From assembly GCA_012729555.1 (NCBI GenBank), contig JAAYCX010000012.1:1-64000 (forward strand): DNA of 64,000 nucleotides, in the 5' to 3' direction. Source of the DNA: Acidobacteriota bacterium. GTDB lineage: Bacteria > Acidobacteriota > UBA6911. Shown one piece after another: positions 1 through 64,000 of this stretch (its first letter is position 1; every line of letters begins with the position of its first letter). The notes below the pieces were generated by a model. It was not told where the DNA came from and did not search any database. It worked only from the letters and a program-made list of their open reading frames with translations. The position numbers were made by a program, and so were the translations under genes.

Positions 1-111
1 GTCGACCGCGGCGTGGGGGTCTTCTGCTACAACGCCGGAAAAAGAGCATGCCAACGCGATCGCCGTCAGACACAGAGTCATGAGAGCTGCAAGTTTCAAG
101 CCATTCCTCAC
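1..111 (-). CDS. Partial integron cassette gene, secreted or lipoprotein
   Basis: This frame runs off the left edge, and only the first 37 codons are visible. It starts at a GTG a few bases after the recombination core site that closes the neighbouring attC, which is the usual spacing for a cassette gene. The peptide begins MRNGLKLAALMTLCL, then a short hydrophobic run ending in ALAC, so it looks like a signal peptide with a possible lipobox. No Shine-Dalgarno sequence is evident. Function is unknown because the mature part lies outside the window. That it is a second cassette of the same array is inferred from the attC in front of it. Confidence 0.5.
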   Translation of the reverse strand, partial: MRNGLKLAALMTLCLTAIALACSFSGVVAEDPHAAVD

Positions 112-117
112 TATTTT

Positions 118-175
118 GCCGAACGTTGGAGTTCAGCCGCCCCGGAACGGGGTCGGCTGGGACGACTTGTTAGGC
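118..175 (-). repeat. attC recombination site (59-base element)
   Basis: Read on the minus strand, the site opens with the core GCCTAAC, which also contains the stop codon of the upstream cassette gene. It continues through AAGTCGT, then a GC-rich inverted repeat (AGCCG...CGGCT around CCCCGTTCCGGGG), then GAACTCCAAC, and closes with GTTCGGC. The two outer cores pair with one mismatch. Length, order of parts and central stem match the classic 60-bp attC type, such as that of the aadA cassette as I recall it. It marks the junction between two cassettes. Confidence 0.85.
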
Positions 176-475
176 ATTGGTTACGGAGAACTGGCTGATT
201 TCACTTTGCAACTCTGCTGTAACGCCTACCCATTTTGTATTTTCTGTTATGACTAAGAAAATGCCGTACTCATCTTTAGCTGCCGAGTGAATTTGCTTGT
301 ACCAATCAAAGTATGACCACTCTCTAGGTTTGGGTGAATAGAGAAGCTTTTCCTCGGGGTTCCAATGTACTTCCATAGCAGATCGGTAGATGAAGTTGAA
401 ATCCGTTGAGACTGGTTTCACATAGAGCCTCTCGGCTTTATCAATGCCAATCTCTGCAATGTCTTCTCTATTCAT
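170..475 (-). CDS. Integron cassette protein of unknown function
   Basis: A 101-residue soluble protein with no signal peptide or membrane segment. I do not recognise a family. It is rich in aromatic residues (EWSYFDWYKQIH around residue 52) and has a short hydrophobic strand, YGIFLVI. The ATG lies five bases after a GTTAGGC core site and the TAA stop lies inside the attC core, so the gene fills one cassette of about 360 bp. It is visibly richer in A+T than the surrounding genes, which fits recent acquisition. A regulatory, immunity or toxin-antitoxin role would be a guess. Confidence 0.8.
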   Translation of the reverse strand: MNREDIAEIGIDKAERLYVKPVSTDFNFIYRSAMEVHWNPEEKLLYSPKPREWSYFDWYKQIHSAAKDEYGIFLVITENTKWVGVTAELQSEISQFSVTNA

Positions 476-479
476 AAAT

Positions 480-486
480 GCCTAAC
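480..486 (-). other. Integron core site (GTTAGGC) at the cassette's 5' boundary
   Basis: On the minus strand GTTAGGC sits five bases before the ATG of the cassette gene. It is the expected G^TTRRRY crossover site and defines the upstream end of the cassette. The bases before it (CTAATTGCTA) look like the last part of an attI or attC whose remainder is missing, because insertion-sequence ends begin about 30 bp further on. Confidence 0.7.
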
Positions 487-515
487 TAGCAATTAGACAG
501 TTCTGTGTAAAGAAT

Positions 516-534
516 CCGCACCCATAGGGTGCGG
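516..534. repeat. IS right-end hairpin
   Basis: Perfect 8-bp stem with a 3-base loop, on the 3' side of tnpA. It matches in design the hairpin at the other end and is the likely structure recognised by the Y1 transposase at the right end. Confidence 0.65.
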
Positions 535-616
535 CTTTAAATAATCCCCCCATAGGGGGGACAAGGCCCTGCCCCCAAAGGGGGCGGGCCCGCAAGCTGT
601 GCCACCATCATGAAAA

Positions 617-1051
617 TTAATCGATCAATTGTAGCTGCTCTATTTCTTGCTCCTTCTTTTCCTGGTAGCGGACATACTTGCGTATCATGTCCGCATCCAG
701 CCCAACCGTATCGACGCAATAACCTTTGGCCCAGAAATGATTCCCCCAATAGGGTTTCCTCTTCAAATGCCGAAACTGCTGAAACATTCTCATTGAGCTT
801 TGGCCCTTCAATCGCCCCAATAGCTCAGATATTGATATCTTCGGCGGAACCATTACCACCAAGTGCACGTGATCAGCCTGCACATTCATTTCAACAACTT
901 CGCACCCGGCAAAACCACATATCGCTTGAATACCCGATTCCAGGGACGCCTTTATCTCCCCCTTCAGAATGCGGAAACGATATTTTGGCACCCACACAAC
1001 ATGGTACTGACAGTGCCATATCGTGTGTGATAACTTACGGAATCTGCTCAC
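617..1051 (-). CDS. tnpA: IS200-like Y1 transposase TnpA
   Basis: A small single-domain HUH transposase of 144 residues, the usual family length. The HUH metal-binding motif is seen as DHVHLVV, and the probable nucleophilic tyrosine is in IRKYVRYQ near the C terminus. The opening (LSHTIWHCQYHVVWVPKYR) is highly typical. I chose the GTG at 1051 because AAGGAGG lies six bases upstream; an open frame continues further upstream but lacks family similarity. TnpA cuts and rejoins single-stranded ends through a 5'-phosphotyrosine. No accessory TnpB is encoded. Confidence 0.9.
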   Translation of the reverse strand: MSRFRKLSHTIWHCQYHVVWVPKYRFRILKGEIKASLESGIQAICGFAGCEVVEMNVQADHVHLVVMVPPKISISELLGRLKGQSSMRMFQQFRHLKRKPYWGNHFWAKGYCVDTVGLDADMIRKYVRYQEKKEQEIEQLQLID

Positions 1052-1157
1052 TGCTCCCTCCTTGCGCTTTCGTTGTGGCAACAACTCCGCGCAAAGATAG
1101 CAGTGAGCGGCCTTTACGGCCATTCCCATTCGGGACCGGCATAGCCAGTCCCTATTA

Positions 1158-1176
1158 CCCCACCCGTAGGGTGGGG
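1158..1176. repeat. IS left-end hairpin
   Basis: Perfect 8-bp stem (CCCCACCC / GGGTGGGG) with a 3-base GTA loop, on the 5' side of tnpA. It is the left-end counterpart of the hairpin at 516-534. Confidence 0.65.
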
Positions 1177-1273
1177 GTTTCCACTTTCATCTAAAATTAT
1201 TAGTGCGGCGTGGCTGGTCCATGTAACCCGGATACGGCAGCCGCGCGTATTAAGTTCAACTTTCTAATGGGGC

Positions 1274-2371
1274 TCATCTTATCACCTTTTTGGGTTTTAA
1301 CGGTTGCGGAATTAGACTGCGAAATCCGGTCGGCCTAATCTGAAGGGGAGGCGGGGAGGCCAGAAGATCCGCGGGGCTCTGGACCGCCGCGGGGCCCCGG
1401 TTCAAAACGTGCGTGTAGATCATGGTGGTGCGCACGTCGCTGTGGCCCAGCAGCTCCTGGACGGTGCGGATGTCGTAGCCCGCCTCGAGCAGGTGGGTGG
1501 CGAAGGAATGGCGGAAGGTATGGCAGCTGGCCGGCTTGGCAATGCCGGCCTTCAAAATGGCCGATTTTACCGCCCTCTGCAGCACCGATTCGTGCAGGTG
1601 ATGCCGCCGGCGTTGGCCCGACCGCCGCTCGGTGTAGCCGCGGGTGGCCGGAAATACCCACTGCCAGCTCCACTCGCGCCCGGCATTGGGGTATTTGCGT
1701 TCGAGCGCCGCCGGAAGCTCCACCCAGCCGGCGCCCGCCTCCAGGTCCCTCCGATGCAGCACCTGTACCCGCTCCACATGCTGCGCCAGTTCCGCCTCGA
1801 TCGTGGCCGGAAGCAGCGTAACCCGATCCTTGTCCCCCTTGCCCGCCCGCACCGTAATCTGGTGGAGTTGGAAATCCACATCCTTGATCCGCAGCCGGGC
1901 GCATTCCAGAAGCCGCAGACCCGAGCCGTAAAGGAGCGTCACCATGAGCCGCACCGTCCCCCGCAGTTGCTCCAGGACCCGACCGACTTCATCCCGGGTC
2001 AGGACGACCGGAAGTCGCCGGGGAACCTTCGCCCTCACCACGTCCTGCACCCGGCAGAGGGGTATCCGCAGGACATCGCGGTAGAGGAACAAAAGCGCGC
2101 ATAAGGCCTGGTTCTGCGTGGACGCGCTCACCCTCCCCTTCACCGCGAGGGCGCTCAGAAACGCCGCGATCTCCGTCTCCCCCATCTCTTTCGGATGGCG
2201 CTTGCCGTGAAAGAGAATGAATCTCCGGATCCAGGCCACGTACGACTCCTCCGTCCTCGGGCTGAAATGCCGGGTGCGGATCGCCTCCCGCACCTGGTCG
2301 AGAAGGCGGGGCTTATCTGCCGCGGGCGCAGAGGAGGGCGGGAGACCGCCGCCGTTCGGGGATGTTGGCAT
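1274..2371 (-). CDS. intI: Integron integrase IntI
   Basis: A 365-residue tyrosine recombinase that inserts and excises cassettes at attI and attC. The N-terminal SAM-like domain (residues ~20-110) is followed by the catalytic domain with the R-K-H-R-H-Y set: [35 protein letters not shown] and MIYTHV. The IntI-specific insert absent from XerC/D is clear ([20 protein letters not shown]), with RRHH following, so this is an integron integrase. The ATG at 2371 has GGGAGGA five bases upstream. It is transcribed in the same direction as the cassettes on its 3' side, unlike class 1 integrons. Confidence 0.93.
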
Positions 2372-2414
2372 TTTGTCCTCCCTTTGGGTGAATGACCAGG
2401 GCCGCCAATACCGC

Positions 2415-2494
2415 TGCCCGGGATTCCTTGCCTATCTAATGGGGGAGCGGGGATTTGAGCAAAGATTTGGATCTGGGAAGGGGGAATCACCGGC
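2415..2494. repeat. Imperfect direct repeat, copy A (upstream of intI)
   Basis: About 80 bp that matches 3481-3565 in order and spacing. Shared blocks are TGCCCGGG, TGCCTATCTAATGGGGG, ATTTGAGC, ATTTGG, CTGG and CACCGGC. A shorter match (TTTCTAATGGGG) lies just past the 3' end of intI at 1261-1272. On the minus strand the repeat sits about 45 bp before the intI start, so it may carry a promoter or be a recombination site. Confidence 0.7.
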
Positions 2495-2591
2495 CAGGGG
2501 ATGAGATTGGGGAACGGGCTCGGGGAGAGTCCGGCAAAACAATCCTTAACCGCCTCAGGTCCGGCGGGGCTCCTGGCGCCGAAGAGGTTGT

Positions 2592-2804
2592 TTACGCAGG
2601 AATCTCGATATAGGTAGAACAGCTGGTTCCAGGAGGTACTTCTTGTCCCGCATCGCGAAGACCTTCGATGTGAAATTCGACGGCGCTGCGCATCTGTTCT
2701 TCGACCTCCCGGCGCGTTCGCCCCGCGGCAATGCACCCCGGAAGGTCCGGCGAGTAAGCACTGAATCCCGCTTCGCCAGCCTCGATAACGACTAGATAGC
2801 GCAT
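2592..2804 (-). CDS. HicB-like antitoxin domain protein
   Basis: A 70-residue protein with the short HicB-type fold: the opening RYLVVIEAGEAGFSAYSPDLPGC is the standard HicB N-terminal pattern, followed by an amphipathic helix region (TRREVEEQMRSAVEFHIEGL). HicB proteins normally neutralise the HicA mRNA interferase. Here no hicA is found on either side, and the gene follows the DUF2442 gene by 37 bp on the same strand. AAGGAG lies upstream of the ATG. It has no DNA-binding domain extension. It is either an orphan or partnered with the DUF proteins. Confidence 0.75.
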   Translation of the reverse strand: MRYLVVIEAGEAGFSAYSPDLPGCIAAGRTRREVEEQMRSAVEFHIEGLRDAGQEVPPGTSCSTYIEIPA

Positions 2805-2841
2805 CGTCCTGCTCCTTGTTCTTGAGACCAGCCTGCGGGGT

Positions 2842-3186
2842 TCAGCGATCCGCTTTTTTTATGCATCCGCTGGAGCGGGTTGTGAGGGGAGCGGCCCGGC
2901 CGCTGAGCCATTTTTTGAAGGAGGATTGGGTTTCCCCGGAGCACCTGCCTTCCAGCAGCCCCCCCACGCTGATATCTTCGTCCAGATTTTCCCAGTGAAT
3001 CCCCTGCCCCTTGCCGATCAGCCTCCAGTTCAGCCTCTCCTCATGGGTCGAATGCAGGAGGCGGGGGAACCACGCCAAGGGGACGGAAATGGTGCGGCCG
3101 TCGCGGAGGTCCACACGGAGGGTATCGTCGGTCACCTTGACGTTTTCGGCTATCGGTGGCTCGATTTCATGCGCCAAAGTATTCAT
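2842..3186 (-). CDS. DUF2442 family protein
   Basis: A 114-residue protein whose first 75 residues match DUF2442: VTDDTLRVDLRDGRTISVPLAWFPRL, then NWRLIGKGQGIHWENLDEDISV. The last 35 residues are basic and not part of the family, so they may be a divergent tail. Its start overlaps the end of the DUF4160 gene by 20 bp and has AAGGAGG upstream, which implies translational coupling. DUF4160-DUF2442 pairs are common in mobile regions and have been suggested to be toxin-antitoxin-like. I know of no settled biochemical function. Confidence 0.8.
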   Translation of the reverse strand: MNTLAHEIEPPIAENVKVTDDTLRVDLRDGRTISVPLAWFPRLLHSTHEERLNWRLIGKGQGIHWENLDEDISVGGLLEGRCSGETQSSFKKWLSGRAAPLTTRSSGCIKKADR

Positions 3187-3403
3187 TCCATGCCTCCTTC
3201 AGGCGCCTTTGGTTTCTTTCGGTGATTCTCAGGATTTGATTGATTTCAATCCTGCCGAATCCTTCGCTACTTTCCAATTCTATGGGATCCAACCAGATCT
3301 TGGCAATCTTGTTGTCTCGCTCGATGTGAATATGCGCCGGTTCGCCACCATCGCCAGAATAGAAAAAGAATCGATAGGATCCATGCCTGAGTATTGTTGG
3401 CAT
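3167..3403 (-). CDS. DUF4160 family protein
   Basis: A 78-residue protein with the DUF4160 pattern: MPTILRHGSYRFFFYSGDGG, the diagnostic EPAHIHIERD, and KIWLDPIEL further on. It is the first gene of the three-gene minus-strand operon, with GGAGG seven bases before the ATG. The family is usually encoded beside DUF2442, as here. The role is unproven; a toxin-like partner is inferred from context only. Confidence 0.82.
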   Translation of the reverse strand: MPTILRHGSYRFFFYSGDGGEPAHIHIERDNKIAKIWLDPIELESSEGFGRIEINQILRITERNQRRLKEAWNEYFGA

Positions 3404-3480
3404 CTGCCTCCAATTCTCCAGGGTGTTTCACCCGTCTGGCGCAGCGGCGGGTCAGCGGCGAATCGGGAGGCAGGAGTGCC

Positions 3481-3565
3481 TGCCCGGGGCGCATGTTCCC
3501 TGCCTATCTAATGGGGGCGTCCGAATTTGAGCGAAAATTTGGGCCTGGAAAAGCAAGACACCGGC
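3481..3565. repeat. Imperfect direct repeat, copy B (upstream of the DUF4160 operon)
   Basis: Second copy of the repeat at 2415-2494, in the same orientation, about 1.07 kb away. Together they bracket the DUF4160-DUF2442-HicB operon. The rest of 3404-3595 shows no gene. On the minus strand this copy lies about 80 bp before the DUF4160 start, the same relative position that copy A has to intI. Confidence 0.7.
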
Positions 3566-3595
3566 TCCGGGCGAAGTCCAAGAATCGAATTTTCA

Positions 3596-3625
3596 TTGAA
3601 TCGGCCGCGGGGCTTTGACTACAGT
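3596..3625 (+). promoter_or_regulatory. Candidate sigma-70-type promoter of the lipoprotein gene
   Basis: TTGAAT at 3596-3601 and TACAGT at 3620-3625, with an 18-base spacer, about 110 bp before the lipoprotein start. Prediction from consensus only. Confidence 0.4.
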
Positions 3626-3734
3626 GGGGCGGTCATGGCCCGGAGGCTCGGACCTGGCCGCGGGGACGGAGCCGGGGATGGGCCCGGAAGGTCCCCAAAC
3701 TGTCGAGCGGGCAAATTACCGCGAGGAGATTCCG

Positions 3735-4256
3735 ATGAAACGTACCGCTTTATGTCTTATTTCCCTTCTTCTGTTGATGGCCGGATGCTCCACCGCTCCG
3801 GTGGCGACGAGCCCCGAGGGCGCCGCGGAACCGGCGCCCCCGTCGATCAAGGGGGTGTGGACGATCGAATCGATGGATGTCGGGATGGGCGAAAACAAGA
3901 GCACCCGGGTGCCCCCCGCCTTCATGATGTTCATCGGGGACACGCACTACAGCGCCATCCGCGATTTCACCCCGGAGGCGCAGCCGGGAGCCCCCGCCCC
4001 CGCGCGCTCGTTCATGGCCGACGCCGGGACTTATGAGTTCGACGGGACCGACCTGGTGGTGCACCACAAGGTGGCGGCGTTCCCGGCCCTGGGGTCGATG
4101 ACGTTCGGCTGCCGGATGGAAGGGCCCGACACGATGATCCTGACGCCGCAGTACGACAAGATGGTGATGCCGGGGATGAACATCCGGCCGACGGCGGACG
4201 GGAAGATGGGTTACGGGGACGCGGCCGTCCTCTACCGCTTCAAGCGCCTGGAATAG
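3735..4256 (+). CDS. Lipocalin-like lipoprotein
   Basis: A 173-residue lipoprotein: a signal peptide ending in the lipobox LLMAGC, then a proline- and alanine-rich linker, then a domain beginning KGVWTIESMDV that resembles the small lipocalin-like domains of the 'lipocalin_5' kind (alternating strands, YEFDGTDLVVHH, ending in AAVLYRFKRLE). The ATG at 3735 was chosen because GAGGAG lies seven bases upstream and the signal peptide starts there; the frame is open further upstream. It should sit on a membrane facing the periplasm. The ligand is unknown. It converges with the ATP-grasp gene, whose stop is four bases away. Confidence 0.7.
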   Translation: MKRTALCLISLLLLMAGCSTAPVATSPEGAAEPAPPSIKGVWTIESMDVGMGENKSTRVPPAFMMFIGDTHYSAIRDFTPEAQPGAPAPARSFMADAGTYEFDGTDLVVHHKVAAFPALGSMTFGCRMEGPDTMILTPQYDKMVMPGMNIRPTADGKMGYGDAAVLYRFKRLE

Positions 4257-4259
4257 GTC

Positions 4260-5444
4260 TCACTCCCGGGGGGCGGGGGGAGGGAGCAGGTAGCGAGTCA
4301 GGTCGTCGCGAAGGATGCGCTCCAGCTCCCCCCGGGTTTGGGGCGTGGTCTCGACGAAGAGGAAGCCGAAGAGGGGGTAACGCCCGAAATCGGTCCTTCG
4401 CAGTTCGAGGGGGCGGCTGAAGCGTCCGAGGAGCGCGTCGTAATCGAAGCCGGCGATCTCCCTCCCCGGGACGCCGGTGGAGTTGTCGAGCACCACCAGG
4501 CTGCAGGCGGCGTCCCCCGCCCGTTCGGTCAGCGCGCCCCAGTCGGGCCGGACGCCGTCCATGTAGCATTCGTAGAGGTTCAGCCCCCAGGCGTGGCGGC
4601 CGAGGTCGGGGGTGGTGCACCAGCCGCCGAAGCGCACCGGGTTGACCTCCACCGGGACCAGGGCGCCGTCGGCGCGGCGCCGGATTTCGACGTGGGCCGG
4701 AAAATTTCGCACCTCCGTCAGCCGGCCGATCCGCCCGAGCAGCGCCGTGAAGGGCTCGAGGTTGCGCCTCACGATTTCGGCCGAGGTCGTGTAGATGCGG
4801 TCGCTCACGTCCCGCTCGGAGGCGAAGAGGTGCTCGAGGATGCCGAGCACCACCGGTTCCCCCGCCGCGTCGTACCAGGCGTCGATGGCGTATTCGGGGC
4901 CCGGAATATGTTCCTCGACGAGGAAGGTGCGCGCGTCGAGGACCTCGCGGGGGTAGAGGTTTTCCGCCGCCTGCAGGTCGGAGCGGAGGCGGCGCTGCAT
5001 CCGCGCGAAATCGTCCGCGTCCGCCACCGGGTAGACGCCGAGGCTGAAGAACCCGGTCGCGGGCTTGACCACGCACGGCAGGGGCAGCTCTCCGGGGCGC
5101 AGGGCCAGGAGCGTCGGGACGTCCACCTCCCGGAAGAAGAAATCGGGGTAGAGGGGGCGGATGCGGCGGCGGAACTCCGCCTTGTTCTTGAAGAGGGCGA
5201 TTTTTTCGGGGAGGGGCGTTTCCGCGAGGTGCCGGGCGATCCAGCCGATCGAGTTTTCCGAGGGGGTGTAGAGGCGGCCGTCGTCGTTCCGAAGCCGGCG
5301 CGCGGCCTCCCCGGGCGGTACGAAGGCAAGGGTGCGGCCTCCGGCCGCGGCGCGGGCGTACTCCGTGTCGATGACGGGAAAGCGCCGCCGCTCGAGGGTG
5401 TCGAGGAGGAAGTCGGAAACGTAGGGGCCGTCGAGTAGAAACAT
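4260..5444 (-). CDS. ATP-grasp domain protein, probable carboxylate-amine ligase
   Basis: A 394-residue soluble protein with an ATP-grasp fold. The ATP-binding lysine lies in LPCVVKPATGFFSLGVYPV, the next binding strand is FLVEEHIPGPEY, and the magnesium-binding segment is LVPVEVNPVRFGG. The ATG at 5444 has AAGGAG six bases upstream; the 15 codons before it are open but lack a ribosome site. Enzymes of this fold join a carboxylate to an amine through an acyl phosphate; the substrate is not readable here. It is divergent from the methyltransferase gene, 90 bp away, which suggests a shared control region. Confidence 0.75.
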   Translation of the reverse strand: MFLLDGPYVSDFLLDTLERRRFPVIDTEYARAAAGGRTLAFVPPGEAARRLRNDDGRLYTPSENSIGWIARHLAETPLPEKIALFKNKAEFRRRIRPLYPDFFFREVDVPTLLALRPGELPLPCVVKPATGFFSLGVYPVADADDFARMQRRLRSDLQAAENLYPREVLDARTFLVEEHIPGPEYAIDAWYDAAGEPVVLGILEHLFASERDVSDRIYTTSAEIVRRNLEPFTALLGRIGRLTEVRNFPAHVEIRRRADGALVPVEVNPVRFGGWCTTPDLGRHAWGLNLYECYMDGVRPDWGALTERAGDAACSLVVLDNSTGVPGREIAGFDYDALLGRFSRPLELRRTDFGRYPLFGFLFVETTPQTRGELERILRDDLTRYLLPPPAPRE

Positions 5445-5534
5445 GCCGCTCCTTCGAAGAGACAAAGGATAAATGTACCCCAACCGCAAGGGGGGCGACA
5501 GGCGAAGTTGCCTGCCGTTGGCGAGGATTCCCGG

Positions 5535-6305
5535 ATGCAGGCTTACGGCCCCCTACTGGCGCGGATCTACGACCGGAGATGGAGCGGCTTCGCCGCGCGG
5601 GCGGCGCCGGCGATCCTGGCCTGCTACGAATCGGCCCGCCCCGGCCGCGCGCCCGGGACCCTGCTCGACGTCTGCTGCGGCACGGGGCGGCTGGCGCTTT
5701 TCTTTCTCGAACGCGGCTGGCGCGTGGTGGGCCTCGACGCGTCCGAATGGATGCTCGAGCACGCCCGGCGCCACGCCGCCGCCCCCGTCGCCGCCGGGCG
5801 CGCCCGCTTCGTCCGCGGGGACGCCGCGGCTTTTTGCCTGGGGGAGCGGTTCGATCTCGCCGTCTCGACTTTCGACTCGCTCAACCATCTCGCGGGGGAG
5901 AACGAACTGGCCGGCTGCTTCCGGAGCGTGCACCGGGCGCTCGACGACGGGGGGCTCTTCGTCTTCGACCTCAACACCCGCCTGGGCCTCCGGCGCTGGG
6001 ACGGGGTGACGCTGGCCGATTCGGACGAGGAGTGGACGGTGACCCACCGCGGCTTCTACGACGAGGCCGCCGGGTGCGGCGGGTCGCGCATCACGGGCCT
6101 CGTCTCCAGGCTCGACGGGAGCCGGGAGAGGTTCGAGGAGACGGTGGTCAACACCGTATTCGAGCTCGGCCGCGTCGAGCGCCTCCTGGGGGAGACGGGG
6201 TGGAGCGGGGTGCGCTTCGCCCGGCCGGGCGATCTCGCCGCGGCGCTTCCCGAGCCGGAGAGCGAGGGGCGGGTGTTCGTGGTGGCGGCGAAGGCGGGTG
6301 TATGA
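5535..6305 (+). CDS. Class I SAM-dependent methyltransferase
   Basis: A 256-residue methyltransferase with motif I LLDVCCGTGRLALFF (residues ~43-57), the acidic end of strand 2 in VVGLDASEWML, and motif IV around FDLAVSTFDSLNHL. It resembles the small-molecule methyltransferase group (Methyltransf_25 type). The ATG at 5535 has GAGGA upstream; a TTG at 5508 is possible. The substrate is unknown. The ceramidase-like gene follows 28 bp later on the same strand, so the two are probably cotranscribed. Confidence 0.82.
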   Translation: MQAYGPLLARIYDRRWSGFAARAAPAILACYESARPGRAPGTLLDVCCGTGRLALFFLERGWRVVGLDASEWMLEHARRHAAAPVAAGRARFVRGDAAAFCLGERFDLAVSTFDSLNHLAGENELAGCFRSVHRALDDGGLFVFDLNTRLGLRRWDGVTLADSDEEWTVTHRGFYDEAAGCGGSRITGLVSRLDGSRERFEETVVNTVFELGRVERLLGETGWSGVRFARPGDLAAALPEPESEGRVFVVAAKAGV

Positions 6306-6333
6306 CTCCCCGGAGAGGGGGTGCGAAAGTACG

Positions 6334-7104
6334 ATGAAAGAGAGATTGCAGGCACACGCCGGATGGGTCCTGGCGCTGGCGGCCCTGGCGGCCGCGCTGG
6401 GGGCGTTTCTGCTGCCGCCGATCCCGCAGGACCCCCGCTACCATGCCTTTGCCGACGGGCGTGCTCTGGCGGGGGTGCCGAACGCGCTCGACGTGCTCTC
6501 GAACCTCCCCCTGGTCGTGCTTGGGGCGGTGGGGCTCGTGCGCTGCCGGCGCGGGGGAGATCCGGGCCGGCTCGAGGCGCTCTTTTTCGCGACCGTGCTC
6601 CTGACCGGGATCGGTTCGTCGCTCTACCACCTGCATCCAAACGACGACACCATCGTTCTGGACCGGCTGCCGCTTTCGGTCATGTCGATGGCCCTCTTCG
6701 CGGCCATGCTGGCCGACCGGGTCAGTCTCCGGGCGGGCCGATGGCTCGCCTGGGGGGCCGTGATCGCCGGGCCCGCGAGCGTATGGTACTGGCGCTCGGG
6801 CGAACTTCGGGGCTCGGGGGACCTCCGCCCCTACGGCTACCTGCAGTTTCTGCCCGTCCTGCTGATCGCGCTCCTGCTCTTCCTGCGTCCCGAAGGGGGA
6901 ATTCCCGCAGGAAGGTTCGCGCAGGCTTTCGGCTGGTACGCGGCCGCGCGGGGGGCGGAGCTGCTCGACGCCCCGATCCTGGCCTGGACCGGGATCGTCA
7001 GCGGCCACACCCTCAAGCACCTCCTGGCCGCCGTGGCGGTAGGGTGCCTGCTCGCCCTCTGCCCCTCGCGCGGGGCGGCCGTCAGGCGAGAAGCTTCGCC
7101 TTGA
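6334..7104 (+). CDS. Ceramidase-like integral membrane hydrolase (CREST superfamily)
   Basis: A 256-residue polytopic membrane protein with about seven hydrophobic segments. The alkaline-ceramidase signature is present: GSSLYHLHPND with VLDRLP (residues ~94-113) supplies the conserved serine, histidine and aspartate, and GHTLKHLLAA near the C terminus supplies the histidine pair that binds zinc. Eukaryotic relatives cleave ceramide; bacterial substrates are mostly untested. I chose the ATG at 6334 over 6298 because the shorter form starts just before the first membrane segment. The last 23 bp overlap the end of the flavodiiron gene on the other strand. Confidence 0.7.
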   Translation: MKERLQAHAGWVLALAALAAALGAFLLPPIPQDPRYHAFADGRALAGVPNALDVLSNLPLVVLGAVGLVRCRRGGDPGRLEALFFATVLLTGIGSSLYHLHPNDDTIVLDRLPLSVMSMALFAAMLADRVSLRAGRWLAWGAVIAGPASVWYWRSGELRGSGDLRPYGYLQFLPVLLIALLLFLRPEGGIPAGRFAQAFGWYAAARGAELLDAPILAWTGIVSGHTLKHLLAAVAVGCLLALCPSRGAAVRREASP

Positions 7105-8260
7105 GCATGGCGACCGTTTCCGCGAGGCCTTCCAGCTCCGCCTCGTCCGGGACGAAGGGGACGTACTTCCCTTCCCCGGCCGGCTCGAACCCCGCCTCCT
7201 TGAGGGAGGCCTCCACTTCCTTGAAGCCGATGGGGGACCAGCCGTAGGAACCGAAGGTCCAGGAGAGGCGCTTCTTCGGCTTGAGCCCCTTGAGGTACAT
7301 GAGGAGCGCGGCCATGGTCGGGAGCATCCGGCTGTTGAGGATGGGGGTCCCGAAAAGGACCATCCGGCTGCGGAGGATCTCCGTCACCACGTCGGAGATG
7401 TGCGTGGCCTGGAGGTTCATGAGCACCGCCGGGACGTTCTCCCTGGCGAGGCCCTCGTAGAGCCGGCGCGCCATCGCCTCGGTCGAGTGCCACATCGTGT
7501 CGTAGACGATGACGACCCGTGGGTCGGTGTCGTGCCTGGCCCACCGGGCGTAGAGGCCCGTGATCCGGGCGATATCCTCCGGGCGGCGCCAGATGAGGCC
7601 GTGGGAGGGGGCGATCATGTCGACGTCGAGCCCACCGACCGCCTCGAGCGCCTTCACCACCTGGCTGCCGTAGGGGAGCACGATGTTGCCGTAGTACTTG
7701 GCCGCCTGCGCGTCGACGATGCCGGCGGGGACCTCGTCGGCGAAGCGCTCGTGCGAGGCGAAGTGCTGGCCGAAGGCGTCGTTGGGGAAGAGGGTCCGGT
7801 CGTGCTCCGAATACGTGACCATCGATTCGGGCCAGTGGACCATGGGGATCGGCAGGAACCGGAGCCGGCGCGCGCCGATATCGAGCGTGTCGCCGCTCCC
7901 CACCACCCGGAAACGCCAGTCGCGCTTGTGGTGGCGCCGGAGTTCCTCGGCCCCCTTGGAGGAGCAGACCACCTCCGCTTCGGGGCAACACTCGAGCAGC
8001 CGCCCGATCGCGCCGGAGTGGTCCATCTCGGTGTGGTTCGAAATGATGTAGCGGATCTCGCGGGGGTCGATCACCTCCCGGATGCGGCCGAGCATCTCCC
8101 CGAAGCCGTCGCGCTTGACGGTGTCGACGAGGGTGGGGAGCTCGTCCCTGAGCAGGTAGGCGTTGTACGTCGTCCCCGCCGGCGTGGAATAGCCGTGAAA
8201 CACCCTCAGGTTCCAGTCGATGGCCCCCGCCCAGAAAACGCCCTCTCTGATCTCCAGCAT
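7082..8260 (-). CDS. Flavodiiron protein (A-type flavoprotein)
   Basis: A 392-residue two-domain enzyme. The metallo-beta-lactamase-like half carries the di-iron ligands in SNHTEMDHSGA, MVHWPES, LFPNDAFGQH and APSHGLIW. The flavodoxin half begins near residue 255 with the FMN phosphate loop VIVYDTMWHSTEAMA. Such proteins reduce oxygen to water or nitric oxide to nitrous oxide in the cytoplasm of anaerobes and microaerophiles, with electrons usually from rubredoxin. The rubredoxin gene lies 16 bp upstream, which supports this. AAGGAGG precedes the ATG at 8260; the frame is open further upstream only as a shadow of rubredoxin. Confidence 0.93.
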   Translation of the reverse strand: MLEIREGVFWAGAIDWNLRVFHGYSTPAGTTYNAYLLRDELPTLVDTVKRDGFGEMLGRIREVIDPREIRYIISNHTEMDHSGAIGRLLECCPEAEVVCSSKGAEELRRHHKRDWRFRVVGSGDTLDIGARRLRFLPIPMVHWPESMVTYSEHDRTLFPNDAFGQHFASHERFADEVPAGIVDAQAAKYYGNIVLPYGSQVVKALEAVGGLDVDMIAPSHGLIWRRPEDIARITGLYARWARHDTDPRVVIVYDTMWHSTEAMARRLYEGLARENVPAVLMNLQATHISDVVTEILRSRMVLFGTPILNSRMLPTMAALLMYLKGLKPKKRLSWTFGSYGWSPIGFKEVEASLKEAGFEPAGEGKYVPFVPDEAELEGLAETVAMLKAKLLA

Positions 8261-8276
8261 GCTCGCGCCTCCTTCT

Positions 8277-8438
8277 TTACTCGACGGCCGTAAACTGGTC
8301 CTGCGCCGCCCCGCAGTCGGGGCAGACCCAGTCTTCGGGCAGGGACTCGAACGGCGTTCCCGGCTCGATCCCGTTTTCGGGGTCCCCCGCGGCGGGGTCG
8401 TAGATGTAGCCGCATGCCTCACAACGATGCTTTTTCAT
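8277..8438 (-). CDS. Rubredoxin
   Basis: A complete 53-residue rubredoxin. It has the two iron-binding CxxC pairs, [10 protein letters not shown] near the N terminus and VCPDCGA near the C terminus, with the usual [14 protein letters not shown] loop between them. AAGGAG lies before the ATG. It carries one electron at low potential and is the likely direct donor to the flavodiiron protein encoded immediately downstream. Confidence 0.95.
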
Positions 8439-8454
8439 GGTGGACTCCTTCCGT

Positions 8455-9624
8455 CTACTGCTTCATCAGGGCCCGCGTCCCGTGCCGCATCCCCTCGAGC
8501 GTCAGCTCGTGCATGGGGAAGAGGCCTCCGATCATCCGGGTGGTGGGGACGCTGGGCCACCACTCGCGCGGTTCCGGGTTCAGCCAGAGGACCTTCCGGA
8601 ATCTTTTCCGGATGTCACCCAGCCATTCTATCCCGGGGCGGTCGTTGCGGTACCAGAAATCGATCGCCCCGTTGGGGTGCAGGAGCTCGGACGGGGCCAT
8701 GTAGGCGTCCCCGACCAGGATGACGCGGGTGTCGCGCGGGGTCTGCTCCAGCACCTTGCGCGTGGCCACCGGCGTCATCCGGGCGATGTCGGTATAGAGC
8801 TCCTGGTACACGCAGTTGTGGAAATAGTAAAATTTCAGGTTCTTGACGAGGTCCCGGGCGGCCGAAAAGAGCCGGCTGACCAGCTCCGCGTGGGCCGTCA
8901 TGGTCCCGCCCGCGTCCATCAGGAGCATGAGCTTGATCCGCTTGCGCCGCGCCCGCTCCCAGACGAATTCGAGCTCGCCGGCGTTGCGGCAGGTGGCCCG
9001 CACCGTGCCTTCCACGTCCAGGCTCTCCTTCGGCCCCTCCCGGACGACCTGGCGCATGTAGCCGAGCACCGTCTTGATGGCCCGGGTGTCGAGCGCCACG
9101 TCGTCCCGGTAGTTCCGGAAGCTGCGCTTTTCCGCGATCTGGACCGCCCGCCGGTGGCGGCTGACCCCCTGGCCGATCCGGACCCCGGCGGGGTTGTACC
9201 CCCAGGCTCCGAACGGGGAACGCCCCTTGACGCCGATGGCCTGGTTCCCCCCCACGTGCTCCTCGTCGTCCTGGTTGCGCAGCCGGTCGAGGAAGCGCCC
9301 GCGCACCTCCTCGAGATCCAGCTCCTCCACCAGCCGCTTTTCCTCCTCCGTCAGCTCGAGCGGCGGCAGCCGGGCCAGCCGCTCTTCGATCCTCGCGATC
9401 AGCTCATCGCTCGAGTCGATGTGGCCGAAGCATTCGAGGAAGGCCTGGTCGAAGCGGTCGAAATGCCCCTCGGTCTTGACCAGGATCGCGCGCGCGAGGT
9501 GGTAGAAGCGGGTGAGCGAGCTGTCGGCCAGGTTCTCCCCGAGCGCCTGCTGCAGGAGCATCCACTCGTTGAAGGTCGCCGGGATTCCGTGCCGCCTCAG
9601 GGCGCGGAAGAGGTTGATGAACAT
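8455..9624 (-). CDS. VWA domain CoxE-like protein
   Basis: A 389-residue protein with a helical N-terminal region and a C-terminal von Willebrand A domain. The metal-ion site reads LMDAGGTM around residue 237, a variant of the usual DxSxS form that recurs in the CoxE-like family; [10 protein letters not shown] supplies the later aspartate. It is encoded 13 bp downstream of a MoxR ATPase, the standard pairing, where the two act together to insert cofactors or remodel a client complex. The client is unknown; the flavodiiron protein, 194 bp downstream, is a possibility from position alone. Confidence 0.85.
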
Positions 9625-9637
9625 TCCGTGTCCCCCG

Positions 9638-10438
9638 TCACCGCGTCACGCTCGCGAGGTCTTCCTCGGTCTTCAGGAGCACGCCCAGGAACGGGAGGCG
9701 GCGGACCAGCTCCCGCTCGCCGATCCCGCCGGCGACGATGGCCTGGATCCAGTCGAGGAGCTCGCTGGTCGAGGGACGTTTCTTGAGGTCGCGCCGCTCC
9801 CGCACCTGGTAGAAGCGGGCCACGACCTGGGCCACGAGCTTCCGCTCGAGGTCGGGGTAGTGGACCCTGGCGATCCGCTCCATCATCTCGGGATCGGGAA
9901 ACTCGATGTAGTGAAAGAGGCAGCGGCGCAGGAAGGCGTCGGGGAGCTCCTTCTCGCTGTTGCTCGTGATCATCACGATGGGTCGGTGCCGGGCGCTGAA
10001 GTGGTCCCCGGTCTCGACGACGTCGAACTGCATCTGGTCGAGCTCGTACAGCAGGTCGTTCGGGAACTCCAGGTCGGCCTTGTCGATCTCGTCGATCAGC
10101 AGCACCACCTGCTCCTCGGACCGCAGGGCCTCCCCCAGCCTGCCGAAGCGGATGTACTGGCGGATGTCCGAAACGTCCTTGTCGTGGAAGCGCGAATCGT
10201 TCAGCCGCTGCACGGTGTCGTAGACGTAGAGCCCCTCGGTCGCCTTGGTGGTCGATTTGATGTTCCAGCGGATCAGGCCGAGGCCGAGGTCCTCGGCGAT
10301 CACCTGGGCCAGTTCGGTCTTGCCGGTTCCCGGTTCCCCCTTGAGCAGCAGGGGGCGCCCGAGAACGATGGCGGCGTTGACGATCTCCTTGAGGGAGTCG
10401 CTGAGGATGTAACTGCCGGTTCCTTTGAATCGGTTCAT
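9638..10438 (-). CDS. MoxR-family AAA+ ATPase
   Basis: A 266-residue AAA+ ATPase with Walker A GEPGTGKTE, Walker B VVLLIDEIDKAD, sensor 1 MITSNSEKELPDAFLRR and the family's C-terminal lid. MoxR ATPases act as chaperones with VWA proteins, and the VWA gene follows at once. The ATG at 10438 is preceded by AAGGAAAA; the longer open frame to 10507 lacks conservation. Probably the first gene of a two-gene operon. Confidence 0.9.
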   Translation of the reverse strand: MNRFKGTGSYILSDSLKEIVNAAIVLGRPLLLKGEPGTGKTELAQVIAEDLGLGLIRWNIKSTTKATEGLYVYDTVQRLNDSRFHDKDVSDIRQYIRFGRLGEALRSEEQVVLLIDEIDKADLEFPNDLLYELDQMQFDVVETGDHFSARHRPIVMITSNSEKELPDAFLRRCLFHYIEFPDPEMMERIARVHYPDLERKLVAQVVARFYQVRERRDLKKRPSTSELLDWIQAIVAGGIGERELVRRLPFLGVLLKTEEDLASVTR

Positions 10439-10513
10439 GAAGCCCTTTTCCTTGTGATCGATGGTAAAAAGCGGGTGGCCAGAGGACCCGCGGGGACAGT
10501 GTACCACGGGCGG

Positions 10514-11374
10514 TCAGCGCCGCCGGGCCAGGATCCGCTCGGCCAGCAGCCGGTGGGGATTGTCGAGCAGCCGCCCCTCCACGGTCGTCAGCGCCTTCCC
10601 CCGGTTCTCCGCCGCGTCGAGTTCGGCCAGGGTGCGTTCGGCCCAGGCGATCTCCTCCGGGGTCACGTCGAAAATGCGGTTGATGATCGACGCCTGTTCG
10701 GGGTGGAGCGCGCTCTTGCCGTCGAAACCGAGGCGGCGCGCGTGGGCCGCCTCCCGCCTGAGGATGTCCTGGTTACGGACGTCGAAGCAGGGGGCGTCGA
10801 TGGCGTCGATCCCCGCGGCGCGGGCCGCCAGCACCATCATCTCGAGCGCCAGCCGCAGTTCCCGGCGGTCGTCCCCCGGCTGGCAGCGCACGTCGGCGAC
10901 ATAGTCGGCCGAACCGAAGACCAGGGACTCCAGGCGCGGCGCGGCCGCGATTTCGGGGGCGCCGAGCACCCCCCGAGCCGACTCGATCATGGCGTGGATC
11001 CGGACGCTCCCCGCCTCGAGACCCGCCTGCGCCTCCAGCGCGGCGATCGCGGCGGCCGCGCTCTCGACCTGCCGCGCGCTTTCCACCTTCGGCAGGCAGA
11101 TGCCGTGGGGGCGGGCGGGGACGACGGCCTCGAGGTCCCGGCGCCCGGTCGCGGTTTCGGGCGGGTTGACCCGCACCACGACCTCGTGCGGGCCGAAATC
11201 GATGTCGCCCAGGGCGCGCACGACGTTGCCCCTGGCTTCCTCCTTCATGGCGGCGGCGACCCCGTCCTCGAGGTTGAGCAGAAGCAGGTCGGCGGCGGAG
11301 GACGCCGATTTCTGGAGCATCTTCCGGCTGTCGCCGGGGACATACAGCAGGCTGCGGCGCATCTTCGTTTTCAT
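10514..11374 (-). CDS. HpcH/HpaI aldolase/citrate lyase family protein (CitE-like)
   Basis: A 286-residue TIM-barrel lyase. It shows the family marks RRSLLYVPGDSRKML at the N terminus, LNLEDGVAA with the metal-binding acid, VRVNPP, ICLPKVESA, HAMIESARGVLGA, and FDGKSALHPEQ near the C terminus. Members cleave citryl-CoA, malyl-CoA or similar 3-hydroxyacyl-CoA esters. No citDFG or glyoxylate genes are nearby, so the substrate is open. The start at 11374 has AAGGAG eight bases upstream; an ATG four codons later is also possible. Confidence 0.87.
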   Translation of the reverse strand: MKTKMRRSLLYVPGDSRKMLQKSASSAADLLLLNLEDGVAAAMKEEARGNVVRALGDIDFGPHEVVVRVNPPETATGRRDLEAVVPARPHGICLPKVESARQVESAAAAIAALEAQAGLEAGSVRIHAMIESARGVLGAPEIAAAPRLESLVFGSADYVADVRCQPGDDRRELRLALEMMVLAARAAGIDAIDAPCFDVRNQDILRREAAHARRLGFDGKSALHPEQASIINRIFDVTPEEIAWAERTLAELDAAENRGKALTTVEGRLLDNPHRLLAERILARRR

Positions 11375-11440
11375 TCCCGGACTCCTTCCCACGCATATTA
11401 TCAGGGGCCGGCGGCAAAAGTACAACAGGGAGGAGACGCG

Positions 11441-11932
11441 TCAGGCGGAACCGCCGGGAGCCGCCGCAAAGAGGAGGTAGACGTGGTAGCAGGAAAGGAG
11501 GATGTAGGCCCAGAGGCAGAGACGCGCGGCATAACGGCCCAGAACCCATTCCTTGTGGACGAGGATCAGGGCCATCGGGATGACGGTCATGGCCAGCTTC
11601 AGGGCGAAGAAGGCCGGCATCCCCGCCTCGCTGATCACGGCCTTCATCAGGGGGTTCCATTCCTCGGCCGAACCGCGCAGGAGGTGCATCCGGGTGAGGA
11701 GGGCGTCGGCGAGCGACAGGGCGCAGACGGACAGGGCGATGCCCCAGGTCCGGGAGCCGTAGATGTCGACGTAGCCCCCCCGGTCGGTGGCGCGCCGCCC
11801 CCGGCTCCTCCTGCGGCGCGGCCTCGTACGCAGCAACACCCCGAGCGAGGGGGCGTCGCGCCGGTCGACGCCCGACCGCCTTTCCGGCTTCCTCGTCCCC
11901 GTGACGGGATCGATGAATTCCCCGCGTTCCAT
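11441..11932 (-). CDS. Small membrane protein, DUF5658-like
   Basis: A 163-residue protein with a basic N-terminal half (RRRRSRGRR) and about three transmembrane segments from residue ~60 on (TWGIALSVCALSLADALLT, FFALKLAMTVIPMALILV, LCLWAYILLSCYHVYLLF). The layout, with the D-x-L-x-T motif in the first helix, resembles DUF5658, a family of unknown role. The start at MERGEF is preceded by a G-rich stretch; an ATG 12 codons earlier cannot be excluded. Confidence 0.6.
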   Translation of the reverse strand: MERGEFIDPVTGTRKPERRSGVDRRDAPSLGVLLRTRPRRRRSRGRRATDRGGYVDIYGSRTWGIALSVCALSLADALLTRMHLLRGSAEEWNPLMKAVISEAGMPAFFALKLAMTVIPMALILVHKEWVLGRYAARLCLWAYILLSCYHVYLLFAAAPGGSA

Positions 11933-12001
11933 CCCCCCCACCCCCCCGGGCGGCCCCACGCCGCCCAACGGCTCTCCTATCGGCAGAATGCGCGCCCGGG
12001 T

Positions 12002-13111
12002 TCACTCCCTTCCGGCGAGCGCCGCCCCGATCTCCCCGAGCACCTCCGCGTCCTCCTCACCGTCCCGGGCCGTCTCCAGCAGCCGCGCCCCGGCCGAGGG
12101 GAAGCGGCCGAGGGCCCAGGCTGCGTGGGCCCTCACCAGCGCGCTCCGGTCGCGCAGGGCCGCCCCGAGGGGAGCAACGGCTCCGGGGTCGCCCGAATTG
12201 CCGAGGGCGACGACGGCGTTGCGCACCAGTCGGTCGCGCCCGATCCTCCGGATCGGGCTCGATCCGAAGCGGGCGGCGAACCCTTCGGCCGTCAGGGCGG
12301 CCAGCGCGGCCAGGTCCGCCCCGTTCTCCCGGGGCCCGCCCGCCGGCACGCCCGGTGGGCTCCAGGGGCAGGCTTCCTGGCAGGCGTCGCAGCCGAAGAC
12401 CCGGTCGCCCAGAAGCGGCCTCAATGCGCGCGGGATGACGCCGCGCAGTTCGATGGTGAGATAGGAAATGCAGCGCCGGGCGTCGAGCACGCGGGGCGCG
12501 ACGATGGCCCCGGTCGGGCAGGCGCCCATGCAGCGCGCGCAGTCGCCGCAACCGTCTTCGGCCGGGGGGTCCGCCTCGAGGTCGAGATCGACGAGGAGGA
12601 CGCCGAGGTGGCACCAGGATCCCCGCTCCCGGGTGACGAGGAGGGAGTGCTTCCCGATCCAGCCCAGGCCCGACTGCGCGCCCCAGGGCTTTTCCAGGAC
12701 CGGCCCGGCGTCCACGTACCCCTTTCCCCGGGCGGAAGGAACTTCCTTCTGGATGAAATCGAGGAGGCGGGCGAGGCGATCCCCGGCCACCGCGTGGTAA
12801 TCGTCCCCGAGGGCGTAGCGGGCGATGCGGCCCCGGAGCGGCCCCCGGTCCGGCGGGGGGGGTGCGGGACACTCCATCGCGGCGACGATCACGCTCCGCG
12901 CGCCGGGAAGGACGAGGCGCGGGTCGAGCCGCTCGGCCCGGCTGCGCTCGAGGTAGCGCATCTCTCCGTGGAATCCGCGCCCGAGCCATTCGCGCAGACC
13001 CTCCCCGTGGGGGGCCTCCGCCGCGCGCGCGATCCCGGCCCGGAAAAATCCGAGAGCCCGGGCCTCCGCCCGGATCCGGGCCGTCAAGCCGAAAGCGTTG
13101 GATAGAGACAT
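12002..13111 (-). CDS. queG: Epoxyqueuosine reductase
   Basis: A 369-residue cobalamin-dependent iron-sulfur enzyme that makes the last step of queuosine formation in tRNA. The cobalamin-binding half includes KGYVDAGPVLEK and GWIGKHSLL. Two [4Fe-4S] motifs follow: CGDCARCMGACPTGAI and FGCDACQEACPW. The C-terminal ~90 residues are HEAT-like repeats (AVVALGNSGDPGAVAPLG). It needs B12, which fits the B12 uptake operon further along the window. No other que gene is in the window. Confidence 0.95.
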   Translation of the reverse strand: MSLSNAFGLTARIRAEARALGFFRAGIARAAEAPHGEGLREWLGRGFHGEMRYLERSRAERLDPRLVLPGARSVIVAAMECPAPPPPDRGPLRGRIARYALGDDYHAVAGDRLARLLDFIQKEVPSARGKGYVDAGPVLEKPWGAQSGLGWIGKHSLLVTRERGSWCHLGVLLVDLDLEADPPAEDGCGDCARCMGACPTGAIVAPRVLDARRCISYLTIELRGVIPRALRPLLGDRVFGCDACQEACPWSPPGVPAGGPRENGADLAALAALTAEGFAARFGSSPIRRIGRDRLVRNAVVALGNSGDPGAVAPLGAALRDRSALVRAHAAWALGRFPSAGARLLETARDGEEDAEVLGEIGAALAGRE

Positions 13112-13133
13112 ACGGGCCCCGTCGATCGGCCGG

Positions 13134-13445
13134 CTACTCCCCTTCCAGGTCGACCTCGATCGTGATCGCCCCCTCCGGGTCGGCCATTTTCAGGTGGCGC
13201 AGCATCCCCCGCACGGTGTCGAGGATGATCACGCGCGAAAACCCCTGGCTCCTCTGTTTCAGCGGGACATCCGTCCGGTTGACCTCGATGCGGACCGACG
13301 CCCCCTCGATTTCGTATGCGAAGGTCCGCACCGGGAGCGGGGTCCTGAGGGAGGAGATGATGCCGTGACAGACATTGGCCACGAACTTGCCGATGAAGGG
13401 AGTCAGGGGCGCCTCGATTCCGTTGCTCGTCATCCGAATTTTCAT
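13134..13445 (-). CDS. Conserved hypothetical small protein
   Basis: A 103-residue protein of mixed alpha/beta appearance, with no signal or membrane segment; I do not recognise a family. It ends in a strand-rich acidic tail (AITIEVDLEGE). The start at MKIRM is chosen because the six codons before it lack any ribosome site; a Shine-Dalgarno sequence is not clear here either. It lies 22 bp upstream of queG on the same strand, so it may be cotranscribed with it. Confidence 0.55.
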   Translation of the reverse strand: MKIRMTSNGIEAPLTPFIGKFVANVCHGIISSLRTPLPVRTFAYEIEGASVRIEVNRTDVPLKQRSQGFSRVIILDTVRGMLRHLKMADPEGAITIEVDLEGE

Positions 13446-13537
13446 AGGGGGAGAGTGTACCACAGGAGACGGGTCCGGTCCGGCCGCTTCCTGTGCTATA
13501 GTCGGGGTTTTGGACGCCGCCGCGCGCCGGGGAACGG

Positions 13538-14308
13538 ATGAACGCTCTGACCGCCTGTCTGATCACGCTCGACGAGGAAGAAGACCTGCCGCGCGCGCTC
13601 GGCTCGCTCCGGGGGATCGCCGACGAGATCCTCGTCGTCGACGCCGGGAGCACCGACCGGACCCGGGAGGTCGCGCTCGGGTTCGGGGCCCGCTTCCTCG
13701 AGCGGGCGTGGACCGACTTCGCGGACCAGAAGAATTACGCGGCGCATCGGGCGACCCACGACTGGATCCTGTCGCTCGACGCCGACGAGGAGCTGAGCCC
13801 GGAGCTGCAGGCGTCGCTTCTGGCGTGGAAGCGGGCGGAGCCGGAGGCCGACGTCTACGAACTGACGCGCCGCTCCTCGTACCTGGGGGGGTGGATCTCC
13901 CATTCGGGATGGTACCCCGACCGGCAGCGGCGGCTCTACCGCCGCTCCGCCGCGCGCTTCTGCGGCCTGGTGCACGAGTCCCTCCGTTTCGCGGGGCGCC
14001 CGGGGCGGCTGGCGGGCGACCTGTACCATTACACCATCCGGACCAGGGCCGAGCACGAGGAGAAGGTGGAGCGCTACAGCACCCTGGCGGCGCGGCAGAT
14101 GCTCGCTGAAGGGAAACGGCGCTGGCGCACGGGGTATTACCTCGCGGCGCCGTGGAGCGCCTTGCGGAGCTACGTCCTCCGGGGCGGCTTCCTCGACGGG
14201 TACCGCGGCGCCCTGATCGCCCGGATGGCGTGCCGGACGGTGCGCCTGAAGTACCGCAAGCTCGGTCAATTACTCGGCACGCCGAACGATACGGAGGACG
14301 GGAAATGA
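13538..14308 (+). CDS. Family 2 glycosyltransferase, LPS-core type
   Basis: A 256-residue GT-A enzyme. It starts LTACLITLDEEEDLPRALG, then EILVVDAGSTDRT, and has the metal-binding DADEE in WILSLDADEELS. The overall pattern (FADQKNYAA, GGWISHSGWYPDRQ, GLVHESL) is that of the WaaE/KdtX-like beta-glycosyltransferases that act on LPS core heptose. A C-terminal hydrophobic segment may hold it to the inner membrane. It overlaps the next glycosyltransferase gene by four bases (ATGA), which implies coupled translation. A TATAGT box lies at 13497-13502 without a good -35. Confidence 0.85.
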   Translation: MNALTACLITLDEEEDLPRALGSLRGIADEILVVDAGSTDRTREVALGFGARFLERAWTDFADQKNYAAHRATHDWILSLDADEELSPELQASLLAWKRAEPEADVYELTRRSSYLGGWISHSGWYPDRQRRLYRRSAARFCGLVHESLRFAGRPGRLAGDLYHYTIRTRAEHEEKVERYSTLAARQMLAEGKRRWRTGYYLAAPWSALRSYVLRGGFLDGYRGALIARMACRTVRLKYRKLGQLLGTPNDTEDGK

Positions 14309-15393
14309 AGATACTCTATGCGGATCTGGAAAGGGAATGGCGCGGGGGGCAGGCCCAGGCCTTCCTGACCGTCACGGGGCTTTGCGAACGGGGGCACGAG
14401 GTGGAGCTTCTGGCCGCCTCCGGCTCCCCGCTCGAGGAGCGCTGCCGCGAGGCGGGGGTCACCGTTCACGCGGTTTCGCGTTTCGGGCTGCGGCCCCGGG
14501 CCGCCCTCAGGATGAAAGGACTCGTCGCATCGCGGCGGCCCGACATCGTCCATATCAACGAAGCGCACGCGCTCTCCGCAGCCTGGATGGCGGGGGCCCA
14601 CCGGCGGATTCCGCTCGTCATCTCCCGCCGGATCGGGTTCCCGCTCAAACACAACCCGGTGTCGCGCGCCCGGTTCGCCGCCCTCTCCCGGTGGATCGCC
14701 ACCAGCGACGAGATCGCGGGCACCCTCCGGGATTCGGGGGTCCGGGCGGATAAGATATCGATCGTCGCCGAGGGGGTGGTCCTCCCGCCCGCCACGCCGC
14801 CCGAGGCGCGGGCCCGCGCGCGCGCCCGGTTCGGGATCCGGGAAGGGGAGTTCCTGTTCGGGAACGTGGCCGTCTTCGTCCCCGAGAAAGGGCAGCACCA
14901 CGTGATCGGGGCGCTCCCGGCCCTGCGGGCGGCCCACCCGGAAGCCCGGCTGCTCCTGGCAGGAGACGGGGAGCGCCGCGCGGAGCTGGAAGCCCTCACC
15001 CGGCGGCTGGGCCTCGAGGACGCCGTGATCTTCGCGGGGTTCGTACGGGACGTGGGCGAGGTCTACGCCGCCCTGGACGTTTTCGTCTTCCCCTCCGAGT
15101 ACGAGGGGCTGGGGACCTCCCTGCTGGTGGCGCTGGCCTCGGGGCTTCCCGTCGTCTCCACCCGGCAGGGGTCGCTCGGGGAGGTCGTCGAGCATGAACG
15201 CACGGGACTCGCGGCCCGGCCCGACGCCGGGGAGTTCGCCGCGGCCATGCGGCGCCTGATCGAGGACCCCGCGCTCAGGGAGAGGCTCGGGGCGGAGGCC
15301 CGGCGGGAGGCCGAACGGCGCTTCAGCGTGGCCCGGATGGTGGAGGGGACCATCGCGCTCTACCGGGACGTCCTGGAAAAACGCGCGCGATAG
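14305..15393 (+). CDS. Family 4 glycosyltransferase
   Basis: A 362-residue GT-B enzyme. The N-terminal half has the glycine-rich acceptor loop EWRGGQAQAF; the C-terminal half has GNVAVFVPEKGQHHVI, LLLAGDGERR and the E-x7-E signature within VFVFPSEYEGLGTSLLVALA. It probably adds a sugar to LPS or another cell-surface glycan from an NDP-sugar. It is coupled to the preceding GT2 gene by an ATGA overlap and converges with the next GT2. Confidence 0.88.
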   Translation: MKILYADLEREWRGGQAQAFLTVTGLCERGHEVELLAASGSPLEERCREAGVTVHAVSRFGLRPRAALRMKGLVASRRPDIVHINEAHALSAAWMAGAHRRIPLVISRRIGFPLKHNPVSRARFAALSRWIATSDEIAGTLRDSGVRADKISIVAEGVVLPPATPPEARARARARFGIREGEFLFGNVAVFVPEKGQHHVIGALPALRAAHPEARLLLAGDGERRAELEALTRRLGLEDAVIFAGFVRDVGEVYAALDVFVFPSEYEGLGTSLLVALASGLPVVSTRQGSLGEVVEHERTGLAARPDAGEFAAAMRRLIEDPALRERLGAEARREAERRFSVARMVEGTIALYRDVLEKRAR

Positions 15394-15399
15394 CGGGGC

Positions 15400-16083
15400 T
15401 CAGCGGAAGAGGTTGTGCTTGAGGATGAAGTAGACGGCGGCCACGCCGTCCTTCCACCCGATCTTCTTCCCTTCCGCGTAATCCCGCCCGTGGTAGGAGA
15501 TCGGCACCTCGTACACGCGGCACCCCGCGCGGCTGATCTTGGCGGTGAATTCCGGCTCGAACCCGAAGCGGTCCTCGCACAGCGTGATCCTCCCGAGGAT
15601 CTCCGCCCGGAAGACCTTGTAGCAGGTCTCCATGTCGGTCAGGTTCATGTCGGTGAAGATGTTCGAAAGCAGCGTCAGCGCGCGGTTGCCGACCGAATGC
15701 CAGAAGAGCAGGACCCGGTGCGGCCCGCTGAGGAAGCGGGAGCCGTAGACCACGTCCGCCTGGTCGTCGAGGATCGGCTGAACGAGGTTCCCGTATTCGG
15801 CCGGGTCGTACTCCAGGTCCGCGTCCTGGATGACGACGATGTCGCCCGTCACCCGGGCGAAACCCGCCCGCAGCGCCGCCCCCTTCCCCCGGTTACCGGG
15901 CTGAAGGATGACGAGCAGATCCTCGGAAGCGGGCAGCCCCCGGAGGATCTCGCGGGTCCCGTCGGTGGAGCCGTCGTCCACCAGGATGATCTCCTTTTCG
16001 AAGCCGGTCCGGCGGACCCGCTCGAGCAGCTCGAGAACCGTGTTTTTCTCGTTATAGACCGGAATAACGATCGACAGTTTCAT
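15400..16083 (-). CDS. Family 2 glycosyltransferase, polyprenyl-phosphate hexose type
   Basis: A 227-residue GT-A enzyme: LSIVIPVYNEKNTVLELL at the start, IILVDDGSTDGT, then VVIQDADLEYDP with the metal-binding acids, and FGFEPEFTAKI and YHGRDYAEGKKI near the C terminus. This is the pattern of dolichyl/polyprenyl-phosphate mannose or glucose synthases without the C-terminal membrane domain. The frame is open far upstream into tsaD, but homology starts at this ATG. It lies 20 bp downstream of tsaD on the same strand. Confidence 0.88.
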   Translation of the reverse strand: MKLSIVIPVYNEKNTVLELLERVRRTGFEKEIILVDDGSTDGTREILRGLPASEDLLVILQPGNRGKGAALRAGFARVTGDIVVIQDADLEYDPAEYGNLVQPILDDQADVVYGSRFLSGPHRVLLFWHSVGNRALTLLSNIFTDMNLTDMETCYKVFRAEILGRITLCEDRFGFEPEFTAKISRAGCRVYEVPISYHGRDYAEGKKIGWKDGVAAVYFILKHNLFR

Positions 16084-16103
16084 GGGCGCGGGCTCCCGGG
16101 GAT

Positions 16104-17135
16104 TCAGCCGACCAGCGGAAGGCCGGCCGAGGCGTTGAGTTCGAGATCGAGGGACGGGGAGCCGGAAAACCGGGGAGTCGCCGCCGCCGCGATCATGGCG
16201 GCGTTGTCGGTGGTGTAGGCCGGGCTGGGGATGTAGACGCCGGGGGGCCGCCCGCCGGCTTCGAACGTCTCCCGGAACGACGCCCGCAGGAGGCTGTTGC
16301 ACGCCACCCCCCCCACCAGGAGGAGCGAACGGGGACGGAGCCGGGCCTCCGCCTTCTTCGCCTGCCCGATCAGGGTGTCGACGATGGCCCGCTGGTAGCT
16401 CGCGACCAGGTCGAGCACCACCCGGGGGGGCCGGGCGCCCGGCCGGACCGGCCGGATGCCCGCCTCGGTGATATGGCGCAGGGCGGCGGTCTTGAACCCG
16501 CTGAAACTGAAATCGAGCCGTCCGTCGCTGATCTTGGGGATGGAAAAGGGGAAGCGCCGGGGGTCCCCATCCCTGGCCAGGCGGTCGATGACGGGCCCGC
16601 CCGGGTATCCCAGGCCGAGGAACTTGGCGATCTTGTCGAGCGCCTCCCCGGCGGCGTCGTCGCGCGTGCGCCCGATCACCTCGTACCGCCCCGGTTGCGC
16701 GGCGTGGATGAGCGAGGTGTGCCCGCCCGACACCGTGAGCGCCAGCAGGGGGTATTCGATCCCCGGATTCTCGATGAAGGCCGAGAAAATGTGCCCCTCG
16801 ATATGATGGACGGGGACGAGGGGCTTGCCGGTCGCCCAGGCCATCGCCTTGGCGTAGGACACCCCCACCAGGAGCGAGCCGATCAGCCCGGGCCCCCGGG
16901 TGACGGCGATCCCGTCGATCTCCTCCTGCCGGCATCCCGCTTCCCTGAAGGCCTGCCGCACCACGTAGCCGATGTTGCGCAGGTGCTCCCGGCTGGCCAG
17001 CTCGGGGACCACCCCCCCGAAAGCGCGGTGCGTCTCGATCTGCGAGGCGATGACGCTCGAGAGCACCTCGCGCCCGTCGCGCACCAGGGCCGCGGCGGTC
17101 TCATCGCAGGAGGATTCGATTCCCAGTACCAGCAT
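16104..17135 (-). CDS. tsaD: tRNA N6-threonylcarbamoyladenosine transferase
   Basis: A 343-residue Kae1/TsaD protein that puts threonylcarbamoyl on A37 of ANN-decoding tRNAs. It starts [18 protein letters not shown]; the metal-binding histidines are in [12 protein letters not shown]; the nucleotide-binding parts are VSGGHTSL and [12 protein letters not shown]. The ATG at 17135 has GAGAGAGG upstream. Partners TsaB, TsaC and TsaE are not in the window. An essential housekeeping gene. Confidence 0.96.
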
Positions 17136-17235
17136 AAGCCTCTCTCTCCGGCGCCCCGGCCGGACCACGGGCATTATATCATCGCCGCAAAGTCCCCGGG
17201 ACACAAGGGAATCGGGATCGGCGCGCGCGATATTC

Positions 17236-17263
17236 TTGCAATCCCCGCCGCGTGCGATAGACT
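17236..17263 (+). promoter_or_regulatory. Candidate promoter of mtnA
   Basis: TTGCAA at 17236-17241 and TAGACT at 17258-17263 with a 16-base spacer, 30 bp before the mtnA start. The divergent tsaD gene begins on the other side of this 158-bp gap. Confidence 0.45.
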
Positions 17264-17293
17264 GCTTCTTTCCATGGGGGGGCCACGATCACC

Positions 17294-18346
<1,053 letters not shown>

Positions 18347-18353
18347 TTATTCG

Positions 18354-18382
18354 TTGACAAACCGGGCGGGTTGGGGTAACAA
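18354..18382 (+). promoter_or_regulatory. Strong promoter of the B12 uptake operon
   Basis: A perfect TTGACA at 18354-18359, a 17-base spacer, then TAACAA at 18377-18382, eight bases after the mtnA stop. Transcription would start near 18390, at the beginning of the riboswitch leader. Confidence 0.7.
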
Positions 18383-18397
18383 TTCGCCCTTGGAATT

Positions 18398-18629
18398 TAC
18401 GTTCTCTGAAATGTGACAGGGGTGCCCCGCACGGGGGTAAAAGGGAAGTGGGTGAAAGTCCCACGCGGTCCCGCCACTGTAATCGGAAAGCCGGCATCTG
18501 CGGCCAAGCAGATCCATAGCGCCCGCCACTCGTTGACATCGAACGGGGAAGGCGAGATGCCCGGCGTCGACCCGAAAGCCAGGAAACCTGCCTCGTCACC
18601 TGTTTCAGTACGCTCTTCGCGAGAAAGAG
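18398..18629 (+). promoter_or_regulatory. Cobalamin riboswitch
   Basis: The leader carries the conserved AdoCbl-type core: GGGAAGTGGGTGAAAGTCCC (18443-18462), the B12 box GCCACTGT at 18473-18480, and GCCAGGAAACCTGCC at 18578-18592. The outer stem can form between CTGAAA...CAGG near 18406-18420 and CCTGTTTCAG at 18599-18608. A short hairpin at 18613-18629 (CTCTT / AAGAG) would bury the AAGAGA ribosome site of btuF, which suggests control of translation start. Bound cobalamin should lower expression of the uptake genes. Confidence 0.92.
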
Positions 18630-18636
18630 ACCTGAA

Positions 18637-19620
18637 ATGTCCCGGAAGTCCGATTCTCACCGTCCCCCGCCATCGCCGCCGCGCCCGCGCCTCGTCGCGG
18701 CCCTTCCAGCCCTGCTCGCCGTCATCCTGGCCGCGGGCTGCGCCCTCCGCCCGGCCGGCGGGCCGGGGGAACAGGGCACGGGGAAGGCGGAGGAAGCGGG
18801 CGCGGAACGGGTGGAAGTCACCGACGGGATCGGGAGGCGCGTGCTCCTCCCCCGGCGCCCCCGGCGCATCGTCTCGCTCGCTCCCAACGTCACCGAGACC
18901 CTCTTCATGCTCGGGGCCCAGGACCGCCTGATCGGGGTGACCACCCTGTGCGCCTGGCCGGAGGCGGCGCGCGCGCTCCCCAAGATCGGCGACCTCCTCA
19001 ATCCCAACTACGAGGTGATCCTGGCCGCCCGGCCGGACCTCGTCATCGGTTCGACGGCGGGGAACGACCGGGGGGCCGTAACGAAGCTCACCGGCCTGGG
19101 GCTCCCGGTCTATGTCGTCGCGCCCCGTTCGGCGGAGGAGATCTTCCGCTCCGTGGAGGAGATCGGCCGCATCACCGACCGCGCCGGGGAGGGGCGCCTC
19201 CTGGCGGCGCGGATGAGAGCGCGGCTCGACGCCGTCCGGCGCCGGATCGAGGGGCTCCCCCCGGTGCGCGCCTTTTTCATCACCTGGTTCGACCCGCTCC
19301 TGGCCCCGGGCAAGAACACCTTCGAAAACGACGTCCTGGCGCTGGCCGGCGTGGTTTCGATCTCCTCGGACATCCCGCAGTACTACCCGCGCTACAGCCT
19401 GGAACAGGTCCTGGTGAGCGACCCGGACGCCATCCTCACCATCGAGCACGAGGGGGACCCGCTGCCGCGCTTCGACCGCACCCCCGGCTGGAAGGAGTTG
19501 CGCGCCGTCCGGGAGGGCCGGGTCTACTTCCTGAGCGAGTACCTGCAGCACCCCTCGCCGCTGTTCGTGGACGGCGTGGAGGACCTGGCGCGGCAGCTCT
19601 ACCCGGAGAGGTTCCGATGA
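18637..19620 (+). CDS. btuF: Cobalamin-binding lipoprotein of the B12 ABC transporter
   Basis: A 327-residue substrate-binding protein. A signal peptide ends in the lipobox LAAGC near residue 35; then a helical-backbone (Fe-B12) binding fold with RIVSLAPNVTETLFMLGA and PNYEVILAARPDLVI. The long-helix type is shared by siderophore and haem binders; the riboswitch in front decides for B12. It is the first gene of the operon. The ribosome site GAAAGAGA lies inside the riboswitch expression hairpin. It overlaps btuC by four bases. Confidence 0.9.
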   Translation: MSRKSDSHRPPPSPPRPRLVAALPALLAVILAAGCALRPAGGPGEQGTGKAEEAGAERVEVTDGIGRRVLLPRRPRRIVSLAPNVTETLFMLGAQDRLIGVTTLCAWPEAARALPKIGDLLNPNYEVILAARPDLVIGSTAGNDRGAVTKLTGLGLPVYVVAPRSAEEIFRSVEEIGRITDRAGEGRLLAARMRARLDAVRRRIEGLPPVRAFFITWFDPLLAPGKNTFENDVLALAGVVSISSDIPQYYPRYSLEQVLVSDPDAILTIEHEGDPLPRFDRTPGWKELRAVREGRVYFLSEYLQHPSPLFVDGVEDLARQLYPERFR

Positions 19621-20666
19621 ACCGTCTTTCCGGCGCCAGGATCGCGATGGTCAGCCTCGCCCTCTTCGGGGTCTGGGTCCTGGCCGTGATCCTGTCGCTC
19701 AACATCGGCAGCGTCCCGATCCCGGTCCGGACCTCGCTCGGACTGCTGGCCGACCGGCTGGCGGGGGTTTCGAGCGGGGACCCCCTCGAGGCGGTCCTCT
19801 TCTCCGTCCGGCTCCCCCGGGTGCTTCTGGGGTCCCTGGTGGGCGCCGCCCTGGCGGCGGCGGGGACAGCGTTCCAGTCGCTGCTGCGCAACCCCCTGGC
19901 CGACCCCTATGTCCTGGGAGTGTCCACGGGCGCCTCCCTGGGCACCATCCTCTATTCCATCGTCGCCGCCTGGGCCGGGTTCGCGGCCATGGGCGGGGGC
20001 CTTGCCTTCGGCCGGCCGCTGGCCGCGTTCCTGGGGGCCGCTTTCACCGTCGGCGCGGTCTACCTGACCGCCAGCGGCGGGCGGAGGGCGGCCGACAACT
20101 CCCAGCGGCTGCTGCTGGCGGGCATCGTCCTGGCCTCCTTTCTCTCCTCCATCAACGTGTTCCTGCTGACGAGCATCAACCAGGCGGATCTGCGCGGGAT
20201 CTTCTACTGGCTCATCGGCGATCTCAGCCGGCCGGTGGATGCCTCCATCTACCCCGTGACGGCGCTGGTGTTCGCGGGGGTCTGCCTCCTCTACCTCTTC
20301 TCCCACAGCCTGAACCTGATCGGCACGGGGGAGGAGGACGCCCTGATCCTGGGAGTCGCGGTCCGGAGGGTCAAGACCGCGGTCTACGTCATCGCGTCCC
20401 TGATCACCGGGGCCGTGGTCTCCATCAGCGGCCCGATCGCCTACATCGGCCTCATCTGCCCCCACATGGGGCGCATGCTCTTCGGCGGCGACAACCGCAT
20501 CCTGATCCCCACCGTCTTCCTCTTCGGCGCCATCTTCACCCTGCTGGCCGACACCCTGGCCCGGACCCTCCTCTCCCCGGCCGAACTCCCGGTGGGCATC
20601 GTCACCGCGCTGTGCGGCGCCCCGCTCTTCATCTATCTCCTGCATCGCAAGGGGAGGGACAAATGA
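19617..20666 (+). CDS. btuC: B12 ABC transporter permease
   Basis: A 349-residue permease of the FecCD/BtuC family with about ten membrane segments. Family marks include VRLPRVLLGSLVGAALAAAG, FQSLLRNPLADPYVLGVS and GPIAYIGLICPHMGRMLFG. It starts at an ATG overlapping the btuF stop (ATGA) and its own stop overlaps btuD the same way, so the transporter genes are translationally coupled. It moves cobalamin across the inner membrane. Confidence 0.93.
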   Translation: MNRLSGARIAMVSLALFGVWVLAVILSLNIGSVPIPVRTSLGLLADRLAGVSSGDPLEAVLFSVRLPRVLLGSLVGAALAAAGTAFQSLLRNPLADPYVLGVSTGASLGTILYSIVAAWAGFAAMGGGLAFGRPLAAFLGAAFTVGAVYLTASGGRRAADNSQRLLLAGIVLASFLSSINVFLLTSINQADLRGIFYWLIGDLSRPVDASIYPVTALVFAGVCLLYLFSHSLNLIGTGEEDALILGVAVRRVKTAVYVIASLITGAVVSISGPIAYIGLICPHMGRMLFGGDNRILIPTVFLFGAIFTLLADTLARTLLSPAELPVGIVTALCGAPLFIYLLHRKGRDK

Positions 20667-21472
20667 GCGGGGACTTCGTCCTGGAGGCGCGCGCACTCGG
20701 CTTCGATTACCACAAGCCGATCGTGCGCGACATCTCCTTCGGCCTGCGCCCCGGGACCTTCACGGGCATCGTCGGGCCCAACGGCTGCGGCAAGACCACC
20801 ATCCTGAGGCTGCTCGACGGTATCGTCCGGCCGCTCGCCGGCGAGGTGTTCGTCGACGGCGGCCGCCCCCTGTCGGGGATGAGGCGGAAGGAGATCGCGC
20901 GCCACATCGCCATGGTCCCCCAGAACGGCGGGTTCGACCCGTACCAGACGGTCCTCGAGTTCGCCATGCAGGGGCGGGCGCCCCACCTGTCGCTGCTCGG
21001 GTTCGAGAATCCACGGGACGAGGCCCTCACCCTGGAGGCGCTGGAGATGACGCAGATGACACGCTACCTCCGCTCGCGCGTCACCGAAATCTCCGGGGGG
21101 GAGAAGCAGCGGCTGCTGCTGGCGCGCGCGCTGGCGCAGCGGACCCCGATCCTGCTCCTGGACGAAGTCACCGCGAACCTGGACATCAACTACCAGGTGG
21201 AGCTGATGCGGCTCGTGCAGAGCATCACCCGCCGGCAGAACCTCGCCACCCTGGTGGTGTCGCACGAAATCAACCTCCTGGGCGCCTTCTGCGACCGCAT
21301 CATCCTGATGACGAAGGGACGGATCCGCTACCAGGGGAGCGTCGGGGAGGCGCTGACGCGGGAACATCTCCAACAAATATTCGGTCTGGACTTTTCGATC
21401 CGCCGCCTGACGGGCTCCAGGGTCGAGGTCCTCCCCGTCATTCACGAGGAAACATCCCATGTATCGGAATAA
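20663..21472 (+). CDS. btuD: B12 ABC transporter ATPase
   Basis: A 269-residue ABC ATPase: Walker A GPNGCGKTT, Q-loop MVPQNGGFDPYQTV, signature EISGGEKQRLLLARAL, Walker B ILLLDEVTANLD and H-loop VVSHEINLL. It powers the BtuC permease. The ATG at 20663 overlaps the btuC stop. Its last 14 bases overlap the receptor gene that follows. Confidence 0.93.
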   Translation: MSGDFVLEARALGFDYHKPIVRDISFGLRPGTFTGIVGPNGCGKTTILRLLDGIVRPLAGEVFVDGGRPLSGMRRKEIARHIAMVPQNGGFDPYQTVLEFAMQGRAPHLSLLGFENPRDEALTLEALEMTQMTRYLRSRVTEISGGEKQRLLLARALAQRTPILLLDEVTANLDINYQVELMRLVQSITRRQNLATLVVSHEINLLGAFCDRIILMTKGRIRYQGSVGEALTREHLQQIFGLDFSIRRLTGSRVEVLPVIHEETSHVSE

Positions 21473-23681
21473 ACGGATCATCTTCTCCATCCTGATCGCC
21501 CTGGCTCTCCCGGCCGCACTGGCGGCGGGAACGCTCACAGGCATCGTCACCGACCCCGACGGCAAAGCCGTGCCCGACGCCCGGGTCAGCCTGCTGCGCT
21601 CCCTCGTCGTCGTCGGGGAGCGGCAGACGGACGCCGAGGGCGCCTACCGGTTCGAGGATCTCGACGACGGCAGGTACCGGCTGACGGCCGAGGCCCCCGG
21701 GCTGGCGGCGGCACCCGTCGAGGCCGCCGTCGCCGGCGACGCAACCGAAACCCGCAATCTCCGGCTCAGGCTGAGCGCCATGACGACCCAGGTGGTGGTC
21801 TCCTCCAGCCTCGGGGGCGCGCTGCTGCCCCAGGTCGGCTCCTCGGTCAGCCTGGTGACCGGCGGTGATCTGGAGGACCGGGCGGCGCAGAACGCCTACG
21901 AAAGCCTGCGCGGCATCCCGGGGGTCGAGGTCAACCAGACCGGCCGCCGCGGCGGCGTGACCGGCGTGTTCATCCGCGGAGGGGAGTCCAAGTACAACTC
22001 CGTGATGGTGGACGGCGTCCCGATGAACGATTTCGGGGGGGGGATGGACATGGCCTCCCTCCCGGCCGACGGGATCGAGCGGGTGGAAATCACCCGCGGC
22101 CCCCAGAGCGCGCTTTACGGCGCCAATGCCGTCACGGGCGTCATCAACATCGTCAGCCGCCGCGGAGAGGGAGCGCCCGAATTCACCGCCCTGGCCGAGG
22201 GGGGGAGCTACTCCACGCGCCGCTTCGCCACCGGCGGGAGCGGACTCAGCCGCGGGTTCAGCTGGGCCTACAACCTCTCCCGGCTCGATTCCGACGGGGT
22301 GGTCGCCAACGACCGTTATCGCAACCAGAGCGCCTTCCTCAACCTGGGCTACCGGCAGGGCGGCCGGCGGCAGCTCGAATTCAGCTTCTTCGGCAACGCC
22401 AACGACGCCGGCGCCCCGGGCGCTTACGGCAGCGACCCCGGGGGGACCAACCCCGATCACGTGGTCGACACCGTCTCGCGCGGCAAGCAGAACCTGTTCG
22501 GCTACCGGCTGGGCTACACCGAACAGCTCTCCTCCCGGGTGAGGCAGGTCACCGGCGTGAGCCTCACCACCAACGACCTGTACTACATCTCCACCTGGGG
22601 TGATTACGGCGCGGAGAACCTGCGCGGCCTGTTCAACACCCGCACTGAAATCGCGCTCACGGATAAGGCTTCCCTGGCGGCGGGTTTCGAGTTCAACCGG
22701 GAACAGACGAAACACTCCTACATCACCGACGACCAGTTCGCCCCCTTTCTCCTGCCCCGCACCAGCCTGGCCTACTTCGCCGAGGGGCGCTGGAGCCCCA
22801 CCGCCCGGCTGCACCTGATCGGGGGGCTGCGCATCGATCACCTCCGGACCAGCCGGATCCCATCGGACGGCTGGACCCGTCCCGTCATCCCCGCTTCCAC
22901 CGTGGTCCAGGCCAACCCGCGCATTTCGGCCGCCTACATCGCGCGCGAGGAGGGGGGGGACGGCGCCTTCGGCTCCACGCGGGTTCACGGGAGCTTCGGC
23001 ACCGGAATCCGGCCGCCGGACGGGTTCGAACTCGCCTTCACCGACAACCCGGAGCTCAAGCCCGAGCGCAACATCAGTTTCGACGCCGGGGTGGAACAGA
23101 CGCTTTTCGATTCCAGGGCGATCGTGGACGTCACCTACTTCCTGAACCGGTTCCGGGACCAGATCGTCACCCTGGGCGGGTCGCTCGCCAACCTGAGCGA
23201 GTACACCTCGGACAACCTGAAGAATTCCAGGGCGCAGGGACTCGAGTTCACCCTGCGGCTGCGCCCGGTCCAGTCGCTCGAGCTCACCGGGGCCTACACC
23301 TTCCTCGACACGGATGTCCTGGCGCTGGACGGGAGCTCCGAGGCCAACGCCCCCTATACCGTGGGGCAGCCGCTCCTGCGCCGCCCCCGCCACTCCGGCA
23401 GCTACGGCGTCACCTGGAATCACCGGCGGCTGACCCTGAACACCACGGCCTACATCCGGGGCGAAACGCTCGACGTGGAGCCCGCCTTCGGGCAGCCGTT
23501 TTTCGCCAACCCCGGGTACGTGCGGGCCGACGCGGGCTTCGCCTACCGCCTCTTCGGGGGGGTGGAGATCTACGGCAGGCTCAACAACCTGCTGAACCGG
23601 AAGTACGAGGAGAACCTCGGCTACCCCGCCCTGCGGCTCCATTTCATGGCGGGCATGAAGTTCCGCATTCCGTCGGAGTAG
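21459..23681 (+). CDS. btuB: TonB-dependent outer-membrane receptor, BtuB-type
   Basis: A 740-residue receptor. After a signal peptide (cleavage near LAAG) comes a carboxypeptidase-regulatory-like beta domain (residues ~25-105: GTLTGIVTDPDGKAVPDARV), then a TonB-box-like TTQVVVSS, the plug domain (GVFIRGGESKYNSVMVDGVP, VEITRGPQSALYGANAVTG), then the beta barrel ending GMKFRIPSE. The extra N-terminal domain is common in Acidobacteriota and Bacteroidota receptors but not in E. coli BtuB. Cobalamin as substrate is inferred from the riboswitch-controlled operon. The TonB-like protein at 40613 could energise it. Confidence 0.88.
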   Translation: MYRNKRIIFSILIALALPAALAAGTLTGIVTDPDGKAVPDARVSLLRSLVVVGERQTDAEGAYRFEDLDDGRYRLTAEAPGLAAAPVEAAVAGDATETRNLRLRLSAMTTQVVVSSSLGGALLPQVGSSVSLVTGGDLEDRAAQNAYESLRGIPGVEVNQTGRRGGVTGVFIRGGESKYNSVMVDGVPMNDFGGGMDMASLPADGIERVEITRGPQSALYGANAVTGVINIVSRRGEGAPEFTALAEGGSYSTRRFATGGSGLSRGFSWAYNLSRLDSDGVVANDRYRNQSAFLNLGYRQGGRRQLEFSFFGNANDAGAPGAYGSDPGGTNPDHVVDTVSRGKQNLFGYRLGYTEQLSSRVRQVTGVSLTTNDLYYISTWGDYGAENLRGLFNTRTEIALTDKASLAAGFEFNREQTKHSYITDDQFAPFLLPRTSLAYFAEGRWSPTARLHLIGGLRIDHLRTSRIPSDGWTRPVIPASTVVQANPRISAAYIAREEGGDGAFGSTRVHGSFGTGIRPPDGFELAFTDNPELKPERNISFDAGVEQTLFDSRAIVDVTYFLNRFRDQIVTLGGSLANLSEYTSDNLKNSRAQGLEFTLRLRPVQSLELTGAYTFLDTDVLALDGSSEANAPYTVGQPLLRRPRHSGSYGVTWNHRRLTLNTTAYIRGETLDVEPAFGQPFFANPGYVRADAGFAYRLFGGVEIYGRLNNLLNRKYEENLGYPALRLHFMAGMKFRIPSE

Positions 23682-23694
23682 CCCGGAGGGTGGG

Positions 23695-23726
23695 GCGCGG
23701 GGGGACCACCCGGTTCCCCCACGCGC
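23695..23726. terminator. GC-rich hairpin between convergent genes
   Basis: An 11-bp stem (GCGCGGGGGGA against TCCCCCACGCGC, one bulged A) with a 9-base loop lies between the stops of btuB and the DUF4388 gene. It could end transcription from both sides, but there is no T-tract on either strand. Confidence 0.4.
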
Positions 23727-23729
23727 TTC

Positions 23730-24833
23730 CTACCGGAGCGCGATCAGCTCCAGTTTCAGCATCCGGTCGAGAGCTTCCAGGATCTCGATCTCCCGCAGGG
23801 GCGAAAGCATCACGATCGATTTGACGTCCCACGTCCCGTTGATGCGGGAGGCGATGAACCCCTCCTCGTGGGAGAGATGGTACCCGGGCAGGGCGTCTTC
23901 CGACACCAGGAAGCAGGGGACCTTGGCGGGGGGCATGACGGTCCGGTAATATTCCTGGCACAGGGCGGATTCCGCCCGGTCGATCTGCTCCGAGGCCCAG
24001 GCGTTCTGAGGGTCGAGCCGGAGCACCTCCTGGAACGCCGCGATCGCCTCGCGGAAGTTCCGGCTCTGCATCAGCTCCAGCCCCTCGTTGAAGAGTTTCG
24101 CGGGGCTCTCCGCCTCCATGGGGGCCGGGATCGACTCCAGCACCTCCACGATCCCCTTCTCGTACAGCTGCAGCAGCTCGAAATTGACCAGGAAATCGGA
24201 ACCGTGCAGTTCCAGGATGATCTCCGAGATCGGTTTCTTCAGGGTCAGGAGGTATGCCAGCTTCTTCTGCAGCGGGCTGAGGCTCTGCACCTTGAGGTCC
24301 ACGCCGGCGCGCAGCGTCAGGACGATGTGGTTGCCGGGAAACACCGACCGGATGCGGGCCCACTCGTCCTTGCGCCGGACCCCCTCGAACATGAGGGTCT
24401 GGATATCCACCTTGATCTGGATCAGCCGGTCGAGGTTGTATCCCCCTGAGGTGAAATGGAAGTAGCCGTCGTCCCAGAGAAAGAGGTCGTAAATCACCTC
24501 GGCCGTCCGCGCCTTCAGGGCGGCCTCGACGTCCGGTTGCGCGACGAGGTTCTCCTGGACCAGGATCTTGCCCAGCATGACGCGCGAGCGCAGGTGCAGC
24601 TCGAACGCGCGCTTGAGTTCCGGCTCGGTCACCTTCCCCTGGAAGAGCAGAAACTGCCCCAGCTGCTTGGTGGGATCGTTGGAACTGGAGGAAATGATGT
24701 CCCCGTCCCGGAAATATATGTAGACCTTGGTCTTGTCCCTCACCAGGGAGAGGGTACCGGTCTTTCGGCCGACCGCCACCCACTGCAGCACCTCGGGCAG
24801 GTCCATGGTTTTCAGTCTTCCGGACAGCGACAT
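23730..24833 (-). CDS. DUF4388 (PATAN) domain protein with TPR-like segment
   Basis: A 367-residue soluble protein. Residues 1-110 are the DUF4388/PATAN domain (SGRLKTMDLPEVLQWVAVGRKTG, VYIYFRDGDIISSSS, LGQFLLFQG). The middle (~110-235) continues with a type-II-secretion-like helical region (MLGKILVQENLV). A TPR-like pair lies at ~245-290 (LFNEGLELMQSRNFREAIAAF). PATAN proteins are thought to link to two-component and motility or biofilm signalling; no kinase or receiver gene is adjacent. It is divergent from pgsA. Confidence 0.8.
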   Translation of the reverse strand: MSLSGRLKTMDLPEVLQWVAVGRKTGTLSLVRDKTKVYIYFRDGDIISSSSNDPTKQLGQFLLFQGKVTEPELKRAFELHLRSRVMLGKILVQENLVAQPDVEAALKARTAEVIYDLFLWDDGYFHFTSGGYNLDRLIQIKVDIQTLMFEGVRRKDEWARIRSVFPGNHIVLTLRAGVDLKVQSLSPLQKKLAYLLTLKKPISEIILELHGSDFLVNFELLQLYEKGIVEVLESIPAPMEAESPAKLFNEGLELMQSRNFREAIAAFQEVLRLDPQNAWASEQIDRAESALCQEYYRTVMPPAKVPCFLVSEDALPGYHLSHEEGFIASRINGTWDVKSIVMLSPLREIEILEALDRMLKLELIALR

Positions 24834-24878
24834 CGCTCTTCCTCCCCTGTCCTTATCGGCCGAGCCCGCGGCATCTAT

Positions 24879-24907
24879 TCAACAATCGGCCCGATTCCTG
24901 CTAAGAT
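24879..24907 (+). promoter_or_regulatory. Candidate promoter of pgsA
   Basis: TCAACA at 24879-24884, a 17-base spacer, and TAAGAT at 24902-24907. The same string CTAAGATAGG recurs before bamA, which supports it as a -10 region in this genome. Confidence 0.4.
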
Positions 24908-24963
24908 AGGGCGGCACACGGGTGCACCCGTCGGGGGGACCGTTCGTTCAAAGGAGTCCGCGC

Positions 24964-25557
24964 TTGCTTCTGACCTACGCCAACCAGTTGACCATTCTGA
25001 GGATGCTGTTCGTCCCCGTTTTCGTCATCCTGCTGATCTACGATCACCCGAAGGCGGCCACGGTGGTTTTCCTCCTGGCCGCCGTCACCGACGGGCTGGA
25101 CGGGCTGCTGGCCCGGAAGCTGCAGCAGAAAACCGTCCTGGGCTCTTTCCTGGATCCCATGGCGGACAAGATCCTGCTGACGGCCGCCTTCATCACGCTG
25201 ACGATCCCCTCGGTGCCGCTCGCGCTCCATATCCCGACCTGGCTGACGATCCTGACCATCGGCCGCGACGTGCTTATCGCCGTGTCGGTGCTGGTCATCC
25301 ACATGCAGACGAGCCATTCCCAGTTTCCGCCCAGCTTCCTCGGCAAATGCACCACCGCGGTCCAGCTCCTGGTCGTGGCCGTATGCATGCTGGCCAATTT
25401 CGACCTGCGCCCCGCCGCCGCGGTCTTCCCGGTGGTGGTGTACGCCACGCTGGCCCTCACGGTGGCTTCGGGCCTGCATTACGCCTCCAAATCGATCAAG
25501 ATCATCGCTTCCTACCAGGAAAACGACCATGAAGGCCCGAGGGGTCAGGATTCTTGA
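24964..25557 (+). CDS. pgsA: CDP-alcohol phosphatidyltransferase (PgsA-like)
   Basis: A 197-residue membrane enzyme, probably CDP-diacylglycerol-glycerol-3-phosphate phosphatidyltransferase. The catalytic motif D-G-x2-A-R-x8-G-x3-D-x3-D is complete (DGLDGLLAR, then GSFLDPMADK), within about five or six membrane segments. I chose the TTG at 24964 because AAAGGAG lies seven bases upstream and the protein then begins LLTYANQLTILRML, as this family does; a GTG at 24922 has no ribosome site. The exact alcohol (glycerol phosphate or another) is inferred. It overlaps the DUF512 gene by 29 bp. Confidence 0.85.
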   Translation: MLLTYANQLTILRMLFVPVFVILLIYDHPKAATVVFLLAAVTDGLDGLLARKLQQKTVLGSFLDPMADKILLTAAFITLTIPSVPLALHIPTWLTILTIGRDVLIAVSVLVIHMQTSHSQFPPSFLGKCTTAVQLLVVAVCMLANFDLRPAAAVFPVVVYATLALTVASGLHYASKSIKIIASYQENDHEGPRGQDS

Positions 25558-26857
25558 TGTGGCCCGCGGCTCGGCCGCGGCAAGCGCGGGACTCAGGCCG
25601 GGGGACCGGATCCTGGCCGTCGACGGACACGAAACGCCGGACGAACTGGCCCTCAGGTTCCATCTCGCCGGGGAGGCGGCCGAACTGTGCGTCCTGACCC
25701 CCGGCGGGGACCGCCGGCTCCTCTCGATCGACCTCGAGACCAACCCCTTTCCGGGCCTCACCCTCGAGGAATTCGAGACCCGTACATGCCAGAACGCCTG
25801 CCTGTTCTGCTTCGTCGACCAGCTCCCCCCCGGCGCCCGGCCGGCGCTCCGGGTCAAGGACGACGACTACCGGCTCTCCTTCCTGCACGGCAACTACGTC
25901 ACCCTGACCAACACGACGCGGCGGGACCTCGACCGTATCGTCGAGGAGCGGCTGTCCCCCCTGTACGTTTCCGTGCACGCCTCCGATCCGCTCCTGCGCG
26001 CCCGGATCCTTGGGAGGAGACGGCCCGACGACCTTTTCGGGAAGATGCGGAGACTCCTCCGGGGCGGCATCCGGATCCACGCCCAGATCGTGCTGATGCC
26101 CGGGATCAACGACGGCGCCCGGCTGGAGCAGACCGTGTCCGCCCTCTACGCCCTCCACCCGGGGGTGCGCTCCGTGGCCATCGTCCCCGTGGGGCTCTCC
26201 GACCACGGCGCCCCACGCGCCCGGCTGAGGGGGGTGACGCCCGGATACGCCCGCGCCCTGATCGCGGAGGTCTCCGGCTGGCAGGCGCGGTTTTACGCCC
26301 GGACCGGGAGCGCCTTCGCCTTCCTCGCCGACGAATTCTACCTCCAGGGGGAGGCGCCGGTGCCGGAATCGGGGCATTACGGCGACTTCGCCCAGATCGA
26401 GGACGGGATCGGGATGGTCCGCACCTTCCTCGACGATTTCGAGGCCGCCCTGGCGCGCCGGCGCCCGCCGGCGCCCCCGCTTCGCGGCACCCTGGTGACG
26501 GGCAGCCTCTTCTTCCCCGTCCTCGAGAGATGCATCGGGCGCTGGAACCGCCGCCGCGGGATGAAGCTCCGGGTCCTCGGCGCCGAAAACCGCTACATGG
26601 GAAGCCGGATCACCGTCGCCGGGCTGCTCGCCGGCCGCGACATCCTGGAGGCCCTGGCCGGCCGGGACCCGGGCGATTGGGTCATCGTCCCCGGGGAGGC
26701 GCTCTCCGTCCCGGACGGAAAGCTGCTCGACGACCTCACGCTGCGGGACCTGTCCGCGCGCCTCGGCAGACCCGTTTATTCCGGCGGCCGCAGCGTCCGC
26801 GATTTCTTCCGTCTGCTCGGGAGACTGCGCCGGCGGAAGGCGGGTTTGGGCTTGTAA
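25529..26857 (+). CDS. DUF512 family radical-SAM-like protein
   Basis: A 442-residue protein. An N-terminal PDZ-like domain (residues ~5-60, ARGSAAASAGLRPGDRILAVDG) is followed by a cluster-binding CxxxCxxC motif in TCQNACLFCF, then a radical-SAM-type barrel (LSPLYVSVHASDP, IHAQIVLMPGINDG) and the C-terminal DUF512 domain (LADEFYLQGEAPVPE). The family is widespread in Firmicutes, cyanobacteria and Acidobacteriota, and its reaction is unknown to me. The start lies inside the end of pgsA, so the two are cotranscribed. Confidence 0.85.
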   Translation: MKARGVRILDVARGSAAASAGLRPGDRILAVDGHETPDELALRFHLAGEAAELCVLTPGGDRRLLSIDLETNPFPGLTLEEFETRTCQNACLFCFVDQLPPGARPALRVKDDDYRLSFLHGNYVTLTNTTRRDLDRIVEERLSPLYVSVHASDPLLRARILGRRRPDDLFGKMRRLLRGGIRIHAQIVLMPGINDGARLEQTVSALYALHPGVRSVAIVPVGLSDHGAPRARLRGVTPGYARALIAEVSGWQARFYARTGSAFAFLADEFYLQGEAPVPESGHYGDFAQIEDGIGMVRTFLDDFEAALARRRPPAPPLRGTLVTGSLFFPVLERCIGRWNRRRGMKLRVLGAENRYMGSRITVAGLLAGRDILEALAGRDPGDWVIVPGEALSVPDGKLLDDLTLRDLSARLGRPVYSGGRSVRDFFRLLGRLRRRKAGLGL

Positions 26858-26891
26858 TCAAGCGCTCTCTCTTGCAGAATTGAATCCCGCG

Positions 26892-26930
26892 GCCGCGGCC
26901 GGGCGGGGATGGCGCATGCCCGGCCGCGGC
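26892..26930. repeat. Perfect 13-bp inverted repeat before ribH
   Basis: GCCGCGGCCGGGC at 26892-26904 pairs exactly with GCCCGGCCGCGGC at 26918-26930 around a 13-base loop. It lies between the DUF512 stop and ribH, 27 bp before the ribH start. It may be an attenuator or terminator without a T-tract, or an mRNA-stabilising stem. No FMN riboswitch sequence is seen. Confidence 0.6.
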
Positions 26931-26957
26931 GTATCCTATACAAGGGAGACAACGGCG

Positions 26958-27422
26958 ATGGCCAGAATCATCCAGGGAACACTCGACGCAAAAGGAAGTC
27001 GTTTTGCGGTCGTGATCAGCCGCTTCAATTCTTTCATCAGCGACCGCCTGCTTTCCGGCGCGCTCGACGCGCTGGAGCGCCACGGGGCCGCGCCCGATGA
27101 TATCAGCGTGGTGTGGGTCCCGGGGAGTTTCGAGATCCCGCCGGTCGCCCGGAAGCTGGCGCTTTCCGGGAAACACGACGCCGTGATCTGTCTCGGTGCC
27201 CTCCTGCGGGGGGAAACCCCGCATTTCGACCACCTCTCCTCGACGGTCACCAAGGAGCTGGGCTCCATCGGGCTGGAAGCCGGGGTCCCGGTGATCAACG
27301 GGGTCCTGACCTGCAACACGATGGAACAGGCGGTGGACCGGGCCGGGCTGAAGACCGGAAACAAGGGGTTCGATGCGGCCGCCGCCGCCATCGAGATGGT
27401 CCAGGTGCTGAAGCGGCTCTAG
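26958..27422 (+). CDS. ribH: 6,7-dimethyl-8-ribityllumazine synthase
   Basis: A 154-residue lumazine synthase, the penultimate step of riboflavin synthesis; subunits form shells of 60 or pentamers. Family marks are VVWVPGSFEIPPVARKLA, ICLGALLRGETPHFDHL with the catalytic histidine, and GVLTCNTMEQA. The ATG at 26958 has AAGGGAGA upstream; the frame is open before it but unlike the family. ribH next to nusB is a common bacterial pairing. Other rib genes are outside the window. Confidence 0.96.
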   Translation: MARIIQGTLDAKGSRFAVVISRFNSFISDRLLSGALDALERHGAAPDDISVVWVPGSFEIPPVARKLALSGKHDAVICLGALLRGETPHFDHLSSTVTKELGSIGLEAGVPVINGVLTCNTMEQAVDRAGLKTGNKGFDAAAAAIEMVQVLKRL

Positions 27423-27461
27423 CCGCGGCCGGAGCGGCGACTTTCCCCGGACGGTGGGTTC

Positions 27462-27899
27462 ATGGGACATCGGAGAGTGGCGCGCGAATGCGCGCTTCAG
27501 ATGCTATACGAACGGGATGTGGGCAGGCACTCCCCCGGGGAGATCCTGCGCAGCTACTGGACGATGAACGACCATCCGAAACGGGTGCGCGAATTCGCCG
27601 AGCAGCTGTTTACGGGGACTCTCGGCCGGGTGGACGAAATCGACGGGGTGATCCAGAGTCACGCCAAAAACTGGCGCCTGGTCCGGATGGCCGCCGTCGA
27701 CCGGAACGTCCTGCGCCTGGCGGTCTACGAATTCCTCTCGGGAGGCACGACGCCGAACACGGTCATCATCAACGAAGCGCTGGAAATCGCCAAGAAGTTT
27801 TCGACCCATGAATCCGCCCAGTTCGTGAACGGGATCCTGGACAGCATCAAGAACCAATTGAACAGCGGGGGGCTGGCAAACCATGGAAAACCAGACTAA
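27462..27899 (+). CDS. nusB: Transcription antitermination factor NusB
   Basis: A 145-residue all-helical NusB. It begins RRVARECALQMLYE and contains WRLVRMAAVDRNVLRLAVYE, the family core, then VIINEALEIAKKFS and FVNGILD. It binds boxA RNA with NusE/S10 in rRNA antitermination. It follows ribH by 39 bp and overlaps lysS by 17 bp, forming a ribH-nusB-lysS operon. Confidence 0.95.
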   Translation: MGHRRVARECALQMLYERDVGRHSPGEILRSYWTMNDHPKRVREFAEQLFTGTLGRVDEIDGVIQSHAKNWRLVRMAAVDRNVLRLAVYEFLSGGTTPNTVIINEALEIAKKFSTHESAQFVNGILDSIKNQLNSGGLANHGKPD

Positions 27900-29388
27900 T
27901 CTCCTCGAGCAGCGCCGCTTCAAGCTGGCGGAGCTCCAGCGCCTGGGATACGACCCCTATCCGCACCGGTTCGACTACACCCACACCCTGGGGCAGCTGC
28001 GCGCGGCCTTCGACCCCCTGGACGCCGCCGGCCTCGAGGAAAGAAAGGAAACCGTCCGGATCTGCGGCCGCATCATGTCCCTGCGCCCGCACGGCAAGGC
28101 GGGATTCCTGGACCTCGCCGAAGGCGAGCAGCGCGTTCAGGTATACGTCCGCCGCGACACGGCGGGAGAGGAGATGTTCGAGCTCTTCCGGCTGTTCGAC
28201 CTCGGCGACATCATCGGGGCGGCCGGGACGGTCTTCCGCACCCGCACGGGCGAACTGACGCTGCTGGCCTCCCAGGTCTTCCACCTGTCCAAGAACCTGC
28301 AGCCGCTGCCCGAAAAGTGGCACGGGCTGACCGACGTGGAGACCCGGTTCCGCCAGCGCTACGTCGACCTCATCATGAATCCCGGGGTCCGCGAGGTCTT
28401 CGTCAGGCGCAGCGCCGTCATCCGGGAGATCCGCCGCTACCTCGACAAGCGGGGGTACATGGAGGTGGAGACGCCGGTGCTGCAGACCATCGCGGGGGGG
28501 GCGCTGGCGCGCCCGTTCCGGACGCATCACAACGCCCTGGACATCGACCTCTACCTCCGCATCTCCCTGGAACTCCACCTCAAGCGCCTCGTCGTGGGGG
28601 GGATCCCCAGGGTCTACGAACTGAGCCGCATCTTCCGGAACGAGGGGATCTCCTCGCACCACAACCCCGAGTTCACCATGCTGGAGTTCTACCAGGCCTA
28701 CAGCGACTACAACGACCTGATGGACATGTCCGAGGAGATGATCACCCGGATCGCCGAAACCGTGACCGGCTCGCGCCAGGTCCGGTACGGGGAGCACCTG
28801 CTCGATTTCGACCGCTGGCAGCGGATGACGATGAAGGAAGCGACCTTCAGGTTCTGGCCCGCTGCGGTCCCCGCCCCCGCCGAGGGGGACTTCCAATCGG
28901 TCGACAGGCTGCGGGCGCTCGCGGAGGCGGTCGGCGCCCGGCCCGAACCCTCCGACGGCCCGGGAAAACTGACGGCCCTCCTGTTCGAGACGGTGGCGGA
29001 GGAACACCTGATCCAGCCGACGATCATTTACGATCACCCCGCGGAGGTCTCCCCGCTGTCGAAGACCAAACCGGGCGACCCCGACACCGCCGAGCGCTTC
29101 GAGCTCTACATCGCCGGCATGGAAATCGCCAACGCCTATTCGGAGCTGAACGACCCGGCCGAGCAGAAGGCGCGGTTCGAGGAGCAGCTGCTCGCGCGCG
29201 ACCGCGGCGACGAGGAAGCCCATGGCATGGACCAGGACTACATCCGCGCCCTCGGCTACGGGATGCCCCCCACGGCGGGTGAAGGGATCGGTATCGACCG
29301 CCTGGCCATGGTGCTGACCGACTCCCCGTCGATCCGCGACGTCATCCTGTTCCCGCTCCTGAGGCCCGAACCGGCGGCCGACGAGTGA
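27883..29388 (+). CDS. lysS: Lysyl-tRNA synthetase, class II
   Basis: A 501-residue class II synthetase with an N-terminal anticodon-binding OB fold (ICGRIMSLRPHGKAGFLDL, residues ~60-160) and the three class II motifs: RFRQRYVDLIMNP, RIFRNEGISSHHNPEFTMLE and the final GIGIDRLAMVLTD. Length is normal. It starts inside the end of nusB, so translation is probably coupled. Confidence 0.97.
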   Translation: MENQTNLLEQRRFKLAELQRLGYDPYPHRFDYTHTLGQLRAAFDPLDAAGLEERKETVRICGRIMSLRPHGKAGFLDLAEGEQRVQVYVRRDTAGEEMFELFRLFDLGDIIGAAGTVFRTRTGELTLLASQVFHLSKNLQPLPEKWHGLTDVETRFRQRYVDLIMNPGVREVFVRRSAVIREIRRYLDKRGYMEVETPVLQTIAGGALARPFRTHHNALDIDLYLRISLELHLKRLVVGGIPRVYELSRIFRNEGISSHHNPEFTMLEFYQAYSDYNDLMDMSEEMITRIAETVTGSRQVRYGEHLLDFDRWQRMTMKEATFRFWPAAVPAPAEGDFQSVDRLRALAEAVGARPEPSDGPGKLTALLFETVAEEHLIQPTIIYDHPAEVSPLSKTKPGDPDTAERFELYIAGMEIANAYSELNDPAEQKARFEEQLLARDRGDEEAHGMDQDYIRALGYGMPPTAGEGIGIDRLAMVLTDSPSIRDVILFPLLRPEPAADE

Positions 29389-29445
29389 CGGCGTGCGGAT
29401 GAAGACCGGGAGGCGGGCATTCCCCACGACCCGAGGGCGCGGCCT

Positions 29446-30702
29446 ATGAAGTTCGAACTGTTCATCGCCCTGCGGTACCTCAGGGAAAAACGGAAACAGA
29501 CCCTGATTTCCGTGATCTCGATCCTGTCCGTGGCGGGGATCGCGGCCGGAGTGATGGCCCTCGTCATCGCCCTGGCCCTCTCCACCGGGTTCAAGGAAGA
29601 CATCCAGGACAAGATCCTGGGCGCCACTCCCGCCGTCAACCTCTTCCGGATCGACGGCATGCCCGTCGCCGACCCCGACGCCCTGCTCGCCCGGGTCGGC
29701 AGCATCGACGGGGTGACGGCGAGCGCCCCCGCGATCCTCAAACAGGTGCTCGTTTCGAGCGCCTACTCCAACCAGGGGGCGGCGCTCAAGGGGGTGGACC
29801 CGGAGCGGGAAGCGGCCGTTTCCGAATTCTTCGCCCGCATCCTGGGGAATGACCCGCGCGCCCTGGACCGCCCGCCGGCCGGCCCCGGCGACGGGGGCAG
29901 GACACCGCCCGACAGGATCTTCATCGGCAAGGAAATGGCGCGCACGCTCCAGGTGGGTACGGGGGATACGCTGCGCGTCTTCAACCCCCTGGGGCGGCTG
30001 ACGCCGTTCGGAATGACGGTTTCCGAAAAGACCCTCGAGGTGGCCGGGGTTTTCGATTCCGGCCTCTGGGACATCGACGCCAACTGGGCCTATATCCATA
30101 TAGACGCCGCGCGCCGGCTGTTCGCCCACTCCCCCGGCTCCGCCCTCCTGGTCCAGTTCGGGATCGAGGATCTCGACAGCGCCCAGACGATGGCGGACGC
30201 GATCCGCCGCCGGGCGGGGGACGACTATGCGACTTCGACCTGGATCGAGCTCAACCGGCCGCTCTTTTCCGCACTCAAGCTGGAAAAAATCGCCCTCTTC
30301 ATCACCATCGGGCTGATCGTTTTCGTCGCCTCGCTCAATATCGTGACCACGCTGATCATGATGGTGCTCGAAAAGCAGCGCGATATCGCCATCCTCGCCG
30401 CGATGGGGGCCACGGCCGACAACATCCAGCGCGTCTTCCGGTTCCAGGGGCTCATCATAGGGGTGACGGGGACCGCCCTGGGGAGCGTGCTGGGCGTCCT
30501 GGCGAGCTGGATGCTGGACCATTTCCGGCTGATCCGGCTGGAGGCCGCCATCTACAGCATCCCCTACGTCCCCTTTCACGTCCGCGCGTGGGACGTCGCC
30601 CTCATCTCGGCCACGGCCATAGCCATCAGCTTCCTGGCCACGATCTACCCGGCGCGCAGCGCGTCGAAACTGGACCCGGTGGAGGCGCTGCGCTATGAGT
30701 AG
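29446..30702 (+). CDS. Lipoprotein-releasing ABC permease (LolC/LolE type)
   Basis: A 418-residue permease with four membrane segments: one near the N terminus (TLISVISILSVAGIAAGVMA), a large periplasmic domain (~50-270), and three near the C terminus. It starts FELFIALRYLREKRKQ, typical of LolC/E. It extracts outer-membrane lipoproteins from the inner membrane together with LolD, whose gene overlaps by eight bases. A single permease of this kind may work as a homodimer (LolF-like). Its clients could include the lipoproteins encoded elsewhere in the window. Confidence 0.9.
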   Translation: MKFELFIALRYLREKRKQTLISVISILSVAGIAAGVMALVIALALSTGFKEDIQDKILGATPAVNLFRIDGMPVADPDALLARVGSIDGVTASAPAILKQVLVSSAYSNQGAALKGVDPEREAAVSEFFARILGNDPRALDRPPAGPGDGGRTPPDRIFIGKEMARTLQVGTGDTLRVFNPLGRLTPFGMTVSEKTLEVAGVFDSGLWDIDANWAYIHIDAARRLFAHSPGSALLVQFGIEDLDSAQTMADAIRRRAGDDYATSTWIELNRPLFSALKLEKIALFITIGLIVFVASLNIVTTLIMMVLEKQRDIAILAAMGATADNIQRVFRFQGLIIGVTGTALGSVLGVLASWMLDHFRLIRLEAAIYSIPYVPFHVRAWDVALISATAIAISFLATIYPARSASKLDPVEALRYE

Positions 30703-31372
30703 GCTGCTCGAGGCCCGCGACCTCCACAAGAGCTACCCCTCGGGCGCGGGACGCCTCGAGATCCTGTCGGGACTCTCCCTGACGGTGGAGACGGGAGAGA
30801 TGGTCGCCGTGACCGGCGTCTCCGGATCGGGCAAGAGCACCCTGCTGCACCTCGTGGGGGGAATGGACCGGCCGGACCGGGGAACGGTCCGGATCCTGGG
30901 CGGGGAGATCACGGCGCTCGCGGCGAAGGACCTGGCCGCCTTCAGGAACCGGACCATAGGCTTCGTCTTCCAGTTCCACCACCTCCTCCCCGAATTCACG
31001 GCGCTCGAAAACGTCTCGATGCCGCTCCTGCTCCGGGGAACGCCCCCGGCGGAGGCGACCGGCGCCGCCGGGGAGCTGCTCCGGGAAGTGGGGCTCGGTG
31101 AACGCCGCCGCCACCGTCCGGGGGAACTCTCCGGGGGGGAGCAGCAGCGGGTGGCGCTGGCCCGCGCCCTCGTCGGACGGCCGCGCCTCCTGCTGGCCGA
31201 CGAACCGACGGGCAACCTGGACCCCCACACCGGCCTGGCGATGGCCGACCTCCTCCTGGCGCTTCATGAATCTCACGGCCTGACATCCCTCGTCGTCACC
31301 CACAACGAGCGCCTGGCCGATGTCTGCTCCCGCCGCTGCCGCCTGGAAAACGGCGTACTGACGGACAGTTAG
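30695..31372 (+). CDS. lolD: Lipoprotein-releasing ABC ATPase LolD
   Basis: A 225-residue ABC ATPase: Walker A GVSGSGKST, Q-loop FVFQFHHLLPEFTALENV (the HLL pattern is typical of LolD), signature LSGGEQQRVALARAL, Walker B LLLADEPTGNLD, and H-loop VVTHNERLA. Partner of the permease encoded just upstream, overlapping by eight bases. Confidence 0.93.
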   Translation: MSRLLEARDLHKSYPSGAGRLEILSGLSLTVETGEMVAVTGVSGSGKSTLLHLVGGMDRPDRGTVRILGGEITALAAKDLAAFRNRTIGFVFQFHHLLPEFTALENVSMPLLLRGTPPAEATGAAGELLREVGLGERRRHRPGELSGGEQQRVALARALVGRPRLLLADEPTGNLDPHTGLAMADLLLALHESHGLTSLVVTHNERLADVCSRRCRLENGVLTDS

Positions 31373-31395
31373 GGCCCCCGCCCGCCTCAATCCGT

Positions 31396-31424
31396 TTGCG
31401 GTTGCCGGGGTCTGTCCGTATAAT
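31396..31424 (+). promoter_or_regulatory. Promoter of clpC
   Basis: TTGCGG at 31396-31401, a 17-base spacer, and a perfect TATAAT at 31419-31424, 48 bp before the clpC start. No CIRCE or CtsR-like operator was recognised around it. Confidence 0.6.
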
Positions 31425-31472
31425 GATCCATAGCCACCGGAAAACGGGCGGACGTCGGGAGGGCGGGCGTCT

Positions 31473-33830
31473 ATGTTCGAGAAATACACCGAAAAGGCCC
31501 GAAGGGTCATCTTCTTCGCGCGCTACGAGGCCAGCCAGTTCGGCAGCAGCCGCATCGAGACGGAGCATCTTCTGTTGGGCCTCATCCGCGAGGACAAAGG
31601 CCTGACCAGCCGCTTCCTCCCGGGCCCCGAGTCCACCCTCCAGGACCTCCGGAAGGAAATCGAGGGGCGCACCCTGGTGCGCGACAGGGTCTCGACCTCG
31701 GTGGACCTCCCCTTCTCGGAAGAAAGCAAGCGGGTGCTCCAGATCGCGGCGGAGGAAGCGCGCACTCTCGCCCACCGCCATATCGGAACCGAGCATCTCC
31801 TGCTGGGGCTTCTGGCCGAGGAGCGGTCGGTGGCGGCCGAAATCCTGCGCGAGCGCGGCCTGCGCCCGGGCCTGATCCGCGAGGAGCTCCTCCGGGCCGG
31901 TGCCGAGCGGCAGGCGCCCCCCCGCCCCAAGGAGCCGCTCACCCTGACGGAATTCTCCCGCGACCTCACCGAGGCCGCCGAGGCGGACCGCCTCGATCCC
32001 CTCATCGGCCGGGAGGAGGAAATCGAGCGGATGGTCCAGATCCTGTGCCGGCGCACCAAGAACAACCCGGTGCTGATCGGGGAGCCGGGCGTCGGGAAAA
32101 CGGCCATCGTCGAGGGCCTGGCCCAGAGGATCGCCTCGGGCCGGGTGCCGCGCGGGCTCCGGGACAAGAGAATCCTCGCCCTGGACCTGTCGCTGGTGGT
32201 GGCCGGGACGAAATACCGCGGCCAGTTCGAGGAGCGGATGAAGGTCCTCCTCAAGGAGCTGGCCGAGAACCGGGAATTCATAGTCTTCGTCGACGAAGTG
32301 CACACCCTGATGGGGGCGGGCTCGGCGGAAGGCTCGCTCGACGCCGCCAACATCCTGAAGCCGGCGCTGTCCCGGGGGGAGATCCAGTGCATCGGTTCGA
32401 CCACCCCCCGCGAATACGCGCGCTCGATCGAAAAGGACCGGTCGCTGGAGCGCCGTTTCCAGTCGGTCAGGGTGGCACCCCCTTCGGAGGAGGAAACCGT
32501 CGGCATCCTCAGGGGGATCCGGGACAGGTACGAATCGTTCCACGGGCTCCAGTACACGGAGGAGGCGCTCGAAACCGCCGTATACCTCTCCAGCCGCTAC
32601 ATTTCCGACCGCTTCCTGCCCGACAAGGCCATCGACGTCATCGACGAGGCGGGAGCGCGGGTCAAGTTGCGGACCGATTCGGCGCCCCGGGAGGAATCGC
32701 CCCCGGGGGCGCGCGCCGGAAGCCCCGAGGGGGAGGGGATGCGGATCTTCCGGGAAAGCTGGCAGATCCGGACCATCCCGCCCCCCGAGGTGACCCGGGG
32801 AGACATCGAACAGGTCGTCGCCCGGTGGACGGGAATACCCGTATCCGCCATCCGGGAGGAGGAGGGCGCCCGGCTGCTGCGGATGGAGGAAGAACTCCAC
32901 CGGCGCGTCATCAGCCAGGACCGCGCCATCAACGCCCTGTCCAGGGCCATCCGGCGCTCGCGGGCCGGGCTGAAATCCCCCGGGCGCCCCGTGGGGTCCT
33001 TCCTGTTTCTCGGCCCCACGGGCGTGGGGAAAACCGAAACGGCCCGGGCGCTGGCCGCCTTCCTGTTCGGCAGCGAGAGTTCCATGGTCCGGCTGGACAT
33101 GTCCGAATACATGGAAAAGCATTCCGTATCCCGCCTGATCGGCTCCCCGCCGGGATACGTGGGGCACGAGGAGGGGGGGCAGCTGACCGAAAAGATCAAA
33201 CGCCACCCCTACTCGGTCCTGCTCCTGGACGAGATGGAAAAGGCCCACCCGGACGTTTCGAACATCCTGCTGCAGGTCTTCGAGGACGGCCGGCTGACCG
33301 ATTCGCACGGCAACACGGTCGATTTCAAAAACAGCCTCATCATCATGACCTCGAACATCGGGGCGCGCCTGCTCGAAAAAGGGGGGCCCGTGGGCTTCCG
33401 CGCGGGGGACGAATCCCCCATGCGGAGCACCGAGGACCGGATCCACGACGAGGTCCGGCGGGTCTTCAACCCCGAATTTCTCAACCGGATCGACGAAATC
33501 CTCTTCTTCGACCCGCTCGGCGACGACGACCTGGAAAGGATCGTCGACCTGCTGATCGGGACGACCAACGAGGCCCTCGCCCGGAAGGGGCTCTCCATCG
33601 CGCTCCGGCCCGAAGCCAGGAGATGGATCGTGGAGCGAACCTGCCGCGACCGCACCTACGGGGCCCGCCCCCTCGGCCGGGCGATCCGGAAATACATCGA
33701 GGACCCGCTTGCGGAAGCCCTCATCCGCGACCGTATCGGGGCGTGTTCCGCCATTGAAATCGTCCTCATCGACGACGCCCTCCACTGTCTCCCCGCCGGC
33801 CATCCCACCGCCGCCGCCTGGAAGCTCTGA
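31473..33830 (+). CDS. clpC: ClpC-type AAA+ unfoldase
   Basis: A 785-residue Clp ATPase. Two N-terminal Clp_N repeats (EKARRVIFFARYEASQFGS, then LAHRHIGTEHLLLGLLAEE) precede AAA domain 1 (GEPGVGKTA) and AAA domain 2 (GPTGVGKTE). The linker between them is short, so the ClpC middle domain (UVR motif) is reduced or missing. The loop GPVGFRAG in AAA2 carries the VGF tripeptide that docks on ClpP in ClpC proteins. No clpP is in the window. It unfolds damaged or tagged proteins for degradation in the cytoplasm. Confidence 0.9.
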   Translation: MFEKYTEKARRVIFFARYEASQFGSSRIETEHLLLGLIREDKGLTSRFLPGPESTLQDLRKEIEGRTLVRDRVSTSVDLPFSEESKRVLQIAAEEARTLAHRHIGTEHLLLGLLAEERSVAAEILRERGLRPGLIREELLRAGAERQAPPRPKEPLTLTEFSRDLTEAAEADRLDPLIGREEEIERMVQILCRRTKNNPVLIGEPGVGKTAIVEGLAQRIASGRVPRGLRDKRILALDLSLVVAGTKYRGQFEERMKVLLKELAENREFIVFVDEVHTLMGAGSAEGSLDAANILKPALSRGEIQCIGSTTPREYARSIEKDRSLERRFQSVRVAPPSEEETVGILRGIRDRYESFHGLQYTEEALETAVYLSSRYISDRFLPDKAIDVIDEAGARVKLRTDSAPREESPPGARAGSPEGEGMRIFRESWQIRTIPPPEVTRGDIEQVVARWTGIPVSAIREEEGARLLRMEEELHRRVISQDRAINALSRAIRRSRAGLKSPGRPVGSFLFLGPTGVGKTETARALAAFLFGSESSMVRLDMSEYMEKHSVSRLIGSPPGYVGHEEGGQLTEKIKRHPYSVLLLDEMEKAHPDVSNILLQVFEDGRLTDSHGNTVDFKNSLIIMTSNIGARLLEKGGPVGFRAGDESPMRSTEDRIHDEVRRVFNPEFLNRIDEILFFDPLGDDDLERIVDLLIGTTNEALARKGLSIALRPEARRWIVERTCRDRTYGARPLGRAIRKYIEDPLAEALIRDRIGACSAIEIVLIDDALHCLPAGHPTAAAWKL

Positions 33831-33964
33831 AGCCTCCGGCCCGAAAAATAATTGAACGCCGGGCCGCAAGTGGAGTCTATAGGCAGGGATCCGGTCCGCG
33901 CGGGTATCGGTGCGGGAAACGGGGACCGCAGGCACTGATACTGGATTTCGGCCGCCGTTTTATC

Positions 33965-33970
33965 TAAGAT
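33965..33970 (+). promoter_or_regulatory. Candidate -10 box of bamA
   Basis: TAAGAT inside TCTAAGATAGG, 44 bp before the bamA start, matching the -10 proposed for pgsA. The -35 (TGGATT-like, 33942-33947) is weak. The rest of the 184-bp gap after clpC holds a stem GGCCCG / CGGGCC near 33840-33865 with no T-tract. Confidence 0.3.
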
Positions 33971-34014
33971 AGGGGGTCTGAACATACGGGGGACTTCCAC
34001 GCGGCGGAGGATGG

Positions 34015-36603
34015 ATGGCAAGAACGGCTAAGTGCGGGATCTGCATCGTCGGGTTCCTTTTGTTGGGTCTCGCGGCCTACGGGCAGCAGACCGCCGACGT
34101 CACGACGGTCGAGCGGGTGGACATCCGGGGCAACCGGCGGATTCCCGAAGACACGATCCGCGCCTCGATCATTCAAACGCGTCCGGGAGAGCCCTTCGAC
34201 GCGGCGCGGGTGGAGTTCGACCTGCGCTCCCTCTACCGGACCAATTATTTCGAAAACCTGGAAGTGCAGGAAAAGGACGGGGACATCGGGAAAATCGTCA
34301 CCTTCATCGTCAAGGAAAAGCCGCTCGTCCGCTCCATAGAGTATACCGGGAACAAGTCCTTCACCGAATCGGACATCCTGGAGGCCTTCAAGGAAAAGAA
34401 GCTCGGGCTCACCGTGGACAGCCAGTACGACCCCGTCAAGATCAAGATGGCCGAACGCATCCTGCGGGACCTCCTGCTGCAGAACGGCAAGCCGCTGGGA
34501 TCGGTCCGTTCCGATGTCGAGACCATCCCCCCGTACAGCGTGCGGGTGCGCTTCACCGTCGACGAGGGGGCCAACGTCCGCATCGGCGAGATCCGCTTCA
34601 CCGGGAACAAGGTTTTCAGCGACAAGAAGCTCCAGAAAGCCCTCGAGCTCACCAAGGAACGCAACATGGTCACCATGTTCAAGGGGACCGACAAATACCA
34701 CCGGGAGAAGCTGGAATACGACATCGAAACGAACCTGAAGGCGTTTTACCAGGAACATGGATACATGCAGGTCCAGGTGGGAACCCCCATCGTCCGGATC
34801 TTCGAGGGCCCCCGCGGCATCATCCCGCTGCTGAGAAAGACACGCGAGCAGTTTTTCATCGAAATCCCCATCGACGCCGGCGACCAGTTCCGGCTGGGGA
34901 AGCTCGAACTCAAGGAGTGCGGGATCCTGAACTGCGAAGCGCTCGCGCGCGCCTTCGAAATGAAGAGCGGAGACGTCGTCAACTTCAAGAAGATCCGGGA
35001 CACCCTGGACGAGATCAAGAAACTCTACGGCAACCTCGGGCACATCAATTTTTCCTACATCCCCGAGGCGGACTACGACAACGTCAACAAGACCTATGAC
35101 CTGACCCTGACCATGCAGCCCGACAAGGGGTTCTTCGTCCGGCGGATCAACTTTCTCGGAAACACCAAGACGCGGGACAAGGTCATGCGCCGGGAATTCA
35201 TCCTGGAGGAGGGGAAAGTCTTCAGCAGCGCCGCCCTGGACAACTCGATCCTCCGCCTGAACCAGCTGGGCTTTTTCGACCGGATCGAGGAAACCGACTA
35301 CCAGGTCAAACCGGACGAAAAGGCCGGCTCGGTCGACGTCGACGTGACCGTGAAGGAAAAGAGCCAGCAGTCGATCGGGTTCACCGGCGGCGTCAGCGGG
35401 ATCTCCGGCAGCTTCATCGGGCTCAACTATTCGACCAACAACTTCCTCGGGCGGGGGGAATCGATCGAGGTGAGCATCGTCGGGGGGACGCGCCAGACCA
35501 ACTTCGTCGTGTCCTTCGTCGAGCCTTACCTTTTCGACACCCGCTGGAGAATGGGCCTGTCGCTTTTCAACCAGCGCTACCGCTACGACACCTACTCCAC
35601 CTTCGGGCTGACCGATTACTCCGGAGAGGCCGAGGAGTTGTTCACCCAGAAGATGACGGGCACCCAGATCTCCCTGGACCGGCGCCTCTCCCGCTCGTTC
35701 TGGACGGTGGGGAGCGGCTACACCTTTCAGAACATCGGTGTCAGCAACATCGCACCCGGTTTCGAGACCTTCGCGCTGGGGCAGTTCACGGGGTATGCCG
35801 CGGGGGACGCGACCGACGCGCTGGAAGGCATCATCCGGAGCGAGATCTCCCCGTTCGTGCGTTACAGCTCCGCCAACGCCTATTTCAACGCCACGCGCGG
35901 CACCGAGTTCCGGCTGTCCACCGCCATCGCCGGGGGCATCCTGGGGGGGGACTTCAACATGATCCGCCCGGTGGTGGAGTACCGGCGCTTCATCACCGAC
36001 CGGTGGCTGAGCGGCGGGCGCAACGTCTTCGCCCTCAACGCACAGTTCCAGTACATCCGGTCGTACGGCGACTCGAGCGTCCCCTTCTTCGACCGTTTCT
36101 TCATCGGGGGGGAGAACACCGTCCGGGGTTTCGATATCCGTTCGATCAGCCCCATCGCCGTCACCTCGACCCGGCAGTTCGACCCCATGGGCAACCCGAT
36201 CATCGACCTGAACACGGGACTGCCCAAAACGGTGCAGTCGCAACCTTTCGCCGTGGGCGGAGACACCGTCGGAATCCTGAACTTCGAATACCGTATCCCC
36301 GTGGCCGGTCCGCTGTCGGTGGCGGCCTTCTACGACCTGGGTCTGGCCCGGGCCAGCCACAAGGAGTCGCTCGGGGACTTCGGCGCCAGCAGAGTGGACA
36401 TCATCGGATCGACCAACGACACCCTGCGCGGATCGACGGGACTGGAGGTGCAGTTTGTCCTCCCCGTGGTCAGCGCCCCGTTCCGGCTGATCTTCGCCTA
36501 CAACCCGCAGCGGCTCGACGAATCGATCACCACCACCAACGGCACGTTCAGGATCAATGAACCGAAAAAGGACATCAAGTTCACAGTGGGCCGCAGCTTC
36601 TGA
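34015..36603 (+). CDS. bamA: Outer-membrane protein assembly factor BamA
   Basis: An 862-residue Omp85 protein. After a signal peptide (cleaved near AAYGQQ) come five POTRA repeats (residues ~25-435), the second containing the typical SIEYTGNKSFTESDILEA. The 16-strand barrel follows, with the conserved loop 6 motif in FFIGGENTVRGFDIRS (VRGF). It ends in VGRSF, the C-terminal aromatic beta-signal. It folds and inserts outer-membrane proteins such as the B12 receptor in this window. GGAGG lies four bases before the ATG. The chaperone gene ompH follows, a common order. Confidence 0.96.
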   Translation: MARTAKCGICIVGFLLLGLAAYGQQTADVTTVERVDIRGNRRIPEDTIRASIIQTRPGEPFDAARVEFDLRSLYRTNYFENLEVQEKDGDIGKIVTFIVKEKPLVRSIEYTGNKSFTESDILEAFKEKKLGLTVDSQYDPVKIKMAERILRDLLLQNGKPLGSVRSDVETIPPYSVRVRFTVDEGANVRIGEIRFTGNKVFSDKKLQKALELTKERNMVTMFKGTDKYHREKLEYDIETNLKAFYQEHGYMQVQVGTPIVRIFEGPRGIIPLLRKTREQFFIEIPIDAGDQFRLGKLELKECGILNCEALARAFEMKSGDVVNFKKIRDTLDEIKKLYGNLGHINFSYIPEADYDNVNKTYDLTLTMQPDKGFFVRRINFLGNTKTRDKVMRREFILEEGKVFSSAALDNSILRLNQLGFFDRIEETDYQVKPDEKAGSVDVDVTVKEKSQQSIGFTGGVSGISGSFIGLNYSTNNFLGRGESIEVSIVGGTRQTNFVVSFVEPYLFDTRWRMGLSLFNQRYRYDTYSTFGLTDYSGEAEELFTQKMTGTQISLDRRLSRSFWTVGSGYTFQNIGVSNIAPGFETFALGQFTGYAAGDATDALEGIIRSEISPFVRYSSANAYFNATRGTEFRLSTAIAGGILGGDFNMIRPVVEYRRFITDRWLSGGRNVFALNAQFQYIRSYGDSSVPFFDRFFIGGENTVRGFDIRSISPIAVTSTRQFDPMGNPIIDLNTGLPKTVQSQPFAVGGDTVGILNFEYRIPVAGPLSVAAFYDLGLARASHKESLGDFGASRVDIIGSTNDTLRGSTGLEVQFVLPVVSAPFRLIFAYNPQRLDESITTTNGTFRINEPKKDIKFTVGRSF

Positions 36604-36610
36604 TTCCGCT

Positions 36611-36638
36611 TTGTCGCCGGCGGGAACTGTAGTAAATT
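36611..36638 (+). promoter_or_regulatory. Candidate internal promoter before ompH
   Basis: TTGTCG at 36611-36616, a 16-base spacer, and TAAATT at 36633-36638, just past the bamA stop. It would give the chaperone and lipid A genes expression separate from bamA. Confidence 0.35.
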
Positions 36639-36729
36639 GCCAGTTTTCGAATCCGCCCGGAATCATTTTGGAGAAATTCACAGGATTCACCAGGGCTTTC
36701 CCTGCTGAATGATAAGGAGAACAGATTCC

Positions 36730-37317
36730 ATGAGCCGATCAGCACTCAACATCCTTTTTGCCGCACTCCTGCTGCCGACCCTGGCCGCCGCCCAGACGCC
36801 CGCGCCGGCGGCCGCGGCCGCCGGCGCCCCGGTCAAGATAGCCTGGGTCAATATGGACCAGGCCATCCTCACCTGCGACGAGGGCGCCAGGATGTACGCC
36901 GAAATCCAGCAGTTCATCGAGTCGAAAAACACCGAACTGGACAAGCTGCGCGCCGAGTCGGAAAGCCTCCGGACCAAGCTGAACGTCCAGGGCTCCAAGC
37001 TGACCGACGAGGCGCGGCTGGAACTGGAGCAGCAGGCCGAGGTCAAGGATACCCAGCTGCAGCGTTTCCAGCAGGACACCCAGAGGGACATCAACAGCCG
37101 CCGGGACCGCATGACCAACACCATCGGCAAGCGGATGGTGGACGTCGTCGAGAAGGTGGCCAAGGCCCGCGGGCTCGACGCGATTCTCCTTTACAACCCG
37201 GCGCGCGACATCTGGATCAACGCCGAAAACCCCGCGCTGAACGTGACGGAGGACATCGTGAAAGCCTATAACCAGGCGTACCCGGCGAGCGCGCCCAAGA
37301 TCCCCGCCAAGCAGTAG
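36730..37317 (+). CDS. OmpH/Skp-family periplasmic chaperone
   Basis: A 195-residue protein with a signal peptide (cleaved near LAAAQ), a short strand (KIAWVNMDQAILTCDEG) and a long coiled coil (residues ~55-135, rich in E, K, Q and L). This is the Skp design: a trimer that holds unfolded outer-membrane proteins on the way to BamA. The ATG at 36730 is 11 bases after AAGGAG; an ATG at 36709 would place extra residues before the signal. It sits between bamA and fabZ. Confidence 0.9.
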   Translation: MSRSALNILFAALLLPTLAAAQTPAPAAAAAGAPVKIAWVNMDQAILTCDEGARMYAEIQQFIESKNTELDKLRAESESLRTKLNVQGSKLTDEARLELEQQAEVKDTQLQRFQQDTQRDINSRRDRMTNTIGKRMVDVVEKVAKARGLDAILLYNPARDIWINAENPALNVTEDIVKAYNQAYPASAPKIPAKQ

Positions 37318-37409
37318 GGGCGTGGCGGCCGTATGAAGGAGCCGGCTTCCCCCCCGACCCCCCGCAAGCGGCGGCGGCCATCCGGGGGGGAGGCCGATCG
37401 GAGAATGCC

Positions 37410-37862
37410 ATGGACAGCGGCGGCCCGGTCAGGGATATTCGCGAAATCCTCAAGGTTCTGCCCCAGCGCTACCCCTTCCTGCTGGTCGACCGGATTCTGG
37501 AGACGGACGGATCCACCTACATGGTGGGGCTCAAGAACGTCACCATCAACGAGCCCTTCTTCCAGGGACACTTTCCGGATCATCCCGTCATGCCCGGAGT
37601 CCTGCTGGTGGAGGCGCTCGCCCAGGTCGGGGTCGCGCTCCTGCTGGGAAACCACCCGGACCGGGAGTCCAGGCTGGTGTACTTTTCGGGAATCGACAAG
37701 TGCCGATTCCGTCATCCCGTCGTTCCGGGAGACCAGCTCCGAATTGAAGTGAACGTCCTCAAACAGAGGGACCGCTACTACAGGATGAAGGGACAGGCGT
37801 TCGTCGAAAGCGGCCTGGCGGTCGAAGCGGAACTTTCCTGCTCCCTCGTCGACCGCCCCTGA
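37410..37862 (+). CDS. fabZ: 3-hydroxyacyl-ACP dehydratase FabZ
   Basis: A 150-residue hot-dog enzyme of fatty acid elongation. It starts REILKVLPQRYPFLLVDRI; the catalytic histidine and glutamate lie in GHFPDHPVMPGVLLVEALAQ. It competes with LpxA for 3-hydroxyacyl-ACP, and the two genes are adjacent here, as in many diderms. Confidence 0.96.
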   Translation: MDSGGPVRDIREILKVLPQRYPFLLVDRILETDGSTYMVGLKNVTINEPFFQGHFPDHPVMPGVLLVEALAQVGVALLLGNHPDRESRLVYFSGIDKCRFRHPVVPGDQLRIEVNVLKQRDRYYRMKGQAFVESGLAVEAELSCSLVDRP

Positions 37863-37928
37863 TTCCGTTCGCGGGTTCCCGTTTTGCCGCCGGACCGGAA
37901 GAGTCCGGCACCTCTTGCCGGAATTGTC

Positions 37929-38708
37929 ATGCCCATACACCCGACAGCCATCGTTGACGGTTCGTGCGACATCGCCCCCGACGCCCTCATCGGCCCCTAT
38001 TGCGTCATCGGCCCCCGGACGCGCCTGGGGCCCGGTTGCGTCCTCGATTCCCACGTCGTCATCCACGGGCATACGACCGTCGGGGAGAGATGCCGCTTTT
38101 ACAGCCACTGTTCGGTCGGCGCCGACCCCCAGGACCTGAAATACCGGGGGGAGGAAACGTTCCTCCGGATAGGGGACGACAACGTCTTCCGCGAGTTCGT
38201 CAGCCTCCACCGGGGCACACGGGGGGGGCACGGCGTCACGGTGATCGGCAGCGGCAATTTCGCCATGGCCTACAGCCACGTGGCGCACGACTGCGTGGTG
38301 GGGGACGGGGTCATCATGGCCAACGCCGCCACCCTGGCCGGTCACGTCACCGTCGGCGATCACGCCACCGTGGGCGCCTTTTCCGCCGTGCACCAGTTCT
38401 GCCGGGTGGGCCCCCACGCCTTCATCGGGGGTTTTTCCGTCGTCACCCGGGACGCCCTCCCCTACATCAAGACGGTGGGCGAACGGAACCACGCCCGGAT
38501 CTACGGCATCAACGCCCTCGGGCTCGAGCGCAAGGGCTTTTCCGCGGAGACCATCCGCGAACTGAAGCACGCCTACCGCATCTGCTTCCGCTCGCGGATG
38601 AACACGGGGGAAGCGCTTGCAAAATTGCGGGAACAGGAGTGGTCGGCGCCTGAAGTGGCGCTGCTGGTCACCTTCATCGAAAGCTCCGAGCGGGGATTCA
38701 TCCGCTGA
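37929..38708 (+). CDS. lpxA: UDP-N-acetylglucosamine acyltransferase LpxA
   Basis: A 259-residue left-handed beta-helix enzyme that starts lipid A synthesis by moving a 3-hydroxyacyl chain from ACP to UDP-GlcNAc. Hexapeptide repeats fill residues ~1-185. The catalytic histidine is in YSHVAHDCVVGDG, and LKHAYRICFRS marks the helical tail. By alignment with E. coli LpxA the chain-length position (Gly173) is also glycine (AFIGGFSVV), which suggests a long acyl chain. The ATG at 37929 fits the family N terminus (PIHPTAIVD). Confidence 0.96.
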   Translation: MPIHPTAIVDGSCDIAPDALIGPYCVIGPRTRLGPGCVLDSHVVIHGHTTVGERCRFYSHCSVGADPQDLKYRGEETFLRIGDDNVFREFVSLHRGTRGGHGVTVIGSGNFAMAYSHVAHDCVVGDGVIMANAATLAGHVTVGDHATVGAFSAVHQFCRVGPHAFIGGFSVVTRDALPYIKTVGERNHARIYGINALGLERKGFSAETIRELKHAYRICFRSRMNTGEALAKLREQEWSAPEVALLVTFIESSERGFIR

Positions 38709-38732
38709 GGCCTCCGGAACCGGGACGCACCA

Positions 38733-39560
38733 TTGACAGACGCCAAGGAAAAATTCGGGCTGATCGCGGGTAACGGCCGCTTCCCCTTCCTGGTCACCGA
38801 GTCGGCCCGGAGGCGGGGCCTGGACATGGTCGTCGCCGCCATCCGGGAGGAGGCCGACCCGGAGATCGAATCGTGCGGATACCCCGTTCACTGGCTGGGG
38901 CTGGGACAGCTGGGCACCCTCATCCGGATCTTCAGGCGATCGGGGGTCCGCAGGGCCATCATGGCCGGCCAGGTCAGGCACGCGCAGATCTTCGGCCCTT
39001 CCTTCCCCGACCTGACCATGATCCGCATGCTCGCCGGGCTCCGGCAGAAAAACACCGACGCCCTGATCGGGGGGGTCGCCAGGGTGCTCGAGGAGGCCGG
39101 GATCACCCTCGTCAACAGTTCGATCCTGCTCGAACCCCACCTCCCCGCCCCCGGGACCCTGACCTCGCGCGCGCTCACCGCATCGGAACGGGCGGACGTG
39201 GATTACGGCCGCCCCCTGGCACGGCGGATCGCCGCGATGGATATCGGGCAGACCATCGTGGTCCGGGACCGGGCCGTGGTCGCCGTGGAGGCCATGGAGG
39301 GGACGGATGCCGTCATCCGGCGCGCGGGGCGGCTGGGAAACAGGACGAACCTGACCGTGATCAAGGTCAGCAAGCCCGCGCAGGACATGCGCTTCGACAT
39401 TCCCGTCGTCGGGCTCGAGACCATCAGGAACATGGCCGAGTGCGGCGCCACGGCCCTGTGCATCGATGCCGGGCGCACCCTGCTGTTCGACCGGGAAGAA
39501 GTCGTGGCCGCCGCGGACCGGCACGGCATCGCGATCGTTTCCCTGCCGGAGGCGGAGTGA
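38733..39560 (+). CDS. lpxI: UDP-2,3-diacylglucosamine pyrophosphatase LpxI
   Basis: A 275-residue LpxI (DUF1009) protein, which hydrolyses UDP-2,3-diacylglucosamine to lipid X in bacteria lacking LpxH. It begins FGLIAGNGRFPFLVTESA and has GQVRHAQIFGPSFPDL, then DIPVVGLETI. Its catalytic aspartate is probably in the C-terminal LCIDAGRT region. The TTG at 38733 is the best start. It lies between lpxA and an oxidoreductase gene; lpxD and lpxB are not in the window. Confidence 0.93.
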   Translation: MTDAKEKFGLIAGNGRFPFLVTESARRRGLDMVVAAIREEADPEIESCGYPVHWLGLGQLGTLIRIFRRSGVRRAIMAGQVRHAQIFGPSFPDLTMIRMLAGLRQKNTDALIGGVARVLEEAGITLVNSSILLEPHLPAPGTLTSRALTASERADVDYGRPLARRIAAMDIGQTIVVRDRAVVAVEAMEGTDAVIRRAGRLGNRTNLTVIKVSKPAQDMRFDIPVVGLETIRNMAECGATALCIDAGRTLLFDREEVVAAADRHGIAIVSLPEAE

Positions 39561-39607
39561 GCGGGACCGTGCACGGGCGTCAATCATCCATCGCCAGGAG
39601 CGTATCC

Positions 39608-40567
39608 ATGGACAGGATTCGGGTAGGAGTTGTGGGAGTCGGGGCGCTGGGACAGCACCATGCCAGGGTTTACGCCACCCTCCCGGAGGCGGAACTCGTG
39701 GGCGTCGTCGATCCCCACCCGGGCCGGGCGGAGGCCGTGGCCCGCCCCCTGGGGACGGCCGTCTTCCCCAATCACCGCGATCTCTTCGGCAGGGTGGACG
39801 CCGTGAGCATCGCCACCCCCACCCTGCTCCACGCCGAAATCGGGGCCGAGTTCCTGCGGGAAGGGGTGCACGTCCTGGTGGAGAAACCGATCGCCCCCTC
39901 GCTCGAGGCGGCGGACCTGCTCATCCGGACGGCGGAGCGGAACGGCCGGGTCCTCCAGGTCGGGCACCTGGAGCGCTTCAACCCGGCGGTGATCGAGCTG
40001 CGCAGGATAGTGCACAACCCGCGCTTCTTCGAGGCCCACCGGATGGGGCTGTTCTCCCCCCGCAGCCTCGATATCGACGTCATCCTCGACCTGATGATCC
40101 ACGACCTGGACATCATCGGACTGCTGGTCCCCTCCCCCGTGGCGGAGGTCAGCGCGGTGGGGATCGCCATCCTGAGCCGACGGATCGACATCGCCAACAC
40201 CCGCCTCCGGTTCGAGAACGGCTGCGTCGCCAACATCACCGCCAGCCGGGTCTCGATGGAAAAGATCCGCAAGCTGCGCCTCTTTCAGCGGCAGGAATAC
40301 ATCTCGCTCGATTACACGCGGCAGGACCTGTCGGTGTTCCAGCTCGACCGCAAGGGGGGGAGCGCCATCCCCGAAATCGCGGGGCGGACCCTCACCCCCG
40401 AACGGCAGGAACCGCTCCAGCTGGAGCTCCGCGCTTTTCTGCGCGCCGCCCGGGGGCTCGGACCGGTCGAGTGCAGCGGGGCGGAGGGGCGGGGGGCGCT
40501 TGCGCTGGCGCTGGCGATCCTCGAGAAGGCCGAGGCGGCCCAGGCCCATGAAATTGACAGGAATTAG
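39608..40567 (+). CDS. Gfo/Idh/MocA oxidoreductase, possibly UDP-GlcNAc 3-dehydrogenase (GnnA-like)
   Basis: A 319-residue NAD(P)-dependent oxidoreductase. The Rossmann loop is VVGVGALGQHHARVY, the catalytic lysine lies in HVLVEKPIAPS, and the second half has LDLMIHDLDII. Oxidoreductases of this family beside lpxA are frequent, and in Leptospira and Acidithiobacillus the relative GnnA oxidises the 3-position of UDP-GlcNAc so that GnnB can add an amine for amide-linked lipid A. No gnnB-like aminotransferase is in the window, so that role is inference from position. AGGAG precedes the ATG. Confidence 0.8.
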   Translation: MDRIRVGVVGVGALGQHHARVYATLPEAELVGVVDPHPGRAEAVARPLGTAVFPNHRDLFGRVDAVSIATPTLLHAEIGAEFLREGVHVLVEKPIAPSLEAADLLIRTAERNGRVLQVGHLERFNPAVIELRRIVHNPRFFEAHRMGLFSPRSLDIDVILDLMIHDLDIIGLLVPSPVAEVSAVGIAILSRRIDIANTRLRFENGCVANITASRVSMEKIRKLRLFQRQEYISLDYTRQDLSVFQLDRKGGSAIPEIAGRTLTPERQEPLQLELRAFLRAARGLGPVECSGAEGRGALALALAILEKAEAAQAHEIDRN

Positions 40568-40583
40568 GAGCCTTTCCTATACT
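40554..40583 (+). promoter_or_regulatory. Strong promoter of the tonB-spoIID-miaA genes
   Basis: A perfect TTGACA at 40554-40559, an 18-base spacer and TATACT at 40578-40583. The -35 lies inside the last codons of the oxidoreductase gene. Transcription would start about 20 bp before the TonB gene. Confidence 0.65.
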
Positions 40584-40612
40584 TCAGACGACGCCGCGGG
40601 CGGAGCGATCCG

Positions 40613-41593
40613 ATGTTTGACGATGTCATATCCAGAAGCCGGAAGGGAGCACTCAGCGGGCGGACCCTCGCTTCGGTGATCTTGAGCGGCCTGGCGCACG
40701 GCCTGCTCCTCCTGCTCCTCGTGGAATTCCCGCAGATCCTGCAGGGGGGGCGGGGAACGCCGTTCCGCGTACTCATGGGCCCGTCGGATCAGGACCGGGA
40801 CGAGCAGGAATGGCGCACGGTCACGATCCTCGAAAGCCCGGCGCGCATGCCGATGCCCTCGGCGGAGACGCTCGAGCGGAATCTGCCCGATTGGGACCGC
40901 GAGGGAGCGGGCGCCCCCCCCATCCGGGTCCGGTTCGGGGACCTGAACGCCGCCCTGGCCGACCTGCCTCCCATGCCGAAAGCCCCCGCCGAAGCTCCCG
41001 AACCGAAGGTTTCCCTTCCGGAAAACCCGGTCCTGTCGGGGACCAGCCAACCCAGGGTCGCCGGCGAAAACCTCCGGGCCACGGAGGAGGATGACGGCCG
41101 GCCCGACGCCGCCGGCGACAGGAAATCCGACCGGAATCCCCCCCGGAAGGCGCCGGCCGCCGCCTCGGCCGCCGACCGGGCCCCGAGCCGGATCCCCGAT
41201 TCGATCCCGCCCCCCGCGCCCCCCAGGGCCGGGAGAGCGTCCGAGGGGGTCTTCGAGGACGAGGCGAGCGCCCTCGAGAGCCCCGGTGTCGGCCTGTTCG
41301 ATACCAAGGGCTTTCCGCTCGGGAACTACAAGGACATCATCGTGGAGCGGGTCAGGGGGAAATGGTTCATCCCCTCCAACCTGAAAAATTCCCAGGGGCA
41401 GACCACCATCGTCTTCTACATCGACAAGGAGGGGCGTTTCGCCGACGCCCGCATCGTGGCCTCCTCCGGGAACAATTCGCTGAACCTGGCGGCCCTGAAC
41501 GCCGTCATCGAATCCAACCCGTTCCCCCCGCTGCCCAAGGGCTTTCCGGGAGACCGCATCGGGGTCAAGCTGATCCTCATCGTCGACCCATGA
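40613..41593 (+). CDS. TonB-like energy-transducing protein
   Basis: A 326-residue inner-membrane-anchored protein. One transmembrane helix lies at residues ~18-42 (LASVILSGLAHGLLLLLL), then a long proline-rich periplasmic stretch (~100-225), then a TonB C-terminal domain (~235-326: YKDIIVERVRGKWFIP, GRFADARIVASSGNNSLNLAALNAV). It would couple the proton motive force to TonB-dependent receptors such as the B12 receptor. No exbB or exbD gene is adjacent. Some TonB-C proteins act elsewhere, so the partner is inferred. It overlaps the SPOR-SpoIID gene by four bases (ATGA). Confidence 0.82.
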   Translation: MFDDVISRSRKGALSGRTLASVILSGLAHGLLLLLLVEFPQILQGGRGTPFRVLMGPSDQDRDEQEWRTVTILESPARMPMPSAETLERNLPDWDREGAGAPPIRVRFGDLNAALADLPPMPKAPAEAPEPKVSLPENPVLSGTSQPRVAGENLRATEEDDGRPDAAGDRKSDRNPPRKAPAAASAADRAPSRIPDSIPPPAPPRAGRASEGVFEDEASALESPGVGLFDTKGFPLGNYKDIIVERVRGKWFIPSNLKNSQGQTTIVFYIDKEGRFADARIVASSGNNSLNLAALNAVIESNPFPPLPKGFPGDRIGVKLILIVDP

Positions 41594-44034
41594 CCCATCG
41601 TCCGCTTCCAAGGAGTCGGTTCTTGCCCTTTTCGAGGTTCCTCCCTCTTTCCGGGATCCCCCCCTGCCTCCTGCTGCTCCTGTTGCTGGCCGGATGCGGC
41701 GGTCCGAAAGCCACGATCCAGGCGCCGGAGCCCCGACCGGCTCCCCCCGCTCGGCCCGGGGCTCAGCGGCCGGCCGAGCCCCCCCGCAGGCAACCGCCCG
41801 CGACGCAACCTCCCGCGGCCCCCCTTCCGGAGGTGACCACCATCGCCCCGCCGACGGAGGAAGCGGCCCCGGGTCCCCTGATCCGCATCGGGCTCGAGAC
41901 CGGAGCGAGGGAACTGCGCATCTCTTCGTCGGCCGAATTCCACCTGATGGAGAAGACGCCGGACGCGCCCCGGTGGCGGATCGGGAGCGAAGTCCGCATC
42001 CGGGCCGAGGGGGGGGGCGCCCCCGCGGCCGCCGCTTACCAGATCCAGGTGGCTTCCCTGTCGAGCCCCGATCGCGCGGCCGAACTCGGCGCCCTCCTCG
42101 AGCGCGAACTGGAGGTCCCCGTGGCGGTCCAGGTCAACGCCTCCACGGGCGCCCACCGGGTGCGCGTCGGCCTCTTTGCCGGCAGGGAGGAGGCCCGGGA
42201 GCTGCTCGAGCATCTGGTGCGCTCGGGTTACCCGGACGCCTTCCTGACCCGGGCCGAACCGTCGGGCGGGGGGACGGCGGGCGGGGGCGGGACGGAACTG
42301 GTCGTGTCGAGCCCGGACAACCTGTCGCTGAGGAGCCTGGCCGGGTTCTTCATCACCCCCTCGTCGGGGTCCGATTTCCTGAGCGTGGACGGGAAACCCT
42401 ATCGCGGCGCCCTGGACGTCATCCCCGAAGGGGGCGGCAGGATGACGCTCGTCAACCAGCTGGGGCTGGAAGAATACCTCTTCGGCGTCGTCCCGGCCGA
42501 GATGAATCCCGCAACCTATCCCGAACCGGCCGCCCTGGCCGCGCAGGCGGTCGCCGCCAGGACATACGCCCTCAAGAACATGGGCCGCTACCGCTCCCAG
42601 GGGTTCGACCTCACCGACGACACCCGGACCCAGGTCTACGGCGGCGTCAACGGGGAGCGGGAGATGACGAGCGACATCGTGCGCGAGACCGCGGGGATCG
42701 CCATCTATCACCAGGACGGGTTGATCGACGCCATGTTCATGTCCACCTGCGGCGGGCGCACGGAAGACGCCTCCCTGGTCTACGGCTCCGCGCCGGTCCC
42801 CTACCTGAAAAGCGTGGCCTGCGCGGTCGAAAGCGGCCCGGGGCCGGGCGAGATCGTGCTCGAGGGACGCCACGGGCTGGAGGAACCTTTTCTGGCCGAC
42901 GACGGGCACCTGGCCAACCGGAACCTGGAACTTGCGCGGATCCTGGGGATCGGCCCCTCCGACCGGGAGGCCCGCTCGCCCGGGTATTTCACCGCTCCCG
43001 CGGAAAGGGACGATATGAGGGAGTGGATCCGGCAGTCGGTCCTGACCGTCGGAGGTTCGCCGCCGGAGGAAGCGCCGCGCGGCGTGGACATCGCCACCCG
43101 GGGGGGGTTTCTCCTCTACGCGGCCGAGTCGTTCTTCGGTCCCGGCACCCTCTCCCGGAGGATTTCGACGGGCGACATCGATTACTACATGGCCAACATC
43201 AAGGACGGGGAACGGGTGCGCGACCCCCTGCGCGCCGTCCTCAGCCACCTGATGCAAAGCGGCCTCTGGCGCCCCAACGCGGACAACACCGTCCGGCCGG
43301 AGGACAGGCTCCGGCGGGGGGACGCCCTCTCCCTCCTGCTGCGCTGGATCGAAACGGCCCGGCCGGGGATGCTGCGCAAGGGGGTGTTCACCGGACTCCG
43401 CCGGGAGGACGGGGACGGCTCCGTCATCGGAATCCGGTCCGGGAACCGGACCCACGAGTTCCGGCTGGCGCCGGCCCCCGCCCTGTTCCGCATGGACCAG
43501 GGGCAGGCGACACCCATCCACAGCATCCGCATGATCGGGGCCGAAAAAATCGCCTTCCACCTCGGACCCTCGGACCGGATCGATTTCCTCGAGATCGAAC
43601 TGAGCCCTTCGGGCGCCTCGAGCGACCGCCACTCCCCCGCGGCGACGTGGGAGGCGCTCGCGACGCGCTCCGCGGTGGGGGAAAAGCTCCGCCCGCTCAC
43701 CGGCGACATCGGAACGTTCCTGGACCTCGAGCCGCACCGCACCGGGGAATCGGGGCGGGTGGTGGAGGTACGGGCGGTGGGGAGCCGCAGATCGGTGGTG
43801 CTCAACGGCTACAAAGTCCGAAATGCGCTGGGCCTGAAGGACACGTTATACACGCTCGGGCGCGAATACGGCGCCGACGGCCGGATCCAGACCTTCACTT
43901 TCAACGGTCGGGGGTACGGCCACGGGATCGGCCTGTGCCAGACCGGGGCCTACGGCATGGCCCGGGCGGGCCGGAGCTACGAGGATATCCTCAAAACCTA
44001 CTACACCGGAGTGGACATCCGGAAGGCGTACTAG
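41590..44034 (+). CDS. SPOR and SpoIID/LytB-domain lipoprotein
   Basis: An 814-residue lipoprotein. A signal peptide ends in the lipobox LLAGC (Cys ~36); a proline-rich linker follows; a SPOR domain lies at ~150-220 (YQIQVASL...VRVGLFAGREEARELL). The SpoIID domain starts near 268, with the likely catalytic glutamate in FGVVPAEMNP. SpoIID enzymes cut glycan strands that lack stem peptides, and SPOR domains bind such denuded glycan. The SpoIID C-terminal motif GHGIGLCQTGAYGMA appears only near residue 780, so about 370 residues are inserted within the domain, including an SLH-like stretch (ADNTVRPEDRLRRGDALSLL). A division or cell-wall remodelling role is inferred. Confidence 0.87.
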   Translation: MTHRPLPRSRFLPFSRFLPLSGIPPCLLLLLLLAGCGGPKATIQAPEPRPAPPARPGAQRPAEPPRRQPPATQPPAAPLPEVTTIAPPTEEAAPGPLIRIGLETGARELRISSSAEFHLMEKTPDAPRWRIGSEVRIRAEGGGAPAAAAYQIQVASLSSPDRAAELGALLERELEVPVAVQVNASTGAHRVRVGLFAGREEARELLEHLVRSGYPDAFLTRAEPSGGGTAGGGGTELVVSSPDNLSLRSLAGFFITPSSGSDFLSVDGKPYRGALDVIPEGGGRMTLVNQLGLEEYLFGVVPAEMNPATYPEPAALAAQAVAARTYALKNMGRYRSQGFDLTDDTRTQVYGGVNGEREMTSDIVRETAGIAIYHQDGLIDAMFMSTCGGRTEDASLVYGSAPVPYLKSVACAVESGPGPGEIVLEGRHGLEEPFLADDGHLANRNLELARILGIGPSDREARSPGYFTAPAERDDMREWIRQSVLTVGGSPPEEAPRGVDIATRGGFLLYAAESFFGPGTLSRRISTGDIDYYMANIKDGERVRDPLRAVLSHLMQSGLWRPNADNTVRPEDRLRRGDALSLLLRWIETARPGMLRKGVFTGLRREDGDGSVIGIRSGNRTHEFRLAPAPALFRMDQGQATPIHSIRMIGAEKIAFHLGPSDRIDFLEIELSPSGASSDRHSPAATWEALATRSAVGEKLRPLTGDIGTFLDLEPHRTGESGRVVEVRAVGSRRSVVLNGYKVRNALGLKDTLYTLGREYGADGRIQTFTFNGRGYGHGIGLCQTGAYGMARAGRSYEDILKTYYTGVDIRKAY

Positions 44035-44037
44035 ACC

Positions 44038-44133
44038 ATGGAGCGCATGCGTTCGCAGACGCGGGGGATCGTGGCCCTGGCCCTCCTCCTCCTCCTGATC
44101 GCCTCCCTCCGCTACTGCCTTGAGCTCGGGTGA
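44038..44133 (+). CDS. Possible 31-residue membrane peptide
   Basis: A short frame from the ATG at 44038 encodes a peptide with a basic start (MERMRSQTRG) and a single strongly hydrophobic helix (IVALALLLLLIASL). It fits neatly between the SpoIID lipoprotein stop and miaA, with GGAAGG about 11 bases upstream. It could be a real small membrane protein or chance; composition and position favour reality only moderately. Confidence 0.4.
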   Translation: MERMRSQTRGIVALALLLLLIASLRYCLELG

Positions 44134-44137
44134 GGGC

Positions 44138-45076
44138 GTGTCAGACAAGGACCCGGTCATCGCCGTTGTCGGCCCCACCGCCGCGGGAAAGAGCGACCTG
44201 GCGCTCGAGCTGGCGCTGCGCTTCGGGGGGGAGGTCGTCGGCTGCGACGCCCTGCAGGTCTACAGGCATATGGATGTCGGCACCGCCAAGACCCCCCCGG
44301 CCGCCCGGCGCGGCATCCCCCATCACCTCATCGATGTCCGGGAGCCGCACGAGGAATTCACCGCCGGGGACTACCAGCGCCTGGCCCGCGCCTCGGTCCG
44401 GGACATTCGCCTCAGGGGGAATCTTCCCGTCGTCGCCGGGGGGACGGGGTTCTATCTGAAAGCCCTTTTCGAGGGGCTCTTCAATGGCCCGGAAAGAAGC
44501 GCCCCCCTGCGCCGGCGCATGAAACGCGTCATCGGCCGGAAAGGGCCGGAGATCCTCCACCGCGCGCTGGCCCGGGTGGACCCGGGATCGGCCTCGAGGA
44601 TCGGCGCGAAGGATGCCGGCCGCATCATCCGCGCCTACGAGGTGTACCTCCTGAGCGGCAGGACGATGACATGGTGGCAAAGCCGGCCCAGGGACGCCTT
44701 CTCCGGGGTCCGCCCGCTCAAGATCGGCATCGACCTGCCCCGGGAACTCCTGTACGCCAGGATCGACCGGCGCGTGGAGCGGATGTTCGCGGGCGGCCTC
44801 CTCGAGGAAGTCCGCGCCCTCCTCGACCGCTGCCCCCCTTCCTGCCAGGCCTTCAGGGCGATCGGGTACCGGCAGGCGGCCGAATACCTCGAGGGGCGGA
44901 TCGGGCTCGACCGGGCCATCGAATCGACCCAGCAGGAAAGCCGCCGCTACGCCAAGAGGCAGCTCTCCTGGTTTCGGGTCGACGGGGAGATTCTGTGGCT
45001 CGACGGGAGGGAGGAAGCCGCGGAGCTTGCGGACCGGGCCGCGGAGGCCGTTTCCCGTTTTCTGCGGGAAGGTTAG
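44138..45076 (+). CDS. miaA: tRNA dimethylallyltransferase MiaA
   Basis: A 312-residue enzyme that prenylates A37 of tRNAs reading UNN codons. It has the P-loop VVGPTAAGKSDLALEL, the DALQVYRHMDVGTAKTP segment and VVAGGTGFYLKALFEGL, and ends with YAKRQLSWFR. I chose the GTG at 44138, after GGTGAG; a TTG at 44120 is also possible but would overlap the small upstream frame more. Together with TsaD and QueG it makes three tRNA anticodon-loop modification genes in the window. Confidence 0.95.
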   Translation: MSDKDPVIAVVGPTAAGKSDLALELALRFGGEVVGCDALQVYRHMDVGTAKTPPAARRGIPHHLIDVREPHEEFTAGDYQRLARASVRDIRLRGNLPVVAGGTGFYLKALFEGLFNGPERSAPLRRRMKRVIGRKGPEILHRALARVDPGSASRIGAKDAGRIIRAYEVYLLSGRTMTWWQSRPRDAFSGVRPLKIGIDLPRELLYARIDRRVERMFAGGLLEEVRALLDRCPPSCQAFRAIGYRQAAEYLEGRIGLDRAIESTQQESRRYAKRQLSWFRVDGEILWLDGREEAAELADRAAEAVSRFLREG

Positions 45077-45397
45077 GCGAAAGTGAAGCGCCGCCCCCAC
45101 GCCGGAATCCGGCGTTCCCTCGAATATGTTCACCCCAGCCGTTCCGACAGGAGGAGCGACGCTTCCCCCTTGTTCCAGCATTTTCCGTGCCCATGGGGCG
45201 CATCCTGCCGGATTTGTCCCTATCGTCTTTATAACAAGTTATTTACAAGAATTTTGCCCCACACCGGGGCGGCTCGGAAATCAGGGAAGTGCGTGCGCGA
45301 GCGCACTATTAGTGTGTACGGACGCATATTTCTGAAAATCGGGGACCCCCGTCACGGGGGGCTCCCGTTTCCGGGGCTCCCGTAATATAATGCAGCC
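45077..45397. other. Intergenic region between miaA and gatB
   Basis: About 320 bp with no credible gene. It holds an AT-rich patch with the inverted repeat ATAAC-AA-GTTAT (45229-45240), a GC hairpin TGCGC-GA-GCGCA near 45294-45305, the palindrome CACTATTAGTG beside it, and a GC-rich repeat region (GGGGACCCCCGTCACGGGGGG) at about 45343-45363. The last could be the miaA terminator or part of the gatB control region. None of these matches a known riboswitch that I recognise. Confidence 0.5.
45386..45391 (+). promoter_or_regulatory. -10 box TATAAT six bases before gatB
   Basis: A perfect TATAAT ends six bases before the gatB ATG. A transcript from it would start at or next to the ATG, so it would be leaderless. 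There is no good -35 at 17 bases and no Shine-Dalgarno sequence before gatB, both of which fit a leaderless start. Confidence 0.4.
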
Positions 45398-46870
45398 ATG
45401 AAATTTGAACCCGTGATCGGACTCGAGGTACACGCCCAGCTACTGACAAGGAGCAAGCTGTTCTGCGGCTGCAGCACCCGGTTTGGCGCGCCCCCCAATT
45501 CCCAGACCTGCCCCGCCTGCCTGGGGCTTCCCGGGGCGCTCCCCGTGATCAACCGGCAGGCTGTCACGATGGCGGTCAAGGCGGCCCTGGCCCTGGGCTG
45601 CCGCGTCCATCCCGTATCGATCTTCGCGCGCAAGAATTATTTCTATCCCGATCTGCCCAAGGGCTACCAGATCTCGCAGTTCGACCGCCCGCTGGGGGAG
45701 CACGGCAGCGTGACCGTGTTCTCCGGGGAACGGGCCGACGGCGGAAAGATCGTCAACCGGCGCGAGAAGGTGTTCGGCATCACCCGCCTTCACATGGAGG
45801 ACGACGCGGGCAAATCGATCCATGAGGGGCTTCCCGAGACGGCGTCCAAGAGCTATGTCAACCTGAACCGCACCGGGGTGCCGCTGGTGGAGATCGTGGG
45901 CGAGCCCGATCTCCACAGCAGCCAGGAGGCTTACGATTACGTGGTGCACCTGCGCAAAACCCTCCTCTACCTGGGAGTGTGCGACGGCAACATGGAGGAG
46001 GGGAGCCTGCGGTGCGACGCCAACGTATCCATCCGGCCGGAGGGGTCCGACACCCTCGGCACGAAGGTGGAAATCAAAAACCTCAACTCCTTCCGCTTCC
46101 TGCAGCGGGCGCTCGACTACGAGATCGAACGACAGGCCCGGATCCTTTCCGAAGGGGGGCGTATCGTCCAGGAGACCCGCCTCTGGGACGAGTCCGAGGG
46201 GCGCACCTTCGCCATGCGGAGCAAGGAGGAGGCGCACGACTACCGCTACTTTCCGGAGCCCGATCTCCCCCCCCTCCGGCTCGACCCGGAGTGGCTCGCG
46301 CGGATCGAGGCGGAGCTCCCGGAACTGCCGGGCGCCAAAATGAAGCGCTTCATGACCGAATACGCCCTCGGCGCCGACGACGCGCTCCTCCTGACCGCCA
46401 CGGCGGAAACCGCCGCCTATTACGAGGAATGCGCGCGCGCGTCGGGCAACCCCCGGGCGGCCGCGAACTGGGTCATGGGGGATCTCGCCTTCGCCCTGAA
46501 AAACTCGGGCGGGGAGATCGGGGAGAACCCGGTTTCGGCCGGAAACCTGGCGGAGCTGATCCGGGCCGTCGACTCGGGGGAGATCTCGGGCAGGATCGCC
46601 AAGACCGTCTTCGAGGAAATGAGCCGCTCGGGCGAACCCGCCGCGGACGTCATCCGCCGCATGGGACTGCGCCAGGTCAGCGACGAAGCCAGCCTGGGCG
46701 CCGTCATCGACGGGGTGATCGCCGCCAGCCCCAAGCAGCTCGAGGAATACCGTTCGGGAAAGACCAGGGTCCTCGGTTATTTCGTCGGCCAGGTGATGAA
46801 GGAGACCCGGGGCCAGGCCAACCCCGGGGTGGTCAACGAACTGCTGCTGAAAAAGCTCACGGGGGCCTGA
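45398..46870 (+). CDS. gatB: Aspartyl/glutamyl-tRNA amidotransferase subunit B
   Basis: A 490-residue GatB, the kinase part of the amidotransferase that makes Asn-tRNA or Gln-tRNA from mischarged precursors. It starts FEPVIGLEVHAQLLTRSKLF; a zinc-type CGCSTRFGAPPNSQTCPACLG follows, then VNLNRTGVPLVEIV. The C-terminal tail is the YqeY-like helical domain (~345-490). gatA and gatC are not next to it. Confidence 0.96.
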   Translation: MKFEPVIGLEVHAQLLTRSKLFCGCSTRFGAPPNSQTCPACLGLPGALPVINRQAVTMAVKAALALGCRVHPVSIFARKNYFYPDLPKGYQISQFDRPLGEHGSVTVFSGERADGGKIVNRREKVFGITRLHMEDDAGKSIHEGLPETASKSYVNLNRTGVPLVEIVGEPDLHSSQEAYDYVVHLRKTLLYLGVCDGNMEEGSLRCDANVSIRPEGSDTLGTKVEIKNLNSFRFLQRALDYEIERQARILSEGGRIVQETRLWDESEGRTFAMRSKEEAHDYRYFPEPDLPPLRLDPEWLARIEAELPELPGAKMKRFMTEYALGADDALLLTATAETAAYYEECARASGNPRAAANWVMGDLAFALKNSGGEIGENPVSAGNLAELIRAVDSGEISGRIAKTVFEEMSRSGEPAADVIRRMGLRQVSDEASLGAVIDGVIAASPKQLEEYRSGKTRVLGYFVGQVMKETRGQANPGVVNELLLKKLTGA

Positions 46871-46899
46871 TCCCCGGCGGGGCAGGGGCGCGATACGGC

Positions 46900-47469
46900 A
46901 TGGGAAATGCAGCCACCAGGAGGGAGGCGGCCCGGGTCCGGCACGGCCTGATCCGGGCGAAGGCGGCGGCAGGCGCCGCCGGGGCGACGGCTGCCCCGCG
47001 CTTCGTGGCCGACGTCATGCTGGGACGCCTGGCGAAATGGCTGAGGATCGCGGGATTCGACGTTCTTTATTCCAACCGGTTTTCCGACGACGAGCTGGTG
47101 CGGATATCCCGGCTGCAGGACCGGGTACTGTTGAGCCGGGACACCCGGCTGCTGGTCCGGAAGGAAGTGAAGAGCTTCATCTTCCTCGAGAGCCCGGACG
47201 CCCTGATCCAGTTCCGGCACGTCATCGAATCGACGGGCCTGCCGGCGCTCCCCGCCCCCCTTACCCGGTGCCTTTCCTGCAACCGGGTCCTGGTGCCGAC
47301 GGAGCGGGAGAAGGTGCGGGATGCGGTCCCCCCCTTCGTCTACAGCACCCACACCCTTTATAAATCCTGCCCCGGGTGCGGAAAGATCTTCTGGGCGGGA
47401 ACCCACAGGGAGGCGGCCGTGCGGACCCTCCGGGAGCTGCTGGGGGGGATCGCGGACATCCCCGCGTGA
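46900..47469 (+). CDS. Mut7-C RNase-like domain protein
   Basis: A 189-residue protein. After a basic N-terminal stretch of ~30 residues comes a PIN-like Mut7-C domain: RFVADVMLGRLAKWLRIAGFDV, VLLSRDTRLLVRK. A zinc ribbon follows (RCLSCNRVL, then SCPGCGKIFWAG). The fold resembles PIN nucleases and probably cuts RNA; bacterial members have no agreed role. It starts 29 bp after gatB on the same strand. Confidence 0.82.
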   Translation: MGNAATRREAARVRHGLIRAKAAAGAAGATAAPRFVADVMLGRLAKWLRIAGFDVLYSNRFSDDELVRISRLQDRVLLSRDTRLLVRKEVKSFIFLESPDALIQFRHVIESTGLPALPAPLTRCLSCNRVLVPTEREKVRDAVPPFVYSTHTLYKSCPGCGKIFWAGTHREAAVRTLRELLGGIADIPA

Positions 47470-47479
47470 GGAGGAGTCT

Positions 47480-48046
47480 ATGAGCACCATCCGGTTCTGT
47501 TTTCTGTTTCTCTGTTCGGGAGCCGCGCTGCTCGGGGCCGCGTCGGCCCAGGCGCCGGGCACCGCGCCGAGTGCCGCCGCGCCGGCGGGGGTCCCGATCG
47601 CCGGCATCCTGGAATGCGGCGAAGGCTACACCTCGCACGAACTGTACGACATGACGATCACGCTCGAGGAGGTGCTCCGGGGGGACGAGGCCCGCGAACG
47701 CGTCCGGGCGGCCGACCCCCGCAACCCGGCCGAACCGCTCGGCTTCGACTACGTCCTGGCCCGCGTCCGTTTCGGGTACAGGGCGCGGGGAGTCCCGGGC
47801 ACCTGCATCCACCCGCTGTCGCCCGGGCAGTTCACCGCCTATTCCCCGGAGGGAGAGGCCTACGCGGCCGCCGCCGTCACCCCCCCGGAACCCGGGATGC
47901 AACGGGAGATGAAATCGGGGGACACGGCCGAGGGGTGGCTCGCCTTCCTGGTCCCCGAAACCGACCATGCGCCCCTGCTGTCGTTTTCGGCCGACCGGGG
48001 GGGCGCGGTGCAGCATGGAGAACCCAAATGGTTCCTGCTCCGATGA
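47480..48046 (+). CDS. Secreted DUF4352-like protein
   Basis: A 188-residue exported protein: a signal peptide ends near ASAQ, followed by a low-complexity AP-rich linker and a beta-rich domain (LYDMTITLEEVLRG, FDYVLARVRFGYRA, TAYSPEGEAYAA, GWLAFLVPETDHAPLLSF) laid out like DUF4352, an immunoglobulin-like telomeric-repeat-type fold. Role unknown. GGAGGAG lies before the ATG. It lies between the Mut7-C gene and rnr, close enough for one transcript. Confidence 0.65.
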   Translation: MSTIRFCFLFLCSGAALLGAASAQAPGTAPSAAAPAGVPIAGILECGEGYTSHELYDMTITLEEVLRGDEARERVRAADPRNPAEPLGFDYVLARVRFGYRARGVPGTCIHPLSPGQFTAYSPEGEAYAAAAVTPPEPGMQREMKSGDTAEGWLAFLVPETDHAPLLSFSADRGGAVQHGEPKWFLLR

Positions 48047-48083
48047 GGCCCCCGATCCCGGCCCCCCTGCACCGGGAACGCCG

Positions 48084-50306
48084 ATGCTGACCCCGGATCA
48101 GAGAGAGCGGACCCTGCGCTTCATCCGGGCCGTGAAAGCGGGGGGCCCGGGGGAATTCACCTTCCGGGACGCCGTCCGGGCGCTGGATCTGGACAGCGAC
48201 GATCGCAGGGACCTCCGGCGGCTCCTGGAGGAACTGGAGGATGAAGGCGTCCTCCGCCGCGTCCGCCGGGGGCGCTACTCGGCGGCGGCGCGGGAGGTCC
48301 ACGTCTCGGGAACCCTCAGCCGCCACCGGGACGGTTACGGCTTCCTGATTCCGGATGACGGCTCCGGCTACGGGGAGGACATCTTCATCCCCGCGCGGAA
48401 CCTGGAGGACGCCCTGCACGAGGACCGCGTCCTGGTGCGGGTCGAACAGAAGACGCTGCCGGCGCGCCGCCCGCGCGAGGGGGGGCGCGGGGGGCGCGCC
48501 TCCCGCCGCACCCGTGCGGAAAACGGGGACTCCCGGCGGAGGCTCGAGGGCCGCGTCGTCCGGGTGCTGGAAAGAAAACACCCCGTCATCGTCGGCCGCT
48601 ACCGGGCCCATTCCCGGTTTCCGTGTGTCCAGCCGCTCGATGCGCGGATGGCCGACGACATCCGGATCCCCCCGGCAGCGGGGCTCGAAGCCCGGGACGG
48701 CCAGATCGTCGCCGTCGCCATCACCCTCCCCCCCGGGCGCCACCGGCTCCCGCAGGGGAGGATCCTCGAAGTCCTGGGAAACCCGGACGACCCGGGGATC
48801 GAATACAGGATCGCCCGGCACAAATTCGGGCTTCCGGCCGATTTCCCTCCGGAGGCGCTCGAGGAGGCGGAAGCGATCCCGGACCGGGTCCGGGAGGAGG
48901 ATTGCCGGGGGCGGGAGGATTTTCGCGCCGAGACGGCCGTAACCATCGACGGGGAAAGCGCGCGCGATTTTGACGACGCCGTCAGCCTCCGGCGGCTCGA
49001 CTCGGGCAACTGGCTCCTCGGCGTGCACATCGCCGACGTCTCCCACTACGTCCACGAAGGTTCGGAACTGGACGCGGCCGCCTATGCCCGGGGCACCTCG
49101 GTCTATTTCCCCGATCGGGCGATCCCGATGCTCCCCCCGAGGCTCTCGAGCGGGATATGCAGCCTGAAACCGGGGGTGGACCGCCTCGTGCTGTCGGCCC
49201 TCGTGGAGGTCACACCCCGGGGGCGCGTCGTCGCCCGGCGCTTCACCGAAGGGGTGCTCCGAAGCCGCGCCCGCCTGACCTACACCGCCGTCGCCGGGAT
49301 CCTGCTCGGCAGGGCGCCCGATGAAGGGGCGCGCCACGCCGACCTGATCCCCCTCCTGGAAGACATGCAGGGGCTCTGCCGCGCCCTCGCGCGGAAACGG
49401 TACGCCCGGGGGGCCGTGGATTTCGACCTGCCGGAAGCCGACATCCGGTTCGACCCGGAGGGGCGGGTGACGGGCATCATCCCTACGGAGCGCAACATCG
49501 CCCATCGCATCATCGAGGAGTTCATGCTCCTGGTCAACGAGCAGGTCGCCCTGGCTCTCACCTCCTCGGGGGGACCGGCGCTCTACCGCATCCACGAAAA
49601 ACCCGACCCGCGCAAGGTCGAGGAGTTCGCCGAATTCGCCCAGGTCCTCGGCCACCGGCTGCCAAGGAGCGGGGAGGAATATGTCCCCGGGGATTTCCAG
49701 AAATTCATCCGGGGACTCGAAGGGAGTCCGGAGCAGAAATTCCTGGCCTATCTCATGCTCCGGTCCTTCATGCAGGCGCGCTACTCGACGGAAAATGCGG
49801 GGCATTTCGGCCTGGCGCTGGAGGAATACACCCACTTCACCGCCCCGATCCGGAGATACCCCGACCTGGTCGTGCACCGTCTGCTCAAGCGCCTCCTCGG
49901 CGGGAAAGAGTCCGCCGGGTGGCGGGTGCGCCTGGCCCGGCGCCTCCCCGAAATCGCGCGGCACGCCTCCGAGCGCGAAAGGAACGCCGACGAAGCCGAG
50001 CGGGAAATCGAGCAGTTCAAGAAAGCGCAGTTCATGGCCGGAAGGGTGGGCGAGGAGTTCGAGGCCGTGGTCTTCTCCCCCTCCCGCCAGGGATTCTTCG
50101 TGGAGCTGCTCGATCCCTTCGTGGAAGGATTCGTCCCGGCCGAGACCCTGATCGACGACCGGTACCGCTACCTGGAAAAGACCCGCACCCATGTCGGGGA
50201 ACGGCGGCGGCGGCGGTTCCAGCTCGGCTCGCGGGTCCGGGTGCGGCTCGACCGCGTGGACCTCGAGGCCGCCCGCCTGACCTTTTCCGTGGCCGGCGGC
50301 CGTTAG
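48084..50306 (+). CDS. rnr: Ribonuclease R
   Basis: A 740-residue RNase II/R exonuclease. It has a winged-helix N terminus (TFRDAVRALDLD), cold-shock-type OB folds (VSGTLSRHRDGYGFLI), the RNB catalytic domain with the acid cluster in DGESARDFDDAVSLRR, the family segments SVYFPDRAIPMLPPRL and HFTAPIRRYPDLVVHR, and a C-terminal S1 domain. It degrades structured RNA 3' to 5'. I chose the ATG at 48084; an ATG at 48015 is in frame but gives an unrelated, proline-rich extension. Four bases overlap the end of selA on the other strand. Confidence 0.92.
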   Translation: MLTPDQRERTLRFIRAVKAGGPGEFTFRDAVRALDLDSDDRRDLRRLLEELEDEGVLRRVRRGRYSAAAREVHVSGTLSRHRDGYGFLIPDDGSGYGEDIFIPARNLEDALHEDRVLVRVEQKTLPARRPREGGRGGRASRRTRAENGDSRRRLEGRVVRVLERKHPVIVGRYRAHSRFPCVQPLDARMADDIRIPPAAGLEARDGQIVAVAITLPPGRHRLPQGRILEVLGNPDDPGIEYRIARHKFGLPADFPPEALEEAEAIPDRVREEDCRGREDFRAETAVTIDGESARDFDDAVSLRRLDSGNWLLGVHIADVSHYVHEGSELDAAAYARGTSVYFPDRAIPMLPPRLSSGICSLKPGVDRLVLSALVEVTPRGRVVARRFTEGVLRSRARLTYTAVAGILLGRAPDEGARHADLIPLLEDMQGLCRALARKRYARGAVDFDLPEADIRFDPEGRVTGIIPTERNIAHRIIEEFMLLVNEQVALALTSSGGPALYRIHEKPDPRKVEEFAEFAQVLGHRLPRSGEEYVPGDFQKFIRGLEGSPEQKFLAYLMLRSFMQARYSTENAGHFGLALEEYTHFTAPIRRYPDLVVHRLLKRLLGGKESAGWRVRLARRLPEIARHASERERNADEAEREIEQFKKAQFMAGRVGEEFEAVVFSPSRQGFFVELLDPFVEGFVPAETLIDDRYRYLEKTRTHVGERRRRRFQLGSRVRVRLDRVDLEAARLTFSVAGGR

Positions 50307-51739
50307 CCGCCCGACGGTCCGGGGGCGCGCTCGAAACCGGGGGAGACCGCTTCGAGGAGGCTTTCGGCCAGGACCTTCTCCTGGAACGGGAGCACGGTGC
50401 GCAGATCGACGAGCGCCCGGTCCCCCTCGATCCTTATGATCACGGGGGGATCGAGCGAACGCAGCCGCGACTCGATCACGCCGGGGCGGACCGATTCCGA
50501 CTCCAGGGAGACCAGGATCGAGGGGAGGGCGCTTTCGGGACAGGATCCGCCCCCGACCACCGATTCCCCCTCGACGAGATGCACCGCCGCCCCCCCGGGA
50601 AGAAGGGGACGCAGCCGCCGGGCGAAGCGGCGGGCGCGCCGCCGGGTTTCCTCGACCGTCATGGCGATCATGCGCACCACGGGGATCTCCGCGGCGGCGC
50701 GCCCGAAGCGGTAGCTCCCGAGGGTGGCCTCCAGGGCGCCGTAGACGAGCTTGTCCACGCGGTAGGTCCGCATCAGGGGATTTTTGCGGATCGGCTCCAC
50801 CAGGCTCCGCGCGCCGGCGATGATCCCGGCCTGCGGGCCGCCCAGCAGCTTGTCCCCGCTGAAGGAGATGAGATCGACGCCGGAGGACAGGCTCGCCTGG
50901 ACCGTCGGCTCATCCGCGATGCCGTAGGGCCTGAGGTCGACCAGGCAGCCGCTGCCGATATCCTCGACCAGGGGGACCCGGCGGCGCCGGGCGAGATCGA
51001 CCAGGGCCTCGAGCGCGGGCTTTTCGGTGAACCCGTGCATCCGGTAGTTGCTGGGATGGACCTTCAGCAGCAGGGCCGTGTTTTCGTTGAGGGCCGATTC
51101 GTAGTCCCCGATCCGGGTCTTGTTGGTGGTCCCCACCTCGCGAAGAAGGGCGCCGCTGCGGGCCATGATCTCCGGGATGCGGAAGGATCCGCCGATCTCC
51201 ACCAGTTCTCCCCGGCTGACGATGACCTCCCGGCCGCGGGCCAGCGTGTCGAGGATCAGGTAGACGGCGGCGGCGTTGTTGTTGACGACCGCGGCGTCCT
51301 CGCACCCCAGCACTTCCCGCAACAGGGGCTGGATCAGCTTGTCCCTCTGGGACCGCTTCCCTTCGGAAAGATCGTATTCCAGGTTGGTGTAACCGGCGGA
51401 ATGTGCCGATAAAGTCTCACGGGCGCCGGCCGACAGCGGCGCCCGCCCCAGGTTGGTGTGCAGGATGACACCGGACGCGTTGATCACCGGACCGAGTCCC
51501 GGGCGCAAACGCCGCCCCAGCCTCGCGCCGAGGGCGGCCTCTAGCTGTTCGGGGGTGGTCCCGGCGTCGGCATCCTGCGACAGAATCGCGGCGCGGACCT
51601 CGGCCAGCAGGCGCTGAATCTCGGCCACGACGAACTCGTGCCCGGTGGACTCCACCCAGGAGGCGATCGCCGGGCGCAGGAGCAGCTGGTCGACGGCCGG
51701 GATCCGGCGGAGAATTTCCTGGGGAGGCTCGTTTTTCAT
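50303..51739 (-). CDS. selA: L-seryl-tRNA(Sec) selenium transferase
   Basis: A 478-residue PLP enzyme that turns Ser-tRNA(Sec) into selenocysteinyl-tRNA. It has the N-terminal RRIPAVDQLL domain, VINASGVILHTNLGRAPLS, NNNAAAVYLIL, and the PLP lysine in SFSGDKLLGGPQAG. Its presence suggests the organism makes selenoproteins. selB, selD and the selC tRNA are not in the window. It starts 59 bp from the divergent gene at 51799. Confidence 0.95.
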   Translation of the reverse strand: MKNEPPQEILRRIPAVDQLLLRPAIASWVESTGHEFVVAEIQRLLAEVRAAILSQDADAGTTPEQLEAALGARLGRRLRPGLGPVINASGVILHTNLGRAPLSAGARETLSAHSAGYTNLEYDLSEGKRSQRDKLIQPLLREVLGCEDAAVVNNNAAAVYLILDTLARGREVIVSRGELVEIGGSFRIPEIMARSGALLREVGTTNKTRIGDYESALNENTALLLKVHPSNYRMHGFTEKPALEALVDLARRRRVPLVEDIGSGCLVDLRPYGIADEPTVQASLSSGVDLISFSGDKLLGGPQAGIIAGARSLVEPIRKNPLMRTYRVDKLVYGALEATLGSYRFGRAAAEIPVVRMIAMTVEETRRRARRFARRLRPLLPGGAAVHLVEGESVVGGGSCPESALPSILVSLESESVRPGVIESRLRSLDPPVIIRIEGDRALVDLRTVLPFQEKVLAESLLEAVSPGFERAPGPSGG

Positions 51740-51798
51740 TGGGGCATTTCAGCACAGCCGGGGGAAGGCTGTCAATCGGCGTTTGCGGGGGGGATGCG

Positions 51799-52395
51799 AT
51801 GCATGACGAGGAACTGACCAGCCTGGAGGAGGGGCTGCGGCGGTTAAAGATCGAGTACCACATCTTCTTTCACGGAAACCAGGGGAAGGCCCCCGATGAA
51901 CTGCGCCTGCGCATCGAAAGGCTGGTGAAGAAACTGTCCGAAAGCGCGGACCTCTCCTTTTCCCAGCGCTTCCGGTTCAATACCCTGGTCGCGCGCTACT
52001 ACGTCTATCGCGATCTCTGGAGGCGCACCCAGCAGGAGCGGGAGATGGGGGCCGAGGGAGCGGGAGGCGCCGGATCCAAGGCCGCCGCGGCGCCCACGCC
52101 GTCCGCGGCGCCTACGCCGTCCACGGCGCCCATGCCGGGCCCGGCGCTCCGGATTTCCATATCCGACCCGGAGGCCGAGGAGGGGAAGGTGCGGAAACTG
52201 TACGAAGCGCTGGTGGCGGCCCGCAAAACGGAACGGGGGAAGGCGCAGATTTCCTATCCGCAATTTGCAGAGCTTGTGGCCACCCGGACCCGGAGCATCC
52301 GGCAACAGCATGGATGCTCCCGGGTGGCCTTCACCATTGCGCTCAAGGAAGAGTCGATCCGGTTCACCGCCGCGGCGGAAACCGTTGAAACCTGA
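51799..52395 (+). CDS. MXAN_5187-C-like conserved protein
   Basis: A 198-residue soluble protein. Residues 1-80 are helical (LTSLEEGLRRLKIEYHIFFHG, RFNTLVARYYVYRDLW), followed by an alanine/proline repeat linker (APTPSAAPTPSTAP) and a compact C-terminal domain (KVRKLYEALVAARKTERG, RVAFTIALKEESIRFTA). The pattern recalls the MXAN_5187 C-terminal family of myxobacteria and Acidobacteriota, whose role is unknown to me. Cytoplasmic; it ends near the converging cold-shock gene. Confidence 0.6.
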   Translation: MHDEELTSLEEGLRRLKIEYHIFFHGNQGKAPDELRLRIERLVKKLSESADLSFSQRFRFNTLVARYYVYRDLWRRTQQEREMGAEGAGGAGSKAAAAPTPSAAPTPSTAPMPGPALRISISDPEAEEGKVRKLYEALVAARKTERGKAQISYPQFAELVATRTRSIRQQHGCSRVAFTIALKEESIRFTAAAETVET

Positions 52396-52416
52396 CCCCG
52401 CCCGAAAGCGGGAGTC

Positions 52417-52650
52417 CTAGACCGCAGGCTGCTCCGGCTGCGGTTCGAGCCTCACGACGTGCTCCGCCTGCGGACCACGGGGACCCAGCTTGACGTCGAA
52501 CTCCACCTGCTCCCCTTCGCGGAGAGTGCGGTAACCCTTTTCCTGGATGGAGCTGTAATGCACGAACACATCCGCTCCGGTAGGCTGGGAGATGAAACCA
52601 TATCCCTTGGTGTTGTTAAACCACTTGACCGTACCCGTAATCTTACTCAT
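52417..52650 (-). CDS. Cold-shock protein
   Basis: A 77-residue single-domain cold-shock protein: [18 protein letters not shown] (RNP1) and VFVHYSSI (RNP2). It binds single-stranded RNA and loosens structure. Although the frame is open to 52758, the family start is the ATG at 52650, preceded by AGGGGATG. An untranslated leader of about 125 bases is predicted, as in many cold-shock mRNAs. Confidence 0.93.
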
Positions 52651-52782
52651 AGAACATCCCCTAAAAAAACCCAGAACATTCCCTCGCACATCCTGAATTG
52701 AGACGGCTTGCCGTCCCAAAATGCAATGCTGTCCAGGCCCCCTTTTTAAACCAAACAAACTACTAGAGATTTAATTGGATTG

Positions 52783-52812
52783 AGCGTAGTCGACACAATT
52801 TATTTTTGTCAA
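52783..52812 (-). promoter_or_regulatory. Promoter of the cold-shock gene
   Basis: Read on the minus strand: TTGACA (52812-52807), an 18-base spacer and TACGCT (52788-52783). It puts the transcription start near 52776, about 125 bases before the start codon. Confidence 0.5.
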
Positions 52813-52899
52813 GCGGAAAATAACCACCCGCCCCCGGGCGCCGCAGGGGCGGGGGACCGGGAGGCTCAATCTGCATCTGGCACCGGGCGGCGGATCGCG

Positions 52900-52905
52900 T
52901 ATACT
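52900..52905 (+). promoter_or_regulatory. Candidate -10 box of purH
   Basis: TATACT 36 bp before the purH TTG start. The -35 (CTGGCA at 52877-52882) is weak. No purine riboswitch or PurR-like operator was recognised. Confidence 0.35.
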
Positions 52906-52941
52906 GTTTCTTTTATCTTCATCGACACGAGGAGGTGGAGC

Positions 52942-54507
52942 TTGATCCGCATACAACGTGCTTTGATAAGTGTTTCCGACAAGAGCGGTCTGGCCGAACT
53001 TTCGGGGCGCCTTCGGGAAATGGGGGTCGAACTGCTCTCGACCGGGGGCACCGCCGCCTTTCTCCGGGAGCGGGGGGTCCCCGTCATCGACGTGTCCGAC
53101 TATACCGGCTTCCCCGAAATCATGGACGGCCGGGTCAAGACACTGCACCCCAGGATTCACGGCGGCCTGCTGGCGCTGCGGGACAATCCGTCGCACCGTT
53201 CCCAGATGCAGCGGCAGGGGATCCTGCCGATCGACATGGTCGTCGTCAACCTCTATCCCTTCCGGGAGACCGCGGCGCGGGAAGGAATCGCCTATCCCGA
53301 GGTCATCGAGCAGATCGATATCGGCGGGCCCAGCATGATCCGCTCGGCGGCCAAAAACCACGCGGGCGTGGCCGTCGTCACCGACCCCGCCGACTATGCC
53401 TGGGTCCTCGCCGAAATGGAACTCCATGAGGGCGCCCTCGGCGCCGGCACCCGTTTCCGGCTGGCGCAGAAGGCGTTCGCGGCCACCGCTTCCTATGACA
53501 GCGCCATCGCCGCGTGGTTCGCGGAAAGGGCGTGGTCGGGAGAGGGGGCCGAAAAACCGGAGGACGCCCTTCCCGCCTTGGAGGTGCTGGCCCTCGGCAA
53601 GGTCCGCGACCTGCGATACGGCGAAAACCCGCACCAGCGCGCGGCGCTCTACCGCCGGGCGGGGGAGCCGGAGGCGGGCGTGGCCGGGGCCGAAGTGCTG
53701 CACGGAAAAGAGCTCAGCTACAACAACCTGCTCGATTCGGACGCCGCCTGGAACCTGGCGCTGGAGTTCGACCGCCCCGCGGCCGCGGTCATCAAGCACA
53801 CCAACCCCTGCGGCGTGGCCCAGGCCGACACGCTCGCGGAGGCGTACGCCCTGGCACGCGACAGCGATCCGGTCTCGGCCTTCGGCTCGGTGGTGGCGCT
53901 CAACCGCCCGGTGGATCGGGACACGGCGGAGGAAATCAACCGGACTTTCGTGGAGGTCGTGCTGGCCCCCGATTTCGCACCCGATGCGCTCGACATCCTG
54001 AGGCAGAAGAAAAACCTCCGGCTGCTGCGGGTGAGCGGCGCCGCCCCGGTCGCGCCGCAGCACCGCCAGATCAGCGGCGGCTTCCTCCTCCAGGACAGGG
54101 ACACCTATTTCCTCGGCCCCGATGAACTCAAGACGGTCACCAGGCGCGCCCCCTCGCGCGAGGAACTGGAGGCGCTGCTGTTCGGCTGGCGCGTTGTCAA
54201 GCATGTCAAGAGCAACGCCATCGTCTTCTCCGGCGCCGATCGGATGCTCGGAATCGGCGCCGGGCAGACCAGCCGCGTGGACGCGGTGAAGTGGGGGGCG
54301 ATGAAGGCCCATCTCCCGCTCGAGGGCTGCGCCATGGCCTCGGACGCCTTCTTCCCCTTCCCCGACGGGCTGCTGGCCGCCGCCGAGTACGGCGTCAGGG
54401 CCGTCATCCAGCCGGGCGGGTCGGTGCGCGACGCGGAGGTCATCGAAGCCGCCGACAGCAGGGGAATCGCCATGGTCTTCACCGGGATCCGGCATTTCAA
54501 ACACTGA
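52942..54507 (+). CDS. purH: Bifunctional AICAR formyltransferase / IMP cyclohydrolase
   Basis: A 521-residue enzyme for the last two steps of IMP synthesis. The N-terminal IMP cyclohydrolase half starts RALISVSDKSGLAELSGRL and has DGRVKTLHPRIHGGLLA; the C-terminal formyltransferase half has LRYGENPHQRAALY, the KHTNPCG active-site motif and FPFPDGLLAAAEYG. The start is the TTG at 52942 with GGAGGTGGAG upstream, giving the normal family N terminus. Confidence 0.96.
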   Translation: MIRIQRALISVSDKSGLAELSGRLREMGVELLSTGGTAAFLRERGVPVIDVSDYTGFPEIMDGRVKTLHPRIHGGLLALRDNPSHRSQMQRQGILPIDMVVVNLYPFRETAAREGIAYPEVIEQIDIGGPSMIRSAAKNHAGVAVVTDPADYAWVLAEMELHEGALGAGTRFRLAQKAFAATASYDSAIAAWFAERAWSGEGAEKPEDALPALEVLALGKVRDLRYGENPHQRAALYRRAGEPEAGVAGAEVLHGKELSYNNLLDSDAAWNLALEFDRPAAAVIKHTNPCGVAQADTLAEAYALARDSDPVSAFGSVVALNRPVDRDTAEEINRTFVEVVLAPDFAPDALDILRQKKNLRLLRVSGAAPVAPQHRQISGGFLLQDRDTYFLGPDELKTVTRRAPSREELEALLFGWRVVKHVKSNAIVFSGADRMLGIGAGQTSRVDAVKWGAMKAHLPLEGCAMASDAFFPFPDGLLAAAEYGVRAVIQPGGSVRDAEVIEAADSRGIAMVFTGIRHFKH

Positions 54508-54517
54508 CTCTGCCGCA

Positions 54518-54588
54518 GCGGGCGCGCCTGCGGGCGGGCGCGCCTGCGGGCGGGCGCGCCTGCGGGCGGGCGCCTGCGGGCGCGCCCC
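54518..54588. repeat. GC-rich 16-bp tandem repeat
   Basis: Three exact copies of GCGGGCGCGCCTGCGG (54518-54533, 54534-54549, 54550-54565), then a 14-base copy lacking CG (54566-54579) and a partial unit ending near 54588. Each full unit contains the palindrome GGCGCGCC. It begins 10 bp after the purH stop and ends just before the next gene. It could fold into alternative stems and stop transcription, or be a slippage-prone repeat. Confidence 0.85.
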
Positions 54589-54595
54589 AAAAGCC

Positions 54596-55729
54596 ATGCC
54601 TCCCGATCCCTTCCCCCCGAACGCGCGACCCCGGCTGTCAGAGGCGGCAAGGGCGCTTGCGCTCTGGTACCGCCGCCACGAGAGATATTCGGGCATCGCC
54701 CTGTTCGGCGCCGGATTCCTCTGGGATTCCCTGACGCTGACCCGTATCGACAACCTTCTGGACAACGCGCTCCTGCTCTCCTACCTGGCGGCCGCGGGGA
54801 TCCTGATAGTCCTCATCCTCAGGAGCCGGGCGGGGATCCCCCTCCCCGGGCCGGCGGCAAAACTGCGCCCCTGCTTCCCCTGGGTCCTGCAGTTCCTGTT
54901 CGGCGGCCTGTTTTCGAGCTACGTCATCTTTTATTTCAAGAGCGCCTCCTTCACCAGGACCCAGATCTTCTTCCTGATCCTCGTCGCCCTCTGGATCGGC
55001 AACGAGTTCCTGCACGACCGGCTCGAGGACGGCCGCCTGCTCGCCGTTCTCTACACCTTCTGCCTCCTTTCCTTCTTCGCCTTCTTCCTGCCGGTGGTCC
55101 TGGCGGCCGTCAACGGCGCCATCTTCGCGCTGGCCGGGGTCCTCAGCCTGGGGGTGAGCCTTGCGGTCTTCTCCCTGGCGCTCGGGAGGGCGGGGGTGCC
55201 GCGGCGCCTCGCGCTGCGGCCCGTCCTCCCGTGGATCGGGCTCACGCTCCTCGCGGTGAACCTCCTCTACCTCGCCAGCCTCATCCCCCCGGTCCCGCTG
55301 GCGCTGAAATCGGCGGGGATCTACCACCACGTGGCGCGCGCCCCGGGCGGTTACGAGGTGAAGCACGTACCCGGTCCGCCGTGGCGGTTCTGGAAGAAAT
55401 GGGACGACCCCTTTTACCTGGCGCCGGGAGAAAGCGCCTACTGCTATACCGCCATATTCGCGCCCCCGAAGTTCCGCGTCCCCATAAGCCATGTCTGGAG
55501 CCGCGCCGCCGAGGGCGGGGGATGGGTGCAGACGGACCGCATCCGGTTCGAGATCCGGGGAGGGCGGGAACGGGGTTTCCGGGGCTATACGCGCAAACAG
55601 GGGATCACACCGGGACGATGGAGGGTGGAGGTCGAGACCGAATCGGGCCAGACGCTCGGAAGGATCGATTTTACCGTCGAGGCCAGCCCCCCTTCCCGCC
55701 CCCCCCTCCAGGTCGGCCTGATCCCCTGA
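54596..55729 (+). CDS. DUF2914 membrane protein
   Basis: A 377-residue protein with about seven membrane segments in residues ~30-240 and a C-terminal soluble domain of the DUF2914 type (~275-377: SHVWSRAAEGGGWVQTDRIRFEIRG, RGFRGYTRKQGITPGRWRVEVET). The tryptophan-rich close of the domain is typical. DUF2914 is of unknown function and is often fused to membrane regions. The ATG at 54596 follows the tandem repeat by eight bases, so the repeat forms part of its leader. Confidence 0.8.
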   Translation: MPPDPFPPNARPRLSEAARALALWYRRHERYSGIALFGAGFLWDSLTLTRIDNLLDNALLLSYLAAAGILIVLILRSRAGIPLPGPAAKLRPCFPWVLQFLFGGLFSSYVIFYFKSASFTRTQIFFLILVALWIGNEFLHDRLEDGRLLAVLYTFCLLSFFAFFLPVVLAAVNGAIFALAGVLSLGVSLAVFSLALGRAGVPRRLALRPVLPWIGLTLLAVNLLYLASLIPPVPLALKSAGIYHHVARAPGGYEVKHVPGPPWRFWKKWDDPFYLAPGESAYCYTAIFAPPKFRVPISHVWSRAAEGGGWVQTDRIRFEIRGGRERGFRGYTRKQGITPGRWRVEVETESGQTLGRIDFTVEASPPSRPPLQVGLIP

Positions 55730-55800
55730 AAGCACCCGGGCCGCCGCGGCTCCCCTTCTCCCCCTTTTTATGGCACAATCCCCTTTTCCGGCTGGAGAGG

Positions 55801-56529
55801 ATGAACTACTACAATTACTTCACCGAAATCGAGGAACATTTCGTGCGGAGGCGGGGCAAGCACCTGCTGATCTCCCCGACGGACTGGAACCTCATCGCCG
55901 CCTGGCGCGACGCCGGCATCCCGCTGCATATAGCACTGCGCGGCATCGACATCGCCATGGACGGCTTCAGCGCGCGGCGCCCCCGAGGGCATTCCAAGGT
56001 CAGCAGCCTCTGCTACTGTCATGACGCGGTCATGGAGGCCTACGCCGACTACGCGGAGGCGCATGTCGGGGAGGACACCGGGGAGAGCGCCCGCGGGGGG
56101 GGCGAGGCCCCGGAGGATCCCGGGGGGGGCGGCCCGGGAGTGGAGGAGATCGGCGCCTTCCTCGAGGGGAGAATGGCTGAAATAAACGCCCTCTCGGCGA
56201 AACAATACCCCGGAGGCGCTCCCGAAGGCGTGGTCCGCGTCCGGGCCCGGCTCGAGGAGATCGCGCGCTCCCGGCGCGCGGGCGCACGGATCGACCCGGA
56301 AGCGCTCGAACGCGACCTTCGAATCCTCGACGATCTGCTGATGGAGGAGCTCGGCGGCCGCGTCCCGGCCGAAGAGGCGGCCGAATGGGAGACTGAAGCC
56401 CGAAAGGAACTCAAGGAGTACAAAAAGAGGCTGCCGAAGGAGACCTTCGCACGGATCCGCGAAAACTTCATGCACGACCGGATCCGACGAAAGTTCGGGA
56501 TCGGGGAACTCAGCCTTTTCCGGCTCTGA
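55801..56529 (+). CDS. Conserved hypothetical protein
   Basis: A 242-residue soluble protein. The N-terminal ~90 residues look well ordered (MNYYNYFTEIEEHFVRRRGKH, SPTDWNLIAAWRDAGIPLHI, ALRGIDIAMDGF), followed by an acidic glycine-rich linker (~95-120) and a charged helical C-terminal half. The N-terminal pattern, with the 'W.L...W...GIPL..V.RGID' form, recurs in proteins of Acidobacteriota that I cannot name further. No catalytic motif is seen. It is followed by the rRNA methyltransferase gene, 23 bp away. Confidence 0.65.
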   Translation: MNYYNYFTEIEEHFVRRRGKHLLISPTDWNLIAAWRDAGIPLHIALRGIDIAMDGFSARRPRGHSKVSSLCYCHDAVMEAYADYAEAHVGEDTGESARGGGEAPEDPGGGGPGVEEIGAFLEGRMAEINALSAKQYPGGAPEGVVRVRARLEEIARSRRAGARIDPEALERDLRILDDLLMEELGGRVPAEEAAEWETEARKELKEYKKRLPKETFARIRENFMHDRIRRKFGIGELSLFRL

Positions 56530-56552
56530 TCCGGACCGGGAGGCCTTCATTC

Positions 56553-57737
56553 ATGGACGGGGAAGAGATGCCGAGCACGTTCACGCTCCGGATCGAACGG
56601 CTGGTCTACGGCGGTGACGGCCTGGGCCGGCACGAGGGGAAGGTGGTCTTCGTCCCCTTCTCGGCCCCGGGGGACACCCTGCTGGTGCGGCCGGTCGAGG
56701 AGAAGAAAAACTTTGTCCGCGCCTCCGCCGTGCGGGTCCTGGATCCCGGGCCGGGGCGGACGGACCCCGCCTGTCCCCATTTCGGCGCCTGCGGGGGATG
56801 TCACTGGCAGCATCTCGAATATGCCCAGCAGGTGGAAGCCAAACGGGGGATCCTCGAGGAGCTGCTGCACCATAAATTTCCAGAAACCTCCGGACTGCCT
56901 GTCTCCATGAAGCCCTCCCCCCGGCCGTTCGGATACCGATCCCGGGCCAGGATGCGGTTCGCCAGGATCGGGGCCGATGCCGCCGTCGGTTTCTTCCGGG
57001 GCGGTTCGCACACCGTCCTGGATATCGATCACTGCCCCCTCTTCCGGCCTTCGCTGAACGAGGCCCTCAAAGCGCTGCGGGTGCGCCTCGGGAGCCCCGG
57101 AGCCGGACGGGAGGCCGGGGAGATCGACATCGCCTGCTCGGAACAGGAGGGCTCCTGGGCCGCCGGTCCGGGGGGGACGCTGCGGCGCCAGGTCGGCGGA
57201 TTCACCTTCCGGCTGACGCCCGACGTCTTCTTCCAGGCCAACGATTTCCTGGTGGAGGACCTGGCCGGGGCGGTGGCCGCCGCCGCGCGGAATTGCGACC
57301 CGGCCGCGGCGCTCGATCTTTTCGCCGGGGTCGGCCTCCTGTCGCTCCCCCTGGCGCGCACCTTCCGAAAAGGGGTCGCCGTCGAGGGTTCTCCGTCCGC
57401 CTGCCGGCTGCTGCGGTCCAACGTCGCCGAGGCCGGCTTCGGTCATCTCCAGACGGTGTGCGCCGATGTCGCCGAATGGATGCAGGGGACGGAGCAGCGC
57501 GATTTCGGCCTGGTCGTCCTCGACCCTCCGCGCTCCGGCGCCGGGGAACGGGTCATGGAGCAGCTCCGCCGGTGGCGCCCCGCCAGAATCGTGTACGTCT
57601 CCTGCGATCCCCAGACCCTCTGCCGCGACCTGGCCCGCCTCGTCCCCGATCCCTACCGGATCGAATCGGTGGAGGGGCTCGACCTGTTTCCCCAGAGCTA
57701 TCACTTCGAAACCGTCGTCCGCCTCGCGAGGGTGTAG
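56553..57737 (+). CDS. rlmD: 23S rRNA (uracil-5-)-methyltransferase, RlmD/RumA type
   Basis: A 394-residue enzyme. A TRAM domain (residues ~8-60, RIERLVYGGDGLGRHEGKVV) and an iron-sulfur cluster site (CPHFGACGGCHWQH with a later cysteine, DHCPLF) precede the SAM domain: QANDFLVEDL, LDLFAGVGLLSLPLAR and VLDPPRSGAGE. The catalytic cysteine is in VYVSCDPQTLCRDL. Whether the target is U1939 (RlmD) or another uridine (RlmCD, TrmA-like) cannot be told from the sequence. Confidence 0.88.
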   Translation: MDGEEMPSTFTLRIERLVYGGDGLGRHEGKVVFVPFSAPGDTLLVRPVEEKKNFVRASAVRVLDPGPGRTDPACPHFGACGGCHWQHLEYAQQVEAKRGILEELLHHKFPETSGLPVSMKPSPRPFGYRSRARMRFARIGADAAVGFFRGGSHTVLDIDHCPLFRPSLNEALKALRVRLGSPGAGREAGEIDIACSEQEGSWAAGPGGTLRRQVGGFTFRLTPDVFFQANDFLVEDLAGAVAAAARNCDPAAALDLFAGVGLLSLPLARTFRKGVAVEGSPSACRLLRSNVAEAGFGHLQTVCADVAEWMQGTEQRDFGLVVLDPPRSGAGERVMEQLRRWRPARIVYVSCDPQTLCRDLARLVPDPYRIESVEGLDLFPQSYHFETVVRLARV

Positions 57738-57817
57738 CCACGCCGGATCCGGACCCCCTCCAATCCCCGCACCCCGCCCTCCCCTCCCCCATTGCCCGCG
57801 CTCACTCCGCCCGCCCC

Positions 57818-60478
57818 ATGGCGGCCGTGGCCCTTTCCTTCTCCCTCGGGATTCTCCTGGCCGGGGCCTTCCGGGACCACGCCTTCGGCGGGATCCTCGC
57901 GGCGGGCCTCATGCTGGCCGCCGCCTCGGGCCTGGCCCTCCACCGCGGCCTGCAGGGCCGGGCCCTGGCGCTCGGGTTGGCGGCCGTGGCGGCGGCGGGA
58001 TTCCTGGCGGCCGCGGCGCATCGCGATGGGGTCCCGCGCGCCCACCTCCGGCACGCCCTCGCCCGGGGGGACTTTCCCCTGGACGAACCCTCCGCCTTCG
58101 ACGCCTGCGTCGTCGACGACGGACGGATCCGGGGCGGGGAAAGCGTGCACACGCTCCGCCTGCTCGCCCGGCGCCGGGGAGCGGGATGGATCCCGTGCCG
58201 GGGGATGGGAATTCTGCGCGTCACCCATCCCGGGGCGCGGGGTGAGAGCGGGAGGACGCCCCTGCTCGCACGGGGGGACCGGGTCAGGGGGTGGGGCGTC
58301 TGGCGGCGGCCCCGCAATTTCGAAAACCCGGGGTCGGAGGACCGGGTCGCCCGGCTGGCCCGGCGCGGAGTCTGGATCGTCGGCAGAACCAAATCACCCC
58401 GGCTGCTGGAAATCGAGCCGGGGGGGTGCTCCGGCCCGGTGACCGATCTCGCCGGGCGTGCGCGCACGCGCGTGCGGAAGGCCTTCCGGCCCCTCGCCGA
58501 CCGGGGGAAGGGGGTGGAAGCCGCGATCCTGGCCAGCCTGACGATAGGAGACTACACGGAGCTGACCGCTCCTGTCAGCGAGGCCTTCAGAAACTCGGGA
58601 ACGCTTCACGTCCTGGTGGTGTCCGGCCTTCATGTCGCCTGGATCGCGGGGGTTCTCCTCTGCCTGGCCCGGCGCGCCCGGCTCCCGGAACGCCTCCGCT
58701 ACCTGACGGCGGGCACGGCCATCCTGGCCTATACGGTGATCGTCGGCTTCCAGGCGAGCATCACCCGCTGTTTCTGGGTGTTTGCGCTCTACCTGCTCGG
58801 GCGCATGCTCCTGCGGCACGCCGATTCGGTCAACCTCCTTTTCGCCGCGGCCCTCATCCTGCTGGCGGCCAACCCGGACTGGCTGTTCGAAATCGGTTTC
58901 CAGCTCTCTTTCCTTTCGGTCCTGGCCATCGTGATGACCGCGTCCCCCCTCATCGAAGAGTGCTGGCACCCCGTCTGCGCGCCCGCGCGGCACACGGGCG
59001 AAGCGGAGCGCCTCTTCCTCCGGCCGGGCCGGTGGCACCGCCTCGGGCGGCGCCTGCGTTTCGGGCTCGAACTGACCGCCGAGGCCATGGCCGACCGGGT
59101 TTCCCCCGCCGCCGCGCGGGCGTTTCAATGGGTCTGCCGCCATGCGGCCGGCGCCGTGGCGGCGGCGGGGAGCCTGGTTCTCCTATCGCTGGCGGTCGAA
59201 CTGTGGATCGGACTCCTGCTGGCCCACAACTACAACCGCATCAGCTGGATCGGGCCACTGGCCAACGTGGTCATGGTTCCGCTCTCCTCCCTGACCCTTG
59301 CCGCCGGCCTCGGGGCCGCCCTGGCCCCCGGAGGGCCCGGGGCGGCCCTCGTGCCGATCGCCGGAAAATGCGCCGCCCTCCTCCTCGCCTGCGCCCGCGG
59401 CGCGGCCGCGGTCCCCGGCGCCTGGCAGCGATGCCCGACCCCGCCGGCCGCCTGGGTGTGGGGGGGGATCGGCCTCCTTTTCCTCTGGTACTTCCTCGGG
59501 TGGCGCAGGCGCTGGGTCCCGGCGGCCCTCATGGCCGCCCTTCTCCTGGTCCCGGCCACGGCCCCGACCCCCCTCGTGCAGTCCACCCTCGACCGGTTCC
59601 GGCCCCGGCCCGCGCTGGCCGGACGGGGGGACGGGGGGGACTCCGGCCCGGTCCTGGGCTTCACCTTCCTGGATGTCGGCGAAGGGGATGCGATCGTCAT
59701 CCGTTTTCCCGACGGCGGCCTGTGGCTCCTGGACGCGGGGGGCCTCGTCCTCCCCCCGGCGGAGGAGGAGAGCGGGGAGGGGTTCGACATCGGCGAAGCG
59801 GTCGTAAGCCGCTACCTCTGGCACCGGTGGATCCTCCGGCCGGAGAGGGTTCTCCTGTCGCACGCGGATTTGGATCACGCCGGAGGGGTCCCCGCGGTCC
59901 TGTCGAACTTCGCCGTCCGCGCATTCGGCTGCGCTCCCGCGCGGGGGGATGCGCGCATCCTGGCCAGGATCCTCGCGGCCGCGGATCGAAAAGGGATCCC
60001 CGTGACCCGGGTGGGCCGGGGGGCCGTGCTCGACCGGGGCGCGGTCCGCATCCGGGTCCTCCACCCGGTCCGGGAGGGCGCGCCGACGGCGGCCAACGAC
60101 CGCTCGCTCGTGATCCGCTTCGCCTACGGCCGCTTTTCGGCCCTGCTGACGGGCGACCTCGAAAAACACGGGGAGAAGGAGCTCCTGGCGCGCGGCTTCC
60201 CCCTCGAGAGCCTTCTTCTGAAGGTCGCGCACCACGGCAGCCGGTCGGCCACCTCGGATACGTTTCTGGAAAGCTCCTCGCCGCGCTGGGCCGTCATCTC
60301 CGCGGGGAGCCGCAACCCGTTCGGCCATCCCTCCCCGGAGGTGCTGAAGCGCCTCGAACGGCACCGCGCCCGGGTCCTCGTCACGGCGGAGCTGGGGGCC
60401 GTCACCTTCGAGACCGACGGCGTCCGCTACGCGATCTCGAGCCACGTCCGGGGCGTTCTGGAACGGGGCACGCTGTGA
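57818..60478 (+). CDS. comEC: ComEC/Rec2-type DNA uptake channel protein
   Basis: An 886-residue inner-membrane protein. An N-terminal DUF4131-like part (~1-200) is followed by the Competence domain with several membrane helices (NSGTLHVLVVSGLHVAWIAG is its hallmark, ~255-275), then a C-terminal metallo-beta-lactamase-like domain (~605-886): FTFLDVGEGDAIVIRFPDGG, LSHADLDHAGG, LLTGDLEKHGEKEL and LKVAHHGSRSATSD. It should pass single-stranded DNA into the cytoplasm. Other com or pilus genes are not in the window. The ATG at 57818 fits the start of the first membrane segment. Confidence 0.9.
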   Translation: MAAVALSFSLGILLAGAFRDHAFGGILAAGLMLAAASGLALHRGLQGRALALGLAAVAAAGFLAAAAHRDGVPRAHLRHALARGDFPLDEPSAFDACVVDDGRIRGGESVHTLRLLARRRGAGWIPCRGMGILRVTHPGARGESGRTPLLARGDRVRGWGVWRRPRNFENPGSEDRVARLARRGVWIVGRTKSPRLLEIEPGGCSGPVTDLAGRARTRVRKAFRPLADRGKGVEAAILASLTIGDYTELTAPVSEAFRNSGTLHVLVVSGLHVAWIAGVLLCLARRARLPERLRYLTAGTAILAYTVIVGFQASITRCFWVFALYLLGRMLLRHADSVNLLFAAALILLAANPDWLFEIGFQLSFLSVLAIVMTASPLIEECWHPVCAPARHTGEAERLFLRPGRWHRLGRRLRFGLELTAEAMADRVSPAAARAFQWVCRHAAGAVAAAGSLVLLSLAVELWIGLLLAHNYNRISWIGPLANVVMVPLSSLTLAAGLGAALAPGGPGAALVPIAGKCAALLLACARGAAAVPGAWQRCPTPPAAWVWGGIGLLFLWYFLGWRRRWVPAALMAALLLVPATAPTPLVQSTLDRFRPRPALAGRGDGGDSGPVLGFTFLDVGEGDAIVIRFPDGGLWLLDAGGLVLPPAEEESGEGFDIGEAVVSRYLWHRWILRPERVLLSHADLDHAGGVPAVLSNFAVRAFGCAPARGDARILARILAAADRKGIPVTRVGRGAVLDRGAVRIRVLHPVREGAPTAANDRSLVIRFAYGRFSALLTGDLEKHGEKELLARGFPLESLLLKVAHHGSRSATSDTFLESSSPRWAVISAGSRNPFGHPSPEVLKRLERHRARVLVTAELGAVTFETDGVRYAISSHVRGVLERGTL

Positions 60479-60489
60479 CGGCCGCCCTC

Positions 60490-61485
60490 TCACTCCCGCC
60501 GGTAGGACATGAGGGTCTTCATGTACTGGGCGCGCTCGAAGGCGGCCGGGTCGGAACAGTACTTCTGGCTCATCGACCCCTGCAACTGCCGCACCGACTG
60601 GTAGTCGTGCTCCGCCATCCAGTTGCTCATGTCGGTCTCGATCTGCCGCAGGGCGTCCACCCCCCGGGTCAACAGCACCGAACAGAGCATGGTGACATCG
60701 GCCCCCGCCATCAGCATCTTGAGGACGTCCTGGGCCGAGTGGATCCCGCTGGTGGCCGCCAGATCGGCTTTCACCCGGCTGTAGAGTATGGCCACCCACC
60801 GCAGCGGCAGGCGCATGTCCTGCGGGGTGCTGAGGTTGATGCGCGGCCGCACCTCGAGGTTTTCCAGGTCGATGTCGGGCTGGTAAAAGCGGTTGAAGAG
60901 GACCAGGGCGTCCGCCCCCTCCCGGTCCAGCCGCTTGGCCATGTGGGCCATGTTGCTGAAAAAGGGGTGCAGCTTGATGGCCACCGGCAGATGGACCACC
61001 GATTTCACCCCCTTGAGGATGTCGATGCACGATTGCTCCACCTCGGCGCCGTTGCGGTCCATTTCCGTGGGCACGGAGTAGACGTTCAGCTCGAGCGCAT
61101 CGGCCCCCGCCTGTTCGATCTGCCGCGCGAAATCGACCCACCCGCCCAGGGCCGCGCCGTTCAGGCTGCCGATGATGGGGATCTTCACCGACTCCTTCGC
61201 CTTGCGGATCTTGTCGAGGTACTCCTCGGGACCGGTGGCGAACTGGGCGGGCTCGGGGAAAAAGGAAAGGGCCTCGGGAAAGCTGTCCGTACCGTACATC
61301 CTATGGTACTCGACCGCCTCCTGCTCGCCCCTCACCTGCTCTTCGAAAACCGAATGCAGCACCACGGCCGCGGCGCCGGCGTCCTCCAGGCGCTTGATGG
61401 AGTCCACGTCCTCCGAAAGGGGGGAGGCGGAGGGGACCAGGGGCGTTCTCAAATTCAATCCCAGGTATCGGGCACTCAGATCCAT
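60490..61485 (-). CDS. Dihydroorotate dehydrogenase-like flavoprotein
   Basis: A 331-residue TIM-barrel FMN protein: LSARYLGLNLRTPLVPSASPLS at the start, GADALELNVYSVPTE, VHLPVAIKLHPFFSNM and ATSGIHSAQDVLKMLMAGAD. It belongs to the group annotated as dihydroorotate dehydrogenase-like, which lacks the standard active-site loop of PyrD, so true PyrD activity is doubtful. No pyrimidine gene is near it. It ends 12 bp from the comEC stop, in convergent orientation. Confidence 0.82.
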   Translation of the reverse strand: MDLSARYLGLNLRTPLVPSASPLSEDVDSIKRLEDAGAAAVVLHSVFEEQVRGEQEAVEYHRMYGTDSFPEALSFFPEPAQFATGPEEYLDKIRKAKESVKIPIIGSLNGAALGGWVDFARQIEQAGADALELNVYSVPTEMDRNGAEVEQSCIDILKGVKSVVHLPVAIKLHPFFSNMAHMAKRLDREGADALVLFNRFYQPDIDLENLEVRPRINLSTPQDMRLPLRWVAILYSRVKADLAATSGIHSAQDVLKMLMAGADVTMLCSVLLTRGVDALRQIETDMSNWMAEHDYQSVRQLQGSMSQKYCSDPAAFERAQYMKTLMSYRRE

Positions 61486-61565
61486 ATCGAATTCTCCGGC
61501 GCAAAAGTAAAAGTCCGTTCACGACAGTGTTACCCCGGATCCGCACCCGCGGTCCGGATGCATCC

Positions 61566-64000
61566 CTACAGTTCCCGCTCGGCCCGGACGACCCCTTCTT
61601 CCGCGCAATACAGGCGCCGGAAACCGAGCTTGTCGCACACCCGCAGCATGTCCCGGTTCTCCGGGAGGATCTCACCGTACACACGTTCGAGTTTCTCCGC
61701 GCGCCCGACTTCCAGCAGCCGCTTGAGCAGCTCGTGGCCCAGCCCGCGGTGGTGCCACTGGTCGCTGACGAGGATGGCAAATTCCCCGTCCCGGGTCCCG
61801 GGGACCTTGATCAGCCGGCCGATGGCGATGATGTCCTCCCCGGCGGGCCCCTTGTTCAGAATGACCAGGGCGATCTCGCGCCCGTAGTCGATGAAACAGA
61901 TGCGGGTGAGCTGTTCGTGCGCGATGCGCTGAGCCAGGCGCAGGTTGTGAAAATAGCGGAGATAGACGCTCCGTTCCGAAAGGGTCTCGTGAAACCGGAC
62001 CATCAACGGCTCGTCCTCCGGCCGGATCGGCCGAATGGTGACGGCGGTGCCGTCCGGCATGGTCCAGGGAAAGACATAGCGGGTCGGATAGGGGCGGATC
62101 GCCAGCCGGGGGAGCGATTCCGGGGGCGTCAGCGCCTCGTGCACGATGATGCTCGCGTCCAGGGCCAGGGTCCGGTCGGCGCCGACCAGCAGCGGGTTGA
62201 TATCGATTTCCCGGATCCAGCGCTGTTCCACCACCAGCAGGCTGAACAGGACCAGCAGCTGCTCGAGCGCCTGCAGGTCGATGTCGGGCCGCTTTTTCAT
62301 CGCCTCGTAAACCCTCGTCTGCTCCATGAGCCGCCGCGCCAGCGTCATGTTGAGCGGCGGGAGGGCCAGCGCCCGGTCCCGGTAAATCTCCAGCTGCCTC
62401 CCCCCGGAGCCGAACATCAGCACCGGGCCGAACTGTGGATCGAGAAAGCTCCCGATGATGAGGTCGAACCCGTCGGAGCGGATCATCGGCTGTACGGTGA
62501 CCCCCTGGAAGTGATCGGGGCCGTAACGGTCGAGGACCGTCTCCCGGATCCCCTGGAACGCCCGGCGCACGGCCGCCGCATCCCCGAGATTGAGCCGCAC
62601 GCCCCCGGCCTGGTGCTTGTGCGCGATCCGGTCGGAGGCGAGCTTGAGCACCACGGGGTACCCGATCTCCCCGGCCAGCCGGACCGCATCCTCCTCCGCC
62701 GTCGTCATGCGCGTTTCCACGGAGGGGATGGCGTAGGCCTCCAGGATCTTCTTGGATTCGAATTCATTCAGCAGCGTCCGCCCCGCCTCCCGCGCCGCGC
62801 GGACCCTCTCCTCCGCCAGCGTCCGGTCCCTCACCTCGTCCAGGGAGGGGGTGAGCATGGGCGTTTCGTACAGGCCGCGCAGGTTGTAGGTATAGCGCCA
62901 CATGTAATTGAACGCCCGCACGGCGGTATCCGGGTAGGGGAAGGTGGGGATGTTGTTCCGGTTCAGGATGGCCTCGCCCGCCGCCACGGCCGCCCCCCCC
63001 ATCCAGCTGGCCAGGATCGGCTTGTCGCCCAGCCGCGCCAGCGGCCTCAGCTGCTCCGCGGTCCGGGTGGAATCCGTGCCGGCCTGGGGCGCCAGGATGA
63101 CCAGGACGCCGTCGCTGCCGGGATCCTTGGCGGCGATTTCCACCGCGCTCTGGTAGCGCTCAGGGGAGGCGTCGCCGAGGATGTCGACGGGGTTGATGTG
63201 GCTCCAGTATTCGGGCAGAAGCCGGTCGAGTTCCTCCACCGATTCCGCCCCCAGGGAGGCCAGCTCCCCCCCCCCGCTGATGAGGGCGTCGGTGGCCATC
63301 ACCCCCAGCCCCCCGGCGTTGGTGACGATGGCCAGGCGCGGCCCCCTCGGTTTGGGCTGCTTGGCCAGGACCTCCGCCATGTAAAAAAGGTCGGAGATGT
63401 TGTTGACCCGCAGCACGCCCCCGCGGCGAAAGACCGCGTCCAGGACATCATCGGCCCCGGCCAGGGAACCGGTGTGCGATGCGGCGGCGCGCACGCTCGG
63501 CTCCGTCCTCCCCCCCTTGATGAGGATGATGGGTTTGGTAAGGGCCACCTCCCGGGCGGCGCTGAGAAAGGCGCGCGCATCCCCGATCGATTCCATGTAG
63601 ATCAGGATGCTGCGGGTCCGCTGGTCCTCGCCGAGGTAATCGATCAGATCCCCCCACCCGACATCGAGCATCGATCCGACGGAAATGAAGGAACTGAAGC
63701 CCACCATTTCCCGCAGGCTCCAGTCGAGCACGGCGGTGCACAGGGCGCTGCTCTGGCTGAGGAAGGCCACGTTCCCCGCCCTCGCCATGCCGCCGGCGTA
63801 GGTGGCGTTCAGCCCGGTCAGCGGGCTCATGACCCCCAGGCAGTTGGGGCCGATGATGCGCAGCGTCCCGCGCCGGGCGTTGGCCAGGATCGTCTCCTCG
63901 ATTTTCAGGCCGGCGGGCCCGGTCTCCTTGAAGCCGGCGGAAAGGATGACGGCCGCCTTGACCCCGGCCTCCACGCATTCGGCGACCAGGTCGGGGACCG
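61566..64000 (-). CDS. Acyl-CoA synthetase (NDP-forming) / GNAT acetyltransferase fusion, partial
   Basis: The gene runs off the right edge; 811 codons are visible and the N terminus is missing. Order in the visible part: a CoA-binding/ligase domain ([22 protein letters not shown]), a segment [12 protein letters not shown] that aligns with the phospho-histidine loop of ADP-forming acyl-CoA synthetases, an ATP-grasp domain ([22 protein letters not shown]), and a C-terminal GNAT domain with its acetyl-CoA loop in [12 protein letters not shown]. This is the Pat/PatZ layout, which acetylates lysines on metabolic enzymes. The histidine appears intact, so the synthetase half may be active. Confidence 0.9.

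Follow-up and report, generated by a model that had tools for sequence, protein, structure and literature searches.

The window analysed here is a stretch of 64,000 nucleotides from an uncultured member of the Acidobacteriota. Its left end carries the parts of a complete integron: an integrase gene, an attI site and an attC array that comprises a whole cassette and the beginning of another. The integrase gene, the cassette open reading frame (ORF) and the attC all lie on the minus strand, with intI upstream of the cassettes, as in a reverse integron. The intI gene (1274-2371) is full length and encodes 365 amino acids. Its product scores 476 bits against TIGR02249 (cut-off 265), the sole match above the cut-off in this genome, and it matches Vibrio IntI4 (2A3V) with E 7e-93 and the catalytic motifs aligned. 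Small genes lie beside intI at 2592-3403 on the minus strand (DUF2442, DUF4160 and a 70-aa ORF that is HicB-like by eye), and the Rfam scan reports a cobalamin riboswitch at 18403-18608 (98.7 bits).

The attI core occupies about 480-512 on the minus strand and reads ACAGAACTGTCTAATTGCTA followed by GTTAGGC. The motif recurs between intI remains and the first cassette at two other loci, on contig C95 of the same genome (L091:1575-1590) and in the sister species G008 (L094:2236-2251). The sequence ACAGAACYGTCTAAWNG...GTTA is conserved in C95 and in G008 contig C146, and an attI beside intI is found at three loci in two species. In the window the two are separated by an IS200/IS605-family insertion on the minus strand (513-1190, approximate limits), which has hairpins near both ends and encodes the Y1 transposase TnpA (617-1129, minus strand; NF033573 147.8 bits, PF01797). 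The homologous interval is uninterrupted in C95 and in G008 C146. The remaining interval between intI and the insertion (1192-1273, minus strand) is conserved in the C95 relic, with 73% identity to C95:1593-1681. The insertion may affect expression.

An initial annotation of the sequence had placed a 58-bp attC with the stem AGCCG...CGGCT at 118-175, and the present analysis confirms it, on the minus strand. Read on that strand, the site follows the order R''-spacer-L''...L'-spacer-R', with complementary boxes R'' (5'-GCCTAAC, 175-169) and R' (GTTCGGC, 124-118) and a central stem in which L'' and L' read CAGCCG-A-CCCC...GGGGCGGCTG. The unpaired extra L'' base of an attC sets the bottom strand as the substrate; here it is present as an unpaired A in GCCGAC/GGCGGC of the minus-strand reading, both in the fold and in the R2 alignment. 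Two covariance models were used. R1 was built from 14 attCs, 118-175 among them, and gives 70.5 bits at a site on which it was trained, whereas R2 is independent, being built from 11 attCs (nine from plasmids and two from the sister species) without 118-175. The R2 match spans the full model (1-60 of 60) and scores 56.0 bits on the minus strand (E 2.1e-12, 88 kb searched) against 13.1 bits on the plus strand, and the plus-strand reading was dropped. Far from falling below threshold, the annotated site is well supported.

In the 14-member alignment, paired cells amount to 91.7% and the covariation score was reached by none of 500 shuffles; folding of the site as single-stranded DNA gives z values of -3.7 and -4.7 against shuffles for the two strands. 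Hairpins rich in G+C are common in a genome of 67% G+C, and the site could in principle be a chance hairpin or a rho-independent-like structure; the independent R2 score and its strand asymmetry, the overlap of R'' with the ORF stop, and the adjoining integron integrase and attI make this extremely improbable. Nor does the site behave as a non-integron repeat, since the first 300 bases of the window match the genome once, at themselves. An Rfam scan at gathering thresholds returned no match at 118-175; as no attC family was noticed in it, this result has no bearing on the attC reading. A genome scan with R1, in which 150 of 5133 candidates were scored, recovered the site together with two other attCs. 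Judged by its sequence, 118-175 is a genuine attC.

The annotation had also remarked that the closing box, GTTCGGC, departs from GTTRRRY by one base. The departure is real in situ, but it is probably no defect of the attC, because the last six bases of the box start cassette 2. Within an array, the final six bases of an attC come from the next cassette, and here R' bases 123-118 are contributed by cassette 2. Cassette 1 itself is a 362-bp unit on the minus strand (124-485), bounded by G^TT crossovers at 486/485 and 124/123, and its own 5' box, GTTAGGC (486-480), complements R'' GCCTAAC exactly. The case illustrates how an R' that looks 'non-consensus' within an array can arise when bases of two adjacent cassettes are read as one site. 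According to a passage of PMC4909258, both boxes are fully complementary in 51 of 58 cassettes.

The ORF of cassette 1 (170-475, minus strand) encodes a protein of 101 amino acids, and its TAA stop falls within R''. The protein belongs to the Hfx_Cass5 family (PF18287, E 3.4e-26) and aligns with PDB 3IF4 over 95 residues (E 5.5e-24), with which it shares the family and a conserved P-x-PREW linker; 3IF4 differs in its origin, sewage-outfall cassette PCR, as given in a passage of PMC3548836. Named genome contigs hold five relatives with 43-57% identity, from Desulfobulbaceae, Mucilaginibacter (twice), Chitinophagaceae and Maribacter, and one of 72,556 plasmid records holds a relative. At 42%, the G+C content of the ORF lies below the host median of 68% and below the lowest value, 50.7%, among 401 equal-sized windows. 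Cassette 2 (1-123, minus strand) is incomplete. Its translation gives the first 37 codons of an ORF that starts at a GTG at 111, has an N terminus resembling a signal peptide and is cut off by the contig end; contig C12 of this 98-contig genome begins at position 1 of the window, and the array stops 123 bp into the cassette.

The resemblance to attCs of mobile integrons, which the annotation had proposed, holds, and the site is much like those of gammaproteobacterial plasmids. BLAST of the site against the 72,556 plasmid records gave 27 matches, seven of them covering 80% or more of its length, and in all five records opened the match sits in a cassette array. Two of these have intI1 annotated, and the other three have, one each, a truncated integrase, an annotated recombinase and attC sites only. 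The single match in 5,426 E. coli genomes is the plasmid already found, and the exact 22-base pattern of the left arm was absent from the viral contigs searched. Similarity was expressed as matches per alignment column; raw matches over 58 were set aside as biased toward long attCs. The best plasmid match (50 of 59 columns, 0.85) is the attC of a DUF4288 cassette on Acinetobacter lwoffii pR4WN_12CE1 (NZ_MT742180.1). Both of its arms are nearly identical to those of 118-175, spacers included, while the terminal loop, the outer boxes and the cassette gene differ, and the integrase of the plasmid is truncated. Two gcuX-like attCs agree in 47 of 60 columns (0.78), the qacG2-array attC in 44 of 60, and the attC of aadA5, the sole aadA allele compared, in 37 of 60 (0.62). 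Set beside the A. lwoffii match, this last figure does not support the 'aadA-type' label that the site had been given. The class 1 integron attCs (qacG2 array, gcuX-like, catB3 and aadA5) have the same architecture and size (57-60 bp), but unlike 118-175 they are found on mobile integrons with a divergent intI1.

The short length had been taken to set the site apart from the attCs of chromosomal arrays. Length is no argument here, since short attCs are the norm for the genus: of the 16 measured in the sister species G008, 15 are 60-68 bp. These sites also lend some weight to the view that 118-175 is a native attC of the lineage and that its likeness to plasmid sites is a convergence of short attC structures. 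Median identities of the site to short attCs are close as well (plasmid 0.64, genus 0.60, class 0.61), in a comparison whose plasmid set was chosen for its resemblance to 118-175. We nevertheless consider a native origin rather unlikely, given that the plasmid pair at 0.85 ranks fourth among the 528 pairs that 33 short attCs form (95th percentile 0.77), that identity is at most 0.55 to the three other scored sites of its own genome, and that the cassette 1 ORF is AT-rich. To 16 G008 sites the identity is at most 0.70, and to 19 sites of the class at most 0.73. Exchange with a wider pool, as the annotation had suggested, thus appears likely for cassette 1 and is made plausible by the low G+C content of the ORF and by a protein family known from environmental cassette PCR, with the argument from length removed.

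The likeness to class 1 cassettes could also reflect a recently arrived mobile integron of class 1 type in place of a resident chromosomal one. No plasmid-encoded integrase among the matches listed exceeds 63% identity to IntI, and the IntI1 matches listed stand at about 50-53%, so that the near-identical IntI1 of a mobile class 1 integron is not what the window encodes. This attI and remains of intI are also present at other places in the genome and in the sister species, and the layout is reversed; a recent arrival is accordingly very improbable, and the platform reads as an ordinary resident integron of the chromosome.

Contig C95 carries a second integron relic (L091:1031-1790). Of its intI only the C-terminal tail is left; the locus also holds an attI that is intact and one or more cassettes bearing an attC. 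The cassette ORF (L091:1090-1569) and the attC (L091:1031-1095, R2 37.2 bits) are on the minus strand, and C95 also holds an RDD-family ORF. Contig C63 (L092) has further cassettes without intI, and a cassette-like ORF at L092:2766-3190, TIR-domain-like by eye, is broken by a stop. In G008 (L049, L093-L096), R1 gives 21 attC matches distributed among several contigs, one of which has a degenerate intI and another an intI tail and attI; these loci read as a decaying integron in a congener.

A survey of 60 genomes found intI above the cut-off in 13, at 16 loci (counted from the matches listed). Layout was compared at 16 loci, 15 fetched intI regions and the window, with R1 attCs accepted at E <= 0.001. 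Thirteen loci have R1 attCs and three do not. In 11 of the 13, the window included, attCs lie solely downstream of intI on the same strand, which makes the reverse order the commonest layout among the sampled loci of the phylum. The two others are contig C57 of G016, where same-strand attCs flank intI on both sides, and G051, which has the classical divergent layout. The reverse layout itself has already been described, in a passage of PMC4909258, and a passage of PMC9668308 states that typical Spirochaetota IntIs are generally laid out in this way. Compared with reverse integrons of the Treponema denticola type, as that part of PMC4909258 presents them, the window shares an integrase gene oriented with the cassette array; it differs in that its host belongs to another phylum and in the IS between intI and attI.

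At attI/attC junctions of this genome, and also in other families of the phylum, we observed a non-coding element of some 150 bp with a strong fold. Its place is precisely from attI (or the spacer of an attC) to the GTT crossover that follows; it starts with [G]ATGGCGCGGACGC and ends immediately before GTT. Its own boxes, GATGGCG and CGCCATC, pair as a hairpin in which the core GTT has become GAT and the matching AAC has become ATC, and the fold of a site containing it (the C63/C95 repeat) has z -13. BLAST found three copies in this genome (C63, L092:218-367 and 2012-2161; C95, L091:378-494); outside it, copies were noted at L064:1319-1469, L136:9103-9253 and, with a GTT/AAC core, L137:4121-4220. 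An attC-like site (L118:8376-8444, 19.5 bits), with which a viral contig from IMG/VR ends, is followed by another copy (L118:8438-8556), which lies inside the attC.

A model of the element, R3, was run on 396 genomes of the phylum with filters made stricter (in the rows listed, 7 candidates were scored for each genome) and matched in seven. Besides the viral copy, the convincing ones outside this genome are those in G017, at attI on C134 and C204 and, in shortened form, inside attCs on C172 and C107, and those at attI in G157 and in G379, the last with the boxes GTTGGCG...CGCCAAC; G376 has a degraded copy followed by GTT. In G017 C134, G157 and G379 it comes directly after intI. A GTT follows all seven copies with a readable right end, the truncated C95 copy, which is not followed by one, being set aside. 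Two sets of matches were left out: that in G049 (L121) looks like chance, and those in G007 are not clearly at GTT junctions. The plasmid search gave no copy, and a literature text search, itself weak evidence, found no description of the element. The best account of the box pairing and position is an ORF-less mini-cassette; we tentatively suggest that in reverse integrons such mini-cassettes may come first behind intI, where the altered core might lock them in place. A transposon-like element that targets attC and attI is a rival to this account. If confirmed, mini-cassettes would offer a natural test of how far IntI tolerates changes at the crossover bases.

Taken together, 118-175 is very probably the 3' attC of the first cassette in a chromosomal integron with reverse layout, a reading based on sequence, layout, the covariance score, box complementarity and the conserved attI. 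The order would run from an integrase gene reading toward the array, through attI, cassette 1 (Hfx_Cass5), attC and cassette 2, to the contig break. By the known chemistry, the bottom strand of the attC would fold, and IntI would cut between A and C of R' and join attC to attI; on excision a circle would form that brings GCCTAAC opposite GTTAGGC, to which it is exactly matched. Present-day activity of the integron, and the direction and time of transfer, are matters that we infer. The capture of cassette 1 was probably from a pool of cassettes that other bacteria share, and it ties this uncultured host to the environmental pool. For the reverse integrons of the phylum, the locus adds a complete attI-cassette-attC case with its own box complementarity.
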